Assembly: GCA_017601145.1 (NCBI GenBank)
Contig: JAFNIV010000011.1
Location: 1 to 47,806, forward strand
DNA: 47,806 nt
From: Candidatus Brockarchaeota archaeon
Lineage (GTDB): Archaea; Thermoproteota; EX4484-205; JAAOZO01
Direction of reading: 5' to 3'
Shown here in pieces: positions 1 through 47,806 of the stretch. Both the position numbers and the translations under genes were made by a program. How positions within the stretch are numbered: position 1 is the stretch's first letter; every line of letters starts with the position of its first letter. The notes beneath the pieces are model-generated. The model did not search any database, was not told the origin of the DNA, and worked only from the letters and a program-made list of their open reading frames with translations.

Positions 1-204
1 ATTGTCTGCTTGGCTGGAAGGGCTGGCAGACCTAGTAGGCATGGGACAGGCCGAAAGAGACGCCTGCTGAGGGCAAGACCTCCGTAACCCACCTTCCACA
101 CGGGTTCCTCAAAACGGCCTCACTTGCCGCCGCCTGTAGGTGAGTGGAGATCGAGTCTGTCCGTGGAAGCAGGAAGCTCCTTGCGATAGCGAGGGGTAGT
201 TCAC
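1..204 (+). ncRNA. Structured RNA with omegaRNA-like (IS200/IS605 right-end) 3' end
   Basis: This G+C-rich block stands out from the A+T-rich surroundings and has no sustained reading frame. Its 3' end is an 8-bp hairpin (177-184 with 189-196, GATA loop) followed by TAGTTCAC (197-204). With the preceding GCAGGAAGCTCC this matches my recollection of the right end of archaeal tnpB elements, where the omegaRNA scaffold ends just before its guide. Other helices visible are 93-99 with 163-169 and 121-128 with 139-146. A second copy starts at 47724. If the omegaRNA reading is right, the guide would begin at 205. No TnpB C-terminal motif is encoded here. I considered RNase P and SRP RNA and saw none of their conserved cores. 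Being an RNA is fairly secure; the family is inference. Confidence 0.5.
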
Positions 205-328
205 TTAACTACAAAGCTTAAAAAATAAATAAAGTAACAACTTACCCATAACAATTTAAAAAAAGCACACGAACGAGGAACAAACAATACATCAAGCTAT
301 ACAAAAGAGATAAGAGCACTAAAATACA

Positions 329-1216
329 TTACTTTTTCTGGAATTTAGGCTTTACAACAAAAAACATTGCAGCATCTCCTGGTTTAACGTTAGCAGCTTT
401 CGCAACAGGTTCACATTTTGCAACTAGTAAACTGAAGGTAGGAACCTTAGGTCTTTCGTAAGTAAAGCTTTCAAAGTTTGCCATACCTTTAGCTATAATC
501 AAGTCTGACGAATTTATAATATCTAGTACCTTTTGTGGTACCATTCCTCCTATTAAACCAACTGAATCAGAATTTGTACTTATCAACTTTCCATATTTGC
601 CAAAACCAAGTTTCTTTGCTTCTTCATAAGTGGTGTCATTTTGATAGGGCTTACCCTTTGCTATTATTTTTAACTTTACATTAAAATTAGTAAGTTCTTC
701 TACAAAAATTAGATCTATGATAGCTTCTCCTGCATTATCTAAGATAAAAGTTACGTCGTTAACTTTAGTTAGATAATCGTAAAGTTCTCTTGATTCATCT
801 CTTGCAACCTTCTTCTCATGAATTTTTTTAAGAATTTCTTCTGGCCCTATGCCAAGGGGGGCTCCAGGATCTAAAAAGTTTGCATAAACAGAAGCTAACA
901 TTATCGTTCTAAACTTTTTATAGCCTTTAAGCTTTTTTATTTCTCTTCTCAACTTCTTAGCTAAGGCTTCTGAGGCCTCATACGATTTCTTCTTAAAATC
1001 AAAGTAAGGGTCTTTATCCTTCGTTAGTTTTTTTACTTTTCTGAAAGCAAGCGTTGCTATTTTTACGGTAGATTCGCCTTTATTTATTGTTCTAGTGTAT
1101 TCTTTAATTAGCTTCTTTTGGGCTTTTATTTTTTCTTCTTCACTTAAGTTTGACTTTAAAATTTCACCTAGTCTTACGTTCAGTATACAAGGTATACATT
1201 GCGGAGTTATCTTCAT
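329..1216 (-). CDS. DUF89 family protein (metal-dependent damage-control phosphatase-like)
   Basis: The 295-residue product opens with the CIPC pair (Cys7, Cys10) typical of archaeal DUF89 proteins. It carries the family's DNAGE motif near residue 160 and the segment DLIIAKGMANFES near 240. DUF89 proteins are metal-dependent phosphatases thought to remove damaged or side-product sugar phosphates; the substrate here is unknown. I chose the ATG at 1216 because a TATA-like TTATACTT at about 1236-1243 lies some 24 nt upstream, which suits a leaderless mRNA. An in-frame ATG at 1222 and a longer frame to 1249 are less likely. The gene appears monocistronic. Confidence 0.85.
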   Translation of the reverse strand: MKITPQCIPCILNVRLGEILKSNLSEEEKIKAQKKLIKEYTRTINKGESTVKIATLAFRKVKKLTKDKDPYFDFKKKSYEASEALAKKLRREIKKLKGYKKFRTIMLASVYANFLDPGAPLGIGPEEILKKIHEKKVARDESRELYDYLTKVNDVTFILDNAGEAIIDLIFVEELTNFNVKLKIIAKGKPYQNDTTYEEAKKLGFGKYGKLISTNSDSVGLIGGMVPQKVLDIINSSDLIIAKGMANFESFTYERPKVPTFSLLVAKCEPVAKAANVKPGDAAMFFVVKPKFQKK

Positions 1217-1436
1217 GTTCATCGAATCAAAACTAAAGTATAAGAACATTACTTTAAATTTGGCTTTTCTAGAACTAAAGTTTTAGGTTTTCTTGTCAAT
1301 TTCTTTGTAAAGGCAAATAAAAAAGAATTGAATCCATTTCCTCTTTCTTTACATATACTTAAAGTTTTTGAATGTTGTACAAATGCTGTTACTTTGATTT
1401 TTCGTAAAAGAGAATATCTAATTCAGTTTACTTTAC

Positions 1437-2762
1437 CTAGAATATTTCTTCGTACTCACTTTTTTCTTCTAGTTCAATTTCACTTGCCTTTCTTTCAACA
1501 TAACTCAAAAATTCATTTAATTCTTTTGAGAACGTTGTTTTCTTATCGTACCTTTCTTTAATTGAAATAAAAGAAAGCCCGAATAAGAGCCGTCCTACCA
1601 TAGAAACAAAATACATAATGTTTATAGATTCAACTAAATTACCTCTGAGAAAGCTTTGAGAAATAAAATCAGCAAAGAGGCCTCCAGAAATCGAGCCAAG
1701 AAATGTTGAAACAGCTAGAGATGCATTATAAACGGCCATGTAAGAAGATCTTAAATTTTTCGGCGTAATGTCAAGAAGATATGCAAATACGGCTATCTCC
1801 GAAAACACTGCCATAACTCCAAGAAAAGCATTCATAATGTAAAGTTGTTTTATGTCTGTTGCAACAATATAAGTTAATGGAACTATAAATATTCCTGACC
1901 TTCCTACGACTATAAGGGTTTTCCTTCCAACTTTATCAACAAGTTTTCCAACAATTGGTCTAAATATTAAGGCAAACGCTGAATTAATTACAGTCATATA
2001 CGCAACTTGTAGCATTGTAATATTTAGAACCTTAACCTGTGTTATTGCAAACAATGGCCAAGGTATAGACTGAAAATAACTAAAGAAGAAAGTTAAGGTT
2101 GTAAATAGCAAGAAATCTCTTTGCTTCTTCATGTCAACTAAAGCTTCAGTTATTGAAATCTTGTTGTAGAGTTCTTTGCCTTTAGATTCTATCTTCAAAG
2201 TTACAATGGACGCTACTATTCCAAGTAATGCGGAAATCATAAGTACAACTTTTAATTCAATAAACGTTCCATTTAATGAATTAAGATTAATGAAAAAACC
2301 AGAAACCAGAGTTGCAAGTATACTACCTATTGCCGCTGATGTGTTAATAACTGCAGTTATGTGACCTCTTTGTTCTTGAGGCATCATATCTCCAATCAAT
2401 GAAGCCCAAGCTGGTGCCGACATTGCATTCACGAAGGCTTGAAGGCTAAGAAGCACTATTAATTGAGTTGGAGTGTTACAAAAACTTATTGGGATCCACA
2501 AGATTGAAGAAATCACTCCAGAAATAAAAATTATTAATATTCTATTTCTAAGTTTATCAGACAAGAATCCAAATACAATCTGTGTTACTCCAGATATATT
2601 TGATACTGCTCTAAATATCGACATTTCTGAAGGCGTTGCACCAAGCATCACTGCATAAACGTTCATGAATGGGTTTGAAAGACCATTACTTAATGCAAGT
2701 AAAAATTGTCTCGTATGTACTAACAACGTTCCGCTTGAAAAACTGTATGATTTTTTTGCCAT
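1437..2762 (-). CDS. Major facilitator superfamily (MFS) transporter
   Basis: This is a 441-residue, strongly hydrophobic membrane protein with repeated 18-22-residue hydrophobic segments, consistent with the usual 12-helix MFS fold. The loop GFLSDKLRNR near residues 70-80 is a variant of MFS motif A between helices 2 and 3. A matching loop, GKLVDKVGRKT, occurs near residue 280 in the second half. The substrate cannot be read from the sequence and no adjacent gene suggests one. The start is the ATG at 2762; an in-frame TTG 15 nt upstream is possible but less likely. Confidence 0.85.
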   Translation of the reverse strand: MAKKSYSFSSGTLLVHTRQFLLALSNGLSNPFMNVYAVMLGATPSEMSIFRAVSNISGVTQIVFGFLSDKLRNRILIIFISGVISSILWIPISFCNTPTQLIVLLSLQAFVNAMSAPAWASLIGDMMPQEQRGHITAVINTSAAIGSILATLVSGFFINLNSLNGTFIELKVVLMISALLGIVASIVTLKIESKGKELYNKISITEALVDMKKQRDFLLFTTLTFFFSYFQSIPWPLFAITQVKVLNITMLQVAYMTVINSAFALIFRPIVGKLVDKVGRKTLIVVGRSGIFIVPLTYIVATDIKQLYIMNAFLGVMAVFSEIAVFAYLLDITPKNLRSSYMAVYNASLAVSTFLGSISGGLFADFISQSFLRGNLVESINIMYFVSMVGRLLFGLSFISIKERYDKKTTFSKELNEFLSYVERKASEIELEEKSEYEEIF

Positions 2763-2851
2763 TCTTAAGCTTAGCAATTTTTGTGATTTTCTTAGTATTT
2801 TTAAGGTTTTCCTAGAGAAAGCTGAAAGAAAAATGATTAAAAACGTGATTG

Positions 2852-3481
2852 CTAAACTGGTTTACATATGATTTCTCTAATCTTAAATCCTTTTTCTCCT
2901 TCAAACATTTCATCAGAGTATGCAGGCTTTATTACTATTGCGGAATCTAAACCAGTACCAGAACCAGCAACCGCAATGATATTTTCCATAGGTTCAACAA
3001 ATCCTGCATCACATGCCATAATGGCTATTTCAACACAAACTTTTACACCAATACTTATTCTATAAAGAACTTCAGCTATAACAGAATTGATGTTAATTCC
3101 ATTAGGTACGTTGATACCCCTAAAAAGCTCTGTAGCAATTATAATTTTATTAATTCCTAACCCTTTTAGCTCCTCTACAACTTCTGGTCTCCAGAACAAT
3201 CCAGATTTATACTCCTTTGTACCTTCTTTCGATAATTTCTTTGCCCACTCATCATAAAGTTCTTCTGTACTAAAAGTTGCACCTGCTCTATCAGAAACTA
3301 CTATTAGCTCAACATCATCTTCCTTAAGAACTTTAGCAGCTTTAATAGCGCTCTTCCCAGTTGAAGATGCAACAACTACTTTCTTTATTTTTAGTTCCTT
3401 TGCCCATTCCTTTACTAGTTCTAGTACTTCATCAGCATGATCTTCTATATAAGAAGGTTTTTCAAAATACTTTACGTTCAT
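2852..3481 (-). CDS. Pyruvate kinase C-terminal-like alpha/beta domain protein (COG1751-like)
   Basis: This 209-residue soluble protein resembles the stand-alone pyruvate kinase C-terminal domain family of archaea and some bacteria. Evidence is the early YFEKP motif, the VVVASSTGKSA strand-turn near residue 40, and the glycine-rich AVAGSGTGLDSA near 180. These are nucleotide/phosphate-binding-like loops without the kinase catalytic barrel. The biochemical role is unknown. The ATG at 3481 lies about 19 nt from a TATA-like CTTATAAGA, so transcription is probably leaderless or nearly so. An in-frame TTG at 3493 would fall too close to the TATA box. Confidence 0.75.
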   Translation of the reverse strand: MNVKYFEKPSYIEDHADEVLELVKEWAKELKIKKVVVASSTGKSAIKAAKVLKEDDVELIVVSDRAGATFSTEELYDEWAKKLSKEGTKEYKSGLFWRPEVVEELKGLGINKIIIATELFRGINVPNGININSVIAEVLYRISIGVKVCVEIAIMACDAGFVEPMENIIAVAGSGTGLDSAIVIKPAYSDEMFEGEKGFKIREIICKPV

Positions 3482-3659
3482 TTTTTGTCTCAATCTTATA
3501 AGAATACCTGGTAAGGTTAAAAACTTTTGTTAGTGACATTGCAAGTTTAGCTTAAGCTTTAAGCGGATTGTATTTTTATACACTTATGTTAAAGCATCAA
3601 TCACCATTAAGCCAGTATCCTTGGTAGTGTAAGCATTAAGTTTATAGGTTTAAGAGAAA

Positions 3660-4754
3660 TTATAGCAATAATGTTATTGTTTTTTCTATTATCCTTATAC
3701 TGTTTAAAAATTCATCTATCTTAACGTACTCTAGATCAGTATGACTAAGCTTTGAATCTCCAGGACCATAAGCTATTGATGGAACTTTAAGCACAGAATA
3801 ATATGGATTTATATCACATGTACCTGACTTTTTAATTAGCTTTACTGGTCGGCCTACTACTTCTAAAATAGATCTAACTATAGCCCTTACTAAAGGTTCG
3901 CTAACATTTATTTGATATGCATCAACCATGTCTCCAAAAAAATCAACCTTAACTTCGATATTCTTGTTTCTTAAGTTAAACTCTTTAGCTTCTTTTTCTA
4001 TTAGTTTTGCACAATCAGAAGCAGAAATACTTGGTGGAACTCTTATGTCTAAGTTTACCTCACAAAACTTTGGTATAACGTTACTTGTTTCTCCACCTGT
4101 TATTTTTGTTGGACAAATTGTGATAGAATTAAAGAAGTCTTGCTTGTTTTCCAGATTATTTCTTAGGCTCTCAACAAATTTGAAAGCATAGTCTATTGCA
4201 TTTTCAAAAACCCAAGGCATACTTGAGTGACCAACGTTAAAGCTTGCCACCTTTATTTTTGCATCCAATTTTCCCTTGTAACCAACTGCTACTCCATTTG
4301 TTCCACTAGGTTCTCCAAATATAGCATAATCTGCAGATAACTTGTTTTTTATTAATTCATTTATACCAGCTCCATCAGCTTCTTCTCTTACAACAGCAAC
4401 AAAAATTATTTCCCCAGAATTAATAATGTCTTTAATGTTGCTTGCTGCCAGCATCATTGAAGCTAAAGAAGACTTTGCATCAACTGCGCCCCTTCCATAT
4501 ATTTTGTTGTCCTCAACTTTAGTTGATATTTTTCCAGGTACTGTATCCATATGGCCACAAAGTAACAATTTTTTTCCATTATCTTTTGAAATTCGCCCAA
4601 TAACATTCCCCACCTTGTCAAGAGAAACAGAATTAAATCCAAGATCATTCAGCTTCGAGAATATGTAATCTGATACATTTTTTTCTTCATAACTCGGACT
4701 GTAAATTTCCAGTAATTCCCTTAAAATTTCTATGCTTTCTTTGTTTGTAACCAA
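3660..4754 (-). CDS. lysK: [LysW]-lysine/ornithine hydrolase (M20 peptidase family)
   Basis: Last gene of the lysine operon. LysK releases lysine (or ornithine) from the LysW carrier protein. The 364-residue protein has the M20/ArgE metal ligands in order: CGHMDT (His68, Asp70), GAVDAKS (Asp92), REEADGAG (Glu124, Glu125), and a C-terminal His in KLSHTDLEY. Its length and its position after lysJ fit LysK rather than DapE or ArgE. The start is probably the TTG at 4754, which overlaps the end of lysJ by 25 nt; no ATG or GTG is better placed. Whether it also acts on ornithine for arginine synthesis cannot be told. Confidence 0.88.
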   Translation of the reverse strand: MVTNKESIEILRELLEIYSPSYEEKNVSDYIFSKLNDLGFNSVSLDKVGNVIGRISKDNGKKLLLCGHMDTVPGKISTKVEDNKIYGRGAVDAKSSLASMMLAASNIKDIINSGEIIFVAVVREEADGAGINELIKNKLSADYAIFGEPSGTNGVAVGYKGKLDAKIKVASFNVGHSSMPWVFENAIDYAFKFVESLRNNLENKQDFFNSITICPTKITGGETSNVIPKFCEVNLDIRVPPSISASDCAKLIEKEAKEFNLRNKNIEVKVDFFGDMVDAYQINVSEPLVRAIVRSILEVVGRPVKLIKKSGTCDINPYYSVLKVPSIAYGPGDSKLSHTDLEYVKIDEFLNSIRIIEKTITLLL

Positions 4755-5935
4755 TCTCTTTCACTTAAAGTTTCTCTAATTTTTGAATAAACGAAGTCAA
4801 GCTGCTCTTTTCTTATAACTAGTGGTGGAAGCATCCTGACTATATTTATGCTAGAATAAAGTGGAATTACTCCTTTATCTAATAAACGATTTAGAAATTC
4901 ATGAATGTTAAATTTCATCTCTACCCCTATCATTAGACCAAGTCCCCTTACTTCTCTAACATATTTGCTTTCATCGTGGAGCATCCTTAGCTTGTTAATG
5001 AAGTAAGTTCCAAGTTCTTCAGCTCTTCTTGGAAGGTCTTGTTCTAGGATAAAGTCTATTACAGCTGAGGCAGCTGCACACGACAGAGGATTGCCTCCAA
5101 ACGTACTGGAGTGTTCACCAACATTTAAGGAGTTCATAACCTCCGGTCTCGCTAAGGTTGCGGCAATTGGAACACCACCTCCTAAACCCTTGGCTACCGT
5201 AACTATATCTGGTTCAATGTTCCAATGCATATGCGCCCACATTTTACCAGTCCTTCCAAGTCCAGATTGTATTTCGTCAACTATAAGAAGAGAACCGTTA
5301 CTTGAAGTTAGTTCTCTTACTTGCTTCAGGTAATCGTTTGACGGCAAGATGATTCCAGTTTCTCCTTGTATAGGTTCTGTAACTACAGCAGCCACTTCAT
5401 TATCAAGCTCATTCTTAAGAGATTCTACATTACCAAATTTTGCAAACTTTACATTCGGATAAAGCATAGATTCAAAAGATTTTCTATACCTCTGATTCCA
5501 AGTTAATGAAAGAGCACCTAAAGTTTTGCCATGAAAGCCACCAGTCATTGAAATTATTTTTTTTCTTCCAGTATGTTTAACTGCAACTTTTATAGCTGTC
5601 TCTATTGCTTCAGCCCCACTGTTTGATAAGAAAACAGAAGTTAGACCTTTTGGTGCAATCTTTACAAGCCTTTCGAGTAAGTTTGCTCTAGCATCATTGT
5701 ACAAAGAAGGATGACAAGTAATTAGCTTCTTGCTTTGCTCTACTATAGCGTCAACAACCTTTGGGTTAGAATGACCAACCAAAGCAACGCCATAGCCACC
5801 CATACAATCAACGTATTCTTTTCCGTTTATATCCCAAATTGTAGCTTCTTTTCCTCTTACTGCTACGATTGGAAACCTTCGGTAAACCTTAGCTAAATAC
5901 TCTTCTTCGGTTTTAATTATTTCGGATTCATTCAT
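4730..5935 (-). CDS. lysJ: [LysW]-aminoadipate semialdehyde transaminase
   Basis: A class III PLP aminotransferase of the ArgD/LysJ type (401 residues). It transfers an amino group to the LysW-bound aminoadipate semialdehyde, giving LysW-bound lysine. Family motifs are SNSGAEA (104-110), GGFHGKT (132-138), the PLP-binding Asp220 in IVDEIQ and the Schiff-base Lys249 in VAKGLGGG. The ATG at 5935 overlaps the lysZ stop by 4 nt (ATGA), so the two are translationally coupled. The alternative, acetylornithine aminotransferase, is less likely because every neighbour belongs to the LysW pathway. Confidence 0.9.
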   Translation of the reverse strand: MNESEIIKTEEEYLAKVYRRFPIVAVRGKEATIWDINGKEYVDCMGGYGVALVGHSNPKVVDAIVEQSKKLITCHPSLYNDARANLLERLVKIAPKGLTSVFLSNSGAEAIETAIKVAVKHTGRKKIISMTGGFHGKTLGALSLTWNQRYRKSFESMLYPNVKFAKFGNVESLKNELDNEVAAVVTEPIQGETGIILPSNDYLKQVRELTSSNGSLLIVDEIQSGLGRTGKMWAHMHWNIEPDIVTVAKGLGGGVPIAATLARPEVMNSLNVGEHSSTFGGNPLSCAAASAVIDFILEQDLPRRAEELGTYFINKLRMLHDESKYVREVRGLGLMIGVEMKFNIHEFLNRLLDKGVIPLYSSINIVRMLPPLVIRKEQLDFVYSKIRETLSERDWLQTKKA

Positions 5936-6720
5936 TGAGTTATCACCGTACCACTTTCTCCCCTTATAGCACTCAAAATTGGATTTTCTTTTCCGCTCAA
6001 CGAAATTATTGCCACCTTAGCACCAGACTTGACAGCATCTCTTGCTGATAAGACTTTTCTATTCATTCCAGTTCCAATTTTGGGTAAGATTTTGTTGACC
6101 TCATCTAGTTTTATTGATTTAACTAATTGACCATTAAGAAGAACTCCTTCTACGTCAGTTAAGAAAATTGTGTAGTTTGGCTTAAAGTAGGAAGCAAGTT
6201 TCTGAGTTAAAGTGTCAGCATCAACATTTAAGATTTCACCTTCGTTGCCTAATGCAATAGGCGCTATTACAGGAGTTATGTTATTATTTACAAGTAAATC
6301 AAGAACTTGTGTATTTATGCTAGTTATTTTTCCAGTATAGCCACCTTCTATTGCTACTCTTCTTCCTCTTTCATCAACTATTATAATCTTCTTTTTTCTT
6401 TCAGCAACGATACAACTTGAATCTACACCAGAAAGACCAACAGCATTAATTTCATTTTTTATTAAAGTTCGAACTAGATCTTTGTTTATAAGCCCCATAA
6501 CCATTGTAAAAATCTTAATGTCTTCTTCGTCAGTGTACCTACTTTTAATGCCTTCAGGAGAAACTACGAACCTTTGCTCTTTTCCTAGTTTTCTTGCAAT
6601 CTCTGTTACCATGCCACCACCACCATGTACTAAAATAACTTTATCTTGCTTAACCAACTCTTTTATATCTCGAGCAATGTACTGCTCAAAGAATTTTAAA
6701 GATTCGCCTCCAACTTTCAC
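5932..6720 (-). CDS. lysZ: [LysW]-aminoadipate (or glutamate) kinase
   Basis: An amino-acid kinase of the ArgB/LysZ family (262 residues) that phosphorylates the side-chain carboxylate of LysW-linked aminoadipate. Visible motifs are KVGGES at the N-terminus, the nucleotide loop VHGGGGMV near 30, and the aspartate-containing LNVDADT. The start is uncertain. GTG at 6720 is the first standard codon, but a GGTGAG motif lies further upstream, about 13-15 nt from it and ideally spaced for a CTG at 6729. That start would restore the family's usual hydrophobic strand (LIIVKVGG). The argC-like gene upstream ends at 6742. Confidence 0.88.
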   Translation of the reverse strand: MKVGGESLKFFEQYIARDIKELVKQDKVILVHGGGGMVTEIARKLGKEQRFVVSPEGIKSRYTDEEDIKIFTMVMGLINKDLVRTLIKNEINAVGLSGVDSSCIVAERKKKIIIVDERGRRVAIEGGYTGKITSINTQVLDLLVNNNITPVIAPIALGNEGEILNVDADTLTQKLASYFKPNYTIFLTDVEGVLLNGQLVKSIKLDEVNKILPKIGTGMNRKVLSARDAVKSGAKVAIISLSGKENPILSAIRGESGTVITQ

Positions 6721-6741
6721 TATTATCAGCTTTAACTCACC

Positions 6742-7797
6742 TTAAACAGGATGCAAAGAAGGAATCAATAAACCTGTTGTCTCATCTAAACCTAGCATTA
6801 TATTTAAGTTTTGTACAGCTTGACCAGATGCACCTTTCATGAGGTTATCTATTGCAGAAAACGCAATTATTCTTCCAAACCTCTCATCTAGTTCAAACCC
6901 GATATCACAAAAGTTAGAACCAACCACATATTTTGGATCTGGAAGTTTTTCAAGTCCTTGCACGTCCTTTACAAGTCTTATGAATTTCCTTCCATTGTAA
7001 GCTTCTCTGTATGCATGCCAAATTTGACTTAGCTGTATTTTTTCATTTGTAAATCCATAGCTAGTTGATAAGATCCCTCTTACTATATCAACAGCATGAG
7101 GAGTCATTCCAATTTTTACATTCTTATTACTTATTCTCTTGAGTTCCTGCTCAACTTCAGCAGTATGCCTATGGGAAGCAACCTGGTAAGGCCTAACTAC
7201 ATAAGTTCTTTCAGGATGATGAGAAAAAATTGAAGGGCTTCCACCAACACCAGAAGAGCCTATCTTTACATCTACGATTATTCTTTCAGCATCTATTAAG
7301 TTGTTTTTTACAAGAGGTGCCAAAGAAAGAATTGTTGCTGTTGAAGTACAACCAGGATTAGCAACCAAACTTGCCTTCCTTATTTCATCAAAGTGAAGCT
7401 CTGGAAGCCCATAAACTGCTTTTTCTAACAAATCAGGAAATGGATGTTTGAATTTATACCATTTTTCATAATCCTTAGGATCCTTTAACCTAAAGTCTGC
7501 ACTTAGGTCTATAACCTTAAGGCCAACTTCAAGCAACTTTGGAACCAAGTTTACTGCAGAACCATGAGGAACTGCTAGGAAAACATAATCGCAGCTTTTT
7601 GCAATGTTATCTATACTTGGATTAGAAAACTTCAGAGTAGTTATTGACTTTAAGTTTGGATGAACCCTGAAGACATATTCTCCATTATGTTTTCTTGAAG
7701 TAGCAAGTGTAACTGATATGTCCTGTCTACTTAATAAAAGTCTTAAGAGTTCTCCTCCTGTATACCCAGAGGCTCCAACTATTCCTACGTTTACCAT
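6742..7797 (-). CDS. lysY: [LysW]-aminoadipyl phosphate reductase
   Basis: An ArgC-type NADPH-dependent semialdehyde dehydrogenase (351 residues) that reduces LysW-bound aminoadipyl phosphate to the semialdehyde. The dinucleotide-binding loop GASGYTGGE spans residues 8-16. The catalytic cysteine is Cys150 in NPGCTST, and the second catalytic His lies in SHRHTAEVEQE near 210. The protein is full length for the family. It sits 2 nt after the dehydrogenase gene and 21 nt before lysZ, placing it firmly in the lysine operon. N-acetylglutamyl phosphate reductase is the alternative; the LysW context argues against it. Confidence 0.9.
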   Translation of the reverse strand: MVNVGIVGASGYTGGELLRLLLSRQDISVTLATSRKHNGEYVFRVHPNLKSITTLKFSNPSIDNIAKSCDYVFLAVPHGSAVNLVPKLLEVGLKVIDLSADFRLKDPKDYEKWYKFKHPFPDLLEKAVYGLPELHFDEIRKASLVANPGCTSTATILSLAPLVKNNLIDAERIIVDVKIGSSGVGGSPSIFSHHPERTYVVRPYQVASHRHTAEVEQELKRISNKNVKIGMTPHAVDIVRGILSTSYGFTNEKIQLSQIWHAYREAYNGRKFIRLVKDVQGLEKLPDPKYVVGSNFCDIGFELDERFGRIIAFSAIDNLMKGASGQAVQNLNIMLGLDETTGLLIPSLHPV

Positions 7798-7799
7798 TC

Positions 7800-8828
7800 C
7801 TAAAGCATCTCCCCTATTTTCTTTGTTTCTTCGATTATAAGTTTTGTTAGCTCTTCTATTGTTAGGCTACCTCCAAGTTCTTTCGTAAAATTCCTTAACT
7901 TTAGTACATTCTTAACAGCTAAATTTATCATTCTTGAATACCTAGCCAGCCTTTTGTCGCTGTGTTTCTCACTTAGCCAATCAAGTAAGTAAGAAGAAGA
8001 AAGAATTGCACCAATTGGGTTTGCAATGCCTTTTCCAGCTATATCCCAAGCAACTCCATGAACTGGCTCAAATATTGCATAACTATCTCCAATGTTTGCA
8101 GAGCCACATAGGCCTAAGCTCCCTACTAGGCCTGCTGCTAGGTCTGAAAGAATATCACCATACAAGTTTGGAGTAACTAAGATGTCAAACTGCTCAGGAT
8201 TCTTAACTAGTTGATAGGCAGCTGAGTCAACGATTACTTCATCAGCTTGAAGAGTGTACTTCTTACTTTCTTTAAAAAATGTTTCTCTAAATAATCCATC
8301 GGTTTCTTTCAGTATATTAGCCTTATGAACGACTGTTATTCTTCTTCTACCGTTTTTTAAAGCATAGTTGAACGAGTAGTTTACTATTCTTTGGGTTGCA
8401 CTCTTAGTAATTATTCTTAATGCTATTGAAGTATCATCAAGGGTCCATTCAGCTCCTGTGTAAAGCTCCTCAGTATTTTCACGAAATATAATGAAGTTGA
8501 AGTAAGGGTACTTATCGTTTACTAAGTTTTCGAATGGTCTAAAATTTACATACAAGTTGAAGTACTTTCTTAAGAGAACATTAACGCTTTGATAAGTTCC
8601 AGGACCTGGTAAAGTTGCAATTGGACCTTTTAAAGCAGCATCGCACTCTTTAATCTTATTTAATTCTTCATCCTCGATTGGCTTTCCTGTTTCTTTAAAC
8701 AATGAAAGACCAGCCTTTATTTCAATATATTCCGCATCGAAGCCAACTTCCCTTAGAACTTGTACTGCTGAAGAAACTACTTCAGGACCTACTCCATCTC
8801 CTCTTACTAATGCTATCTTGTATCCCAT
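7800..8828 (-). CDS. Homoisocitrate dehydrogenase-like (isocitrate/isopropylmalate DH family)
   Basis: A 342-residue beta-decarboxylating dehydrogenase. Diagnostic segments are the N-terminal VRGDGVGPEV, the substrate-binding arginine in LYVNFRPFEN, FRENTEELYTG, the metal-binding Asp pair in NLYGDILSDLAAG, and the adenine-binding region EPVHGVAWDIAGKGIANP. In this operon it most plausibly oxidises homoisocitrate to 2-oxoadipate. Substrate choice in the family depends on a few residues, so isopropylmalate or isocitrate dehydrogenase activity cannot be excluded. It overlaps the small-subunit gene upstream by 16 nt. Confidence 0.8.
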   Translation of the reverse strand: MGYKIALVRGDGVGPEVVSSAVQVLREVGFDAEYIEIKAGLSLFKETGKPIEDEELNKIKECDAALKGPIATLPGPGTYQSVNVLLRKYFNLYVNFRPFENLVNDKYPYFNFIIFRENTEELYTGAEWTLDDTSIALRIITKSATQRIVNYSFNYALKNGRRRITVVHKANILKETDGLFRETFFKESKKYTLQADEVIVDSAAYQLVKNPEQFDILVTPNLYGDILSDLAAGLVGSLGLCGSANIGDSYAIFEPVHGVAWDIAGKGIANPIGAILSSSYLLDWLSEKHSDKRLARYSRMINLAVKNVLKLRNFTKELGGSLTIEELTKLIIEETKKIGEML

Positions 8829-9322
8829 GGAAACGCACCATACTTTCTGAAGTAACTAACAATTCCACCTTCTCGCATAACAACACTTATAAAGGAAGGA
8901 TAGGGTTTAAAATTCTCTTCCATGTTCTTTGTTTCATTCCTTATGATTCCTTTTTCTAGGTCTAAACTAACTTTGTCACCTTCGTCTGTTGAATCAATGA
9001 AGCTCTCAGAAGCTACAATAACTGGTAGACCTATATTTATTGCATTTCTAAAGAAAATTCTAGCAAATGATTTTGCAACTATTGCACTCACTCCAACTTC
9101 TTTTATAACTCTTGGAGCATGTTCCCTACTTGAACCATAACCAAAATTTTTTCCAGCAACTATGATTGTTCCAACTGTTATCTTCTGAGAAAGAGTTGGA
9201 TCCAAATCTTCAAAGATATGTTTTGAAAGTTCCTTTATATCTTGGGTTTTAAACTTGTACTTTCCAGAAATGACAAAGTCAGTATTTACATGATCTCCCA
9301 GTTTAACAACTTTTCCTCTCAT
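8813..9322 (-). CDS. Homoaconitase / isopropylmalate isomerase small subunit
   Basis: A 169-residue swivel-domain protein of the LeuD/HacB type. It has the conserved GKNFGYGSSREHAP loop near 55-68 and the KSFARIFFRNAINIGLP stretch. It pairs with the large subunit encoded 1 nt upstream to isomerise homocitrate through homoaconitate to homoisocitrate. The substrate-specificity loop (GKYKFKT, about 20-26) is not diagnostic to me between leucine and lysine pathways; operon context favours lysine. The start ATG at 9322 has GGAGGT 8 nt upstream, lying inside the end of the large-subunit gene. Confidence 0.82.
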   Translation of the reverse strand: MRGKVVKLGDHVNTDFVISGKYKFKTQDIKELSKHIFEDLDPTLSQKITVGTIIVAGKNFGYGSSREHAPRVIKEVGVSAIVAKSFARIFFRNAINIGLPVIVASESFIDSTDEGDKVSLDLEKGIIRNETKNMEENFKPYPSFISVVMREGGIVSYFRKYGAFPWDTR

Positions 9323-9323
9323 C

Positions 9324-10586
9324 TTAACTTACCTCCTTTAAGTAGTTTCGAGGGTCAGTTATTTTTCCTTCAACTGCTGAAGCAGCAGCCGTTAATGGAC
9401 TTGCCAAGAATATTTTTGCATCTCTGTCACCCATTCTTCCAGGAAAGTTTCTGTTTGTTGTAGAAATGCCAACCTCGTTAGGACCAAGTAAGCCCATATG
9501 CGCACCAATACATGGGCCGCATGTTGGTGGCCCAACTACGCAGTTTGACCTTAACAACTCTTCTATGTAACCTTTCTTTAATGCTTCATAATAAACTTCC
9601 TTTGAAGCAGGTATCACGATACATCTAGATTTTACCTTTCTACCTTTTAAAATTCTTAATGCGAGCTCGATGTCTTCTAGTCTTCCATTGGTGCAACTTC
9701 CGATAAAAACCTGATCGATCTCTAGACCTTCTAATTCAGTTACAGGCTTAACGTTATCAACGTTTGGAGGAGCAGCAACCATTGGCTCAATGCTTTTCAC
9801 GTCAAACGAATAAGTTTTGTAATAAGTTGCATCTTTGTCTGGTTCAACTGGAGTTATTGGTCCTTGAACCCTTTTTGAAAGCCATACTCTTGTATTTTCG
9901 TTTAGGGGCATAAGAGAAGCTTTTGCACCCATCTCAACACCCATGTTAGCAATCGTCATCCTTGAATCTACTGATAGTTTTTCTATGGTGCTTCCTGAAT
10001 ATTCTATAGCAACATAGTTAAACCCGTCAGCTTTAAAGTTTCCAATTAAGAACAATACTAAGTCTTTTGAAGTTACACCTTCGCTTAGATTTCCATTTAG
10101 CTCAAGCTTTATGGATTCTGGCACTTTTAACCATATTTTCCCTGTCATCATAGCAATTGCAGCATCAGTACTTCCTACTCCAGTTGCAAAAGCATTAAAG
10201 GCACCATGTGTAACTGTATGTGAATCAGCACCAATCACCAAAGAACCAGGTTTAACATAACCTTCACTTGGAAGGAGCTGATGACATATTCCATTTCCAA
10301 CATCGTAAAGTTTAACGTTATGTAGCTTGCTAAAATCTCTCATCCTATTATGAATAGCAGAAATGGCAGGAGAAGGACTTGGCGCAGCATGATCTATGAA
10401 TAGCACAACCTTTTTACTGTCAAATACCTTTTCTTCATTTAATTCTTTCATTACATCGAAGGCTAAAGTAGCAGTACCATCATGTGCAAAAACTACGTCC
10501 ACGTCTGCAACTATAAAGTCACCTGGCTCAACATATTTTTTTCTTGAAGCTTTAGCTAAAATTTTTTCTGCTATTGTTCCAGACAT
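9324..10586 (-). CDS. Homoaconitase / isopropylmalate isomerase large subunit
   Basis: A 420-residue aconitase-superfamily large subunit and the first gene of the lysine operon. It has FAHDGT, the FIDHAAPSPS metal/substrate segment, GADSHT, and three cysteines for the 4Fe-4S cluster in GSCTNG and TCGPC. I start it at the ATG at 10586 (MSGTIAEKIL), because GGTGG lies about 6 nt upstream and the family begins here. The frame extends to 10649, but those extra residues look non-coding and overlap the promoter. A TATA-like element at 10632-10646 probably drives the seven-gene operon down to lysK. Confidence 0.85.
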   Translation of the reverse strand: MSGTIAEKILAKASRKKYVEPGDFIVADVDVVFAHDGTATLAFDVMKELNEEKVFDSKKVVLFIDHAAPSPSPAISAIHNRMRDFSKLHNVKLYDVGNGICHQLLPSEGYVKPGSLVIGADSHTVTHGAFNAFATGVGSTDAAIAMMTGKIWLKVPESIKLELNGNLSEGVTSKDLVLFLIGNFKADGFNYVAIEYSGSTIEKLSVDSRMTIANMGVEMGAKASLMPLNENTRVWLSKRVQGPITPVEPDKDATYYKTYSFDVKSIEPMVAAPPNVDNVKPVTELEGLEIDQVFIGSCTNGRLEDIELALRILKGRKVKSRCIVIPASKEVYYEALKKGYIEELLRSNCVVGPPTCGPCIGAHMGLLGPNEVGISTTNRNFPGRMGDRDAKIFLASPLTAAASAVEGKITDPRNYLKEVS

Positions 10587-10631
10587 CTTAAACCACCAAG
10601 CTTTAATGGTTGTCGTTAGCAAGCTGCATAA

Positions 10632-10646
10632 CAAATAAGTAATAAA
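10632..10646 (-). promoter_or_regulatory. Probable promoter of the seven-gene lysine operon
   Basis: On the minus strand this reads TTTATTACTTATTTG, an A+T-only TATA-like element. A start site about 26 nt downstream would fall near 10610-10617. That leaves a 25-31 nt leader holding the GGTGG ribosome-binding site before the ATG at 10586. Confidence 0.45.
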
Positions 10647-10815
10647 CATTGCTAAAGAAAAGAATTACGAAAATAAATAAAAAGGCCCAAATTAAAAAAT
10701 TCTTTTCGTAAAAAACATTCAAAAAATAACTAAAAGTACATTATAACTTATTTATGAGAATGTATCTCGTAGCTTTTTAAACGAGAATACAACACACTGG
10801 TTATAAGAAGGATGA

Positions 10816-11787
10816 TTACTTTTCTTCGCTATTTTCCTTTTTCTTTTTTTCTTCACTAGGAGTAAAGGAGCTCATTCCAAAAAGACCAATTGGAGCATAG
10901 CCTGCTACTGGCATATTTGAAGGAATAAGCATTATTGTGTTGGTTCCACTTTGTTGCCCCAGTTCATAGAGAATATTCATCCACCTTAGCGCGAGTGCAT
11001 GTGGGTTAGCTTCATAGAGTTTTGCTGCTTCAAGGAACTGGTTAGCAGCCTGAAATTCAGCCGCCGCTAAAGTTACTCTAGCAATTCTTTCTCTTTCTGC
11101 TTGAGCTTGCCTTGACATAGCTTCTTGAAGAGATGCAGGTATTATAACATCTTTTACTTCAACAGAAGTTACTTTAACGCCCCAGGTTTCAGTTTTCTGA
11201 TCTATTATTTCTCTAAGGTGACTACCTATTTCTTCTCTTTCAGAAAGTAATGTGTTAAGGTTTGCTTTTCCGATCACTTCTCTAAGAGTTGTTTGAGCAC
11301 TCCATTGAGTTGCAGCAATATAATCTTCAACGTTTAATATGCATTTTTCAGGGTCTACTGGTTTGTAGTACATTACAGCATCTACATTAACTGGAACATT
11401 GTCAGCAGTTAGTGTTTGTTCAGTATGGAGTGACATTGTACCTAATCGGAGGGAAATTTTTATTGGAACTCTCTCAATTATTGGAATTACGTAAATTATG
11501 CCAGGACCTCTTAAGCCTACATATCTTCCCAATCTTAAAACTGGAAGTCTTTCCCATTCGTTAACTATATGAATTCCACTTATTAAGAGGATAGCTACAA
11601 AAAGAATTATTATTCCAAGAATTATTAGAGACAAGTTTAGAGATATAGAAGAAAAGGTTGTTGATGGAAGCTGAAGTGAACTTAACAAAAATGGTAAGAA
11701 TGGAAGTAAAACAACTAACAGGAGAAAAATTATGAATAAAGAAGATAAAAGCCCACTAAAATTTCTTTGTCCTTCAGAACCATTCAT
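10816..11787 (-). CDS. Slipin/stomatin-type SPFH membrane protein
   Basis: A 323-residue SPFH protein. Two hydrophobic segments occupy roughly residues 12-40 and 50-72. An SPFH domain follows, with typical segments (LRGPGIIYVIPIIERV, LTADNVPVNVDAVMYY, EREEIGSHLREIID), then a helical QAQAERERIARVTLAAAE region and a charged Lys/Glu tail. Archaeal slipins pair with an NfeD-type membrane serine protease that cleaves them, and here the NfeD gene lies 25 nt upstream on the same strand. The pair probably works in membrane organisation or quality control. Nothing links it biochemically to lysine synthesis. Confidence 0.88.
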   Translation of the reverse strand: MNGSEGQRNFSGLLSSLFIIFLLLVVLLPFLPFLLSSLQLPSTTFSSISLNLSLIILGIIILFVAILLISGIHIVNEWERLPVLRLGRYVGLRGPGIIYVIPIIERVPIKISLRLGTMSLHTEQTLTADNVPVNVDAVMYYKPVDPEKCILNVEDYIAATQWSAQTTLREVIGKANLNTLLSEREEIGSHLREIIDQKTETWGVKVTSVEVKDVIIPASLQEAMSRQAQAERERIARVTLAAAEFQAANQFLEAAKLYEANPHALALRWMNILYELGQQSGTNTIMLIPSNMPVAGYAPIGLFGMSSFTPSEEKKKKENSEEK

Positions 11788-11812
11788 AACTGAATGAAAA
11801 GAGGGCTACTAT

Positions 11813-13189
11813 TTAAGCGTTTTCTTCTTTTCTTACTATTAGAATTAAACCTTGTCTTGCTACAACTTTAACTCTTTCGCCTTCTTCTATTGTAGAACCA
11901 TCTTCGGTTTTTGCTCTCCATATTTCTCCTTGAACATTAATTTCTCCAACTGGAGCTAACTTTCTTATAACTATACCATTTGAATTTAATAATAGTTCAC
12001 TTCCTACTTTTATTTTCATTTTTCTTAGCTTAGCTATCTTATATGCAAGAAATGAAAAAGTAGCCCCAATTACAACGGAGAAGGCAACTAAGGTTAGTCT
12101 TATTTCGTTAATAGTACTTGGATTAATTAGCCATTGAGGAGATGGAAAAATTAGGAACGCAGCTAAAACAATACAAAAAGAACCTGCAAGAGCAAGAACT
12201 CCAATTCCAGTCTTTATTTCAGCTATTATAAGCATCAAACCAAGAGAAATGAGAATTAAGGATGCTAAATTTATTCCAACTGCTCCAAATCCAATAAACG
12301 ATAAAAGAATAAGTAAAGCACCAAACAGCTCTATGCCTATGCCTGGCGTCTTAATTCCAATAAATACGAGACCAATCCCTACAAGAAGAAATAAGGAATA
12401 AACTAAAGGATTAAAGAGAAAGGTTAGAATGTCGTAATTTAAGCCTGGAGTATAATCTATTATGCGAGCGTTATCAATACCTTTAAAAGAAATGATCTTT
12501 GAATAGTTTGTAGTTTCGTTTATTGAAGAATTTGGTAAAAATTTCCAAACGTTTGAGCCATATTTATCTGTTGAAAGTACCAGACTATAGTTACTAAGTT
12601 CGCTCAGCAAGTAACCTACATTGTTTGCTATTAGCTCTATTACGTGATACTTTAGCGCATCTTCTGGATCCAAGTTTAAATTCTCAGTAATAAAAAGCTT
12701 AGCAATGGTTTCGTTCCTAGAATGAAGTTTTGCATGATTAACCATTAATGCGATTAATGCGTTTAGATACTTTGTCTCATTTATTGGTGTACCTGTTGAG
12801 GTAACTGGTTGGCATGAACCTATTGTAGTGCCAGAAGCCATAACAGCTATATGAGACGCCATTAAAATATAAGTTCCTCCACTCCATGCTGAAGCGCCAA
12901 CAGGATAAACAAAGACGACAATGGGTATTTCAGAAGTATCAAACATCTCCATTATAGACTGAACTGAATCTAATTCGCCTCCAGGAGTATTTAATTCAAC
13001 TATAATAAGTCTAACGTTATAACTATGGGCAAAATTAATTGCATCGTTAAGCATAACTTCAGTGGCTCTTGTTATTTCACTGTTTACTTTTACTATAAGA
13101 ACAAAGTTGTTTTCAGCATAAGTTTTAGCTACAAACGAAAACATAATAAAAAGAGAAAAAAGAAGCAAAAAACCTTTTTTGACTATCAT
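11813..13189 (-). CDS. NfeD-family membrane serine protease (ClpP-class, 1510-N-like)
   Basis: A 458-residue protein: signal peptide (about 1-25, MIVKKGFLLLF onward), a ClpP-like serine protease domain, four or five hydrophobic segments from about 235 to 390, and a C-terminal OB-fold NfeD domain. Protease motifs are VELNTPGGELD, GASAWSGGTYI (candidate nucleophile Ser) and ASGTTIGSCQPV; a catalytic Lys is expected near NHAKLHSRN. The start is the ATG at 13189, directly before the signal peptide. A strong TATA-like TTTTTTATAAAG lies near 13240. It forms a two-gene operon with the downstream slipin. Confidence 0.87.
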   Translation of the reverse strand: MIVKKGFLLLFSLFIMFSFVAKTYAENNFVLIVKVNSEITRATEVMLNDAINFAHSYNVRLIIVELNTPGGELDSVQSIMEMFDTSEIPIVVFVYPVGASAWSGGTYILMASHIAVMASGTTIGSCQPVTSTGTPINETKYLNALIALMVNHAKLHSRNETIAKLFITENLNLDPEDALKYHVIELIANNVGYLLSELSNYSLVLSTDKYGSNVWKFLPNSSINETTNYSKIISFKGIDNARIIDYTPGLNYDILTFLFNPLVYSLFLLVGIGLVFIGIKTPGIGIELFGALLILLSFIGFGAVGINLASLILISLGLMLIIAEIKTGIGVLALAGSFCIVLAAFLIFPSPQWLINPSTINEIRLTLVAFSVVIGATFSFLAYKIAKLRKMKIKVGSELLLNSNGIVIRKLAPVGEINVQGEIWRAKTEDGSTIEEGERVKVVARQGLILIVRKEENA

Positions 13190-13259
13190 AGAGTACCGGG
13201 TAAAAAACAAAGATAAAAATGTTTCTTTCTTACTTTATAAAAAAATTTAGTTAAGTAAA

Positions 13260-14582
13260 CTAGCTTTCGTTCTTGATGCACTTGAGTATTTCTGGCATGT
13301 AGCTTTTCACTAAGTTTAACATCTCAGCGTCTGTAATTGGATTTTTCCTTCCATTTTCAAACATTTTCGTGATCTCGGAGTAAATCAAATCTATTCTCTT
13401 ATCGCTCTTAATATGGTCATGATTTATGTTGAAGTTGTTTAAGAGCCAATACACAACTCCAGCTTTTCCAGAATAAGAATTAATTTCCACCTTCGGCTTT
13501 ATTCCAAGTATTTTTTCAGAATCAAAAGGCAAGTAAACTTCAGGATTCTTTAGTATACCATCTATGTGAATGCCCGCCTTTGTTTGAAATGCATTGTTTC
13601 CAACTAGAGGATAATAGTCGGAGATATTGAACCCAAGCTTTCTAAATAAGTTTGCAGCGTCCTTTATTGGAGTTAAATCAACATTCAAATTGCTATCCAT
13701 AAGTTCATGATAAACTATTAGCATTGCTTCCAAGGGACAGTTTCCAGCTCTCTCCCCAACTCCAAACAAAGTGCAGTTAGAGTATACAACGCCATTGACC
13801 CAAGCTGCAGTATGGTTTGCTACAACGAGATGAAAGTCGTTATGGCCATGAAATTCTAGGTTCTTCCCTTCTATTGGAGTTTTTTGTATTATTGTTTTAA
13901 CAAGCCTTGGAATGCCTCTTGGCAGCGGCACCTCAGAAAAGGGCAAACCAACACCTAATGTATCTGCCAACTTGAAGATAACTGGAGTTGAGTATTCTTC
14001 TGATAAGTCTTGAACTTTTCTAACAAAAGGTATAGCTACGCTTTCTACATCTGTTCTTGTAATATCTTCCAACGAAACTTTTAGTGAGATTCCTTTCGAT
14101 AAAGCTTTTGAAATAACTGACAAGTACTTTTCAATCGCCTTTTTTCTATCTAGCCCTAACTTATAATAAATATGATAATCTGAAATTGAGCAAAGTAAAA
14201 CTGTTTGTTTAAGTTCCGTTTGCAATATTAGGTTTAAATCTTCTTCTCTTGCTCTTATCCACCCTATTGGTTTAGGAAAAGTGTAACCTCTTGAAACTAT
14301 TTTGTCTATTACCTCTCTATCTTTTTGAGTATATGGAAAGAGTTCAGTTGTTCTAATTATTCCATCCTTTCCGGAAATTTTGTGAAGTACGTCATAAATT
14401 TCTAGAGACTCTTCAACTGTTAATGTTCTCCAGCCTTGTTGTCCATCTCTAAGAGTAGTATCGGTTAAGTATATTTTGTTTTTGTTTGAATCAAAACCAT
14501 CGTAAGTCATTCTTGGAGGAGCATAATAAGGAAAGATATCTCTAAAAAGTTCTGGAGTGTCAACTTGAGAGTTTTCTTCCAT
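13260..14582 (-). CDS. Homocitrate synthase (alpha-isopropylmalate/homocitrate synthase family)
   Basis: A DRE-TIM metallolyase-type synthase (440 residues). TDTTLRDGQQGWR holds the catalytic Arg and metal Asp; LEFHGHNDFHLVVAN holds the metal-binding histidines; GVGERAGNCPLEA is the family glycine-rich motif. Position after lysW-lysX points to condensation of acetyl-CoA with 2-oxoglutarate. No LeuA-type regulatory domain or separate RAM domain is evident at the C-terminus. The ATG at 14582 is chosen over the GTG at 14591 because GAGGTGAT lies 5 nt before it. Isopropylmalate synthase remains possible from sequence alone. Confidence 0.78.
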   Translation of the reverse strand: MEENSQVDTPELFRDIFPYYAPPRMTYDGFDSNKNKIYLTDTTLRDGQQGWRTLTVEESLEIYDVLHKISGKDGIIRTTELFPYTQKDREVIDKIVSRGYTFPKPIGWIRAREEDLNLILQTELKQTVLLCSISDYHIYYKLGLDRKKAIEKYLSVISKALSKGISLKVSLEDITRTDVESVAIPFVRKVQDLSEEYSTPVIFKLADTLGVGLPFSEVPLPRGIPRLVKTIIQKTPIEGKNLEFHGHNDFHLVVANHTAAWVNGVVYSNCTLFGVGERAGNCPLEAMLIVYHELMDSNLNVDLTPIKDAANLFRKLGFNISDYYPLVGNNAFQTKAGIHIDGILKNPEVYLPFDSEKILGIKPKVEINSYSGKAGVVYWLLNNFNINHDHIKSDKRIDLIYSEITKMFENGRKNPITDAEMLNLVKSYMPEILKCIKNES

Positions 14583-14587
14583 TTTAA

Positions 14588-15436
14588 TCACCTCTTAACT
14601 AAAGAATAAATATGATCAACAATTAACTTTGGAACATTTACACCTGTAACTCTAACTGTATTTTTGAATTCTGTTGAGCTATTAACTTCATGAACTACTA
14701 ACCCATCCTGTGACTCCATAAAATCGACACCTATGTACTCTGCATTTACAGCCTTTGCAGCTTTTATACTTAAATCTTCTAATTCTTTCGACTTTGGACA
14801 AATTTCTGCTCTTCCACTTATTGCAGTATTTGTTCTCCAATCACCTGGAGGAGAGTATCTATAGATCGCGGTTACATACTGGTCTCCAATAACATAGCTT
14901 CTTATGTCTCTTGGAGGTCTATTAATTCTTTTTTGGATATAGTAAATTTGGTAAAGAGGATGCATAAACTTTCTTGACTCAAGTATTGCCTTTGTTGACT
15001 CTTCATCATTAAGTGCACTAACTAACCGTCCCCAACTGCCAATAACTGGCTTTAATACTGCAGGATAGCCTAGCTCATTCGTAGCTTTAATTGCTTGCTC
15101 TTCTGAAAAAGCTAGAAAGGTCTTTGGCGTGGGAACACCTGCCTTTTCTAAAGCTAAGGTTGTAAACAGTTTATTTCCACTTATTAAAGTAGTGTAAAAA
15201 CTATTTATTACCTTTACATTAAAATCTTCCAAAACTTTTGTGGAATGAAGAGATCTAAAGTAGCTTATACTTCTTTGCAAAGCAACATCGTAGTTAAAGT
15301 TATCTTTGCTACCTAGATTAAAGTAAGTATGGTCAAGGCTTAACATTGTTACTTCGAAGCCTTTTGTACTTGCTTCTTTTATCAACATTTTTTCCTCTGG
15401 TCTTATAATGTCGTACACTATAGCCATTTTAACCAT
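14588..15436 (-). CDS. lysX: LysW-aminoadipate ligase
   Basis: An ATP-grasp ligase of the RimK/LysX family (282 residues). It attaches the alpha-amino group of aminoadipate (in some archaea also glutamate) to the C-terminal glutamate of LysW. ATP-grasp features include YPAVLKPVIGSWGRLVS near 125, the DIRSYVIGDQ strand near 178 and the metal-binding EVNSSTEFKN near 253. The ATG at 15436 follows the lysW stop by 3 nt; an in-frame ATG at 15427 is an alternative. As the only LysX seen here, it may serve lysine alone or both lysine and arginine. Confidence 0.92.
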   Translation of the reverse strand: MVKMAIVYDIIRPEEKMLIKEASTKGFEVTMLSLDHTYFNLGSKDNFNYDVALQRSISYFRSLHSTKVLEDFNVKVINSFYTTLISGNKLFTTLALEKAGVPTPKTFLAFSEEQAIKATNELGYPAVLKPVIGSWGRLVSALNDEESTKAILESRKFMHPLYQIYYIQKRINRPPRDIRSYVIGDQYVTAIYRYSPPGDWRTNTAISGRAEICPKSKELEDLSIKAAKAVNAEYIGVDFMESQDGLVVHEVNSSTEFKNTVRVTGVNVPKLIVDHIYSLVKR

Positions 15437-15439
15437 AAT

Positions 15440-15631
15440 TCATTCTCCCCAGTCTTCGCCCTGGGTTTCTATTGACTTTAAGAAAACCTTATTTCCATCT
15501 ATAGCGTCTACTTCAAAAGTTGTACCACAGTCAGGACAGCTAACAATTTCTCCTGGAATCGCATCACTAGGAACTTCTATGTTTCCTTCACATTGAGGGC
15601 AAATTGCTACTATAACCTTAGCCTTGCTCAT
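15440..15631 (-). CDS. lysW: LysW amino-group carrier protein
   Basis: A 63-residue acidic zinc-ribbon protein with two Cys pairs (CPQC and CPDC). It ends in EDWGE, the signature tail whose terminal Glu carries the amino-acid intermediate through LysX, LysZ, LysY, LysJ and LysK. The start is the ATG at 15631; a TATA-like element centred near 15658 makes the transcript essentially leaderless. It is first in the lysW-lysX-homocitrate synthase operon. The tail motif makes this assignment very secure. Confidence 0.95.
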   Translation of the reverse strand: MSKAKVIVAICPQCEGNIEVPSDAIPGEIVSCPDCGTTFEVDAIDGNKVFLKSIETQGEDWGE

Positions 15632-15654
15632 GGCGCTCAAAGGCTATGAGCACA

Positions 15655-15662
15655 AAAATAAA
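15655..15662 (-). promoter_or_regulatory. TATA-like promoter element of the lysW operon
   Basis: The minus strand reads TTTATTTT, centred about 27 nt before the lysW ATG, which predicts leaderless transcription. The Lrp-family gene ends only 30 nt further upstream, so its product may bind close by; no clear operator is visible. Confidence 0.45.
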
Positions 15663-15691
15663 TTTTAAGGTTAAAAAAACCTACGAAAGTG

Positions 15692-16123
15692 CTACCATTC
15701 TCGAAGCACGATAAGAGTATTCGTATGAAGAACACCTTTTACTGAACGAATTTCATCTATGCATTTATTAATGAATGTCATATTCGGACCGGATACTAAG
15801 ACAGTTATGTCAAACTGTCCCGTAACTTCATAAACCCAGTCAACACCCTCAAGATGCCTTATCTCTTTTGAGATTGTAGGATTAGGAACTTCTGGAGTAG
15901 TTGAAACAAGGATTATTGCTCTTACAACAGGTAGAGAGGTTTCTATCGTAAACCTTTTTATAATGCCACTATTCTCCAAGTGCTCAACTCGTCTTCTAAC
16001 TGCACCTTCTGAAATGTTTAGCATTCTAGCAATTTCAGTAAACGAAGTTCTTGCATCTTTTTTCAATATCTCCATGATCTTTAGGTCTCTTTCATCGAGG
16101 TCATGCTTTTTATCTTTTGACAT
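15692..16123 (-). CDS. Lrp/AsnC-family transcriptional regulator (LysM-like)
   Basis: A 143-residue regulator with an N-terminal helix-turn-helix (DERDLKIMEILKKDART, SFTEIARMLNISEGAVRRRVEHLE, about 9-55) and a C-terminal RAM effector domain (about 65-143) carrying the glycine-containing VTGQFDITVLV strand. In Sulfolobus an Lrp-like protein, LysM, controls lysWXJK in response to lysine. This gene's position directly upstream of lysW suggests the same, which is inference. The ATG at 16123 lies 27 nt from a good TATA box (16147-16154), so the mRNA is probably leaderless. Confidence 0.88.
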   Translation of the reverse strand: MSKDKKHDLDERDLKIMEILKKDARTSFTEIARMLNISEGAVRRRVEHLENSGIIKRFTIETSLPVVRAIILVSTTPEVPNPTISKEIRHLEGVDWVYEVTGQFDITVLVSGPNMTFINKCIDEIRSVKGVLHTNTLIVLREW

Positions 16124-16146
16124 TATAACTATCGCTTCTGAAAAAT

Positions 16147-16154
16147 ATTTATAA
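16147..16154 (-). promoter_or_regulatory. TATA box of the Lrp-family gene
   Basis: The minus strand reads TTATAAAT, centred 27 nt upstream of the ATG at 16123. Just upstream, GTGTTTTCGGAAAC is roughly palindromic and could be an autoregulatory site, but this is weak. Confidence 0.55.
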
Positions 16155-16278
16155 GTGTTTTCGGAAACTTTTTCTGTTCGTATTTAATATCATACTGAAA
16201 GACTACACAAACATTAACGAAGTACAACTTCTTGCTTTAAAGTTAGGTTCTTCATTTTTCAACCTTAAAAGAAAAAGC

Positions 16279-16288
16279 CTTATTAATG
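16279..16288 (+). promoter_or_regulatory. TATA box of the DsrE-like gene
   Basis: CTTATTAATG is centred about 25 nt upstream of the ATG at 16309, consistent with leaderless transcription. Confidence 0.5.
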
Positions 16289-16308
16289 TTGAACAATAAG
16301 TTAATTTC

Positions 16309-16647
16309 ATGAAAGTAACTTTTCATGTTGATACAGATTCAGATTTCGTAGCTGATTTAACTTTAAAGAATGTTAAAAACTTACTTAGGTATAGTAATGA
16401 TAAAGACAAGGAAGTTACAATAGTAGCAAATGGTTCTGCGGTAAGGTTTTTTCAAAAAGGAACTCGCTATGAAAATGAATTAAAAGAGCTTTATAATAAA
16501 GGAGTAAAGATTTACCTATGCAATGCTTCATTAGAGGCATTAAATATTAAAAAATACGATGTCTTAGAAATATGTGAAATAGTGCCCTCTGGTGTTGTAA
16601 AAATTGTAGAATTACAAGAAAAAGGATATGCTTACATTAAACCATAA
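16309..16647 (+). CDS. DsrE/DsrF-like small protein
   Basis: A 112-residue soluble protein with an alternating strand-helix pattern: KVTFHVDTD, then a helix ending in NLLRY, then EVTIVANGSAVRFFQKG, then a helix, then VKIYLCNASLEALNI. This fits the DsrE/YchN superfamily, whose members often relay sulfur. A single cysteine in the LCNASLE segment sits where DsrE proteins can carry their active Cys. No sulfur genes lie nearby, so the role is open. It has its own promoter and converges with the lysA-like gene 5 nt away. Confidence 0.7.
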   Translation: MKVTFHVDTDSDFVADLTLKNVKNLLRYSNDKDKEVTIVANGSAVRFFQKGTRYENELKELYNKGVKIYLCNASLEALNIKKYDVLEICEIVPSGVVKIVELQEKGYAYIKP

Positions 16648-16651
16648 TTTT

Positions 16652-17992
16652 TTATGGGGAAACTAATTGCAATTCTTTAATAAAGTTTGGAACTTTTTCT
16701 TTTTTTACGATATCTTCTAAACTTTCTTTTTCTCTTGCAACTTCTACTTTATCTTTCCAAACCATAACAGTTTTTGGAATAGAACGGATATTGTAGTTAT
16801 TTGCCATAGACAAACCATAAGCTCCAACATCTAGCATTGCAAGTAGCTCTCCAGATTTCATAGATGGGAGCATTCTATTAAAAGCAAATACATCTGAAGA
16901 TTCACAAACAGGGCCACCTATGTTATATTTTTCTACAAATTTCCTGTCAAGTTTTTCTACTGGTAAAATCTCATGATAAGCATCATACAATGCAACTCTC
17001 ATAAAGTCATTCATACCAGCATCAACAAGTAGCCATTTTTTATTGCCTAATTTTTTTACATAATTTACTTTTGTTAACAATATGCTTGAATCTGCAACAA
17101 TATATCTTCCAGGTTCAACAATTATTTTTGGTTCTTCTAAATTTTTGTTTTTTAATAATGCTTTCATTTCTGTTGAAATAACTTTTGCATAATCTTCATA
17201 CGTTATATAACTTTTTCTAATTAAGTATGGTACTCCGACTCCTCCACCAAAATCCAAGGTATTTAGTTTAAGGTTATAATTTTCAATAGATTTTATGTAT
17301 AGCTTAGTTAGCTCTATTGCCTGTCTTTTAAGAGGATTTAGATCAAGAATTTGAGAACCAATATGAGAATGAAGAGCAACCAAGTTAACATTATTTAATT
17401 TCTTGCACTTTTTAAGCAGTAAATGAAGTTCATTTACATTTACTCCAAATTTATGAGTAAGAAGGCCAGTTGCTATTTTTTTATGTGTATTTGATTTAAT
17501 ATTTAAGTTAACTCTTATTCCAACATTCGCAACAAGTCCTAGTTCATTGGCTATTGAATCAACAGACAAAAGTTCTTCGTAAGATTCTACAACAGTTAAT
17601 CCTATATTATTTTGAATAGCATATCTTAACTCTTCTTTTGTCTTACTTGGGCCTACTAGAACAACATTACTTGGTGAAACCCCAGAACTTAAAGCTAACT
17701 CCATTCCAAGGTAAGAAGTTACTGTAGCCCCTGCCTCTAGTTTGGAGAGTAAGTTTACTACAGATAAACTATGGTTTGCTTTGTAAGAGTAAGCAATATT
17801 AAATTCTTTGAAGTGTTTTGAAAGAGAATTGTAAATTTCTTTATACTTATCAATTATCCGTTCAGCATCAATTACATATAAAGGAGTCCCATACTCTTCT
17901 GATAATTTTTTTAAGCTTATATTTCTAATGAAAAGATTGTTACCTCTTATTCTTAAGTGAGACCTGATTTTGAGTATTTTTGATAGATCCAT
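16652..17992 (-). CDS. lysA: Diaminopimelate decarboxylase-like PLP enzyme (fold III)
   Basis: A 446-residue alanine-racemase-fold decarboxylase. The PLP lysine is Lys71 in YSYKANHS. Also seen are His210 in HSHIGSQ, the PLP-phosphate loop GGGVG (249-253), EPGR (293-296) and the active-site Cys363 in GPVCESSDVF. The CESSD motif and the late LDVGAYGLSM favour LysA over ornithine/arginine decarboxylases; carboxynorspermidine decarboxylase is the main alternative. It is unexpected beside a complete LysW-type pathway, because LysA normally ends the diaminopimelate route, and no dap gene is present in the window. Confidence 0.75.
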   Translation of the reverse strand: MDLSKILKIRSHLRIRGNNLFIRNISLKKLSEEYGTPLYVIDAERIIDKYKEIYNSLSKHFKEFNIAYSYKANHSLSVVNLLSKLEAGATVTSYLGMELALSSGVSPSNVVLVGPSKTKEELRYAIQNNIGLTVVESYEELLSVDSIANELGLVANVGIRVNLNIKSNTHKKIATGLLTHKFGVNVNELHLLLKKCKKLNNVNLVALHSHIGSQILDLNPLKRQAIELTKLYIKSIENYNLKLNTLDFGGGVGVPYLIRKSYITYEDYAKVISTEMKALLKNKNLEEPKIIVEPGRYIVADSSILLTKVNYVKKLGNKKWLLVDAGMNDFMRVALYDAYHEILPVEKLDRKFVEKYNIGGPVCESSDVFAFNRMLPSMKSGELLAMLDVGAYGLSMANNYNIRSIPKTVMVWKDKVEVAREKESLEDIVKKEKVPNFIKELQLVSP

Positions 17993-18139
17993 GAAAAAGA
18001 CGTTTAAAACTCATTAATAAGCTTTTATGCTATAGTACATAGCTAAAACTAACTAAAGTTAATGAATCTAGGACTTAATTGGTCTTCATAGAACTTTCAT
18101 AATTAGATTTATATCTAGTTAAACATTAAGAAATAGATA

Positions 18140-19189
18140 CTAAAAATTGATATCTAAACTAAAATTATAGAATCTTCTAGAAAAATCGTTAGCAATTTTT
18201 GTAAAGTTAATAGAAGTGTTTTTGTAAAAAACCTTAAGCAACCACGCATCAAAAAGTGCAGAACGAATTGTCCAAATCGAACCATCTAGAGATTCTGGTT
18301 GCTTGTAAACTCTTCCATACTTTATTGCGCTTACATTACTTAAATCAGAAATGTTCATAAGGTATTCAGGAGAAAATTCTGAAGGATAACTCCAAATTAC
18401 TATAACATCAGGATTCCATGAAGCTATATCTTTAAAAGAAGCCTTAACAAACTCTTGGCCTGAATTCTTAATTACATTTTCTCCACCTGCATTTTCTATA
18501 AGGTCATTTATGAAACTGGCATCACCCTGTACTGTTTGTACTACTGTTGGAGAACCATAAAGAAAAAGAACTTTAACCCTTTTTGATTCAGGTATATTAG
18601 AAGACTCATTTTTTACTAGGTTCATTAAAGATTGTACGTAAGAAATTGTGCTGTTTGCAGGGGTAGTTAAGTTAAATATTCTTCCAATTAAAAGTATCAA
18701 CTTGTAAAATTCGGGTAAGCTTCTAACGTAAATATAAATCACTGGAATACCTTTATTTTCAATTTGCTGTATTTCATTCTTGTAAGTTGAACTACCGTAA
18801 AATTTTGGGTTGTAAGCAATAACTAGGTCTGGTTTTAGAGATATAATTTTTTCTACATCTATATTAGAAGAAGAAAATCCAACGTCAGTTACATTGTTAT
18901 TTCCAATTAACTTTCCTATTACAGGATGATTCTTTATGAACGATGTTGTACCAACCAGCTTGTTCCCAATACCCCAAATGCACATAAGTTCAACAACCCC
19001 GCCACTTAACACAACAGTTCTGTTGATCTTTTCAGGTATCTTTACTAACCTTCCATCCATGTCTTCTATGTTTACTAGATTTTTTGCACTAGTTTCTCTT
19101 TGAAGAATATTGAAATTAACATACCAAAAAATAAAAGTAGCAAAGATGAAAAGTGAAATGAAAACGATTATAGCAATTTTCTTTTTCAT
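18140..19189 (-). CDS. ABC-type cobalamin/Fe(III)-siderophore-like substrate-binding protein
   Basis: A 349-residue extracytoplasmic protein. An N-terminal hydrophobic anchor (about 4-24) is followed by the periplasmic-binding fold used for vitamin B12, haem or iron chelates. Family segments are VNIEDMDGRLVKIP, VVLSGGVVELMCIWG, EKIISLKPDLVIAY and a C-terminal half beginning KRVKVLFLYG. Several Asn-x-Ser/Thr sequons fit a cell-surface protein. Neither permease nor ATPase genes adjoin it, so the ligand is unknown. The ATG at 19189 starts the signal; a TTG at 19207 lies further upstream in frame. Confidence 0.8.
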   Translation of the reverse strand: MKKKIAIIVFISLFIFATFIFWYVNFNILQRETSAKNLVNIEDMDGRLVKIPEKINRTVVLSGGVVELMCIWGIGNKLVGTTSFIKNHPVIGKLIGNNNVTDVGFSSSNIDVEKIISLKPDLVIAYNPKFYGSSTYKNEIQQIENKGIPVIYIYVRSLPEFYKLILLIGRIFNLTTPANSTISYVQSLMNLVKNESSNIPESKRVKVLFLYGSPTVVQTVQGDASFINDLIENAGGENVIKNSGQEFVKASFKDIASWNPDVIVIWSYPSEFSPEYLMNISDLSNVSAIKYGRVYKQPESLDGSIWTIRSALFDAWLLKVFYKNTSINFTKIANDFSRRFYNFSLDINF

Positions 19190-19284
19190 CTTAACTTCAC
19201 GTAACAATTTGAGAGTTACCTTATAAATTTTTAAGATTCTAGTTATCTTTAAAGCTTTTAAAGTTTACAATCAAAGCTGAGGTT

Positions 19285-20448
19285 ATGAGCCATCAGCAGA
19301 AAAAGAAACTTCTTATGATTCCAGGGCCAACCAATGTTCCAGAGAGAGTCCTATACGCTATGACAAAGCCTATGATAAATCATAGAGGAGAAGAGTTTCA
19401 TGAGTTGTATAAAAACATACAAGAAAAAGCTAGGAAAGTCTTCGAAACTGAACAAAACATCTTAGTTTTATCTTCTTCTGGTACTGGAGGCGTTGAAGCA
19501 GCCATAAGCAATATAGTAAAGAAAGGAGATAACGTAATAGTTCCAGTTTTTGGTGAATTTAGTAGAAGAGTTGCTGAATATGTTAAACTAATTGGTGGAA
19601 ACGCAATATGCGTAAAAGCACCTTTAGGAAGTGCACCTAGTTTTGAAGAAATAAAAGCGAAAGCAGAGGAAACAAGAGACATAAAAGCTTTTTGTATAGT
19701 TTATAATGACACTTCTCCTGGCACTAAGATTAATTGGCTAAGTAAAGTAGCAAGTATTGCTTCAGACTTTAATGCTTTTACAATTGTAGACGCTGTCTCG
19801 ATACTTGCTGGGGATGATCTTCCTATGGATAAGTGGAATATTGACATAGTAGTCTCTGCAAGCCAAAAATGTTTAGCGGCACCTCCAGGTTTAGCAATAT
19901 TAGGAATAAGTGAAAAGGCTGCAAAATACATAGCAGAGAACAAAGTACATACAGATTACTTTAACCTTGCAAAGTACATAGAGTACTCAAGCTTAAGAAA
20001 AGAAACCCCATATACACCTGCAGTACCTTTATTTTATGCTCTTGACGAAGCTTTAAACGTTGTACTTGAGGAAGGATTACAAAATAGAATTCAAAGACAT
20101 AGAGCAACTGCAAAAGCTTTTTATGAATCTCTTGAAGCCATAGGACTTAAGCCCTTTGTTAATCCAGAAGTAAGATCGAATACGGTTATATCTTTCAAGT
20201 ATCCTAACAATATAGATGATAAAAAATTCAGAAAAAATCTAGAAGAAAAATTCGGAGTCGTAATAGCTGGTGGATTTGGTGAACTAAAAGGAAAAATATT
20301 TAGAATAGGAAACATGGGAGAAGTTAATAAGTATCACGTTTTAATTACTTTAACTGCTATTTTTAGTTCTCTTTCAGACTTTGATTTTAAGATTAAGAAT
20401 GAAGAAGAAGTTATACATAATGCAAGAAGAACCCTAGAGGCAATTTAA
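19285..20448 (+). CDS. Class V aminotransferase (alanine-glyoxylate / serine-pyruvate type)
   Basis: A 387-residue fold-I PLP enzyme. MIPGPTNVPERVL (11-23) and MINHRGEEF (30-38) are hallmarks of the AGXT group. PLP contacts include the SSGTGG loop (64-69), Asp169 in TIVDAVS and the Schiff-base Lys195 in SASQKCLAAPPG. Family members transaminate glyoxylate, pyruvate or phosphonoacetaldehyde with alanine or serine as donor. The lysine pathway nearby lacks a recognised 2-oxoadipate aminotransferase, so this protein could fill that gap, but that is speculation. It is transcribed alone. Confidence 0.85.
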   Translation: MSHQQKKKLLMIPGPTNVPERVLYAMTKPMINHRGEEFHELYKNIQEKARKVFETEQNILVLSSSGTGGVEAAISNIVKKGDNVIVPVFGEFSRRVAEYVKLIGGNAICVKAPLGSAPSFEEIKAKAEETRDIKAFCIVYNDTSPGTKINWLSKVASIASDFNAFTIVDAVSILAGDDLPMDKWNIDIVVSASQKCLAAPPGLAILGISEKAAKYIAENKVHTDYFNLAKYIEYSSLRKETPYTPAVPLFYALDEALNVVLEEGLQNRIQRHRATAKAFYESLEAIGLKPFVNPEVRSNTVISFKYPNNIDDKKFRKNLEEKFGVVIAGGFGELKGKIFRIGNMGEVNKYHVLITLTAIFSSLSDFDFKIKNEEEVIHNARRTLEAI

Positions 20449-20578
20449 AATAAAATTGATTACATTGATTACTTAGAATGAAGTACATGTTTTTGTTATG
20501 CAATAAATTATTAGCCTATTAATAGGTTTGTGGAAGTACTTAAGCATAATTACTTACTATTAGGGTTCTGAGTTAAGT

Positions 20579-21201
20579 AGAGATAGATGATGTTTCATTC
20601 CTACTTAACCCTTCCCTCTCTATTATTTCATCGAGGGCTCTTTGGGGGAACCCTTCTCCCCGCATCTGAAGGTTCAATACCGCTACGATGTCTCTATCTA
20701 AGATTATGTTACACATTTCTGAAGCTGAAAAGAGTACTCTTGATGTAGACTGTTCTTTTAGTTATCTTAGGCTTACTTTCAGCTTTCCCCATATTATATA
20801 ATGTTATCCAGCTCTTAACAAGCCCTATGACAGAGTTTATTGCTGAATCAACATAATGCTTTGAAAACCTCCAGTCTTTTAGCAACTCATCTCTAAGCTT
20901 CTTCCTATCCTCTCTACTGAGGCTTAGGTGAGCCTTCTTAGAAATTTTAACATGTGAGAATATCGCTTCTAAAGCTCTCTGCTTAACTTGAAAGTATTCT
21001 TCGATTAAATCCTTTGGAGCTTCTACTTGGATTCTGTAGCTTTTAACTGCTTCCATAATCTTTCGACCTCACTCTTAGTGTTGGAAGCCTAATAGCCTTA
21101 ATAATCCCCTTCTTTTGTCATTTTCAAAGAGTCTTAACTGAGATATTAAATATCTTTGTAACATCCTTTGGTCTAAGCAGTTCTTCGTAATTTTCAGACA
21201 T
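20579..21201 (-). pseudogene. IS607-family remnant: broken tnpA (HTH part) and internally deleted tnpB
   Basis: Reading down the minus strand, an ATG at 21201 opens ENYEELLRPKDVTKIFNISV, the MerR-like helix-turn-helix start of an IS607 serine recombinase. A stop follows. Further pieces (IKAIRLPT, then SEVERLWKQLKA) continue the same domain in shifted frames, and the whole catalytic domain is gone. From 21056 a 115-residue frame keeps the TnpB N-terminus (IQVEAPKDLIEEYF through KPKITKRTVYIKST). From 20698 to 20579 a different frame keeps the extreme C-terminus (LDRDIVAVLNLQMRG, then GFPQRALDEI) and its stop. The RuvC core between is deleted. Both proteins must be inactive. Confidence 0.8.
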
Positions 21202-21549
21202 CATTAAAGTAATCAACCTCTATTTAAACCTACCTGTCTCGAAACTGCTGACAACGGCAACATTAATTTTTGTTGTAGTGGAATTATTCTCGATTCTCTT
21301 TTGAAAGTGTTTTTTTAAGTTAAATAGTGAAAAACGGCGGTTAAAGTAGCTAGAATAATGGTAAGCTTAAAGGATCATTGAAGACAGCTTCGAACATGTA
21401 TGTTCTGAAGAGATACTCTAGCTCTCTTCAGAACAACTAAAAAGGTAAAATTTTTAGCTGTTATTACGTTTCAATACTTTAGAATTATAGTTATTGCAGG
21501 TAGTACAAAAAATTTAAATTTCTTCTTCAGAAGAAAAAAGAGAGGCCAG
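21202..21549. other. Gene-free stretch between IS607 remnant and tRNA-Leu
   Basis: I see no supportable reading frame. It holds a TATA-like TTTAAATAG (about 21219-21230, minus strand) that would have served the tnpA remnant, the long perfect palindrome at 21401-21435, and the A+T-rich upstream region of the tRNA-Leu gene. Confidence 0.5.
21401..21435. repeat. Perfect 13-bp inverted repeat
   Basis: TGTTCTGAAGAGA (21401-21413) is repeated exactly in inverse at 21423-21435, with a 9-nt spacer. No T-run follows on either strand, so it does not look like a terminator. It may be an end of a lost mobile element, a protein-binding site, or an RNA hairpin ahead of tRNA-Leu. Confidence 0.6.
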
Positions 21550-21633
21550 GCGGGGGTTGCCGAGTTGGGACAAAGGCGCAGGACTTAAGATCCTGTCCCA
21601 TAGGGGTTCGTGGGTTCAAATCCCACCCCCCGC
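21550..21633 (+). tRNA. tRNA-Leu (anticodon UAA)
   Basis: A complete class II tRNA: 7-bp acceptor GCGGGGG/CCCCCGC, anticodon stem CAGGA/TCCTG around loop CTTAAGA (anticodon TAA), a long variable arm (GTCCCATAGGGGTTC) and T-arm GTGGG-TTCAAAT-CCCAC. The discriminator A is at 21634. CCA is not encoded and there is no intron. Confidence 0.96.
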
Positions 21634-21646
21634 ATATTTTTCCAGT
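21591..21646 (+). repeat. Left copy of a 56-nt inverted repeat spanning a tRNA-Leu 3' half and flank
   Basis: This segment is identical, in inverse orientation, to 25726-25781. It covers the 3' half of tRNA-Leu(UAA) and runs 12 nt beyond the discriminator base (ATATTTTTCCAGT-like flank), further than the tRNA itself explains. Confidence 0.85.
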
Positions 21647-21689
21647 AAATTGTGTAAAGGTCGAGTCTAGTATTTTTATATAAGAGTGA

Positions 21690-22240
21690 GTGAGCGAGGA
21701 AGACTGAGACAACCAAGAATAGAGCTGTTTGTGTTTATTCTCATTCAGGGAAGTCTATTGAGGGTAACAGAGATTTAATGAGGCTCAAAAATGTCTCTAA
21801 ATTTTTGAGGATTTATTGATAATATTGAAAAGTGCTTTTGAAGCTTTAGGGCTCAAACACTTCTGACATTACATTTTGAACCTAAGAAGGTTTAGTTGTG
21901 AGTTGATAAAACTTCTAAAAAGAAGAGGAGAAACCATAACCAAGGGTTCTTGATAGGTTTGTGTTAATCCATCTGAAACTAAGTGTGTGAAGACGATTTT
22001 TAAACAGCTGGAAATCTTAGATAAATATAACTTAGTTGAATTTACTGGAAGAAGGTTGAAGATTGAAAAGCTATATCTATGAATCAGGTTGAGATGCTGT
22101 TCTAGGGACTTAAAAGAAGTTGCCTTCTTAACAATGTGAGTGAGGAAACAGTTAGGAAGTACATTTCAACGACAGGATATTCTTTGATTTTCCTTAGGAA
22201 GAGAACTAAGTCTTCTTACATGCATAGAACATTGCTTATT
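21690..22240 (+). pseudogene. Decayed coding region, possibly a DNA-binding protein
   Basis: No frame stays open, but several short frames in succession look protein-like: GRLRQPRIELFVFILIQG from about 21694, KTIFKQLEILDKYNLVEFTG near 21990-22050, and VSEETVRKYIS near 22140-22170. The pieces resemble helical, winged-helix-type sequence broken by frameshifts. A TATA-like TTTTTATATAAG lies just upstream (about 21675). This could be a degraded regulator or mobile-element gene; I do not recognise the family. The block lies between two tRNA genes, a common place for integrated elements to decay. The rest of the interval to 22767 shows nothing supportable. Confidence 0.35.
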
Positions 22241-22768
22241 TCTTACGCCATTTATCTTGATGTATTCTTCAAGCCAATTTCTTAAAGTTTATTACTTCCT
22301 AAACTTTTTATAATACTTATCACGAATTGACCATGTTACTTCGGCTTTAATTTGTTGTGCAAATTGTAGTGATAAGTAGAACTAAAGGATCCCATTCAAA
22401 ATTCATTATAATAATAAGGAATTTGCTTTTCTTCATAAAATCTAATAATCATTTCCTTATTTTTTAGCATTTATTAAGCAACTCATATAGGGCATTAAAA
22501 GCTAAGTAATCTGACTTTCTTGCGTTATTGTAAAGTCGTAACTCAAGCATTAGCGATATTCAAGTCAACGCAAAGCTTTAGGAAGAACACTAGCTTTTCT
22601 AAGAATTGAAAACCTAAATATTATTCTTTTTGAGTGATATGCCTTCTATCTCTAGTTTAACTGTAGAGTTTAAAGAATGATACCAAATAATATATTTCAT
22701 TCAAATGAAGCTATTTTGTCTAACTTTTGAACTTTACAAACGTTGTAATTTATCTTAGATTTTAAAAC

Positions 22769-22865
22769 GGGCCCGAGGGGATTCTCAACCAATACATTCA
22801 ATATTTGAACCCCTGATGTGCAGCTTAGGAGGCTGCCGCCTTAATCCATACTAGGCCACGGGCCC
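22769..22865 (-). tRNA. tRNA-Arg (anticodon CCU) with a 22-nt T-loop intron
   Basis: Acceptor GGGCCCG/CGGGCCC, D-arm with GCCT/AGGC, and anticodon stem GCAGC/GCTGC around CTCCTAA (anticodon CCT). The T-stem AGGGG/CCCCT encloses 29 nt instead of 7. Removing 22785-22806 restores TTC-GAAT, a normal T-loop; other cut registers are possible. The discriminator is at 22768 and CCA is not encoded. The insertion site matches that of tRNA-Trp at 41615-41633. Confidence 0.92.
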
Positions 22866-23266
22866 ACTTTTTTCTTTTTAGTTGGCTTTTTATTTCTTAC
22901 TCTTTACATAGAGTTATAAATTTAATTTAACATAGTTTACCTTTGTCTAATGTTTAATGGCTCTTTACTATTGGTTAAGAAACGAAAAATTAAAACTGCT
23001 CATTCTTCTCTTAAGCTTACCAAATAAAGATTCCTTAATAGGAACATAGTTCCTCTGACTTCTCGTTTTTTAGAAAATTCGTATTTTTATCTTCTTTAGG
23101 AACAGAATTCTAAAGAAAAGATTCTATAATTGTCGAGTAAAATTATTCGCTTGCTAATAAACAATTACCTCAAAAGTTATTTTAGTTCAAGTATAAACTT
23201 TAGGTCTTAAGTTAAGATTCTCTAAAGCTTTATTAACTATTGGTATAAATAGTTCTGCCATTTCTT
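22866..23266. other. Intergenic region without visible genes
   Basis: A+T-rich sequence between tRNA-Arg and the GfcR-like gene. I see no coding frame of note. It contains the promoter of the downstream gene near its right end. Confidence 0.5.
23242..23252 (+). promoter_or_regulatory. TATA box of the GfcR-like gene
   Basis: GGTATAAATAG lies about 20 nt before the ATG at 23267, so the mRNA is predicted to be leaderless or nearly so. Confidence 0.6.
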
Positions 23267-23992
23267 ATGAAAAAAGCTAGTAAAGTAGACCTGATAAAAA
23301 AGAAAATGCTTCTCAGCGAAATACTCTCTGTATTAAAAAGGCGGTATACTTATAAAGAGATTTCTGATTTCATCGGTCTTCCCCCTGCAGTACTTGCGAG
23401 ATATGCTAAAGGCCATGTTTTGCCAAAAGAAGAACGCGCAGATGAAATTGTAGAGAAGCTAACAAAAAAAATTCCAATCGAAGAAATTTTAGCTTCCTCA
23501 ATTCAAAAAACTCATCAGGGTTATTACAATGTAACTTCACTTATATGGGATATTGAACTACTTCGTCTTGTTTCTAAAATAGTTGCTAGTAGATTTGAAG
23601 GGCTTGTTATAACGAAAGTGTTGACCGCTTCTGCTGATGGTGTTCCTCTCGCTACTTTAATAGCTAACGAATTAGGCTTGGATCTTGTGGTTGCAAAAGA
23701 TAGAAAAGAAGCAGGAATAGAAGAATTTGTTGAAGAAACGTTTATCCCAAGCGATACTGCAATAGTTAGAACGCTATATATCCCAAAAAATTCAATAAAA
23801 AGGAGTGATTCAATATTAGTAGTTGATGACGTGATAAGAACAGGAGAAACACAACTTTGCTTAATGCGACTAGTTGAAAAAACAAAAGCAAAAATCGCGG
23901 GTGCTTTCTTTCTTTTAGCTGTTGGAAACAAGTGGCGTGCTCTCCTAGAACAAGAAGAGATTCCATTCTTCATTCTGCTAAAGTTGCCTTAA
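23267..23992 (+). CDS. HTH-phosphoribosyltransferase-like regulator (GfcR-like)
   Basis: A 241-residue two-domain protein. An N-terminal helix-turn-helix (about 15-60: KRRYTYKEISDFIGLPPAVLARYAKG) is fused to a type I phosphoribosyltransferase domain. The PRPP-binding loop ILVVDDVIRTGET spans about 183-195. This arrangement is that of archaeal orotate-PRTase-like regulators such as GfcR, which controls central carbon genes in haloarchaea. The enzymatic role may be lost in favour of ligand sensing. Its targets here are unknown. An orphan orotate or purine PRTase is less likely because of the HTH. It is transcribed alone. Confidence 0.8.
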   Translation: MKKASKVDLIKKKMLLSEILSVLKRRYTYKEISDFIGLPPAVLARYAKGHVLPKEERADEIVEKLTKKIPIEEILASSIQKTHQGYYNVTSLIWDIELLRLVSKIVASRFEGLVITKVLTASADGVPLATLIANELGLDLVVAKDRKEAGIEEFVEETFIPSDTAIVRTLYIPKNSIKRSDSILVVDDVIRTGETQLCLMRLVEKTKAKIAGAFFLLAVGNKWRALLEQEEIPFFILLKLP

Positions 23993-24034
23993 TTCTATTA
24001 AGAAAACCTGAACTTTGAATTTGAGTAAGTTGTT

Positions 24035-24285
24035 GAGAAGTTTAAATATTTGTTTTTGGTGTAATACTTTAAGTAAGTTGTTTGCAGAAATGTATGTAGA
24101 ACTCGAGCAGATTCACATTTGAAATAAAAGAGAAATTAGAGCAGGGAAAAATAAAACTGTAACTCAATTTTTATACGCTAATTCAGAAATAATACAACTT
24201 CTACATATGGTGGATTAAAAGGAGGTACTTACGCATGTTTCCTAGCGTTAAAGCAATCGCTATAGATGTCTTAGCCTAGTTATGA
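24035..24285 (+). pseudogene. Short decayed coding remnants
   Basis: After a TATA-like GTTTAAATA (24038-24046), an ATG at 24089 starts MYVELEQIHI and meets a stop. One base of frameshift continues it as FEIKEKLEQGKIKL. Near 24190-24265 another frame reads STYGGLKGGTYACFLALKQS, and a good GGAGGT precedes an ATG at 24236 with only 14 codons. These look like pieces of one or more lost small genes. I do not recognise the family. Confidence 0.28.
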
Positions 24286-24290
24286 GAATA

Positions 24291-25619
24291 TCATTTCAGC
24301 CATCCTTCAACGAGTAAAAATTTTTTTTCGTGTTTTTGTATTCTGTATCTTTGTAATGGCTTCGTTAGATGCCTCATGGATGCTGGATCCGGCAGATAAA
24401 TTCCAGGACTTAACTCTCTTTTCTCTATTACCACTTCTGGCTCCTTGCACTTAAATCCACATTTTTCGCACTCATAACCTTGTCTTTTTCCTTTTTTCTT
24501 ACACCTCACATTACAATTTGGGCAAACAGGTGCCCTTATTTTTTTTACTTCTACGAGTTTTAATACCTCTAATTTTTCTAAATTTATGCAAATTTTACTA
24601 TCAACTTCTCTCGTTCCTCCTAAAACTACGACCTCGTCTTCTCTTTTCAATTTTCTTACGACATCATTAAGTTCTCCACTTTCTTTGAAACATATGACTT
24701 CAATGTTCTTGTTGTTTGTTTCTATTTTGAACTTTACGTGCCCTCCAGGAAGAACAATAGGAGTACTACTTACTTTTCCAGAAATACTTATTACATTAAA
24801 CGGCTTTAAACTCTCTTCTAAGTTTTTACTTTGAAAGTATGTAAAATGTGCGTCTGTGCCTTGATTAGTTATAAATAACATCCATCCTTCTATTTGCTCT
24901 TCTATTCTAAGGTAGTTGAAAGCTCTTAATAGTATTTTTGGATCCTCTCCCCTTATTCCTGCTAACACGGGATCTGGTCCATGAGGAGTAATTAAAACTC
25001 TTTTTCTTCCATAGTCGTAGTTATTAAAAGTAAAAGGATAAGTTGCAACATCCATCTCTTTTACACTTTCCGGATCTACTCTTCTTTTCTTACCAAAATT
25101 TTCTTTTACTCTATAAATCAAAAGTTCATAAGTATAATCTTCAAGAAAAACAGCACCTAACGCAGCGAGAGCGCCAACTATTCCTTTCTTCGAACTCTCT
25201 TTAAGGTTTATTATTTTTATTCCATTTTTCTTTGCCAAGTCGATGGCTAGTTCTTCTGTTACTGGTGTAGTAAGTGCTTTTAGGTAAAAATTATACAACT
25301 CTTCATTAACTTCGTTAAAAGAAAAAGCAATCGCTGGGTCAGTTCCTTCATAGTCCATGTAAGAATTTTCTTTTACAATCTCAATAGCTTTTTGTATAAT
25401 ATCTTCTTTCTTCATTTCAGATACTTCATACTCTATCTTTACTGCACCATTGCCTTTTGTTTTGTAAGGTATGTTTGGGTTAAGTCTTACTAGATGCGGA
25501 TAATTTCTTGGAAGTAAGTTAAAATCATTTTTTAAGTTCTTTACTAATTTGTAAGCAACATAAGTAGTACAACCTCCAGCCCTTGAGTCAGTATCGTCTA
25601 TTCCTATTAAAAGTAACAT
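24291..25619 (-). CDS. tiaS: tRNA(Ile2) 2-agmatinylcytidine synthetase
   Basis: A 442-residue archaeal TiaS. It attaches agmatine to C34 of tRNA-Ile(CAU) so that the tRNA reads AUA. The N-terminus LLLIGIDDTDSRAGGCTTY is the kinase-like nucleotide-binding signature. It is followed by the RLNPNIPYKTKGNGAV stretch, an OB-fold region (about 275-350, near SGKVSSTPIVLPGGHV) and a C-terminal zinc ribbon (CPNC and CEKC). Length and order match the family. The gene stands alone, opposite tRNA-Leu(GAG). Confidence 0.95.
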   Translation of the reverse strand: MLLLIGIDDTDSRAGGCTTYVAYKLVKNLKNDFNLLPRNYPHLVRLNPNIPYKTKGNGAVKIEYEVSEMKKEDIIQKAIEIVKENSYMDYEGTDPAIAFSFNEVNEELYNFYLKALTTPVTEELAIDLAKKNGIKIINLKESSKKGIVGALAALGAVFLEDYTYELLIYRVKENFGKKRRVDPESVKEMDVATYPFTFNNYDYGRKRVLITPHGPDPVLAGIRGEDPKILLRAFNYLRIEEQIEGWMLFITNQGTDAHFTYFQSKNLEESLKPFNVISISGKVSSTPIVLPGGHVKFKIETNNKNIEVICFKESGELNDVVRKLKREDEVVVLGGTREVDSKICINLEKLEVLKLVEVKKIRAPVCPNCNVRCKKKGKRQGYECEKCGFKCKEPEVVIEKRELSPGIYLPDPASMRHLTKPLQRYRIQKHEKKFLLVEGWLK

Positions 25620-25725
25620 TCTTGTCTTTTTTTGCCATGAGCTTATTTTTAAGTTTAGTCAGCTGGCTCAAAAATAGCTAAAACATTTTTGTAAATAACT
25701 TAAGCTCAAATTGTCTCTATCTTTC

Positions 25726-25781
25726 ACTGGAAAAATATGCGGGGGGTGGGATTTGAACCCACGAACCCCTATGGGACAGGA
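25726..25781 (-). repeat. Right copy of the 56-nt tRNA-Leu inverted repeat
   Basis: Inverse partner of 21591-21646. It covers the 3' half of tRNA-Leu(GAG) and 12 nt of downstream flank beyond the discriminator. Confidence 0.85.
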
Positions 25782-25822
25782 GCCTCAGTCCTGCGCCTTT
25801 AACCTGGCTTGGCAACCCCCGC
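25739..25822 (-). tRNA. tRNA-Leu (anticodon GAG)
   Basis: A class II tRNA with acceptor GCGGGGG/CCCCCGC, anticodon stem CAGGA/TCCTG around CTGAGGC (anticodon GAG), and the same variable arm and T-arm as tRNA-Leu(UAA). The D-arm differs (GCCAAGCCAGGTTAAAGGC). The discriminator is at 25738. No intron; CCA is not encoded. Confidence 0.96.
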
Positions 25823-25934
25823 TTTTTGACTTCTTTTCTTTACTTTAGTAAACCCCTTATTAAATATTATCTACACTAATTTTTTGTGAAATTTCTCACA
25901 AATCTTTAATAATTACGTCTTTTTGTGCAAGTTC

Positions 25935-27146
25935 ATGAAGTTCATAAATGTAATACAAGCATTACCTGTCGAAAATCAGCCAATAGAAGTTGTTGAAAGG
26001 AAAGGTATAGGACATCCTGACACAATTGTAGATAGTATTGTAGATGCAATTTCCATAGAATTAAACAAAGAGTATATTCGTAAGTTTGGTGGTATATTAC
26101 ATTATAATTTAGACAAAGCTCTTCTTGCTGCAGGAAGCTCTAAGCCTGCCTTTGGTGGAGGTATTATAGAAAAACCTATGCTAATAATTTTTGGTGATAG
26201 GGCAACAACATCCTTAAATGGAGAAGCAGTTGACATAGACAGTTTAGCAAAGAAAGTAGCAAAAAATTGGATAAAAACTAATTTAAGATTTCTTGATGTA
26301 GACAACCATATAAGATTTCAGAGCGAGATTGGCAAAAGTGCTGGAAATTTATCAGATATATTCAAAAGAAAAGGTGGAACTTTTTTAGGAGCTAATGATA
26401 CTTCAGCAGCTGTAGGGTACGCCCCTTTAACGAAAACAGAAAGAATTGTACTAGGCCTTGAACGAAAACTTAATTCTAATGAGTTTAAGAAACAATTTCC
26501 TGAAACTGGTGAAGATATTAAGGTAATGGCTGTTCGAATAAAAAATAAATTAGATATAACAGTTTCTATGGCTTTCCTTGACCGTTTTATAGATAGTGAG
26601 CTAAGTTACTTTAGAAAAAAATCTGAAGTGATAGATCAAATAAAATCTTATCTTGATGAATCTCCTTTCGCTGGTAATTATGAGTTGCATCTGAATAATC
26701 TTGATGTTTCAGGAAGAGGAGAAGACGGTCTCTACCTTACAGTTACTGGAACTTCTGCCGAGTCTGGAGATAGTGGTCAAGTTGGGCGAGGCAATAGAGT
26801 AAATGGATTAATTTCTCTCGTAAGACCTTCAGGTTCTGAGGCTGCAGCAGGAAAAAATCCCGTGAGTCATGTAGGTAAGATCTACAATTTACTCTCATTT
26901 GAAATTGCAAACTCTATATATAGAAGAACTGATGAAGTTGCTGAAGTCTACGTTTGGTTAGTATCAAGAATTGGCCAACCCGTTAATATTCCTTCTAATA
27001 TTGCAGTTCAAGTCATACCTAAAGAAAGTTCAAAAGAAAACGAAATAGTTAATAAAGTATCAAAAATTTTAGAAGAGACTCTATCTGAAAGCTATCTTAG
27101 TGAGTTTATAAATAGACTTATAGAAGGTAAAATTACAGTCTGCTAG
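25935..27146 (+). CDS. mat: S-adenosylmethionine synthetase, archaeal type
   Basis: A 403-residue archaeal MAT that makes SAM from methionine and ATP. It is a family distinct from bacterial MetK. Characteristic segments are VERKGIGHPDTIVDSIVDA near 20, GGTFLGANDTSAAVGYAPL near 143-161, and a late RPSGSEAAAGKNPVSHVGKI. I start it at the ATG at 25935, because a TATA-like CTTTAATAATT near 25904-25914 predicts a start site at this codon. The in-frame TTG at 25923 would lie too close to the TATA box. A hairpin plus T-run follows the gene. Confidence 0.95.
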   Translation: MKFINVIQALPVENQPIEVVERKGIGHPDTIVDSIVDAISIELNKEYIRKFGGILHYNLDKALLAAGSSKPAFGGGIIEKPMLIIFGDRATTSLNGEAVDIDSLAKKVAKNWIKTNLRFLDVDNHIRFQSEIGKSAGNLSDIFKRKGGTFLGANDTSAAVGYAPLTKTERIVLGLERKLNSNEFKKQFPETGEDIKVMAVRIKNKLDITVSMAFLDRFIDSELSYFRKKSEVIDQIKSYLDESPFAGNYELHLNNLDVSGRGEDGLYLTVTGTSAESGDSGQVGRGNRVNGLISLVRPSGSEAAAGKNPVSHVGKIYNLLSFEIANSIYRRTDEVAEVYVWLVSRIGQPVNIPSNIAVQVIPKESSKENEIVNKVSKILEETLSESYLSEFINRLIEGKITVC

Positions 27147-27215
27147 GTTCATTAGCTTAGTTTAAGCCTCTATCAAATAAAAGAAGCTCTCTTAACTTAG
27201 TATTTACAACCAAGA

Positions 27216-27247
27216 AATTATAAGCTGAGCTTATAATTATTTTTTTA
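27216..27247 (+). terminator. Hairpin plus T-run downstream of the SAM synthetase gene
   Basis: A 23-nt palindrome with 11-bp arms (27216-27238, one unpaired centre base) is followed directly by ATTTTTTT. This is the layout of an intrinsic terminator, although archaea often terminate at T-runs alone. It is one of the longest perfect palindromes I found in the window, so a binding site is also possible. Confidence 0.5.
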
Positions 27248-27383
27248 AAGACAAAACTAACATTTTGTTGTAAATAATCTTTTTTATTATTTCAATTAGC
27301 TTAAAACTTTTGTTTTAATTATAGTCAATGTTTTTAGCTGGTTAAACTTATCTATTCAGAACTTATTATTTCAGGCAAAGGAT

Positions 27384-27391
27384 TTTTATAC
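27384..27391 (+). promoter_or_regulatory. TATA-like element upstream of srp54
   Basis: TTTTTATAC, centred about 36 nt before the TTG start at 27424, predicts a short leader of roughly 10 nt. Confidence 0.45.
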
Positions 27392-27423
27392 TCCTCGTTT
27401 TCTATTCAATAGTTCATAGCAAG

Positions 27424-28737
27424 TTGGAATCAATTGCTTCTACAATTTCAAATGCTTTAAGAAAATTCATAAATAAAGCATATGTTGAAGAGGAGGATGT
27501 TCAGGAATTAATTAGGGAGCTACAAAGGGCTTTGCTTAGGGCAGATGTGCCCGTTGATCTTGTTTTGAAGTTTTCGGAAACAGTGAAGTCAAAAGTGAAG
27601 CAAAAAATCCCAGGAATTTCTACTAGGGAGCTTGCTGTAAATGCTGTTTATGAAGAGCTAACTAAATTAATTGGCGAAAATCCTGTAGAAATAAAATTAA
27701 TCTCAAAACCTTCTAAGTGGCTTTTCGTTGGAATTCAGGGGTATGGAAAGACTACAACGGTAGCTAAAGTTGCTTATTACTACAAGAAATTGGGTTACAA
27801 CGTTTGTGTTGTTTGTATTGATACATATCGTCCCGCTGCTTTTGTGCAGCTTAAACAACTTCTAAAAGATCAAGATATTCCTGTCTTTGGGAGTGAACTT
27901 GATAAAAGCCCAATAAAAACTTTCGTCGATGCTATAAAGGAGATTGAACAAAAAAGCTTGAATCCTGATCTTATACTCATTGATACTGCAGGGAGACATA
28001 AAGATGAAGAAAATTTAATGAAAGAACTTCAAGAGATTGCAAGAGAGATCAATCCTGAAGCTGTTTTTTTAGTGCTTGATGCATCAATAGGTCAAAGAGC
28101 TAAGTCACAAGCTGAAGCTTTTAATAAAGTCGTAAAAGTTGGATACATTATTCTAACTAAGATGGATTCTTCTGCTAAAGGTGGTGGTGCTCTTGCTGCT
28201 GTTTCTGTCACTAATGCAAAAGTTGCTTTTATTGGAACTGGTGAGCGTCTATCTGACTTAGAGAAATTTGTTCCTATTGAGTATGCTTCAAACTTGCTTG
28301 GACTACCTGACTTAAAAAGTATAATAAAAAAGGTCTCAGAAACAATAAACCTTGATAAAGCGAAACAAATTTCGTCTGGAAAGTTTACAATAGAAGACTT
28401 TGTTTTTCAATTGAATGAACTGTTTAAAAGTGATCTATATTCAACAGTTTTGAAAATGATTCCTGGTGCAAATAAGCTTCCAAGCAATCTTAAAGAAGTT
28501 ACTGAAGAAAAAGTAAGAGTTTGGTCCTCAATCATCAACTCGATGAATAAGGAAGAACGCCAAGATTCGTCGATAATAAACAGCAGTCGAATAAGAAGAA
28601 TTGCAAGAGGTTCTGGAAGATCTGAAAAAGAAGTCAAAGAGTTACTTGAGCAGTATGAAAAATCAAAAAAGATGATAAAACGTATGCGAGGTTATAGAGG
28701 GTTGTTTTCAATTGGTAAAGAGCTTAGAGATTCTTGA
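27424..28737 (+). CDS. srp54: Signal recognition particle GTPase SRP54
   Basis: A 437-residue SRP54: N-terminal four-helix N domain (about 1-90), GTPase G domain (about 95-295) with P-loop GIQGYGKTT (103-111), DTYRPAAF, DTAGRH and TKMDSSAKGGG, then the methionine-containing M domain that binds SRP RNA and signal peptides (RRIARGSGRSEKEV near 395). The P-loop reads GYGKTT where many homologues have GSGKTT. The start is the TTG at 27424; no ATG is better placed. It overlaps pus10, which suggests one transcript running into translation genes. Confidence 0.95.
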   Translation: MESIASTISNALRKFINKAYVEEEDVQELIRELQRALLRADVPVDLVLKFSETVKSKVKQKIPGISTRELAVNAVYEELTKLIGENPVEIKLISKPSKWLFVGIQGYGKTTTVAKVAYYYKKLGYNVCVVCIDTYRPAAFVQLKQLLKDQDIPVFGSELDKSPIKTFVDAIKEIEQKSLNPDLILIDTAGRHKDEENLMKELQEIAREINPEAVFLVLDASIGQRAKSQAEAFNKVVKVGYIILTKMDSSAKGGGALAAVSVTNAKVAFIGTGERLSDLEKFVPIEYASNLLGLPDLKSIIKKVSETINLDKAKQISSGKFTIEDFVFQLNELFKSDLYSTVLKMIPGANKLPSNLKEVTEEKVRVWSSIINSMNKEERQDSSIINSSRIRRIARGSGRSEKEVKELLEQYEKSKKMIKRMRGYRGLFSIGKELRDS

Positions 28738-30007
28738 AGTTTCTAGATTGATTTTAAGTAAATATTCACTTTGCGATCGTTGTCTTGGTAGACAATTCCA
28801 TCTACTTAATGAGAAGACCGATAACGAAGAAATTGGTCACTCCATAAAGTTTTGCTTGTATCTAAAAGCTATAAGTCTTCTGAACGAAGGAAAGAGAAAA
28901 GTTGCAGTTAATATTTTAAGAACCCTCGCAAAGTCTGGCTTTAAACAATCAAAGGTAACGTTAGAAAGTCTAGGTGTGAAAAATTTTTATGAAGAAAAAT
29001 GCTACGTATGTAATAATTTAATATTCCCAAATTTAGATACTTTTTTTAGACTTATGGAAAGTCAAATATCTGATGTTGAATTTAATACTTTTCAAGTCAC
29101 TTCTTTTATACCTAAAGAAATTATAAGAAAAGATGATTCTATTAAGATTGAATTTGGAATTTCTACTGGAGAAAACATAAAAACCGAGTTTAACCGATTG
29201 CTCAGCAACTTAATTGAAGAAAAAACAAAAAAGAAGCATGTTATGATTTCTCCAGATGTTACTTTACTGTTTGATTCAATAAAAAAGTCTGTAGCTGTGT
29301 ATTCCCGCCCAGTCTACGTGTATGGTAAATATAGAAAACTCTCCTCTGGTATATCACAAACAAGAAAAGTTGGGAAAGATCCTCTGACTTCTGTAGAAGG
29401 TTTACTTGCTTCTGTGTTTGTTCCTGCTTTTAAAGCAAAGGATGTGAAACTTCATGGTGCTGGAAGAGAAGACGTAGATGCTCTTATGCTCGGTAGTGGA
29501 AGGCCTTTTGTCCTAGAAATAATTGAACCAAAGAAAAGAATAGCGAATCTCTCTTTTCTCGAGGATACGTTTAACTCATCCTTTAATGGTATTGCTGAAA
29601 TCGGCTCTTTACGTTTTTGCAATAGAAAAGATGTAGTTAAGATAAAGATGATTGGAGAAAAAATAAGTAAGGTATATAGACTTAAAGTTGAGGTTGATAA
29701 AATTCCAAGTAAAGAAGAAATTGCTAAGGTAGAAAAGATAGTACAAAATTTGGTTATTTCTCAAAGAACTCCTACTCGTGTCTTGTGGAGAAGAACTGAT
29801 AAAGTTAGGAAGAAAATAATAAAGTGGATCAAGATCTCTGCTATCAATGAAAAGGAAATAGAAGTTGTACTAGAAGCTCAAGGAGGAACTTACGTAAAAG
29901 AGTTCATAGATGGTGACAACGGTAGAACAAAGCCCTCTCTTGCAGAATTGTTAAATACCCCTTTAAAGTGGAAATCGCTTGAAGTGCTAGAGATAAAAGG
30001 TGAGTAA
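28712..30007 (+). CDS. pus10: tRNA pseudouridine synthase Pus10
   Basis: A 431-residue archaeal Pus10, which makes pseudouridine 54 and 55 in the T-loop of tRNAs. The N-terminal part has Cys pairs (CDRC at 21-24 and CYVC near 97) and a THUMP-like region. The catalytic aspartate lies in GAGREDVDALMLGSGRPF near 255. RTPTRVLWRR near 350 is the family's usual late motif. The TTG start at 28712 overlaps srp54 by 26 nt. T-loop introns occur in two tRNAs of this window, so splicing must precede or accommodate this modification. Confidence 0.9.
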   Translation: MVKSLEILEVSRLILSKYSLCDRCLGRQFHLLNEKTDNEEIGHSIKFCLYLKAISLLNEGKRKVAVNILRTLAKSGFKQSKVTLESLGVKNFYEEKCYVCNNLIFPNLDTFFRLMESQISDVEFNTFQVTSFIPKEIIRKDDSIKIEFGISTGENIKTEFNRLLSNLIEEKTKKKHVMISPDVTLLFDSIKKSVAVYSRPVYVYGKYRKLSSGISQTRKVGKDPLTSVEGLLASVFVPAFKAKDVKLHGAGREDVDALMLGSGRPFVLEIIEPKKRIANLSFLEDTFNSSFNGIAEIGSLRFCNRKDVVKIKMIGEKISKVYRLKVEVDKIPSKEEIAKVEKIVQNLVISQRTPTRVLWRRTDKVRKKIIKWIKISAINEKEIEVVLEAQGGTYVKEFIDGDNGRTKPSLAELLNTPLKWKSLEVLEIKGE

Positions 30008-30010
30008 GCT

Positions 30011-30322
30011 TTGCCCCAAACTCATGGGAAAAGGATAAAAACTCGAGATTTATTTTCTAAAGAAGTAAGGGAAAAAGGACTTAAAAGTCTTTCTAAGTTT
30101 ATGTACGACTACAAGGAAGGTGATGAAGTTATAATAAAAATAGATCCTTCTGTTCATAGTGGAATTCCCTTCAGAAGGTTTCATGGAAAGAGAGGGAAAA
30201 TTATTGAAAAACGTGGAAGAGCTTTTCTAGTCAAAATATTAGACGGAAACAAAGAAAAGTTAGTAATTGCTAGGCCAGAACATTTAGTATTGGTGCAAAA
30301 AAATGCCAAGGAAAAAAATTGA
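30011..30322 (+). CDS. rpl21e: Large-subunit ribosomal protein L21e
   Basis: A 103-residue basic protein with the L21e pattern: GKRIKTRDLFSK at the N-terminus, YKEGDEVIIKIDPSVHSGIP and FHGKRGKIIEKRG in the middle. The start is a TTG at 30011 with GGTGAG 6 nt upstream, overlapping the end of pus10's context. It overlaps rpo4 by 20 nt. The L21e-Rpo4 order is widespread in archaea. Confidence 0.95.
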   Translation: MPQTHGKRIKTRDLFSKEVREKGLKSLSKFMYDYKEGDEVIIKIDPSVHSGIPFRRFHGKRGKIIEKRGRAFLVKILDGNKEKLVIARPEHLVLVQKNAKEKN

Positions 30323-30635
30323 AGAAATAGACATAACGAATGCTGAAGCAAAAGAAATAATCGAGTCTCTTCCCAAGTCTTCCTCATCATTCAGAAGAGC
30401 TTTAGAATCCTACCTGAAGGAAATTGTTCAAATTGATGCTACTACTGCCAAGAAAATGGTTGAAGAATTAGTTAAAGAGGCGAATCTAACTAGAAAAGAT
30501 GCAATCATGCTAGTAAACCTTCTCCCAACTAATCCTGTAGAAATAAAATCAATACTATCTGGTGGTAGCAAGCCATTTGTTTCAAGCGAGCAGGCCGAAA
30601 AAGCTGCAGAAATAATCAAGAAGTATAAACCTTAA
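30303..30635 (+). CDS. rpo4: DNA-directed RNA polymerase subunit Rpo4 (RpoF)
   Basis: A 110-residue Rpo4, the archaeal counterpart of eukaryotic Rpb4. With Rpo7 it forms the polymerase stalk. The all-helical sequence, its position after L21e, and the C-terminal NLLPTNPVEIKSIL segment (HRDC-like part) support the assignment. Rpo7 is not in the window. Confidence 0.92.
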   Translation: MPRKKIEEIDITNAEAKEIIESLPKSSSSFRRALESYLKEIVQIDATTAKKMVEELVKEANLTRKDAIMLVNLLPTNPVEIKSILSGGSKPFVSSEQAEKAAEIIKKYKP

Positions 30636-30671
30636 AAAGGCTGTTGCCTTAAAGGACGTTCAAGAAAAAGA

Positions 30672-31955
30672 ATGGAGAAAGACTACATAAGGGCTGCTTT
30701 TTCTAAGAATGAAGGTGAAAAAGTTAGGCTGGCTGGATGGGTTAATACTGTAGCATCTTTAGGAAAGCTACTTTTCATTAATTTGAGGGATTCATCAGGA
30801 TTAATTCAGGTTGTTGTAAAAAAAGATAAGATAAATTCTGTTGATTTCGATGAAATAAAAGAGCTCGGAAGGGAAAGTTCAATCTTAGTTGAAGGAGAAG
30901 TTAGAAAAGATAAACGCGCACCCGGTGGCGTTGAAATTCTCGCACAAAAGGTAACTATAGCTTCTTCTTCTAGCAAGGATTTTCCGATAAGGAAAGGTGT
31001 TTCAAGCAAAGTTTTAGGTAACTATAGGCATCTCTCAATTAGAAGCAGAAAATTTTCAAAACTTTTATTGATTAGATCTGAATTACTTAGGCTTTTTAGA
31101 GATTGGCTCATTCGGAATGATTTTAAAGAGTTTTCTTGTCCTACGTTAATAACAGCTGCTTGCGAAGGTGGGGCTACCCTTTTTGAGCTAAATTACTTTG
31201 GTAAAAAAGCCTATCTTACGCAAAGCTCTCAGTTTTATCTCGAAGCTGGGATTTTTTCTTTAGAGAAAGTATTTACGTTACAGCCTTCGTTTAGGGCTGA
31301 GAAATCAAAAACAAGGCGCCACTTAACAGAGTTCTGGCATCTTGAGGTTGAAGAAGCATGGTGCGACCTTAATGGTATAATTAACTTGGAGGAAGATATT
31401 GTTGCAGATGTTTTGAAAGAGTTAGATTTGAAAATGGGACAAGAAATAAGATCAATAAACCCAAATTTTAGTCCTCCTGAAAAGCCATTCAAAAAAATTA
31501 CCTATGATGAAGCTATCGCTCTGCTTTCAAGAGAAGGTATAAAGGTTGAATGGGGCTCTGATTTAGGAGCAGACGAAGAGAAGGCACTTGTTAACATTGT
31601 TGGTGGTCCCGTGTTTGTAACACACTTTCCTAAAAAAACTAGAGCTTTTTACCATAAGCCTGACCCTCAAAGAGATGAAGTTGTGCTTTCGAACGATCTT
31701 TTATTTCCAAAAGTTGGAGAAATAATAGGTGGTGGAGAAAGAATTTCTGATTATAATGTCCTCTTAAAAAGAATAAAAGAAGAGGGCTACTCTCCAAAAG
31801 ACTATTCTTGGTATTTAGACCTTAGAAAATATGGTTCTGTTCCTCATGCTGGATTTGGGTTAGGAATAGAAAGAGTTCTCGTTTATGTCTTAGATTTGCC
31901 AAACATAAAATTCGCGATTCCTTTTCCAAGAACAATAAGCAGAATATATCCATAA
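30672..31955 (+). CDS. asnS: Asparaginyl-tRNA synthetase (class IIb)
   Basis: A 427-residue class IIb synthetase: N-terminal OB-fold anticodon-binding domain (about 15-105: RLAGWVNTVASLGKLLFINLRD) and a catalytic domain with motif 2 (FTLQPSFRAEKSKTRRHLTEF) and motif 3 (GFGLGIERVLVYVLDLPNIK). The NIKFAIPFPRT ending is usual for AsnRS. A related AsnRS-like asparagine synthetase lacks the OB-fold, which is present here. AspRS is the main alternative. It lies 36 nt after rpo4, probably in the same transcript. Confidence 0.85.
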   Translation: MEKDYIRAAFSKNEGEKVRLAGWVNTVASLGKLLFINLRDSSGLIQVVVKKDKINSVDFDEIKELGRESSILVEGEVRKDKRAPGGVEILAQKVTIASSSSKDFPIRKGVSSKVLGNYRHLSIRSRKFSKLLLIRSELLRLFRDWLIRNDFKEFSCPTLITAACEGGATLFELNYFGKKAYLTQSSQFYLEAGIFSLEKVFTLQPSFRAEKSKTRRHLTEFWHLEVEEAWCDLNGIINLEEDIVADVLKELDLKMGQEIRSINPNFSPPEKPFKKITYDEAIALLSREGIKVEWGSDLGADEEKALVNIVGGPVFVTHFPKKTRAFYHKPDPQRDEVVLSNDLLFPKVGEIIGGGERISDYNVLLKRIKEEGYSPKDYSWYLDLRKYGSVPHAGFGLGIERVLVYVLDLPNIKFAIPFPRTISRIYP

Positions 31956-31965
31956 ATTTAGAGAT

Positions 31966-32316
31966 ATGAGTTACATAAGTGTAAGAAAAGCGCTCGAAAA
32001 CTTACTCAAAGAATATGACATTACTTTAAAGGATTTGCTTGACACAATGGACGAGGATAAAGAGTCTATCGAAGCTTCGTTAAGAAAAGTTTGTTCGCTT
32101 TCAGACGAAGAGCTAGAAGAAATAGAGAGCGAACTAAGTAACAAAGAATTAAATCTTCTTCTTTTTACAATTCATGCCTTTTACATATCTGATTTAAGTG
32201 GTCTCTATAAGGATAATGTTGTTTTTCCTTCTAGAGAAGAAATAATGGTTGGCGGAAAGGTTACCTTCGAAGGCTTAAAAAAATTAGCAAGATCTCTTGG
32301 TATTAATGTTGAGTAA
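31966..32316 (+). CDS. Hypothetical acidic helical protein
   Basis: A 116-residue acidic protein starting at an ATG 10 nt after asnS, so probably co-transcribed. It is predominantly helical. The DEDKESIEASLRKVCSLSDEELEEIESELS stretch is charged, and a more hydrophobic LLLFTIHAFYISDL segment follows near 65-80. I do not recognise the family. Coding is supported by the intact frame, tight spacing and typical codon use. Confidence 0.65.
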   Translation: MSYISVRKALENLLKEYDITLKDLLDTMDEDKESIEASLRKVCSLSDEELEEIESELSNKELNLLLFTIHAFYISDLSGLYKDNVVFPSREEIMVGGKVTFEGLKKLARSLGINVE

Positions 32317-32326
32317 GAGCTTTTTG

Positions 32327-32866
32327 TTAAAAATGTTTTGATATAACAAACTTGCCTCTTGGTGTAGGTACTATCTTTATCTTCGGATTCTTATGAAGTG
32401 GCTCTTTGCCCTCAAAATATCTGTCTAAGAAAAGTGCTATGGCTGCAACTTCTGAGTGTGGTTGATTCGTTACAGCCAAGTTATAGTCCGCAATCTCATA
32501 AGTAATTTGCGGGACTTTTTTTCCACCAACTATAACTAGGATTTTCTTTTTCTCACCCTTCATTAAGTTTATAATATCTTCAAATGGTAAGCCATACATT
32601 GTTAGATGAACAACAGTTCCTTCCTCATTTTTCCACTTCTTCACAAGATCAATCCAGTTGCTAACAAAATTTATAGCAAACTCTCCACCCCATGTTTTGT
32701 TTACTTTTTCTACTTTTTCTTTTATTTTTGTATCTACATCCCCTTCAATGTAAATTCCACTTGCTCCAAAAGCTCTTCCGACAAGTGCAAGATGCGTAGT
32801 TATTCTTTTATCTCTAAAAACTCTATGTCCTAGTCTAAGTATCCAAACTTCAGGTTCTTGATTCAT
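32327..32866 (-). CDS. trm56: tRNA (cytidine(56)-2'-O)-methyltransferase Trm56
   Basis: A 179-residue SPOUT-class methyltransferase that methylates C56 in the T-loop of archaeal tRNAs. Typical segments are LRLGHRVFRDKRITTHLALVGRAFGA at the start, then LTMYGLPFED, ILVIVGGKKVP (near 128) and NLAVTNQPHSEVAALALF-like C-terminal knot residues. The start is uncertain. The ATG at 32866 matches the family N-terminus; an ATG at 32890 adds eight residues and has GGAGAG at good spacing. Either start overlaps the end of the MBF1 gene. Confidence 0.9.
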   Translation of the reverse strand: MNQEPEVWILRLGHRVFRDKRITTHLALVGRAFGASGIYIEGDVDTKIKEKVEKVNKTWGGEFAINFVSNWIDLVKKWKNEEGTVVHLTMYGLPFEDIINLMKGEKKKILVIVGGKKVPQITYEIADYNLAVTNQPHSEVAAIALFLDRYFEGKEPLHKNPKIKIVPTPRGKFVISKHF

Positions 32867-33377
32867 TTTCTCTTTTTCTTCTATACGCATCTAAAATCTC
32901 TCCAAGAGTTAAATTTGCCACTTTTGATTTTGGTAGTATTTTTTCTGTGTTTGATTCTTCTTTCTCTTCTTCTAAAAGAACTACCTTTAATACTTTCTCT
33001 ATTTTTTTTATACTTTCGATTGGTGGTGTTAGCTTTCCTGCTTCAATTTTCTTTAAGGTTGATTCCTTTAAGCCAACAGCCATAGAAAGCTGTAATATAC
33101 TTATCCCCTGTTTTTCTCTTGCTTCTTTTATAGTTTTTGCAAAATCTTTTATTGGTTTTAGCTTGAGTTCACTTTCCATTTGTTTTAAGAGTTCCTTTCT
33201 TTCGATTTTTTTATTTCCTGTTATAGGCTTGTTTATTGGTTCAAGGCTTTGTCTTGACTGTAGTGATGGCTTTTTAAGTTTCTTAGCGCACTCATCGCAA
33301 GCATAAAGGAATGCTCCTCCAACTTTTACAAGTTTTGGCTTTCCATCAATCTTCCTCCCACAAATTTCACAATTCAT
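32850..33377 (-). CDS. mbf1: Archaeal multiprotein-bridging factor 1 (MBF1)
   Basis: A 175-residue protein with an N-terminal zinc ribbon (Cys3, Cys6, Cys27, Cys30), a basic linker, and a cro-type helix-turn-helix (about 85-135: IKEAREKQGISILQLSMAVGLKESTLKKIEAGK). This is the archaeal MBF1 layout. MBF1 binds the small ribosomal subunit in archaea and acts as a coactivator in eukaryotes. It is followed by an overlapping trm56. Confidence 0.92.
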   Translation of the reverse strand: MNCEICGRKIDGKPKLVKVGGAFLYACDECAKKLKKPSLQSRQSLEPINKPITGNKKIERKELLKQMESELKLKPIKDFAKTIKEAREKQGISILQLSMAVGLKESTLKKIEAGKLTPPIESIKKIEKVLKVVLLEEEKEESNTEKILPKSKVANLTLGEILDAYRRKRENESRT

Positions 33378-33453
33378 TCCTTAGGATAGACTCTAGAACG
33401 TTTAAAAGTCTTAAAAAGCTTTTAACTCTATCACTGATAAAAGCTTGAATGAA

Positions 33454-33963
33454 ATGAGTATCCTTGATGAAAAAGAGTTTTTCAGGTTTATGCTAGTTAA
33501 CATAGCAAATTATCAGTTTGGGCTTCCAATTGGAGAAAGATTGTTTCCTCGTAACGAAATCTACTTTATTTTTTCTAAGTTTTTTAACAGACCTAAGCAA
33601 ATTCTAAACTCACATGGTGAAGTTATAGCAACACTAGACAATGCAACAGGAACCTTACTTCTACATAGAGCTGGTGCAAGAATATTACATGCTGAAACAA
33701 CATCTCCCCGCTTCAGAGTGTTTGTAAGTGATGAATCATTTGCCTTTGCTAGACTTGGTTATAATGTTTTTTGTAAGCATGTAACTAGTATTGATGAAGA
33801 CCTTAGAGTTGGATCTGAAGTCTTGGTTGTGAACAATAATGATGAGCTAGCTGCCGTTGGAAAGTTAATGGTTCCTGCTAGCGCTGCTAAGGTACTAAAA
33901 AAAGGCGTTGCAGTAAAGGTAAGATGGGGCCTTACTCCCAAGACCGAGATAAAACATAAATAA
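33454..33963 (+). CDS. PreTGT-PUA domain protein (ArcS/TgtA2 C-terminal-like)
   Basis: A 169-residue protein. Its N-terminal half (NIANYQFGLPIGERLF, ATLDNATGTLLLHRAGARIL) resembles the domain preceding PUA in archaeosine synthase. A PUA RNA-binding domain follows (about 90-165: RLGYNVFCKHVTSID, then VLVVNNNDELAAVGK). The catalytic transglycosylase region is absent. It probably binds tRNA or rRNA, and adjacency to tRNA-Phe may be chance. The ATG at 33454 is preferred to the TTG at 33445, on distance from a TATA-like GCTTTTAACT near 33418. Confidence 0.78.
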   Translation: MSILDEKEFFRFMLVNIANYQFGLPIGERLFPRNEIYFIFSKFFNRPKQILNSHGEVIATLDNATGTLLLHRAGARILHAETTSPRFRVFVSDESFAFARLGYNVFCKHVTSIDEDLRVGSEVLVVNNNDELAAVGKLMVPASAAKVLKKGVAVKVRWGLTPKTEIKHK

Positions 33964-33990
33964 TAGTTTCTATCTTGAGTAGATACTCGT

Positions 33991-34094
33991 GGGCTGGTAG
34001 CTCAGAGTTAAAACGCGAGCAAACTGGGAGAGCGCTCGGCTGAAGAGGATCTTTTAGGAACCGAGTTGTCGTCGGTTCAAATCCGACCCAGCCC
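33991..34094 (+). tRNA. tRNA-Phe (anticodon GAA) with two introns
   Basis: Acceptor GGGCTGG/CCAGCCC, T-arm GTCGG-TTCAAAT-CCGAC, and anticodon stem CTCGG/CCGAG. Removing 34006-34023 (18 nt) restores the D-loop as GCTCAG-CTGGGAGAGC. Removing 34046-34059 (14 nt) at the canonical 37/38 site restores the CTGAAGA loop. The D-loop cut could shift by one base. The discriminator A is at 34095 and CCA is not encoded. Confidence 0.93.
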
Positions 34095-34393
34095 ACGCTC
34101 AGTGCCAATTATGAAAATATACTTTTACCACTGTTATAAATCCTCGAATATTATAACAAAATAGTAAAACTTACAAAGAATGTTTTTAATAAATTGTTCT
34201 TTTAATAGCTTCTTATAACTGAAAGGTATCTTTTTATAGAGAAATTAAGCTTTTTGGCAGAATTTACATAGTTTTAAAGTTGTAATTTTGAAACTTCTAC
34301 TGGGTTTTTTTTACATTTTGTTCACTTGTACAAAAACGAAAAAATAAACCTTTATAATAACTCTTTCTTAAGGTAAAGAGTGCGAAGAGGATT

Positions 34394-34825
34394 ATGTCTT
34401 CATTAGAAGAAGAATTCAGGCGACTTTATGCCGAATCGAAGGCATTGGAAGAGTACATTCAAGCTCTTAGACAACGTTACCAGCTTCTAGAAGCGTCAGA
34501 AAGTACACTGCTGACAGCAAAAGATGCCATCAAGGCATTAACGCAATCTCAAGAAGGCCAGCAAATGCTTGTTGATGTTGGAGGCGGTGTTTACATAAGA
34601 GCAAGTATTGTTGATAGCAAAAGGGCCTTAATAAATGTTGGAGAGGGGGTGTTCGTAGATAAGTCTATAGAAGATTGCCAGAAAATCCTAGAAGAACGTG
34701 TTGCATCGATAAAACAAGCTAAACAAAATGCACTCGAAGAGATGATGCAAGCTCAACAACAATTAAATGACAAGCAGTCAAAGCTAGTTCAAATAAGTCA
34801 AAGATTACAAGCTACGACGAAATGA
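34394..34825 (+). CDS. pfdA: Prefoldin alpha subunit
   Basis: A 143-residue protein with two long coiled-coil helices (about 1-50 and 95-140) flanking beta hairpins (QQMLVDVGGGVYIRASIVD, ALINVGEGVFVDKSIED), the prefoldin alpha pattern. It holds unfolded proteins for the chaperonin. GAGG lies 5 nt before the ATG, and a TATA-like CTTTATAATAA (34350-34360) predicts a start near 34381. It overlaps ftsY by 4 nt, an arrangement common in Thermoproteota. Confidence 0.93.
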   Translation: MSSLEEEFRRLYAESKALEEYIQALRQRYQLLEASESTLLTAKDAIKALTQSQEGQQMLVDVGGGVYIRASIVDSKRALINVGEGVFVDKSIEDCQKILEERVASIKQAKQNALEEMMQAQQQLNDKQSKLVQISQRLQATTK

Positions 34826-35730
34826 GCAAGTTATTAGGCTCATCCGTTAAGTCATTTTTCAATAAACTATTTTCAAGAAAACTCTCGGATAAAGAATTAG
34901 AAGAACTAGAAGATGAATTCAAGCTAAAACTAGTGGAAAACGATGTAGCTTACGATCTGGCTGATGTTTTTTCAAAACATATTGTAAATAAACTTAAAGA
35001 AAGAAAATTTCCAATACTCTCTTCAAACATTCAAAATGTCCTGATTGAAGAAGCAAAACAATACCTATTGACCACTCTTCCGACAGAAGAGGTAGACCTT
35101 ATCAAAGAAGCATCCAATGCTATTAGCTCAGATGGAAAATTTATAGCTATGTTTATAGGTTCTAATGGTACTGGAAAGTCAACTACTTTGGCAAAATTTG
35201 CAAAACTCTTCAAAGAAATGGGTTTTAAACCTTTGTTAGTTTGCGCAGATACGTTTAGAGCTGGAGCTATTGAGCAGTTAAAACATCATGCAAGTCTTCT
35301 AAACCTTCCCTTTTATTCCAGTAAGTATGGTGATGATCCTGCTTCTGTGGCATATGATGCTATAAAATTTTCTGAAGACAATGCTCTCAATGTAATCTTA
35401 ATTGATACTGCTGGAAGAGCGCACATGAATGTGAACTTAATGAATGAACTTAGAAAAATTAAGAAGGTTGTAGAACCCAATCACACAATATTAGTCATAG
35501 ATGCTTTAACAGGAAATGATGCAGTTGAACAAGCAAGACTTTTTTTAGAGTTTGTTGGATTTGATTCGATAGTTTTGACTAAGTTCGATGCAGATGTAAA
35601 GGGGGGTACTGCTATCTCGGTTTCTTATGTTTCAAAAAAACCTATTTCTTATGTTGGGGTTGGGCAAAAATATTCAGATTTAAGGCCTTTTTCTATGAAA
35701 GATTATGTCTATGAATTGTTGTTTTCTTAA
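34822..35730 (+). CDS. ftsY: SRP receptor GTPase FtsY
   Basis: A 302-residue FtsY with a short N-terminal amphipathic region, N domain (about 20-95) and G domain with P-loop GSNGTGKS (113-120), CADTFRAGAIEQL, DTAGRAH and TKFDADVKGG. It docks SRP54-ribosome complexes at the membrane and works with the SRP54 encoded at 27424. The long acidic N-terminal extension of some archaeal FtsY proteins is absent. The ATGA overlap with pfdA indicates coupling. Confidence 0.95.
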   Translation: MSKLLGSSVKSFFNKLFSRKLSDKELEELEDEFKLKLVENDVAYDLADVFSKHIVNKLKERKFPILSSNIQNVLIEEAKQYLLTTLPTEEVDLIKEASNAISSDGKFIAMFIGSNGTGKSTTLAKFAKLFKEMGFKPLLVCADTFRAGAIEQLKHHASLLNLPFYSSKYGDDPASVAYDAIKFSEDNALNVILIDTAGRAHMNVNLMNELRKIKKVVEPNHTILVIDALTGNDAVEQARLFLEFVGFDSIVLTKFDADVKGGTAISVSYVSKKPISYVGVGQKYSDLRPFSMKDYVYELLFS

Positions 35731-35797
35731 GTTCCTTTAACTTCCAAAACCTTAAAAAAGAAAGCAAACACTTAAAAAAGAGAGTTTCTTCGAGTTT

Positions 35798-35983
35798 ATG
35801 GGAAAGAAAGCGTTGTTAGAATTAATTGAGAAAATAAAGAGGATGTTAAAAGTTTCGACAAAACCCAGCATGGATGATTTTATACAGTCGCTAAAAATAA
35901 CTTTCTTAGGGATTACTGTTGTAGGAATAATAACCTACTTAGTTCAATTCTTAGCATTGCTGCTACAGCTAAAGCCTAGGTGA
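35798..35983 (+). CDS. secE: Preprotein translocase subunit SecE (Sss1/gamma type)
   Basis: A 61-residue protein with an amphipathic N-terminal helix ending in KPSMDDFIQSLKITF and a single transmembrane segment (about 36-56: GITVVGIITYLVQFLALLL). This is the archaeal/eukaryal SecE form. Its place between ftsY and spt5 is standard. The stop overlaps the first codon region of spt5. Confidence 0.92.
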   Translation: MGKKALLELIEKIKRMLKVSTKPSMDDFIQSLKITFLGITVVGIITYLVQFLALLLQLKPR

Positions 35984-35988
35984 AGCCT

Positions 35989-36438
35989 ATGTTTTTTATA
36001 GTAAAGGTTACACCCGGCAGAGAAAGGGCAGCAGCAGAGGTCATAATGTATAAGGCCCTAGCTGAGAATTTCGAAATTTTTTCAGTTGTAGTCCCTGAAG
36101 ATCTAAAGGGTTTTATTTATACGGAAGCAAAAACTGCTTATCAGATAGATCTTGTCTCTCAAGACATAAAAGATGTTAGAGGAAGGCTACAAGGCATAGT
36201 CAAAGATGAAGAAATCTCAAAATATTTCGTTGAGAAACCTACAATTGAAGAATTTTCTGTAGGTGATATAGTTGAAGTAAAAACTGGCGTTTTTAAAAGA
36301 ATGAAAGCAAGAGTGGTGGATGTCGATCGTGCAAAGAACGAAGTTACTATAGAATTACAGGAAAGTGGTTCCATATTCCCTATAACTTTATCTATGGATC
36401 TAGTAAGGCTTGTTGAAAAGGGAAGAAAGCAGGTTTAA
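35989..36438 (+). CDS. spt5: Transcription elongation factor Spt5 (NusG)
   Basis: A 149-residue Spt5: NGN domain (about 1-85: FFIVKVTPGRERAAAEV) and a KOW domain (about 95-145: FSVGDIVEVKTGVFKRMKARVVDVD). With Spt4 it closes the polymerase clamp and aids processivity. The ATG at 35989 is preferred to the GTG at 35980 because AGGTGA lies 5-6 nt before it. Confidence 0.93.
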   Translation: MFFIVKVTPGRERAAAEVIMYKALAENFEIFSVVVPEDLKGFIYTEAKTAYQIDLVSQDIKDVRGRLQGIVKDEEISKYFVEKPTIEEFSVGDIVEVKTGVFKRMKARVVDVDRAKNEVTIELQESGSIFPITLSMDLVRLVEKGRKQV

Positions 36439-36469
36439 AAATAAGTATGAGGCAAGAGGTGTGGTAAAG

Positions 36470-36961
36470 ATGCCAGAGAAAGTAGAAGTTTCAACGATCG
36501 TTACAGGAGGCCAAGTAAGCGGAGGGCCTCCCTTAGGTCCGCAGCTCGGTCCTTTAGGTGTTAACATAAGTGCTGTAGTAGCAGAAATAAACAAGGTTAC
36601 GGCTAACTTTCAAGGAAGCAAGGTACCTGTTAAAATCATAGTTGATACAGAAACTAAAAAGTTTGAAATTCAGGTTGGTCTTCCTCCAACTTCTGCTTTA
36701 CTTTTTAAAGCAGCTGGTATTGAAAAAGGCTCTTCTAATGGAATAAAACAGCCAGCAGGAAATGTTACCTTCAAGGATATAATCGAAATAGCAAAGACGA
36801 AGTATGCTGCTACAAAAAGAGGTAGCCTAAAAGCTATAGTACTTCAAGTTCTAGGAACATGTGTAAGTGTAGGGATAACTGTAGACAGCAAAAATCCTAA
36901 GGATGTGATACTAATGATAAAAGAAGGAAAGTTAAATGTTCCTGAAGGAGGTGAAGCCTAA
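36470..36961 (+). CDS. rpl11: Large-subunit ribosomal protein L11
   Basis: A 163-residue L11 with the proline-glycine helix PPLGPQLGPLGVNISAV near 22-38 (target region of L11 methylation and thiostrepton-type binding in bacteria) and the C-terminal rRNA-binding domain. The ATG at 36470 begins the family N-terminus (MPEKVEVSTIVTGGQ) and has GGTG upstream; frame upstream of it is non-homologous. It is followed by rpl1 after 1 nt. Confidence 0.95.
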   Translation: MPEKVEVSTIVTGGQVSGGPPLGPQLGPLGVNISAVVAEINKVTANFQGSKVPVKIIVDTETKKFEIQVGLPPTSALLFKAAGIEKGSSNGIKQPAGNVTFKDIIEIAKTKYAATKRGSLKAIVLQVLGTCVSVGITVDSKNPKDVILMIKEGKLNVPEGGEA

Positions 36962-36962
36962 G

Positions 36963-37646
36963 ATGCCTTCTTTAGAAGAAGTTACAAAACAACTCATTGA
37001 AAAAGCATTGAATGAAACAAACAATAAAAAGAGAAACTTTCTTCAGTCCGTCGAGCTTTACGTCAAGTTAAGAGAAATTGACCTTAAAAAACCGGAGAAT
37101 AGATTCTCTCTGCAAGTCGAACTTCCGAACTTTCCTTCTTCTAAAGAAAACAAAATAGCAGTAATAACGTCTGGAGTTTTACTAGCGCAAGCAAAGAAAC
37201 TAAACGTTTCGGTGATCTCAAGAGAAGAACTGGAGTCTCTTGCTGGTAATAAAAAAGCAGCAAGAAAGCTTGCTTCGCAGTATGATTTCTTCATTTCTGA
37301 AGTCTCTCTCATGCCTCTAGTTGGAAAAGTACTTGGACCTTTTCTAGGCCCAAAGGATAGGATGCCCATAGCTGTTGCTCCAAACATGGACATTGCACCA
37401 ATTGTTGAGAGACTTAAAAGAAGTGTCTTAGTGAGGGTTAAGTCTCAATCTACTGTCTCGAGCTTTATAGGAACTGAAGATATGCCAATAGAAAAACTAA
37501 ATGAAAATGCAGCAAAAATAATTTTAGCATTGGAACAAAAAGTTCAAGATGTGCAAAGAAAGATTGAAAAGATCGTAGTAAAAACAACGATGGGCTCTCC
37601 AGTTTACTACAAGAAGAAAAAGGGTGAGTCGAATGCAAAAAGTTAG
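36963..37646 (+). CDS. rpl1: Large-subunit ribosomal protein L1
   Basis: A 227-residue L1 (stalk protein) containing LGPFLGPKDRMPIAVAPN near 130-147 and the C-terminal VKTTMGSPV. The ATG at 36963 has a consensus GGAGGTGA about 9 nt upstream, inside rpl11. In methanogenic archaea L1 represses its own operon by binding an mRNA mimic of its 23S site; I cannot confirm such a site here. It overlaps rpl10 by 14 nt. Confidence 0.95.
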   Translation: MPSLEEVTKQLIEKALNETNNKKRNFLQSVELYVKLREIDLKKPENRFSLQVELPNFPSSKENKIAVITSGVLLAQAKKLNVSVISREELESLAGNKKAARKLASQYDFFISEVSLMPLVGKVLGPFLGPKDRMPIAVAPNMDIAPIVERLKRSVLVRVKSQSTVSSFIGTEDMPIEKLNENAAKIILALEQKVQDVQRKIEKIVVKTTMGSPVYYKKKKGESNAKS

Positions 37647-38499
37647 ATTGTCTATAACAAAAAAAGAAAAAAGAGTAGAAGAATTAGTTACTCTAATAAA
37701 TTCCTATAAGTATGTTATAGCAATAGATGCTAGTGGCCTTAGAACAAAAGTCATCAATGAAATGCGAGACATTTTTAGGGGAAGAGTTAAGTTTAAGTTT
37801 GAAAAACCTTCTTTATTTATGAGAGCTGCAAAAAAGACAGGCAATAAAGCTCTAGTTGAGCTTGCAATGAAATATACTCAAGGTTCTGTTCTTCTAGCTT
37901 TTACTAATGAAGACCCATTTAAGTTATCAAGAGAGTTTGTAAGAAATGCTCTTTCTCTTCCAGCAAAAGCTGGAAACATAATAGAAGAGGATCTTGTTGT
38001 GAAACCTGGAAATACTGGCTTACCTCCAGGTCCGATGATTTCCGAGCTTAACGAGGTAGGAATTCCTACAAGGATCGATAAAGGTAGCATTTGGGTTACT
38101 AAAGAAGTTGTGGTTGCAAGGGCTGGTGAAAAGATCAACGTAAAGCTTGCTGCTGCCTTATCTAAACTCGGCTTAAAACCAATAAGAATGTACTTAAAAC
38201 CAAGAGCTGCTTTGGTCGATGACGTAATAGTGGAAGGAACGCTACTAGTAACTGAACCAGAAAAAATATTTAATGAGCTTATAGAAGCTAATAAGAAGTA
38301 TATTATTTTAGCGGCAGAAATAAGTTACTTTACAAAAGATACTTTACCACTACTACTTGCTAAGGCTCACAGAGAAGCGCAAATCTTAAGTTTGGAAACT
38401 TCAATAGTTACAGAAGACAATATTGTTCAATTGTTACAAATCGCAGAGAATAAATCTTTGTTACTCAGTAAGCTTATTGATAGCGCGCAAAAATCCTAA
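37633..38499 (+). CDS. rpl10: Large-subunit ribosomal protein L10 (P0), short tail
   Basis: A 288-residue L10/P0: rRNA-binding domain (about 1-105), the archaeal insertion domain with PGNTGLPPGPMISELNEVGIPTRID near 125, and a C-terminal helical spine that recruits L12 dimers. It ends in IDSAQKS and lacks the acidic, hinge-plus-GLGALF tail that many archaeal P0 proteins share with L12. The ATG at 37633 is favoured by GGGTGAG just upstream; GTG at 37624 is the alternative. Confidence 0.93.
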   Translation: MQKVRLSITKKEKRVEELVTLINSYKYVIAIDASGLRTKVINEMRDIFRGRVKFKFEKPSLFMRAAKKTGNKALVELAMKYTQGSVLLAFTNEDPFKLSREFVRNALSLPAKAGNIIEEDLVVKPGNTGLPPGPMISELNEVGIPTRIDKGSIWVTKEVVVARAGEKINVKLAAALSKLGLKPIRMYLKPRAALVDDVIVEGTLLVTEPEKIFNELIEANKKYIILAAEISYFTKDTLPLLLAKAHREAQILSLETSIVTEDNIVQLLQIAENKSLLLSKLIDSAQKS

Positions 38500-38823
38500 A
38501 AATATTTTTAGTTCATCCTGACTCAGTTAACGAAAAAGCCTAAGTAAACATTTTGCTAGTTGCTTTGAGTCAAAGTGAATAAAAATGCTTCTAAGTACAA
38601 AGAAGATCCTTGGATTACAAAACTATTCTTAACCAAAATTAGGTTTTATTTGCAAAACTGATGAAGTTAAAATAAGTTTTAACTTAAGTAAAAGATTTTT
38701 CCTACTTCGCTTAAGTTTAGAAAATTATCTTATAATTTAGAATAAGAAAGTTCTATCTTTTACTTCAGTCATAAAAGTAGTCTTTATATACTGGTGCTTT
38801 CTTAAGCTTAGAATCGAGCAAAG
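38500..38823. other. Intergenic gap between rpl10 and rpl12
   Basis: A 324-nt A+T-rich gap splits a usually tight L10-L12 pair. I see no gene or tRNA. CTGATGA at about 38659 resembles a C box, but no matching D box is clear. The L12 promoter lies at the right end. Confidence 0.5.
38782..38791 (+). promoter_or_regulatory. TATA box of rpl12
   Basis: CTTTATATAC predicts a start site near 38813, with an approximately 11-nt leader before the ATG at 38824. This allows L12 to be made separately from, and in excess of, L10. Confidence 0.65.
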
Positions 38824-39141
38824 ATGTCGGAGTATATTCACGCTGTACTTCTACTTCATTCTGTAAAGAAGGAGATAAATGAGGAAAATCTAGCTAACGT
38901 CATAAAAGCAGCTGGAAGTGAACCAGACATGCAAAGAGTAAAAATGGTTGTCTCAGCATTATCTAATGTTGATATAGACAAAGTTCTTTCGAGCGCAACA
39001 GTTTCTTTCCTTTCTGCTCCTGCTACTGGCGTAACTCCTACAACTACTCAGGTTTCGCAAAAAGCTGAAGAAAAACCAAAAGAGGAAAAGAAAGAAGAAA
39101 AAGCTGAAGAAGTTGCTGGCCTAGGAGCACTCTTCGAGTGA
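38824..39141 (+). CDS. rpl12: Large-subunit ribosomal protein L12 (P1 type)
   Basis: A 105-residue acidic stalk protein: N-terminal dimerisation helices (about 1-60), an Ala/Thr/Pro hinge, and a Lys/Glu-rich tail ending in GLGALFE. The usual archaeal ending is GLGALFG, so the last residue deviates. The tail recruits translation GTPases. It has its own promoter. Confidence 0.94.
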   Translation: MSEYIHAVLLLHSVKKEINEENLANVIKAAGSEPDMQRVKMVVSALSNVDIDKVLSSATVSFLSAPATGVTPTTTQVSQKAEEKPKEEKKEEKAEEVAGLGALFE

Positions 39142-39175
39142 TAGAAAGAAAAAAGCCTAAAATTTCTGAAGCTTT

Positions 39176-39871
39176 TTATGCTAGTTTTGCACCGCAGTTG
39201 TAGCAAAACGTTGCATCTGCTGGGTTTTCAGCTCCACATTTTGGACAAATCTTCTTCTCTTTCTTCTTTTGTTCTGGTGTACTGGTAGTTGGTGGTGTAA
39301 TAGGAGTTGATACTGCTTGAGTTTTTGTAAGCTGTACTACTGGTTTTTCTTCTGTTTTTGCTTCATAAATTGGTGAGGGTGTAGTAATAGGAGATTGTGT
39401 TACAGGCATTTCTTCTTCTTTTGAAACAGGCTTAAGTTGGTTAATATAAGAAGTTATCTTGTTCCAGTTCTCTCTAATATTGTTCATAAAGCTTGTAATT
39501 GTTCTACTAAATTCGTCTAAGTTCTGGAAACGCATTGTATAGCTTGCCCTATTTACCTTGTATTGGTCTTCAGGGACTGCACCAATAGTATACTTAACTT
39601 CTAAAGTTTCAAGGTAATGCTTCAGTTCTTTCGATTCATCTTTGATTTTAGTCTGTTTAGTAGCAACAGCTTCTTCTATTTCATTATATTTGTTTGAGTA
39701 TGCATTTACTTTATTTGCTATTTCTTCTAGAACTTCTCTAAATACTTGATCACTAACTTTTCCTTCATTCTTTAAGGCTACTAACCTTTCTATCTGTTGT
39801 CTTACTCTTTGAAGTTGTGTTGAGAATAGTTCGATTTCGTGTTTAAATTCCTCATCCGTTAAATACTCCAT
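39176..39871 (-). CDS. Coiled-coil protein with C-terminal zinc ribbon
   Basis: A 231-residue protein. A long charged coiled coil occupies about residues 1-150, followed by a Thr/Pro/Ser/Lys-rich linker (about 155-205) and a zinc ribbon (CPKCG and CYNCG) at the end. There is no signal peptide or membrane segment. The layout recalls archaeal scaffold or cell-division-associated proteins, but I cannot name a family. The ATG at 39871 lies about 29 nt from a TATA-like GCATAAATAA; TTG codons at 39877 and 39889 are alternatives. It converges with rpl12. Confidence 0.72.
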   Translation of the reverse strand: MEYLTDEEFKHEIELFSTQLQRVRQQIERLVALKNEGKVSDQVFREVLEEIANKVNAYSNKYNEIEEAVATKQTKIKDESKELKHYLETLEVKYTIGAVPEDQYKVNRASYTMRFQNLDEFSRTITSFMNNIRENWNKITSYINQLKPVSKEEEMPVTQSPITTPSPIYEAKTEEKPVVQLTKTQAVSTPITPPTTSTPEQKKKEKKICPKCGAENPADATFCYNCGAKLA

Positions 39872-39967
39872 GCTCAATCCCTTAATCAAGGTTATTTATG
39901 CTAATTGAACATATAAATTCTTTACTCACAAATACTTTAGGTATTTTACTAATAAAATTAAGAAGTG

Positions 39968-40039
39968 GGCCGGGCCAGACTTGAACTGGCGACCTTCTGC
40001 GTGTCAGGCAGATATCCTAACCACCTAGACGACCGGCCC
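39968..40039 (-). tRNA. tRNA-Val (anticodon GAC)
   Basis: Acceptor GGGCCGG/CCGGCCC, anticodon stem TCTGC/GCAGA around CTGACAC (anticodon GAC), and T-arm GCCAG-TTCAAGT-CTGGC. The discriminator A is at 39967. No intron; CCA is not encoded. The D-stem relies partly on G-U pairs. Confidence 0.95.
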
Positions 40040-40287
40040 TTCGCAAGCAAGCAATTTGTCTAAGATTAATTTAAAAAACTTTTCGTAAGGAAATTAAATA
40101 TTATAGGGCTAGTACTGTTAAAAACTCTTCATAAAATCCAAGAGCTGAATGGTATTCTTGAGATAAGCTTAACTTATTAACTTCCATTTCCTATTTCTTC
40201 GTTACTTTAGTGACAAAGCGATCTTTGTAAGAAAAAGTTCTTAGCATTCTTAAGACTTAAAAGGTGATCAAAGTAAGTGTTTTCCCC

Positions 40288-41361
40288 ATGGACATAGAAA
40301 CAAAACTGGAGCTAATTCAAAGGCCTCCAACAGAAGAGATAATTACTGAAAAAGAACTTAGGGAATTACTTGAGACGAATGAACATCCTAAACACTATAT
40401 AGGCTTCGAAATTTCAGGTTTGCTTCATCTTGGTACATTAATAGTTAGTGGTTATAAAATTAACGACTTAGCAGAAGCTGGTGTGAATGTTACTGTTTAT
40501 CTTGCAGATTGGCATAGTTTCATAAACAGGAAACTTGGAGGTAACTGGGATAACATATTAAAAGCCTCGGAATACTTTAAAGAAGCCTTTAATTTTTTTT
40601 GTCCAAAAGCAAAGATAGTACTTGGTTCTGATTTGTATCACAATAATGACGAATATTGGAAAGATATAGTAAGATTTTCATCTAATGTAACTCTCAACAG
40701 AGTCACGCGTTGTTTAACTATAATGGGAAGAACAGAAAAAGAATCACTAAACTTTGCTCAATATATATATCCTCCAATGCAGGCAGTTGACATAAAATAC
40801 CTAGGTGAAGATATCCCCCATGGGGGAATGGATCAAAGGAAGGTACATGTTTTGGCGAGAGAAGTTTTTCCTAAGTTAGGATGGAAAAAGCCTATAGCGC
40901 TTCATCATCATCTACTGATGGGATTGTCAGAACCACCAAAAGTAAACTCTAAGGATAAAATAGAACAAGTGGTAGCATCAAAAATGAGTAAGAGCCAACC
41001 TTGGACTGCAATTTTTATCCATGATAGTGAAGAGCAAATAAAGGAAAAACTACTAAAGGCGTGGTGCCCAGAGAGACAAGCTGAAATGAACCCTGTATTA
41101 GAGTTAACAAAGTACATCATATTCCATGAAAAGAAAGAATTTTTAGTTGAAAGGAATACTAAGTATGGTGGTGATGTTGTTTTCTCGTCTTACAAAGAAC
41201 TAGAAAAAGAATACATTGAAGGAAAATTGCATCCAATGGATTTAAAGTTATCTGTTGCTAGAGAGATCTCAAGCATAATTGATCCTATTAGAAAACATTT
41301 TGAGAAACCTTCAAATAAAAAATTATTAGAAGTCTTTCAATACTCTAGCATATCAAGATAA
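40288..41361 (+). CDS. tyrS: Tyrosyl-tRNA synthetase, archaeal type
   Basis: A 357-residue class I synthetase of the archaeal/eukaryal TyrRS group. HLGT near 48 is the HIGH signature and KMSKSQP near 230 the KMSKS loop. YLADWHSFINRKLGG and GGMDQRKVHVLARE are further family segments. A separate anticodon-binding domain is compact, as expected in archaea. The ATG at 40288 fits the family start (MDIETKLELI); a GTG at 40264 is in frame but leaves no room for the TATA-like element near 40255. Confidence 0.93.
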   Translation: MDIETKLELIQRPPTEEIITEKELRELLETNEHPKHYIGFEISGLLHLGTLIVSGYKINDLAEAGVNVTVYLADWHSFINRKLGGNWDNILKASEYFKEAFNFFCPKAKIVLGSDLYHNNDEYWKDIVRFSSNVTLNRVTRCLTIMGRTEKESLNFAQYIYPPMQAVDIKYLGEDIPHGGMDQRKVHVLAREVFPKLGWKKPIALHHHLLMGLSEPPKVNSKDKIEQVVASKMSKSQPWTAIFIHDSEEQIKEKLLKAWCPERQAEMNPVLELTKYIIFHEKKEFLVERNTKYGGDVVFSSYKELEKEYIEGKLHPMDLKLSVAREISSIIDPIRKHFEKPSNKKLLEVFQYSSISR

Positions 41362-41475
41362 TTCTCTTTCTGATTTTTAGCTATTTTGTTTTTAGTCTTA
41401 TCCAAGTTTTAAAATAGTAAGATTACTAAGTTAGCACAAAGTTTATTTATCAGGTTTATTGACTTTGAAGTCGGT

Positions 41476-41649
41476 GGGGCCATGGTCTAACCAGGTATAT
41501 AGACCGCATAAAATGTGGTCTAGCTAAAGACGACGGGCTCCAGCCATTATAGGGTTTTCTGATAAAAAGATGAAGAAAGGTTGGAGCTTGGAAGAAACCC
41601 GTTTATGGGCGTTCAAAAGGTTTACAAACTTGAGAATCGCCCTGGCCCC
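41476..41649 (+). tRNA. tRNA-Trp (anticodon CCA) with three introns
   Basis: Acceptor GGGGCCA/TGGCCCC, anticodon stem ACGGG/CCCGT and T-stem GGGCG/CGCCC frame a gene of 174 nt. Removing 41505-41531 (27 nt, D-arm/anticodon junction), 41544-41596 (53 nt, canonical 37/38) and 41615-41633 (19 nt, T-loop) leaves a normal 75-nt tRNA with anticodon CCA. In the middle intron, 41579-41589 can pair with 41535-41545 across the anticodon and splice site. It also holds a CTGA/GATGA pair like C'/D' boxes. The discriminator A is at 41650. Confidence 0.92.
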
Positions 41650-41742
41650 ACTTTGTTGTTTCGAAGTAATTTAATACAAGGAGGAATAAAATTAACGTTA
41701 CTCATAGAAACATTTAAATTTATACTCTTAGTAGTTAAACTG

Positions 41743-41997
41743 ATGAGCTCCATGTCTTTCTCGCATGCGTATGTTTTGGTAAACGTTGAGATTGGTGCAG
41801 AGTCACGTATAGTGAATGAACTTAAAAAAGTTCCTGAAATTACTGAGGCTTGGGTTGTTTATGGTGTTTATGACATAGTTGTTAAAGTTAAGGCCGAAAA
41901 TCCTGAAAAACTTAAGGAAATCGTTTCTGAAAGAATAAGGAAGATTGATGGTGTGCGAAATACTTTAACTTTAATACCCGTAGAAGGATTTCCATGA
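41743..41997 (+). CDS. Stand-alone RAM (Lrp/AsnC ligand-binding) domain protein
   Basis: An 84-residue protein equivalent to the RAM effector domain of Lrp/AsnC regulators without the DNA-binding part: AYVLVNVEIGAESRIVNELK, VVYGVYDIVVKVKAEN, and a final VRNTLTLIPVE. Such proteins can sense amino acids or modify Lrp oligomers. The frame runs upstream into tRNA-Trp, but a TATA-like TTTAAATTTATAC (41712-41725) places the start at the ATG at 41743 or 41752. It overlaps nac by 4 nt. Confidence 0.82.
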   Translation: MSSMSFSHAYVLVNVEIGAESRIVNELKKVPEITEAWVVYGVYDIVVKVKAENPEKLKEIVSERIRKIDGVRNTLTLIPVEGFP

Positions 41998-42341
41998 AAA
42001 AACTCTCGAGAAGAGACCAAGAAAGGTTACTTAAGAGACTCGGTATAAATCTAGAAGAAGTTGAAGGCATAAAAGAAGTAAGGTTAGTGATGGAATCAAA
42101 GACGATAATTATAAAAAATCCTACAGTTTTTAGAATAAGAAACTCAGAACAATCAATGTATCAAATAGTTGGCGAAGAGGTTGAGGGAGAAATTGAAGAA
42201 AAAAAGAGTTATGAGCCTTCTGAAGAAGATATTCTTCTTGTTGCGCAACAAACAGGTAAAAGTGTAGAAGAAGCAAAGTCCGCTCTTAAGATGACAGGTG
42301 GCGACTTGGCTCAGGCTATAATGCTTCTAAAAAATAAGTGA
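41994..42341 (+). CDS. nac: Nascent polypeptide-associated complex protein (archaeal NAC)
   Basis: A 115-residue NAC: a NAC beta-barrel domain (about 25-65, KTIIIKNPTVFRIR) and a C-terminal UBA domain (about 75-113, EEDILLVAQQTGKSVEEAKSAL). It forms homodimers at the ribosome exit tunnel. Coupling to the RAM-domain gene by an ATGA overlap is seen here. Confidence 0.93.
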   Translation: MKKLSRRDQERLLKRLGINLEEVEGIKEVRLVMESKTIIIKNPTVFRIRNSEQSMYQIVGEEVEGEIEEKKSYEPSEEDILLVAQQTGKSVEEAKSALKMTGGDLAQAIMLLKNK

Positions 42342-42438
42342 GTTGATTTTTGAAACTATTTTTACTATTTTATTTTATAGTATTTTTTATGTAAAAAAAT
42401 CATTAGCAAGATGCGACGTAAAAATGTAGTTAGAGAAA

Positions 42439-42467
42439 AGTTTAAATACGTATAGTTTCGTATACGT
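42439..42467 (+). promoter_or_regulatory. Promoter with overlapping inverted repeat ahead of the wHTH-NurA-HerA operon
   Basis: AGTTTAAATA (42439-42448) is a TATA box that predicts transcription from about 42470. ACGTATA (42448-42454) is repeated in inverse as TATACGT (42461-42467) with a 6-nt spacer, touching the TATA box and ending near the start site; a further ACGTA follows at 42469-42473. A repressor bound here would block transcription, and the next two genes encode winged-helix proteins. Confidence 0.5.
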
Positions 42468-42476
42468 TACGTAGAA

Positions 42477-42953
42477 ATGAAGCAGATAAAGATAAGCACT
42501 AAGCATGAAGACAATCAAATTGAGCTTTCTGCTGACTCTTTAGAAGAAATTAGCGAACTTTTGGATAAATTGCCAGAAGTAATTTCAAAGCTTGATTCGG
42601 TAAAGGAACAGCTTGTTGCGAAAGTTGGTGATGTTGATTTAAAAGGTATAGTTAAAATAGATGAAAAAGGTTTGCCAGTTTTAAGTGGATTACATAGAGA
42701 AATTACAGACAAAGAAGCGATAATGCTCTTGTTATATCCATTAAAAGAAGAAGGACTAAAAAGTGGCGACATAGGAATGCTACTCAATAGGAGTGGCATT
42801 GTTTCAACTGGATATGCTGCTAGGCTTTATGAAATGCGCCGAGAAGGTATAGTTACAAAGAAAGAAACAGGTGAGTACATACTTACAGAAAAAGGAAAAG
42901 TTCTTGCAAGAGAACTTGCTAAGAAACTTAGAGGGGTGGTTGTGCAACAATGA
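42477..42953 (+). CDS. Winged-helix protein, first of a related pair
   Basis: A 158-residue protein. The N-terminal third has a beta-strand and an acidic helix (IKISTKHEDNQIELSADSLE, then LLDKLPEVISKL). The C-terminal half (about 85-150) is a winged-helix domain (EAIMLLLYPLKEEGLKSGDIGMLLNRSG, then GIVTKKETGEYILTEKGK). It has the same layout as the next gene, to which it is joined by a 4-nt overlap, suggesting duplication. It is first in an operon with NurA and HerA homologues. The function is unknown; it may be a regulator or a DNA-binding accessory factor. Confidence 0.72.
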   Translation: MKQIKISTKHEDNQIELSADSLEEISELLDKLPEVISKLDSVKEQLVAKVGDVDLKGIVKIDEKGLPVLSGLHREITDKEAIMLLLYPLKEEGLKSGDIGMLLNRSGIVSTGYAARLYEMRREGIVTKKETGEYILTEKGKVLARELAKKLRGVVVQQ

Positions 42954-43471
42954 GTCAAAGTAACATAGAAGTATACTTAGAAATAAAAGCAGATAATTTA
43001 AGTGTCTCTTCTAAGTTTACAGGAGATGCTAAGTCTGTTGCTTTCGAAGTTGAAAAGTTCCTCTTTGCTCACTTACCTCAACTTCAAGTTATAGGAAAAC
43101 TCTTCATAACTCTTCCTACAAGCCAAGAAATTATTGACTTCTTATCAAATGACATAAGAATAAGTGGAAGTGAAATCATTTTCTTGCATAAGCCAAAAGA
43201 TACTATAGAAGGAATAAAAAAAGCTTTACTTGCTGCTAGGTTGTCGTACGAACTTGGTCTAAGATCTTCTCCAAACTTGTCTATCAGGGAACTTTCAATG
43301 ATAATATCTGCTTCTCAAAAGACAATAGGGAACAATCTCTCTTTACTAGTAAAATCAGGCGAGGTTGAAAGAATAGATAAGGGCACTTACAAGCTATCAG
43401 ATAGAGGTGTTTTTTCTTCTATTCCTTTAGAAAGTTTGAAGAATCCTGGAAGATCAGGCTTGCAAGAGTAA
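42950..43471 (+). CDS. Winged-helix protein, second of a related pair
   Basis: A 173-residue protein with an N-terminal strand-strand-helix module (IEVYLEIKADNLSVSSKF, then AKSVAFEVEKFLF) and a C-terminal winged helix (about 105-155: LSIRELSMIISASQKTIGNN, then GEVERIDKGTYKLSDRG). It shares its architecture with the preceding product. The nurA-like gene starts 4 nt after its stop. Tight coupling indicates that all four proteins act together or are made together. Confidence 0.72.
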   Translation: MSQSNIEVYLEIKADNLSVSSKFTGDAKSVAFEVEKFLFAHLPQLQVIGKLFITLPTSQEIIDFLSNDIRISGSEIIFLHKPKDTIEGIKKALLAARLSYELGLRSSPNLSIRELSMIISASQKTIGNNLSLLVKSGEVERIDKGTYKLSDRGVFSSIPLESLKNPGRSGLQE

Positions 43472-43474
43472 AAA

Positions 43475-44251
43475 ATGAACACCAAAGTTAGTGCAGGATT
43501 TTTAAATAATGAGTTTTCGAATGAAGTCAAAAAAGGAGTTCTTGACCTGAATGGTGAAGTAGTTCCAATAAACAATAACTCTGATGAAGTAGTTCCAATA
43601 GCAGCTGTGGATTCATCCTTCGTTGTACTTGGTCAGGATAGCAAAAACTACTACACTCTACTTAGATCAGCATTGGTTTTTCGAAAAAATCGAAACAAAA
43701 TTAGTGTAGTTAGAAGTGGTCCTTTTTTGTTTAAGTCAGAAGCCTCTGACAATTATTTTCACGAAATGGAAATAGGGGCTATATTGCATGCAAACGAAAC
43801 AATCTTTGGTGGTATTATTCTTGTAGATGGTCTAGATTTAAAAGAAATTGAAAGTAAACTTAAAAGTTTTCATAAGAATACCTTCATAAGTATAGACAAA
43901 GTTTTTCAGTTTGAGAACGCAAAGATATCTTCCGTTTTTCCAACTTATCCTTTCGTGATAAGTTTAAAAGACAATACCTTCCTAGCTAGGCTTTCTTATA
44001 ATGGCTTTATTGTTAAGCTCGGCTTATTAAGTAATAGCACCACAGAAGCTTGTAAAGTTTTATCTCTGCTTGTAAAAAATGATGAACTTTCTTTTGGGTA
44101 TCCTCTAACTTTAAAATTAGCGCATATTTTCTCTAAGATTCTTCCCTACGAAGCATCAAGCGCAAGAGTTTCTCTTTACATAAAAGAAAAAGTAAATGTT
44201 ACAAGAAAATTAGATGGTAGAAAGCTTTTACTTGGTTCGTTATGGTGTTAA
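43475..44251 (+). CDS. nurA: NurA-family nuclease (divergent)
   Basis: A 258-residue protein with the NurA signature strand PIAAVDSS (41-48), whose Asp46 should be a metal ligand. It also has an IILVDGLDLKEIES segment near 125 and SIDKVFQFENAKI near 148. NurA is a 5'-3' single-/double-strand nuclease that works with the HerA translocase to resect DNA ends. The immediately following HerA gene supports the assignment. The sequence is shorter and more divergent than classical NurA, so catalytic competence is not certain. Confidence 0.75.
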   Translation: MNTKVSAGFLNNEFSNEVKKGVLDLNGEVVPINNNSDEVVPIAAVDSSFVVLGQDSKNYYTLLRSALVFRKNRNKISVVRSGPFLFKSEASDNYFHEMEIGAILHANETIFGGIILVDGLDLKEIESKLKSFHKNTFISIDKVFQFENAKISSVFPTYPFVISLKDNTFLARLSYNGFIVKLGLLSNSTTEACKVLSLLVKNDELSFGYPLTLKLAHIFSKILPYEASSARVSLYIKEKVNVTRKLDGRKLLLGSLWC

Positions 44252-44257
44252 GTTAAA

Positions 44258-45694
44258 ATGCTTGCCTTGTTCGGTAAAACTGGCCAATACTTTGAAATCT
44301 TAGAAACTCCTCCTGACGAAGTAAACATAGGGGATTTCTTGGAAATTTTAGAAGTTCAATCAAATAGATCTTTGATCTTACAAGTTGTAGACGTGGTATA
44401 TCTAAGTATACCCGGAGAACTAGAAGAGATAATGCGGTTGGCAAAAGCTCAAGAAATAGTGGTAGAGAACAGCAGTGATACACTAATCGAGCAGTTTGAC
44501 GATGAAATTATAAGCTCGAAAATCCTTAAGTGTAAAGTAAGAGGTGCTCTAATAAATGGAGGTTTTTTTAGAAACACTTTATGGGTGCCGTCAAGACAAA
44601 AAACAATAGTTAAGAAAATTTCTACAAAAGAAATAAAGTCCATCATGAGTAACGAAAACAAAATTCCTTTTTCAGTTGGAGAACTTATAAATGAACCTGA
44701 GGGTAACATTGTTATCGACCTAACGAAGTTCGACGGTTCATTAAATATAATACTTGGAAAAAAAGGCGCTGGTAAATCTATGTTAGCGAAAACCCTGATA
44801 AAAGCTCTTGTTAACAATGGTGCAAAATGTTTCGTTATAGACATAAATAACGAATACTCTGTTGGTTATAGCTCAAAAGTTTTTATATCTCTAGTTCCCG
44901 GAAAGAATCTAAAATTCTCTTTCCATTCCATTTCAAAACCCATATTCATTTCTATACTTCAAAATCTTTTTAATCTCCCGCAATCTTCTATTATGGAAAT
45001 TTCAAGAATCTGGGATAGACTGAAAGAATCCGGGCATCTTTCGTTTAAGTTGTTAAAAAAGGAAATAGCTTTTGCTCAAATAAATGATTACATTAGGGAT
45101 GCATTAATCCGGAGACTAGAATTACTCGATTCTTCTGGAATAATTACAGATGATCTACCTGAGAAAACTTTTATCGATGAATTCAAATCACCTGAAGGAA
45201 AATGTATTTCCCTTATGTTACGAGGGCAGTCTTCAATATTTAGAAAGTTAATTATACAACTTTCAATGAACCAGCTTCTTGAATCTTTAGAGAATGGTTC
45301 ACTAGAGCCAATTTTTCTTTTTGCTGAAGAAGCACACTTATATCAAGATATGAGTTTTTGGGAAGACCTTGTAACAAGAATGCGTCATCTTGGTCTTTCT
45401 TTGTTTTTTATAACAAATGAGCCTGAAAGTCTTTCTAAGTTTATATATCGCCAATCTGATTCTATTTTTATTTTTAACTATATTAACGATAATGATATCG
45501 CTTTTCTATCTAAAGTTACTGATCTTGATTCTGATTCCTTGTCAGCTTTTGTTTCAAATTTGCCGGAAAGGTGCTGTTTAATAACAGGAAAAATAACTAA
45601 CAACATACCTTTACTTATAAAAACAGAGTCTTTAAATGACTTTAAGGGTGGTTTTACACGTTTATTTTTTAAGAAAGAATATCTTAAGTTTTGA
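44258..45694 (+). CDS. herA: HerA-like bipolar DNA helicase/translocase
   Basis: A 478-residue FtsK/HerA-type ATPase. An N-terminal HAS-barrel-like region (about 1-120) precedes the motor domain. Walker A is GKKGAGKS (167-174), IDINNEYS (194-201) is the HerA motif after Walker A, and Walker B is PIFLFAEEAH with Glu357-Glu358. The MRHLGLSLFFITNEP segment matches the late sensor region. HerA forms a hexameric ring that loads NurA. No mre11 or rad50 adjoins, unlike the usual archaeal cluster. Its 3' end overlaps the convergent enolase gene by 11 nt. Confidence 0.85.
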   Translation: MLALFGKTGQYFEILETPPDEVNIGDFLEILEVQSNRSLILQVVDVVYLSIPGELEEIMRLAKAQEIVVENSSDTLIEQFDDEIISSKILKCKVRGALINGGFFRNTLWVPSRQKTIVKKISTKEIKSIMSNENKIPFSVGELINEPEGNIVIDLTKFDGSLNIILGKKGAGKSMLAKTLIKALVNNGAKCFVIDINNEYSVGYSSKVFISLVPGKNLKFSFHSISKPIFISILQNLFNLPQSSIMEISRIWDRLKESGHLSFKLLKKEIAFAQINDYIRDALIRRLELLDSSGIITDDLPEKTFIDEFKSPEGKCISLMLRGQSSIFRKLIIQLSMNQLLESLENGSLEPIFLFAEEAHLYQDMSFWEDLVTRMRHLGLSLFFITNEPESLSKFIYRQSDSIFIFNYINDNDIAFLSKVTDLDSDSLSAFVSNLPERCCLITGKITNNIPLLIKTESLNDFKGGFTRLFFKKEYLKF

Positions 45695-46976
45695 ATAGTT
45701 GCTTTCCAATGTACTTTGCTTTTTCACCTAACTCTTCATTTATTCTAAGTAACCTGTTGTACTTTGCAGTTCTTTCTCCTCTGCATGGGGCGCCAGTTTT
45801 TATTTCTCCTGTACATTTGCCTACAGCTATATCTGCAATGTAGTCATCTTCTGTTTCTCCTGATCTATGACTAACTATAACTCTGTAGTTTTTTGAAAAT
45901 GCTAGTTCCATGGTTTCGAATGCTTCAGTTAAAGTTCCAATTTGATTTACCTTAAATAAAAGTGCATTTGCAATGCCTTTTTCAATTCCAAACTCAAGTT
46001 TTTTCTTGTTAGTTACAAAAACGTCATCTCCAATTATTTGTAGTCTGTTCCCGAATTTTTTAGTAAACTCTGCAAAGTTTTCATAATCTTCTTCTTGAAA
46101 TGGATCTTCAATAGATATCAGTGGGAATTCTTCTATTATTTCTGAGTAGTAGTCTAATAGTTCACCACCACTTAATTTTTCCCCATCAATTAAGTAAGTT
46201 TTATTATTCTCGTTGTAAAATGAAGAAGCTGCAGCATCTAGTCCTAAAGCTATTTCTTTTTCAGTATATCCTGCCGCTTCTATCGCTTTAAACAGCATGC
46301 TGAGTGCTTCTCTAGTTGATTTCATAGGTGGTGCGAATCCTCCTTCATCTCCTACGTTTATAGCTGAAGGCCCATACTTTTCTCGTAAAAGTTCTTTTAA
46401 TTTTTGATATGTTTCTACACCTTGTCTTAAAGCTTCAGGAAAACTGTCAATACCATATGGAATTATTTTGAATTCTTGTATAGCAAGTTCATTGCCTGCG
46501 TGTTTTCCTCCATTGATTATATTCATCAATGGTACAGGCATTATATAGCTTTCTTTTTCACTCAAATACTTGTATAGTGGTTTTCTCATATATGCTGCAG
46601 CGGCTTTAGCCGTTGCTAAAGAAACTGCAAGTATGGCATTTCCTCCAAATCTATTTTTCTGCTCCGTTCCATCCAGGTTAATCATAATTTCATCTATTTG
46701 TTCTTGATTTAGTGCATCTTTTCCAACTAAAGCTTTAGATATTATTTCATTAATATTTTTCACAGCTCCTAAAACTCCCTTTCCGTTAAATCTTTTTTTG
46801 TCTTTATCTCTAAGCTCAATCGCTTCCAATTTTCCAGTCGAAGCACCAGAAGGAACAGAAGCTCTTCCAATGTCTCCACTTTGTAAAATAACTTCTGCTT
46901 CAACCGTAGGATTTCCTCTCGAATCTAAAATTTCTCTTGCATGAATTTTCTTTATTCTAGAACCCTCTTCTGTCAT
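45684..46976 (-). CDS. eno: Enolase
   Basis: A 430-residue phosphopyruvate hydratase of glycolysis/gluconeogenesis. It begins IKKIHAREILDSRGNPTVEAE, with SGASTG near 43, INGGKHAGN near 157, the metal-ligand segment GDDVFVTN, the catalytic Lys in LFKVNQIGTLTE near 340, and SHRSGETEDDYIADIAVG. It is full length. The ATG at 46976 has GGTG 6-7 nt upstream and a TATA-like GATTTAATAA near 47010. Confidence 0.97.
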   Translation of the reverse strand: MTEEGSRIKKIHAREILDSRGNPTVEAEVILQSGDIGRASVPSGASTGKLEAIELRDKDKKRFNGKGVLGAVKNINEIISKALVGKDALNQEQIDEIMINLDGTEQKNRFGGNAILAVSLATAKAAAAYMRKPLYKYLSEKESYIMPVPLMNIINGGKHAGNELAIQEFKIIPYGIDSFPEALRQGVETYQKLKELLREKYGPSAINVGDEGGFAPPMKSTREALSMLFKAIEAAGYTEKEIALGLDAAASSFYNENNKTYLIDGEKLSGGELLDYYSEIIEEFPLISIEDPFQEEDYENFAEFTKKFGNRLQIIGDDVFVTNKKKLEFGIEKGIANALLFKVNQIGTLTEAFETMELAFSKNYRVIVSHRSGETEDDYIADIAVGKCTGEIKTGAPCRGERTAKYNRLLRINEELGEKAKYIGKQLFKT

Positions 46977-47043
46977 TTTGCACCAAGGTATTTTTTTGCT
47001 AAAGTTATTAAATCTTTTCTTTGTGAACTAGAAACTCTTGTTT

Positions 47044-47409
47044 TTATAAAAGAAGAGGTAGTATAAATTGTGAGAAAAATGCTAACAATAAAGCACCAAA
47101 TATAAGCTCCTTTCCTAGGTACTTATTTATTTTAGTAACATATAGTATAATTCCAACTATCCCTAATGGCGCGTATAATGCGTTAGTAACATCAAGAGCA
47201 GTTTTTAGAACTTTTCGTGCAAAATAAATCGTTGTTTGTTCAACTATATTTAATATGTTGTCTATGATGTTAGTAAACTTGTTTGTTTGATCGGTAAAAT
47301 TATAGTATGGTTCTCCAAGAGAAATACTAGCTACTTCGCATAACACAAAGCACAACAGTAAAATAGCTAGAATCATCCTTTTATTAACCAGAATAATGTC
47401 GCTTTTCAT
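47044..47409 (-). CDS. Small membrane protein of unknown function
   Basis: A 121-residue protein: N-terminal hydrophobic signal or anchor (about 12-32, MILAILLLCFVLCEVASISLG), a polar extracellular-looking stretch with one NFT sequon, then two hydrophobic segments (about 79-93 and 101-121) at the C-terminus. I do not recognise it. The frame is intact and placed shortly upstream of enolase on the same strand. Confidence 0.6.
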   Translation of the reverse strand: MKSDIILVNKRMILAILLLCFVLCEVASISLGEPYYNFTDQTNKFTNIIDNILNIVEQTTIYFARKVLKTALDVTNALYAPLGIVGIILYVTKINKYLGKELIFGALLLAFFSQFILPLLL

Positions 47410-47648
47410 TTTTGTTAATCTGTTTATTTTAGGAAGTGTACTAGCTTTATAATCTCCAACATTTTTGATATTTAGATCAAAAGAGCATTAATTTTTACAT
47501 AGTGTTTTCTTTTTGTTATATTTCTTATTTTTAACACAAAATTTAACTTAAAAAAGATTTTATGGCTAAGTTCGTTATTAAGAAATACATTTTTTACACA
47601 TGTTAAAAGTTGTGTTAATAAAGAATCTCATGCAAAACTTTTTAACTT
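47410..47648. other. A+T-rich intergenic region
   Basis: No coding frame is supportable. A TATA-like GTGTTAATAAAG at about 47611-47622 would place a start near the G+C-rich block that begins at 47649. Confidence 0.4.
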
Positions 47649-47692
47649 TGATGGCGGGAAGTCCCCCTGCGAAAGCTGAGGGATGAAAGCCG
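47649..47692 (+). ncRNA. Possible small structured RNA
   Basis: A short G+C-rich island (TTGATGGCGGG ... GATGAAAGCC) in very A+T-rich DNA, preceded at the right distance by a TATA-like element. It contains TGA-GGGA-TGA, the spacing of archaeal K-loops bound by L7Ae, and a GGGA/TCCC-type hairpin. It does not fit a full C/D or H/ACA consensus. It may be a guide-like RNA or upstream part of the next locus. Confidence 0.25.
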
Positions 47693-47696
47693 AAAA

Positions 47697-47708
47697 GCTT
47701 ATATTTTT
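47697..47708 (+). promoter_or_regulatory. TATA-like promoter for the right-edge RNA
   Basis: GCTTATATTTTT is centred about 23-26 nt before 47724-47728. That is where sequence shared with the left-edge RNA begins, which supports an independent promoter for this RNA copy. Confidence 0.5.
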
Positions 47709-47723
47709 CTCATTATATCTATC

Positions 47724-47806
47724 ATTGTCTGCTTGGCTGGCAGACCTAGTAGGCATGGGACAGGCCGAAAGAGACGCCTGCTGAGGGCAAGACCTCCGTA
47801 ACCCAC
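47724..47806 (+). ncRNA. Second copy of the left-edge structured RNA, cut by the window end
   Basis: 83 nt match positions 1-92 except that 9 nt (AAGGGCTGG, 18-26 of the first copy) are absent. The last 66 or more nt are identical. Upstream sequence is A+T-rich and non-coding, with a TATA box, so no tnpB gene precedes it here. The 3' end with the hairpin and guide lies outside the window. Confidence 0.5.

Follow-up and report, generated by a model that had tools for sequence, protein, structure and literature searches.

A protein-free IS200/IS605 element of Brockarchaeota that probably carries a promoter and a stand-alone, trans-acting omegaRNA

The guides of TnpB are usually regarded as by-products of tnpB mRNA. 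The right edge of contig JAFNIV010000011.1 from a Candidatus Brockarchaeota archaeon (the window, by which we mean the whole 47,806-nucleotide stretch that was analysed) raises the question of whether such an RNA can stand apart from tnpB under a promoter of its own, and what it would do there. The original prediction described a tnpB-free, omegaRNA-like RNA behind a TATA-like box, and proposed either a trans-acting guide for a TnpB encoded elsewhere or a domesticated RNA.

The TATA-like box does lie at the expected distance, with CTTATAT at 47698-47704 about 23-26 nt 5' of the repeat start at 47724. The DNA upstream had been taken as only A+T-rich and non-coding; this stands insofar as there is no tnpB frame, the open reading frame at 47044-47409 being on the opposite strand and ending 230 nt away, but not for the last ~50 nt, which hold a transposon left end (47641-47697). 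The feature therefore starts at 47641 and not at 47697. It opens with TTTAAC (47641-47646, + strand), composed of the target motif TTTAA, a candidate TAM, and the element's own first base; in the plasmid pair pARN4/pARN3 (see below) the element lies exactly 3' of TTTTAA. The IS200/IS605 left end follows (47647-47697, +), with hairpin GTCCCCC..GAGGGAT and ATGAAAGCCGAAAAG in the layout of the tnpA+tnpB element L059 (see below); altogether 47641-47697 reads TTTAAC plus TTTGATGGCGGGAAGTCCCCC(TGCGAAAGCT)GAGGGATGAAAGCCGAAAAG, and every complete copy has it. A putative archaeal BRE/TATA-like promoter, CCGAAAAGCTTATAT (47690-47704, +), fits the consensus and is present in all complete copies but a 245-bp subtype. 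The promoter placed upstream of the RNA is thus retained as a promoter-like box that appears to belong to the transposon left end. A-rich and TATA stretches like this box also precede tRNA genes of the draft genome.

The 5' part of the putative stand-alone omegaRNA occupies 47724-47806 (+), where it is ended by the contig end. It includes a leader hairpin GTCTGC..GCAGAC (47727-47745, +), seen in the sequence and in the fold of a sister copy, and 47735-47806 is identical to window positions 21-92. The left-edge copy (1-204, +) runs from the leader to the right end, with the element's left end lying beyond the contig, and terminates in a hairpin plus TAGTTCAC, the right-end layout recognised at the outset. 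The edge copies are distinct from one another, since the left has 9 nt more in its leader, and both are incomplete, the contig ends falling inside the repeat.

Comparison of window 1-204 with the draft genome (G000; 1.62 Mb, 55 contigs) gave 40 matches of 90-100% identity, far more than chance would produce, and this 1.6-Mb Brockarchaeota-like draft holds about 30 or more copies of the element. Many of the matches lie at contig ends, so the repeat probably breaks the assembly. Copies and their flanks, aligned from selected stretches of the genome, define a discrete element of ~285 bp, mostly 278-299 bp counted from TTTAAC, with shorter forms of 245 bp (the subtype) and 226 bp (one hybrid). The order within a copy is hairpin GTCCCCC(TGCGAAAGCT)GGGGGAT, BRE/TATA-like GAAAGCCGAAAAGCTTATAT, leader hairpin, RNA body and right end, the last consisting of GAAGCAGGAAGC, a hairpin and TAGTTCAC. 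Beyond these limits the flanks vary from copy to copy, except for L007 and L025, whose left flanks agree and which may represent a single site that was assembled twice. Among L003, L004, L012, L019, L021, L022 and L025 the loop of the left-end hairpin reads either TGCGAAAGCT or, reverse-complemented, AGCTTTCGCA, which looks like an inversion of the hairpin.

A single Y1 transposase gene (PF01797) is present in the draft genome, inside L059 beside a tnpB; this is the genome's only tnpA+tnpB element, and the repeat matches it at the left end as well as at the right. In a congener (G001) the site of copy L012 is present without the element. TTTAAC stands 5' of 21/21 complete copies, and the readable guides, i.e. 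the right flanks after TTCAC, are all distinct (26/26). Insertion is 3' of a short target, with a clean empty site and no target duplication. Because of the L059 ends, the empty site, the constancy of TTTAAC and the differing guides, the repeat is, as judged from its sequence, a recently mobile, non-autonomous IS200/IS605 element. A TnpB encoded elsewhere, as had been proposed, is found in L059 together with the Y1 TnpA, and there are ~27 TnpB C-terminal matches in the draft genome.

The alternative proposal of a domesticated RNA fared less well, and a single domesticated RNA was ruled out by copy number and unique flanks, which are those of a mobile multi-copy element. A domesticated TnpB guide RNA that regulates host genes, as with TldR guides, would suit a relative in Brockarchaeota GD2_1 (L038/L133) that is single-copy and has degenerate ends and a promoter-like box. 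For the window it is disfavoured to the point that we give it almost no credence: the genome has about 30 recent copies, their guides are flanks, and no second targets were found. When each of the 26 guides, headed by TTTAAC, was searched against its own genome, the matches at E <0.05 were own flanks or contig-end duplicates.

The 245-bp subtype (L019, L021, L022) is without promoter and leader (GAAAAGTGCCTACTACCTAGTAGGCATGGG) and occurs at three different sites. This promoter-less subtype has been mobile too, which makes the promoter dispensable for movement, and it provides a natural promoter-less control. At L010:2360-2507, 130 bp downstream of a MITE copy, a tnpB 3' end has decayed and carries a diverged canonical omegaRNA. 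In L033 (C5:4449-4533) a TnpB from a different family comes with nearly this right end (36 nt, 94%), so an end recognised by one TnpA is common to several TnpB families.

Plasmids of Sulfolobus islandicus offer a direct view of an occupied and an empty site. pARN4 carries a 321-bp family member, and its near-twin pARN3 has the exact empty site, TTTTAA, with GGAGGTTTTAA running directly into TGAAGTTAAGAACCC; here the two plasmids differ by the single insertion. The pARN4 guide starts TGAAGTTAAGAACCC and therefore matches pARN3 beside TTTAA, a natural TAM plus target. The two plasmids constitute a natural plus/minus pair for the proposed RNA-guided homing. pHVE14 has another copy of the element, with a different guide.

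Housekeeping RNAs (RNase P, SRP and others) were ruled out as the identity of the RNA. As the prediction required, Rfam 15 gave no match at gathering score to these or to any other RNA family; the best over the RNA was HgcC (24 bits, cut-off 50), with sot0042 also sub-threshold, and neither is taken as a match; tRNAs were all that Rfam recognised otherwise. Rfam has no family for the element RNA. A sub-threshold HgcC match at L177:1491-1623 (-), of 24 bits, is strongest at the right-end hairpin; the HgcC RNAs of other archaea may themselves be stand-alone RNAs of the IS605 type.

A comparison set came from tnpB-linked RNAs. In the phylum, the pattern GCCTGNNGAG...AAG...GAAGCAGGAAG was found about 70 times where tnpB elements end at their 3' side, spread over 27 of the 300 genomes searched, whereas a reversed control pattern gave no matches in the same 300. 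Alignment A1 comprises 31 omegaRNAs, all from other genomes. Most of them sit where a tnpB frame, or what can still be recognised of one, has its 3' end; L117 and two cases at contig edges show no tnpB. The structure of A1 comprises stem 1, stem 2 (CCUG:CAGG), stem 3a and a right-end hairpin, plus a pseudoknot in which the loop of stem 1 pairs with UUC or CUC of the GUUCAC/GCUCAC end, with 90.7% paired cells and double changes in 19/28 pairs. None of 500 shuffles reached this, and slid controls were 34-52% paired. The positions coincide with the numbering of the ISDra2 omegaRNA (reRNA), in which cryo-EM shows -35..-32 pairing with -84..-81, flanked by -36G and -31A, and -5..-3 in a pseudoknot (PMC10097598).

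Model R1, built from A1 and containing no sequence of the window's genome, matches all copies whose right end is complete, covering model positions 1-116 (about 60 bits, E about 4e-12), the left-edge copy at 34-204 over 1-116 of 116 with 60.3 bits and E 4.5e-12. With filters off the R1 search divided this long match, the copies probably exceeding the model's length window. Reciprocally, model R2 (described below) finds the genome's tnpB-linked omegaRNAs. Because a model from tnpB-linked RNAs of other genomes matches the copies end to end, we take the RNA to be an omegaRNA scaffold in which ~80 additional nt occupy the place of stem 3b, in agreement with the tnpB-free, omegaRNA-like RNA first proposed.

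In the left-edge copy (all features on the + strand), stem 1 (GGC..GCC, 38-52) bears the pseudoknot strand GGA (44-46) in its loop and covaries in both the tnpB-linked and the tnpB-free set. The 5' strand of stem 2 (CCUG within GCCUG, 62-66), invariant in tnpB-linked omegaRNAs, has its partner CAGG at 170-173, within GAAGCAGGAAG (166-176; stem 2 3' strand plus flanks), which is invariant in all 31. Compensatory changes are seen in both strands of stem 3a (GGGC-A-AGAC, 71-79, and GUCUGUCC, 155-162), for the 5' strand relative to L038 and others. Between them, at the stem 3b position, lies the extra apical domain (80-154). Stem 4, the right-end hairpin (177-196), is common to the tnpA+tnpB element and covaries. 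GUUCAC (199-204) contains the 3' strand of the pseudoknot (UUC, 200-202) and the right cleavage site, and shows A:U/G:C covariation with the stem-1 loop. The flank outside the right end, TTAACTACAAAGCTTAAAAA (205-224), is by position the putative guide.

Stems 1, 2, 3a and the right-end hairpin thus occur in the order of an omegaRNA, and the pseudoknot involves the last scaffold nucleotides, stem-1 loops GGA/GAA/GGG/GAG pairing with UUC/CUC of GUUCAC/GCUCAC. One omegaRNA trait is missing, origin in the 3' portion of tnpB mRNA: no tnpB is found upstream of the right-edge copy or within about 1 kb of 32 loci from relatives, and we therefore call the RNA an omegaRNA variant. Its folding energy is weak (z -1.6 and -0.75), so the structure rests on covariation. 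Among the copies the omegaRNA core is less variable than the apical region (1/67 versus 10/78 variable columns, p = 0.011).

Two hybrids (L111 in C37, L112 in C43), which lack tnpB, fuse the 5' half of the MITE, at GCCTGCTGAG, to a short omegaRNA core of the tnpB type. By itself the 5' half gave a marginal 7 bits in an HMM search. A 28-nt 5'-half motif, designed from the element and its diverged relative L038, was found at three places in 85k genomes: at tnpB 3' ends in an Aquificota MAG and an Undinarchaeales MAG, and at the tnpB-free Brockarchaeota GD2_1 locus (L133), which is identical to L038 of G007, a genome that shares the window genome's order. This places the window genome near Brockarchaeota.

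The element RNA resembles that of ISDra2 (PMC10097598, PMC8612924) in stem 1, pseudoknot, stem 2 numbering, stem 3a, hairpin 4 and right-flank guide, but has no overlap with tnpB, a promoter-like box of its own directly upstream, and a conserved apical domain of ~80 nt at stem 3b, which in ISDra2 is disordered and dispensable (PMC10097598).

To survey relatives we used R2, made from the window-type RNA and L038. With no more than six candidates scored in each genome, so that counts are lower bounds, it gave matches at E <= 1e-12 in at least 16 of the 398 genomes searched from the phylum, many of them multicopy; the matches in three of the 16 (G090, G197, G281) are short and look tnpB-linked in kind. 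Relatives are spread over many hot-spring archaea, Sulfolobus islandicus plasmids and Acidianus tailed spindle virus. The loci that we read comprise 30 from other genomes plus pARN4 and the virus, and tblastn with 12 TnpBs over about 1 kb around these 32 found no TnpB homology. Nearly all have the left end and a TATA-like stretch, with TATA-like boxes 5' of the RNA in most. The window element gave no match in plasmid and phage collections, and two scans of viral contigs gave nothing. In Acidianus tailed spindle virus (KU645528.1, 17236-17565; L179) the element overlaps the hypothetical gene ATSV_D57 on the opposite strand. MITE-SMN2 of virus SMV1 (HG322870), a Sulfolobales-virus MITE without inverted repeats, was considered as a family member and rejected as a different element, with no significant match to R1 or R2; about 48 nt near one of its ends resemble a stretch of the region of that viral element.

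Alignment A4, of 36 tnpB-free RNAs, has 96.5% paired cells over the full structure and double changes in 23/37 pairs, with 0/500 shuffles reaching this and slid controls at 32-48%. A4 was fitted to the nested helices of R2 and its apical helices were predicted on A4 itself, so the shuffles are not independent there; the independent evidence is the slid control and the pseudoknot, which lies outside the model to which A4 was fitted. In the pseudoknot 28/36 have an A in the loop with a U on the guide side and 7/36 G with C, the sole exception (L199) having a decayed end. The apical domain reads CCUCCGUAACC...CUUCCACACGG...CCUCCGCUGUGGGUGA...GGGAUCGAG across families, contains covarying helices (A4 numbering 56-59/122-126, 62-67/113-118 and 89-93/102-106), is about as conserved across families as the core, and does not occur in the 31 tnpB-linked omegaRNAs.

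These patterns bear on two other readings. One is a passive internal-deletion MITE, mobilised by TnpA, with the RNA-like interior a right-end leftover and no use of the guide. Elements of two ends only are known (PATE, PMC7290912), and promoter-less copies have moved, as this would have it. TnpA, however, is expected to need end hairpins only. Compensatory changes across families have nonetheless kept the pseudoknot, stem 1, stem 3a and the apical domain, which lie far from the ends, and the pseudoknot partner switches with GTTCAC/GCTCAC with no matching change beside the right-end hairpin; we regard the passive MITE as unlikely. The other gives the apical domain a separate function, for example in TnpA regulation or with a host or viral protein as target, and leaves the omegaRNA parts vestigial. 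Conservation of the domain about like the core, and its presence in a virus and plasmids, would fit; but vestigial helices would not be 96-98% paired each with double changes in every one, as the omegaRNA helices in A4 are, and this we hold to be improbable.

A trans-acting omegaRNA would need TnpB from elsewhere, and TnpB, common in archaea, is encoded in 11/12 host genomes with the RNA, with several TnpB families per genome. The TnpB-less host (G035) has one decayed RNA copy. In the genome's own TnpB the catalytic D, E and D are retained but the zinc ribbon has been lost; the AlphaFold model of this protein was poor (pLDDT 64) and was set aside. A TnpB clade comprising L059:766-1890 (P0001), L066-L068, L076, L081 and L093 is without the CxxC zinc ribbon and keeps the third RuvC aspartate (RDW/RDY). 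In L067 and L078 a small ORF lies upstream of tnpB, in tnpA's place in some tnpB elements, and by eye resembles a ribbon-helix-helix protein. Bound TnpB need not be guided: the RNA could be a decoy or inhibitor that binds or titrates TnpB and dampens cutting by autonomous elements, and the apical domain, an addition absent from tnpB-linked omegaRNAs, would be in keeping with that. A decoy would hardly be expected to keep the guide-proximal pseudoknot and right cleavage end intact, nor to bear in every copy an own-site guide with the proper target motif, and we rate it as very improbable.

The reading we prefer, and think likely, is that of a protein-free IS200/IS605 MITE that carries a promoter and a trans-acting omegaRNA, and would borrow TnpA for movement and TnpB for retention or homing. 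From the ends, empty sites, lack of tnpB, omegaRNA architecture with its covariation, promoter-like box, unique guides and one TAM plus target, all of them features of sequence, we infer transcription, TnpB loading, cleavage, homing and an apical role for the MITE RNA as follows. A Y1 TnpA encoded elsewhere would move the MITE to a position 3' of TTTAA, and the left-end archaeal promoter, predicted from consensus, would transcribe a complete omegaRNA consisting of stem 1, pseudoknot, stem 2, stem 3a and right-end hairpin, followed by 16-20 nt of flank as guide. TnpB from other elements may bind this RNA in trans; so loaded, it would cut the empty TTTAA-plus-guide site, whether vacated by excision or carried by an allelic chromosome or plasmid, and repair of the cut site would copy the MITE back in. 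The apical domain is possibly a module that contacts TnpB or stabilises the RNA. The retention logic, in which TnpB cuts empty sites and repair restores the element, was put forward for TnpB elements in PMC8612924, and PMC11870625 tested it in the form of a plasmid gene drive.

We are evenly divided on a wider version, that such parasitic MITEs act phylum-wide as an RNA-only gene drive, in which a promoter-driven guide hijacks TnpB in trans and homes between plasmids, viruses and chromosomes while the added domain aids competition for TnpB. If the preferred reading is true, TnpB works in trans and can be exploited by non-autonomous elements, giving a reason for the persistence of archaeal MITEs such as SMN1. 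The apical domain would be an unstudied RNA module that may alter TnpB loading or guide stability and could be of use for compact editors.

Known already, in outline, are stand-alone OMEGA RNAs of IscB and PATEs, and also the MITE SMN1. Altae-Tran et al. reportedly described in 2021 stand-alone trans-acting omegaRNAs of IscB, from OMEGA guide loci without a nuclease gene. Those are bacterial; the element RNA is TnpB-type, archaeal and part of a mobile element that has ends of its own. PATEs, e.g. of Halanaerobium (PMC7290912), are likewise gene-less IS605 ends moved in trans, but the PATE of that paper is a single copy with a piece of tnpB, and a stand-alone RNA, promoter and cross-species conservation are not described there. 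SMN1 is, according to PMC3718332 (citing Berkner and Lipps 2007), a 320-bp non-autonomous element of Sulfolobus islandicus mobilised by ISC1733, and the paper gives its mobilisation as observed. Like our family it is protein-free with transposase in trans, and the pARN4 member (321 bp versus 320 bp) may correspond to SMN1 of S. islandicus REN1H1, to judge by size and host. The window element, of ~285 bp and from a distant lineage, is by size and layout the Brockarchaeal counterpart of SMN1. In the literature searched we found no paper describing SMN1 as omegaRNA-encoding, and within the searchable literature, which covers few subscription papers, neither an archaeal MITE with a promoter-driven TnpB omegaRNA nor the conserved apical domain was reported.

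Two tRNA genes of the window are probably intron-containing, one of 105 nt (33991-34095) called by Rfam and not by ARAGORN, and a tRNA-Arg of 100 nt (22767-22866) called by ARAGORN only.
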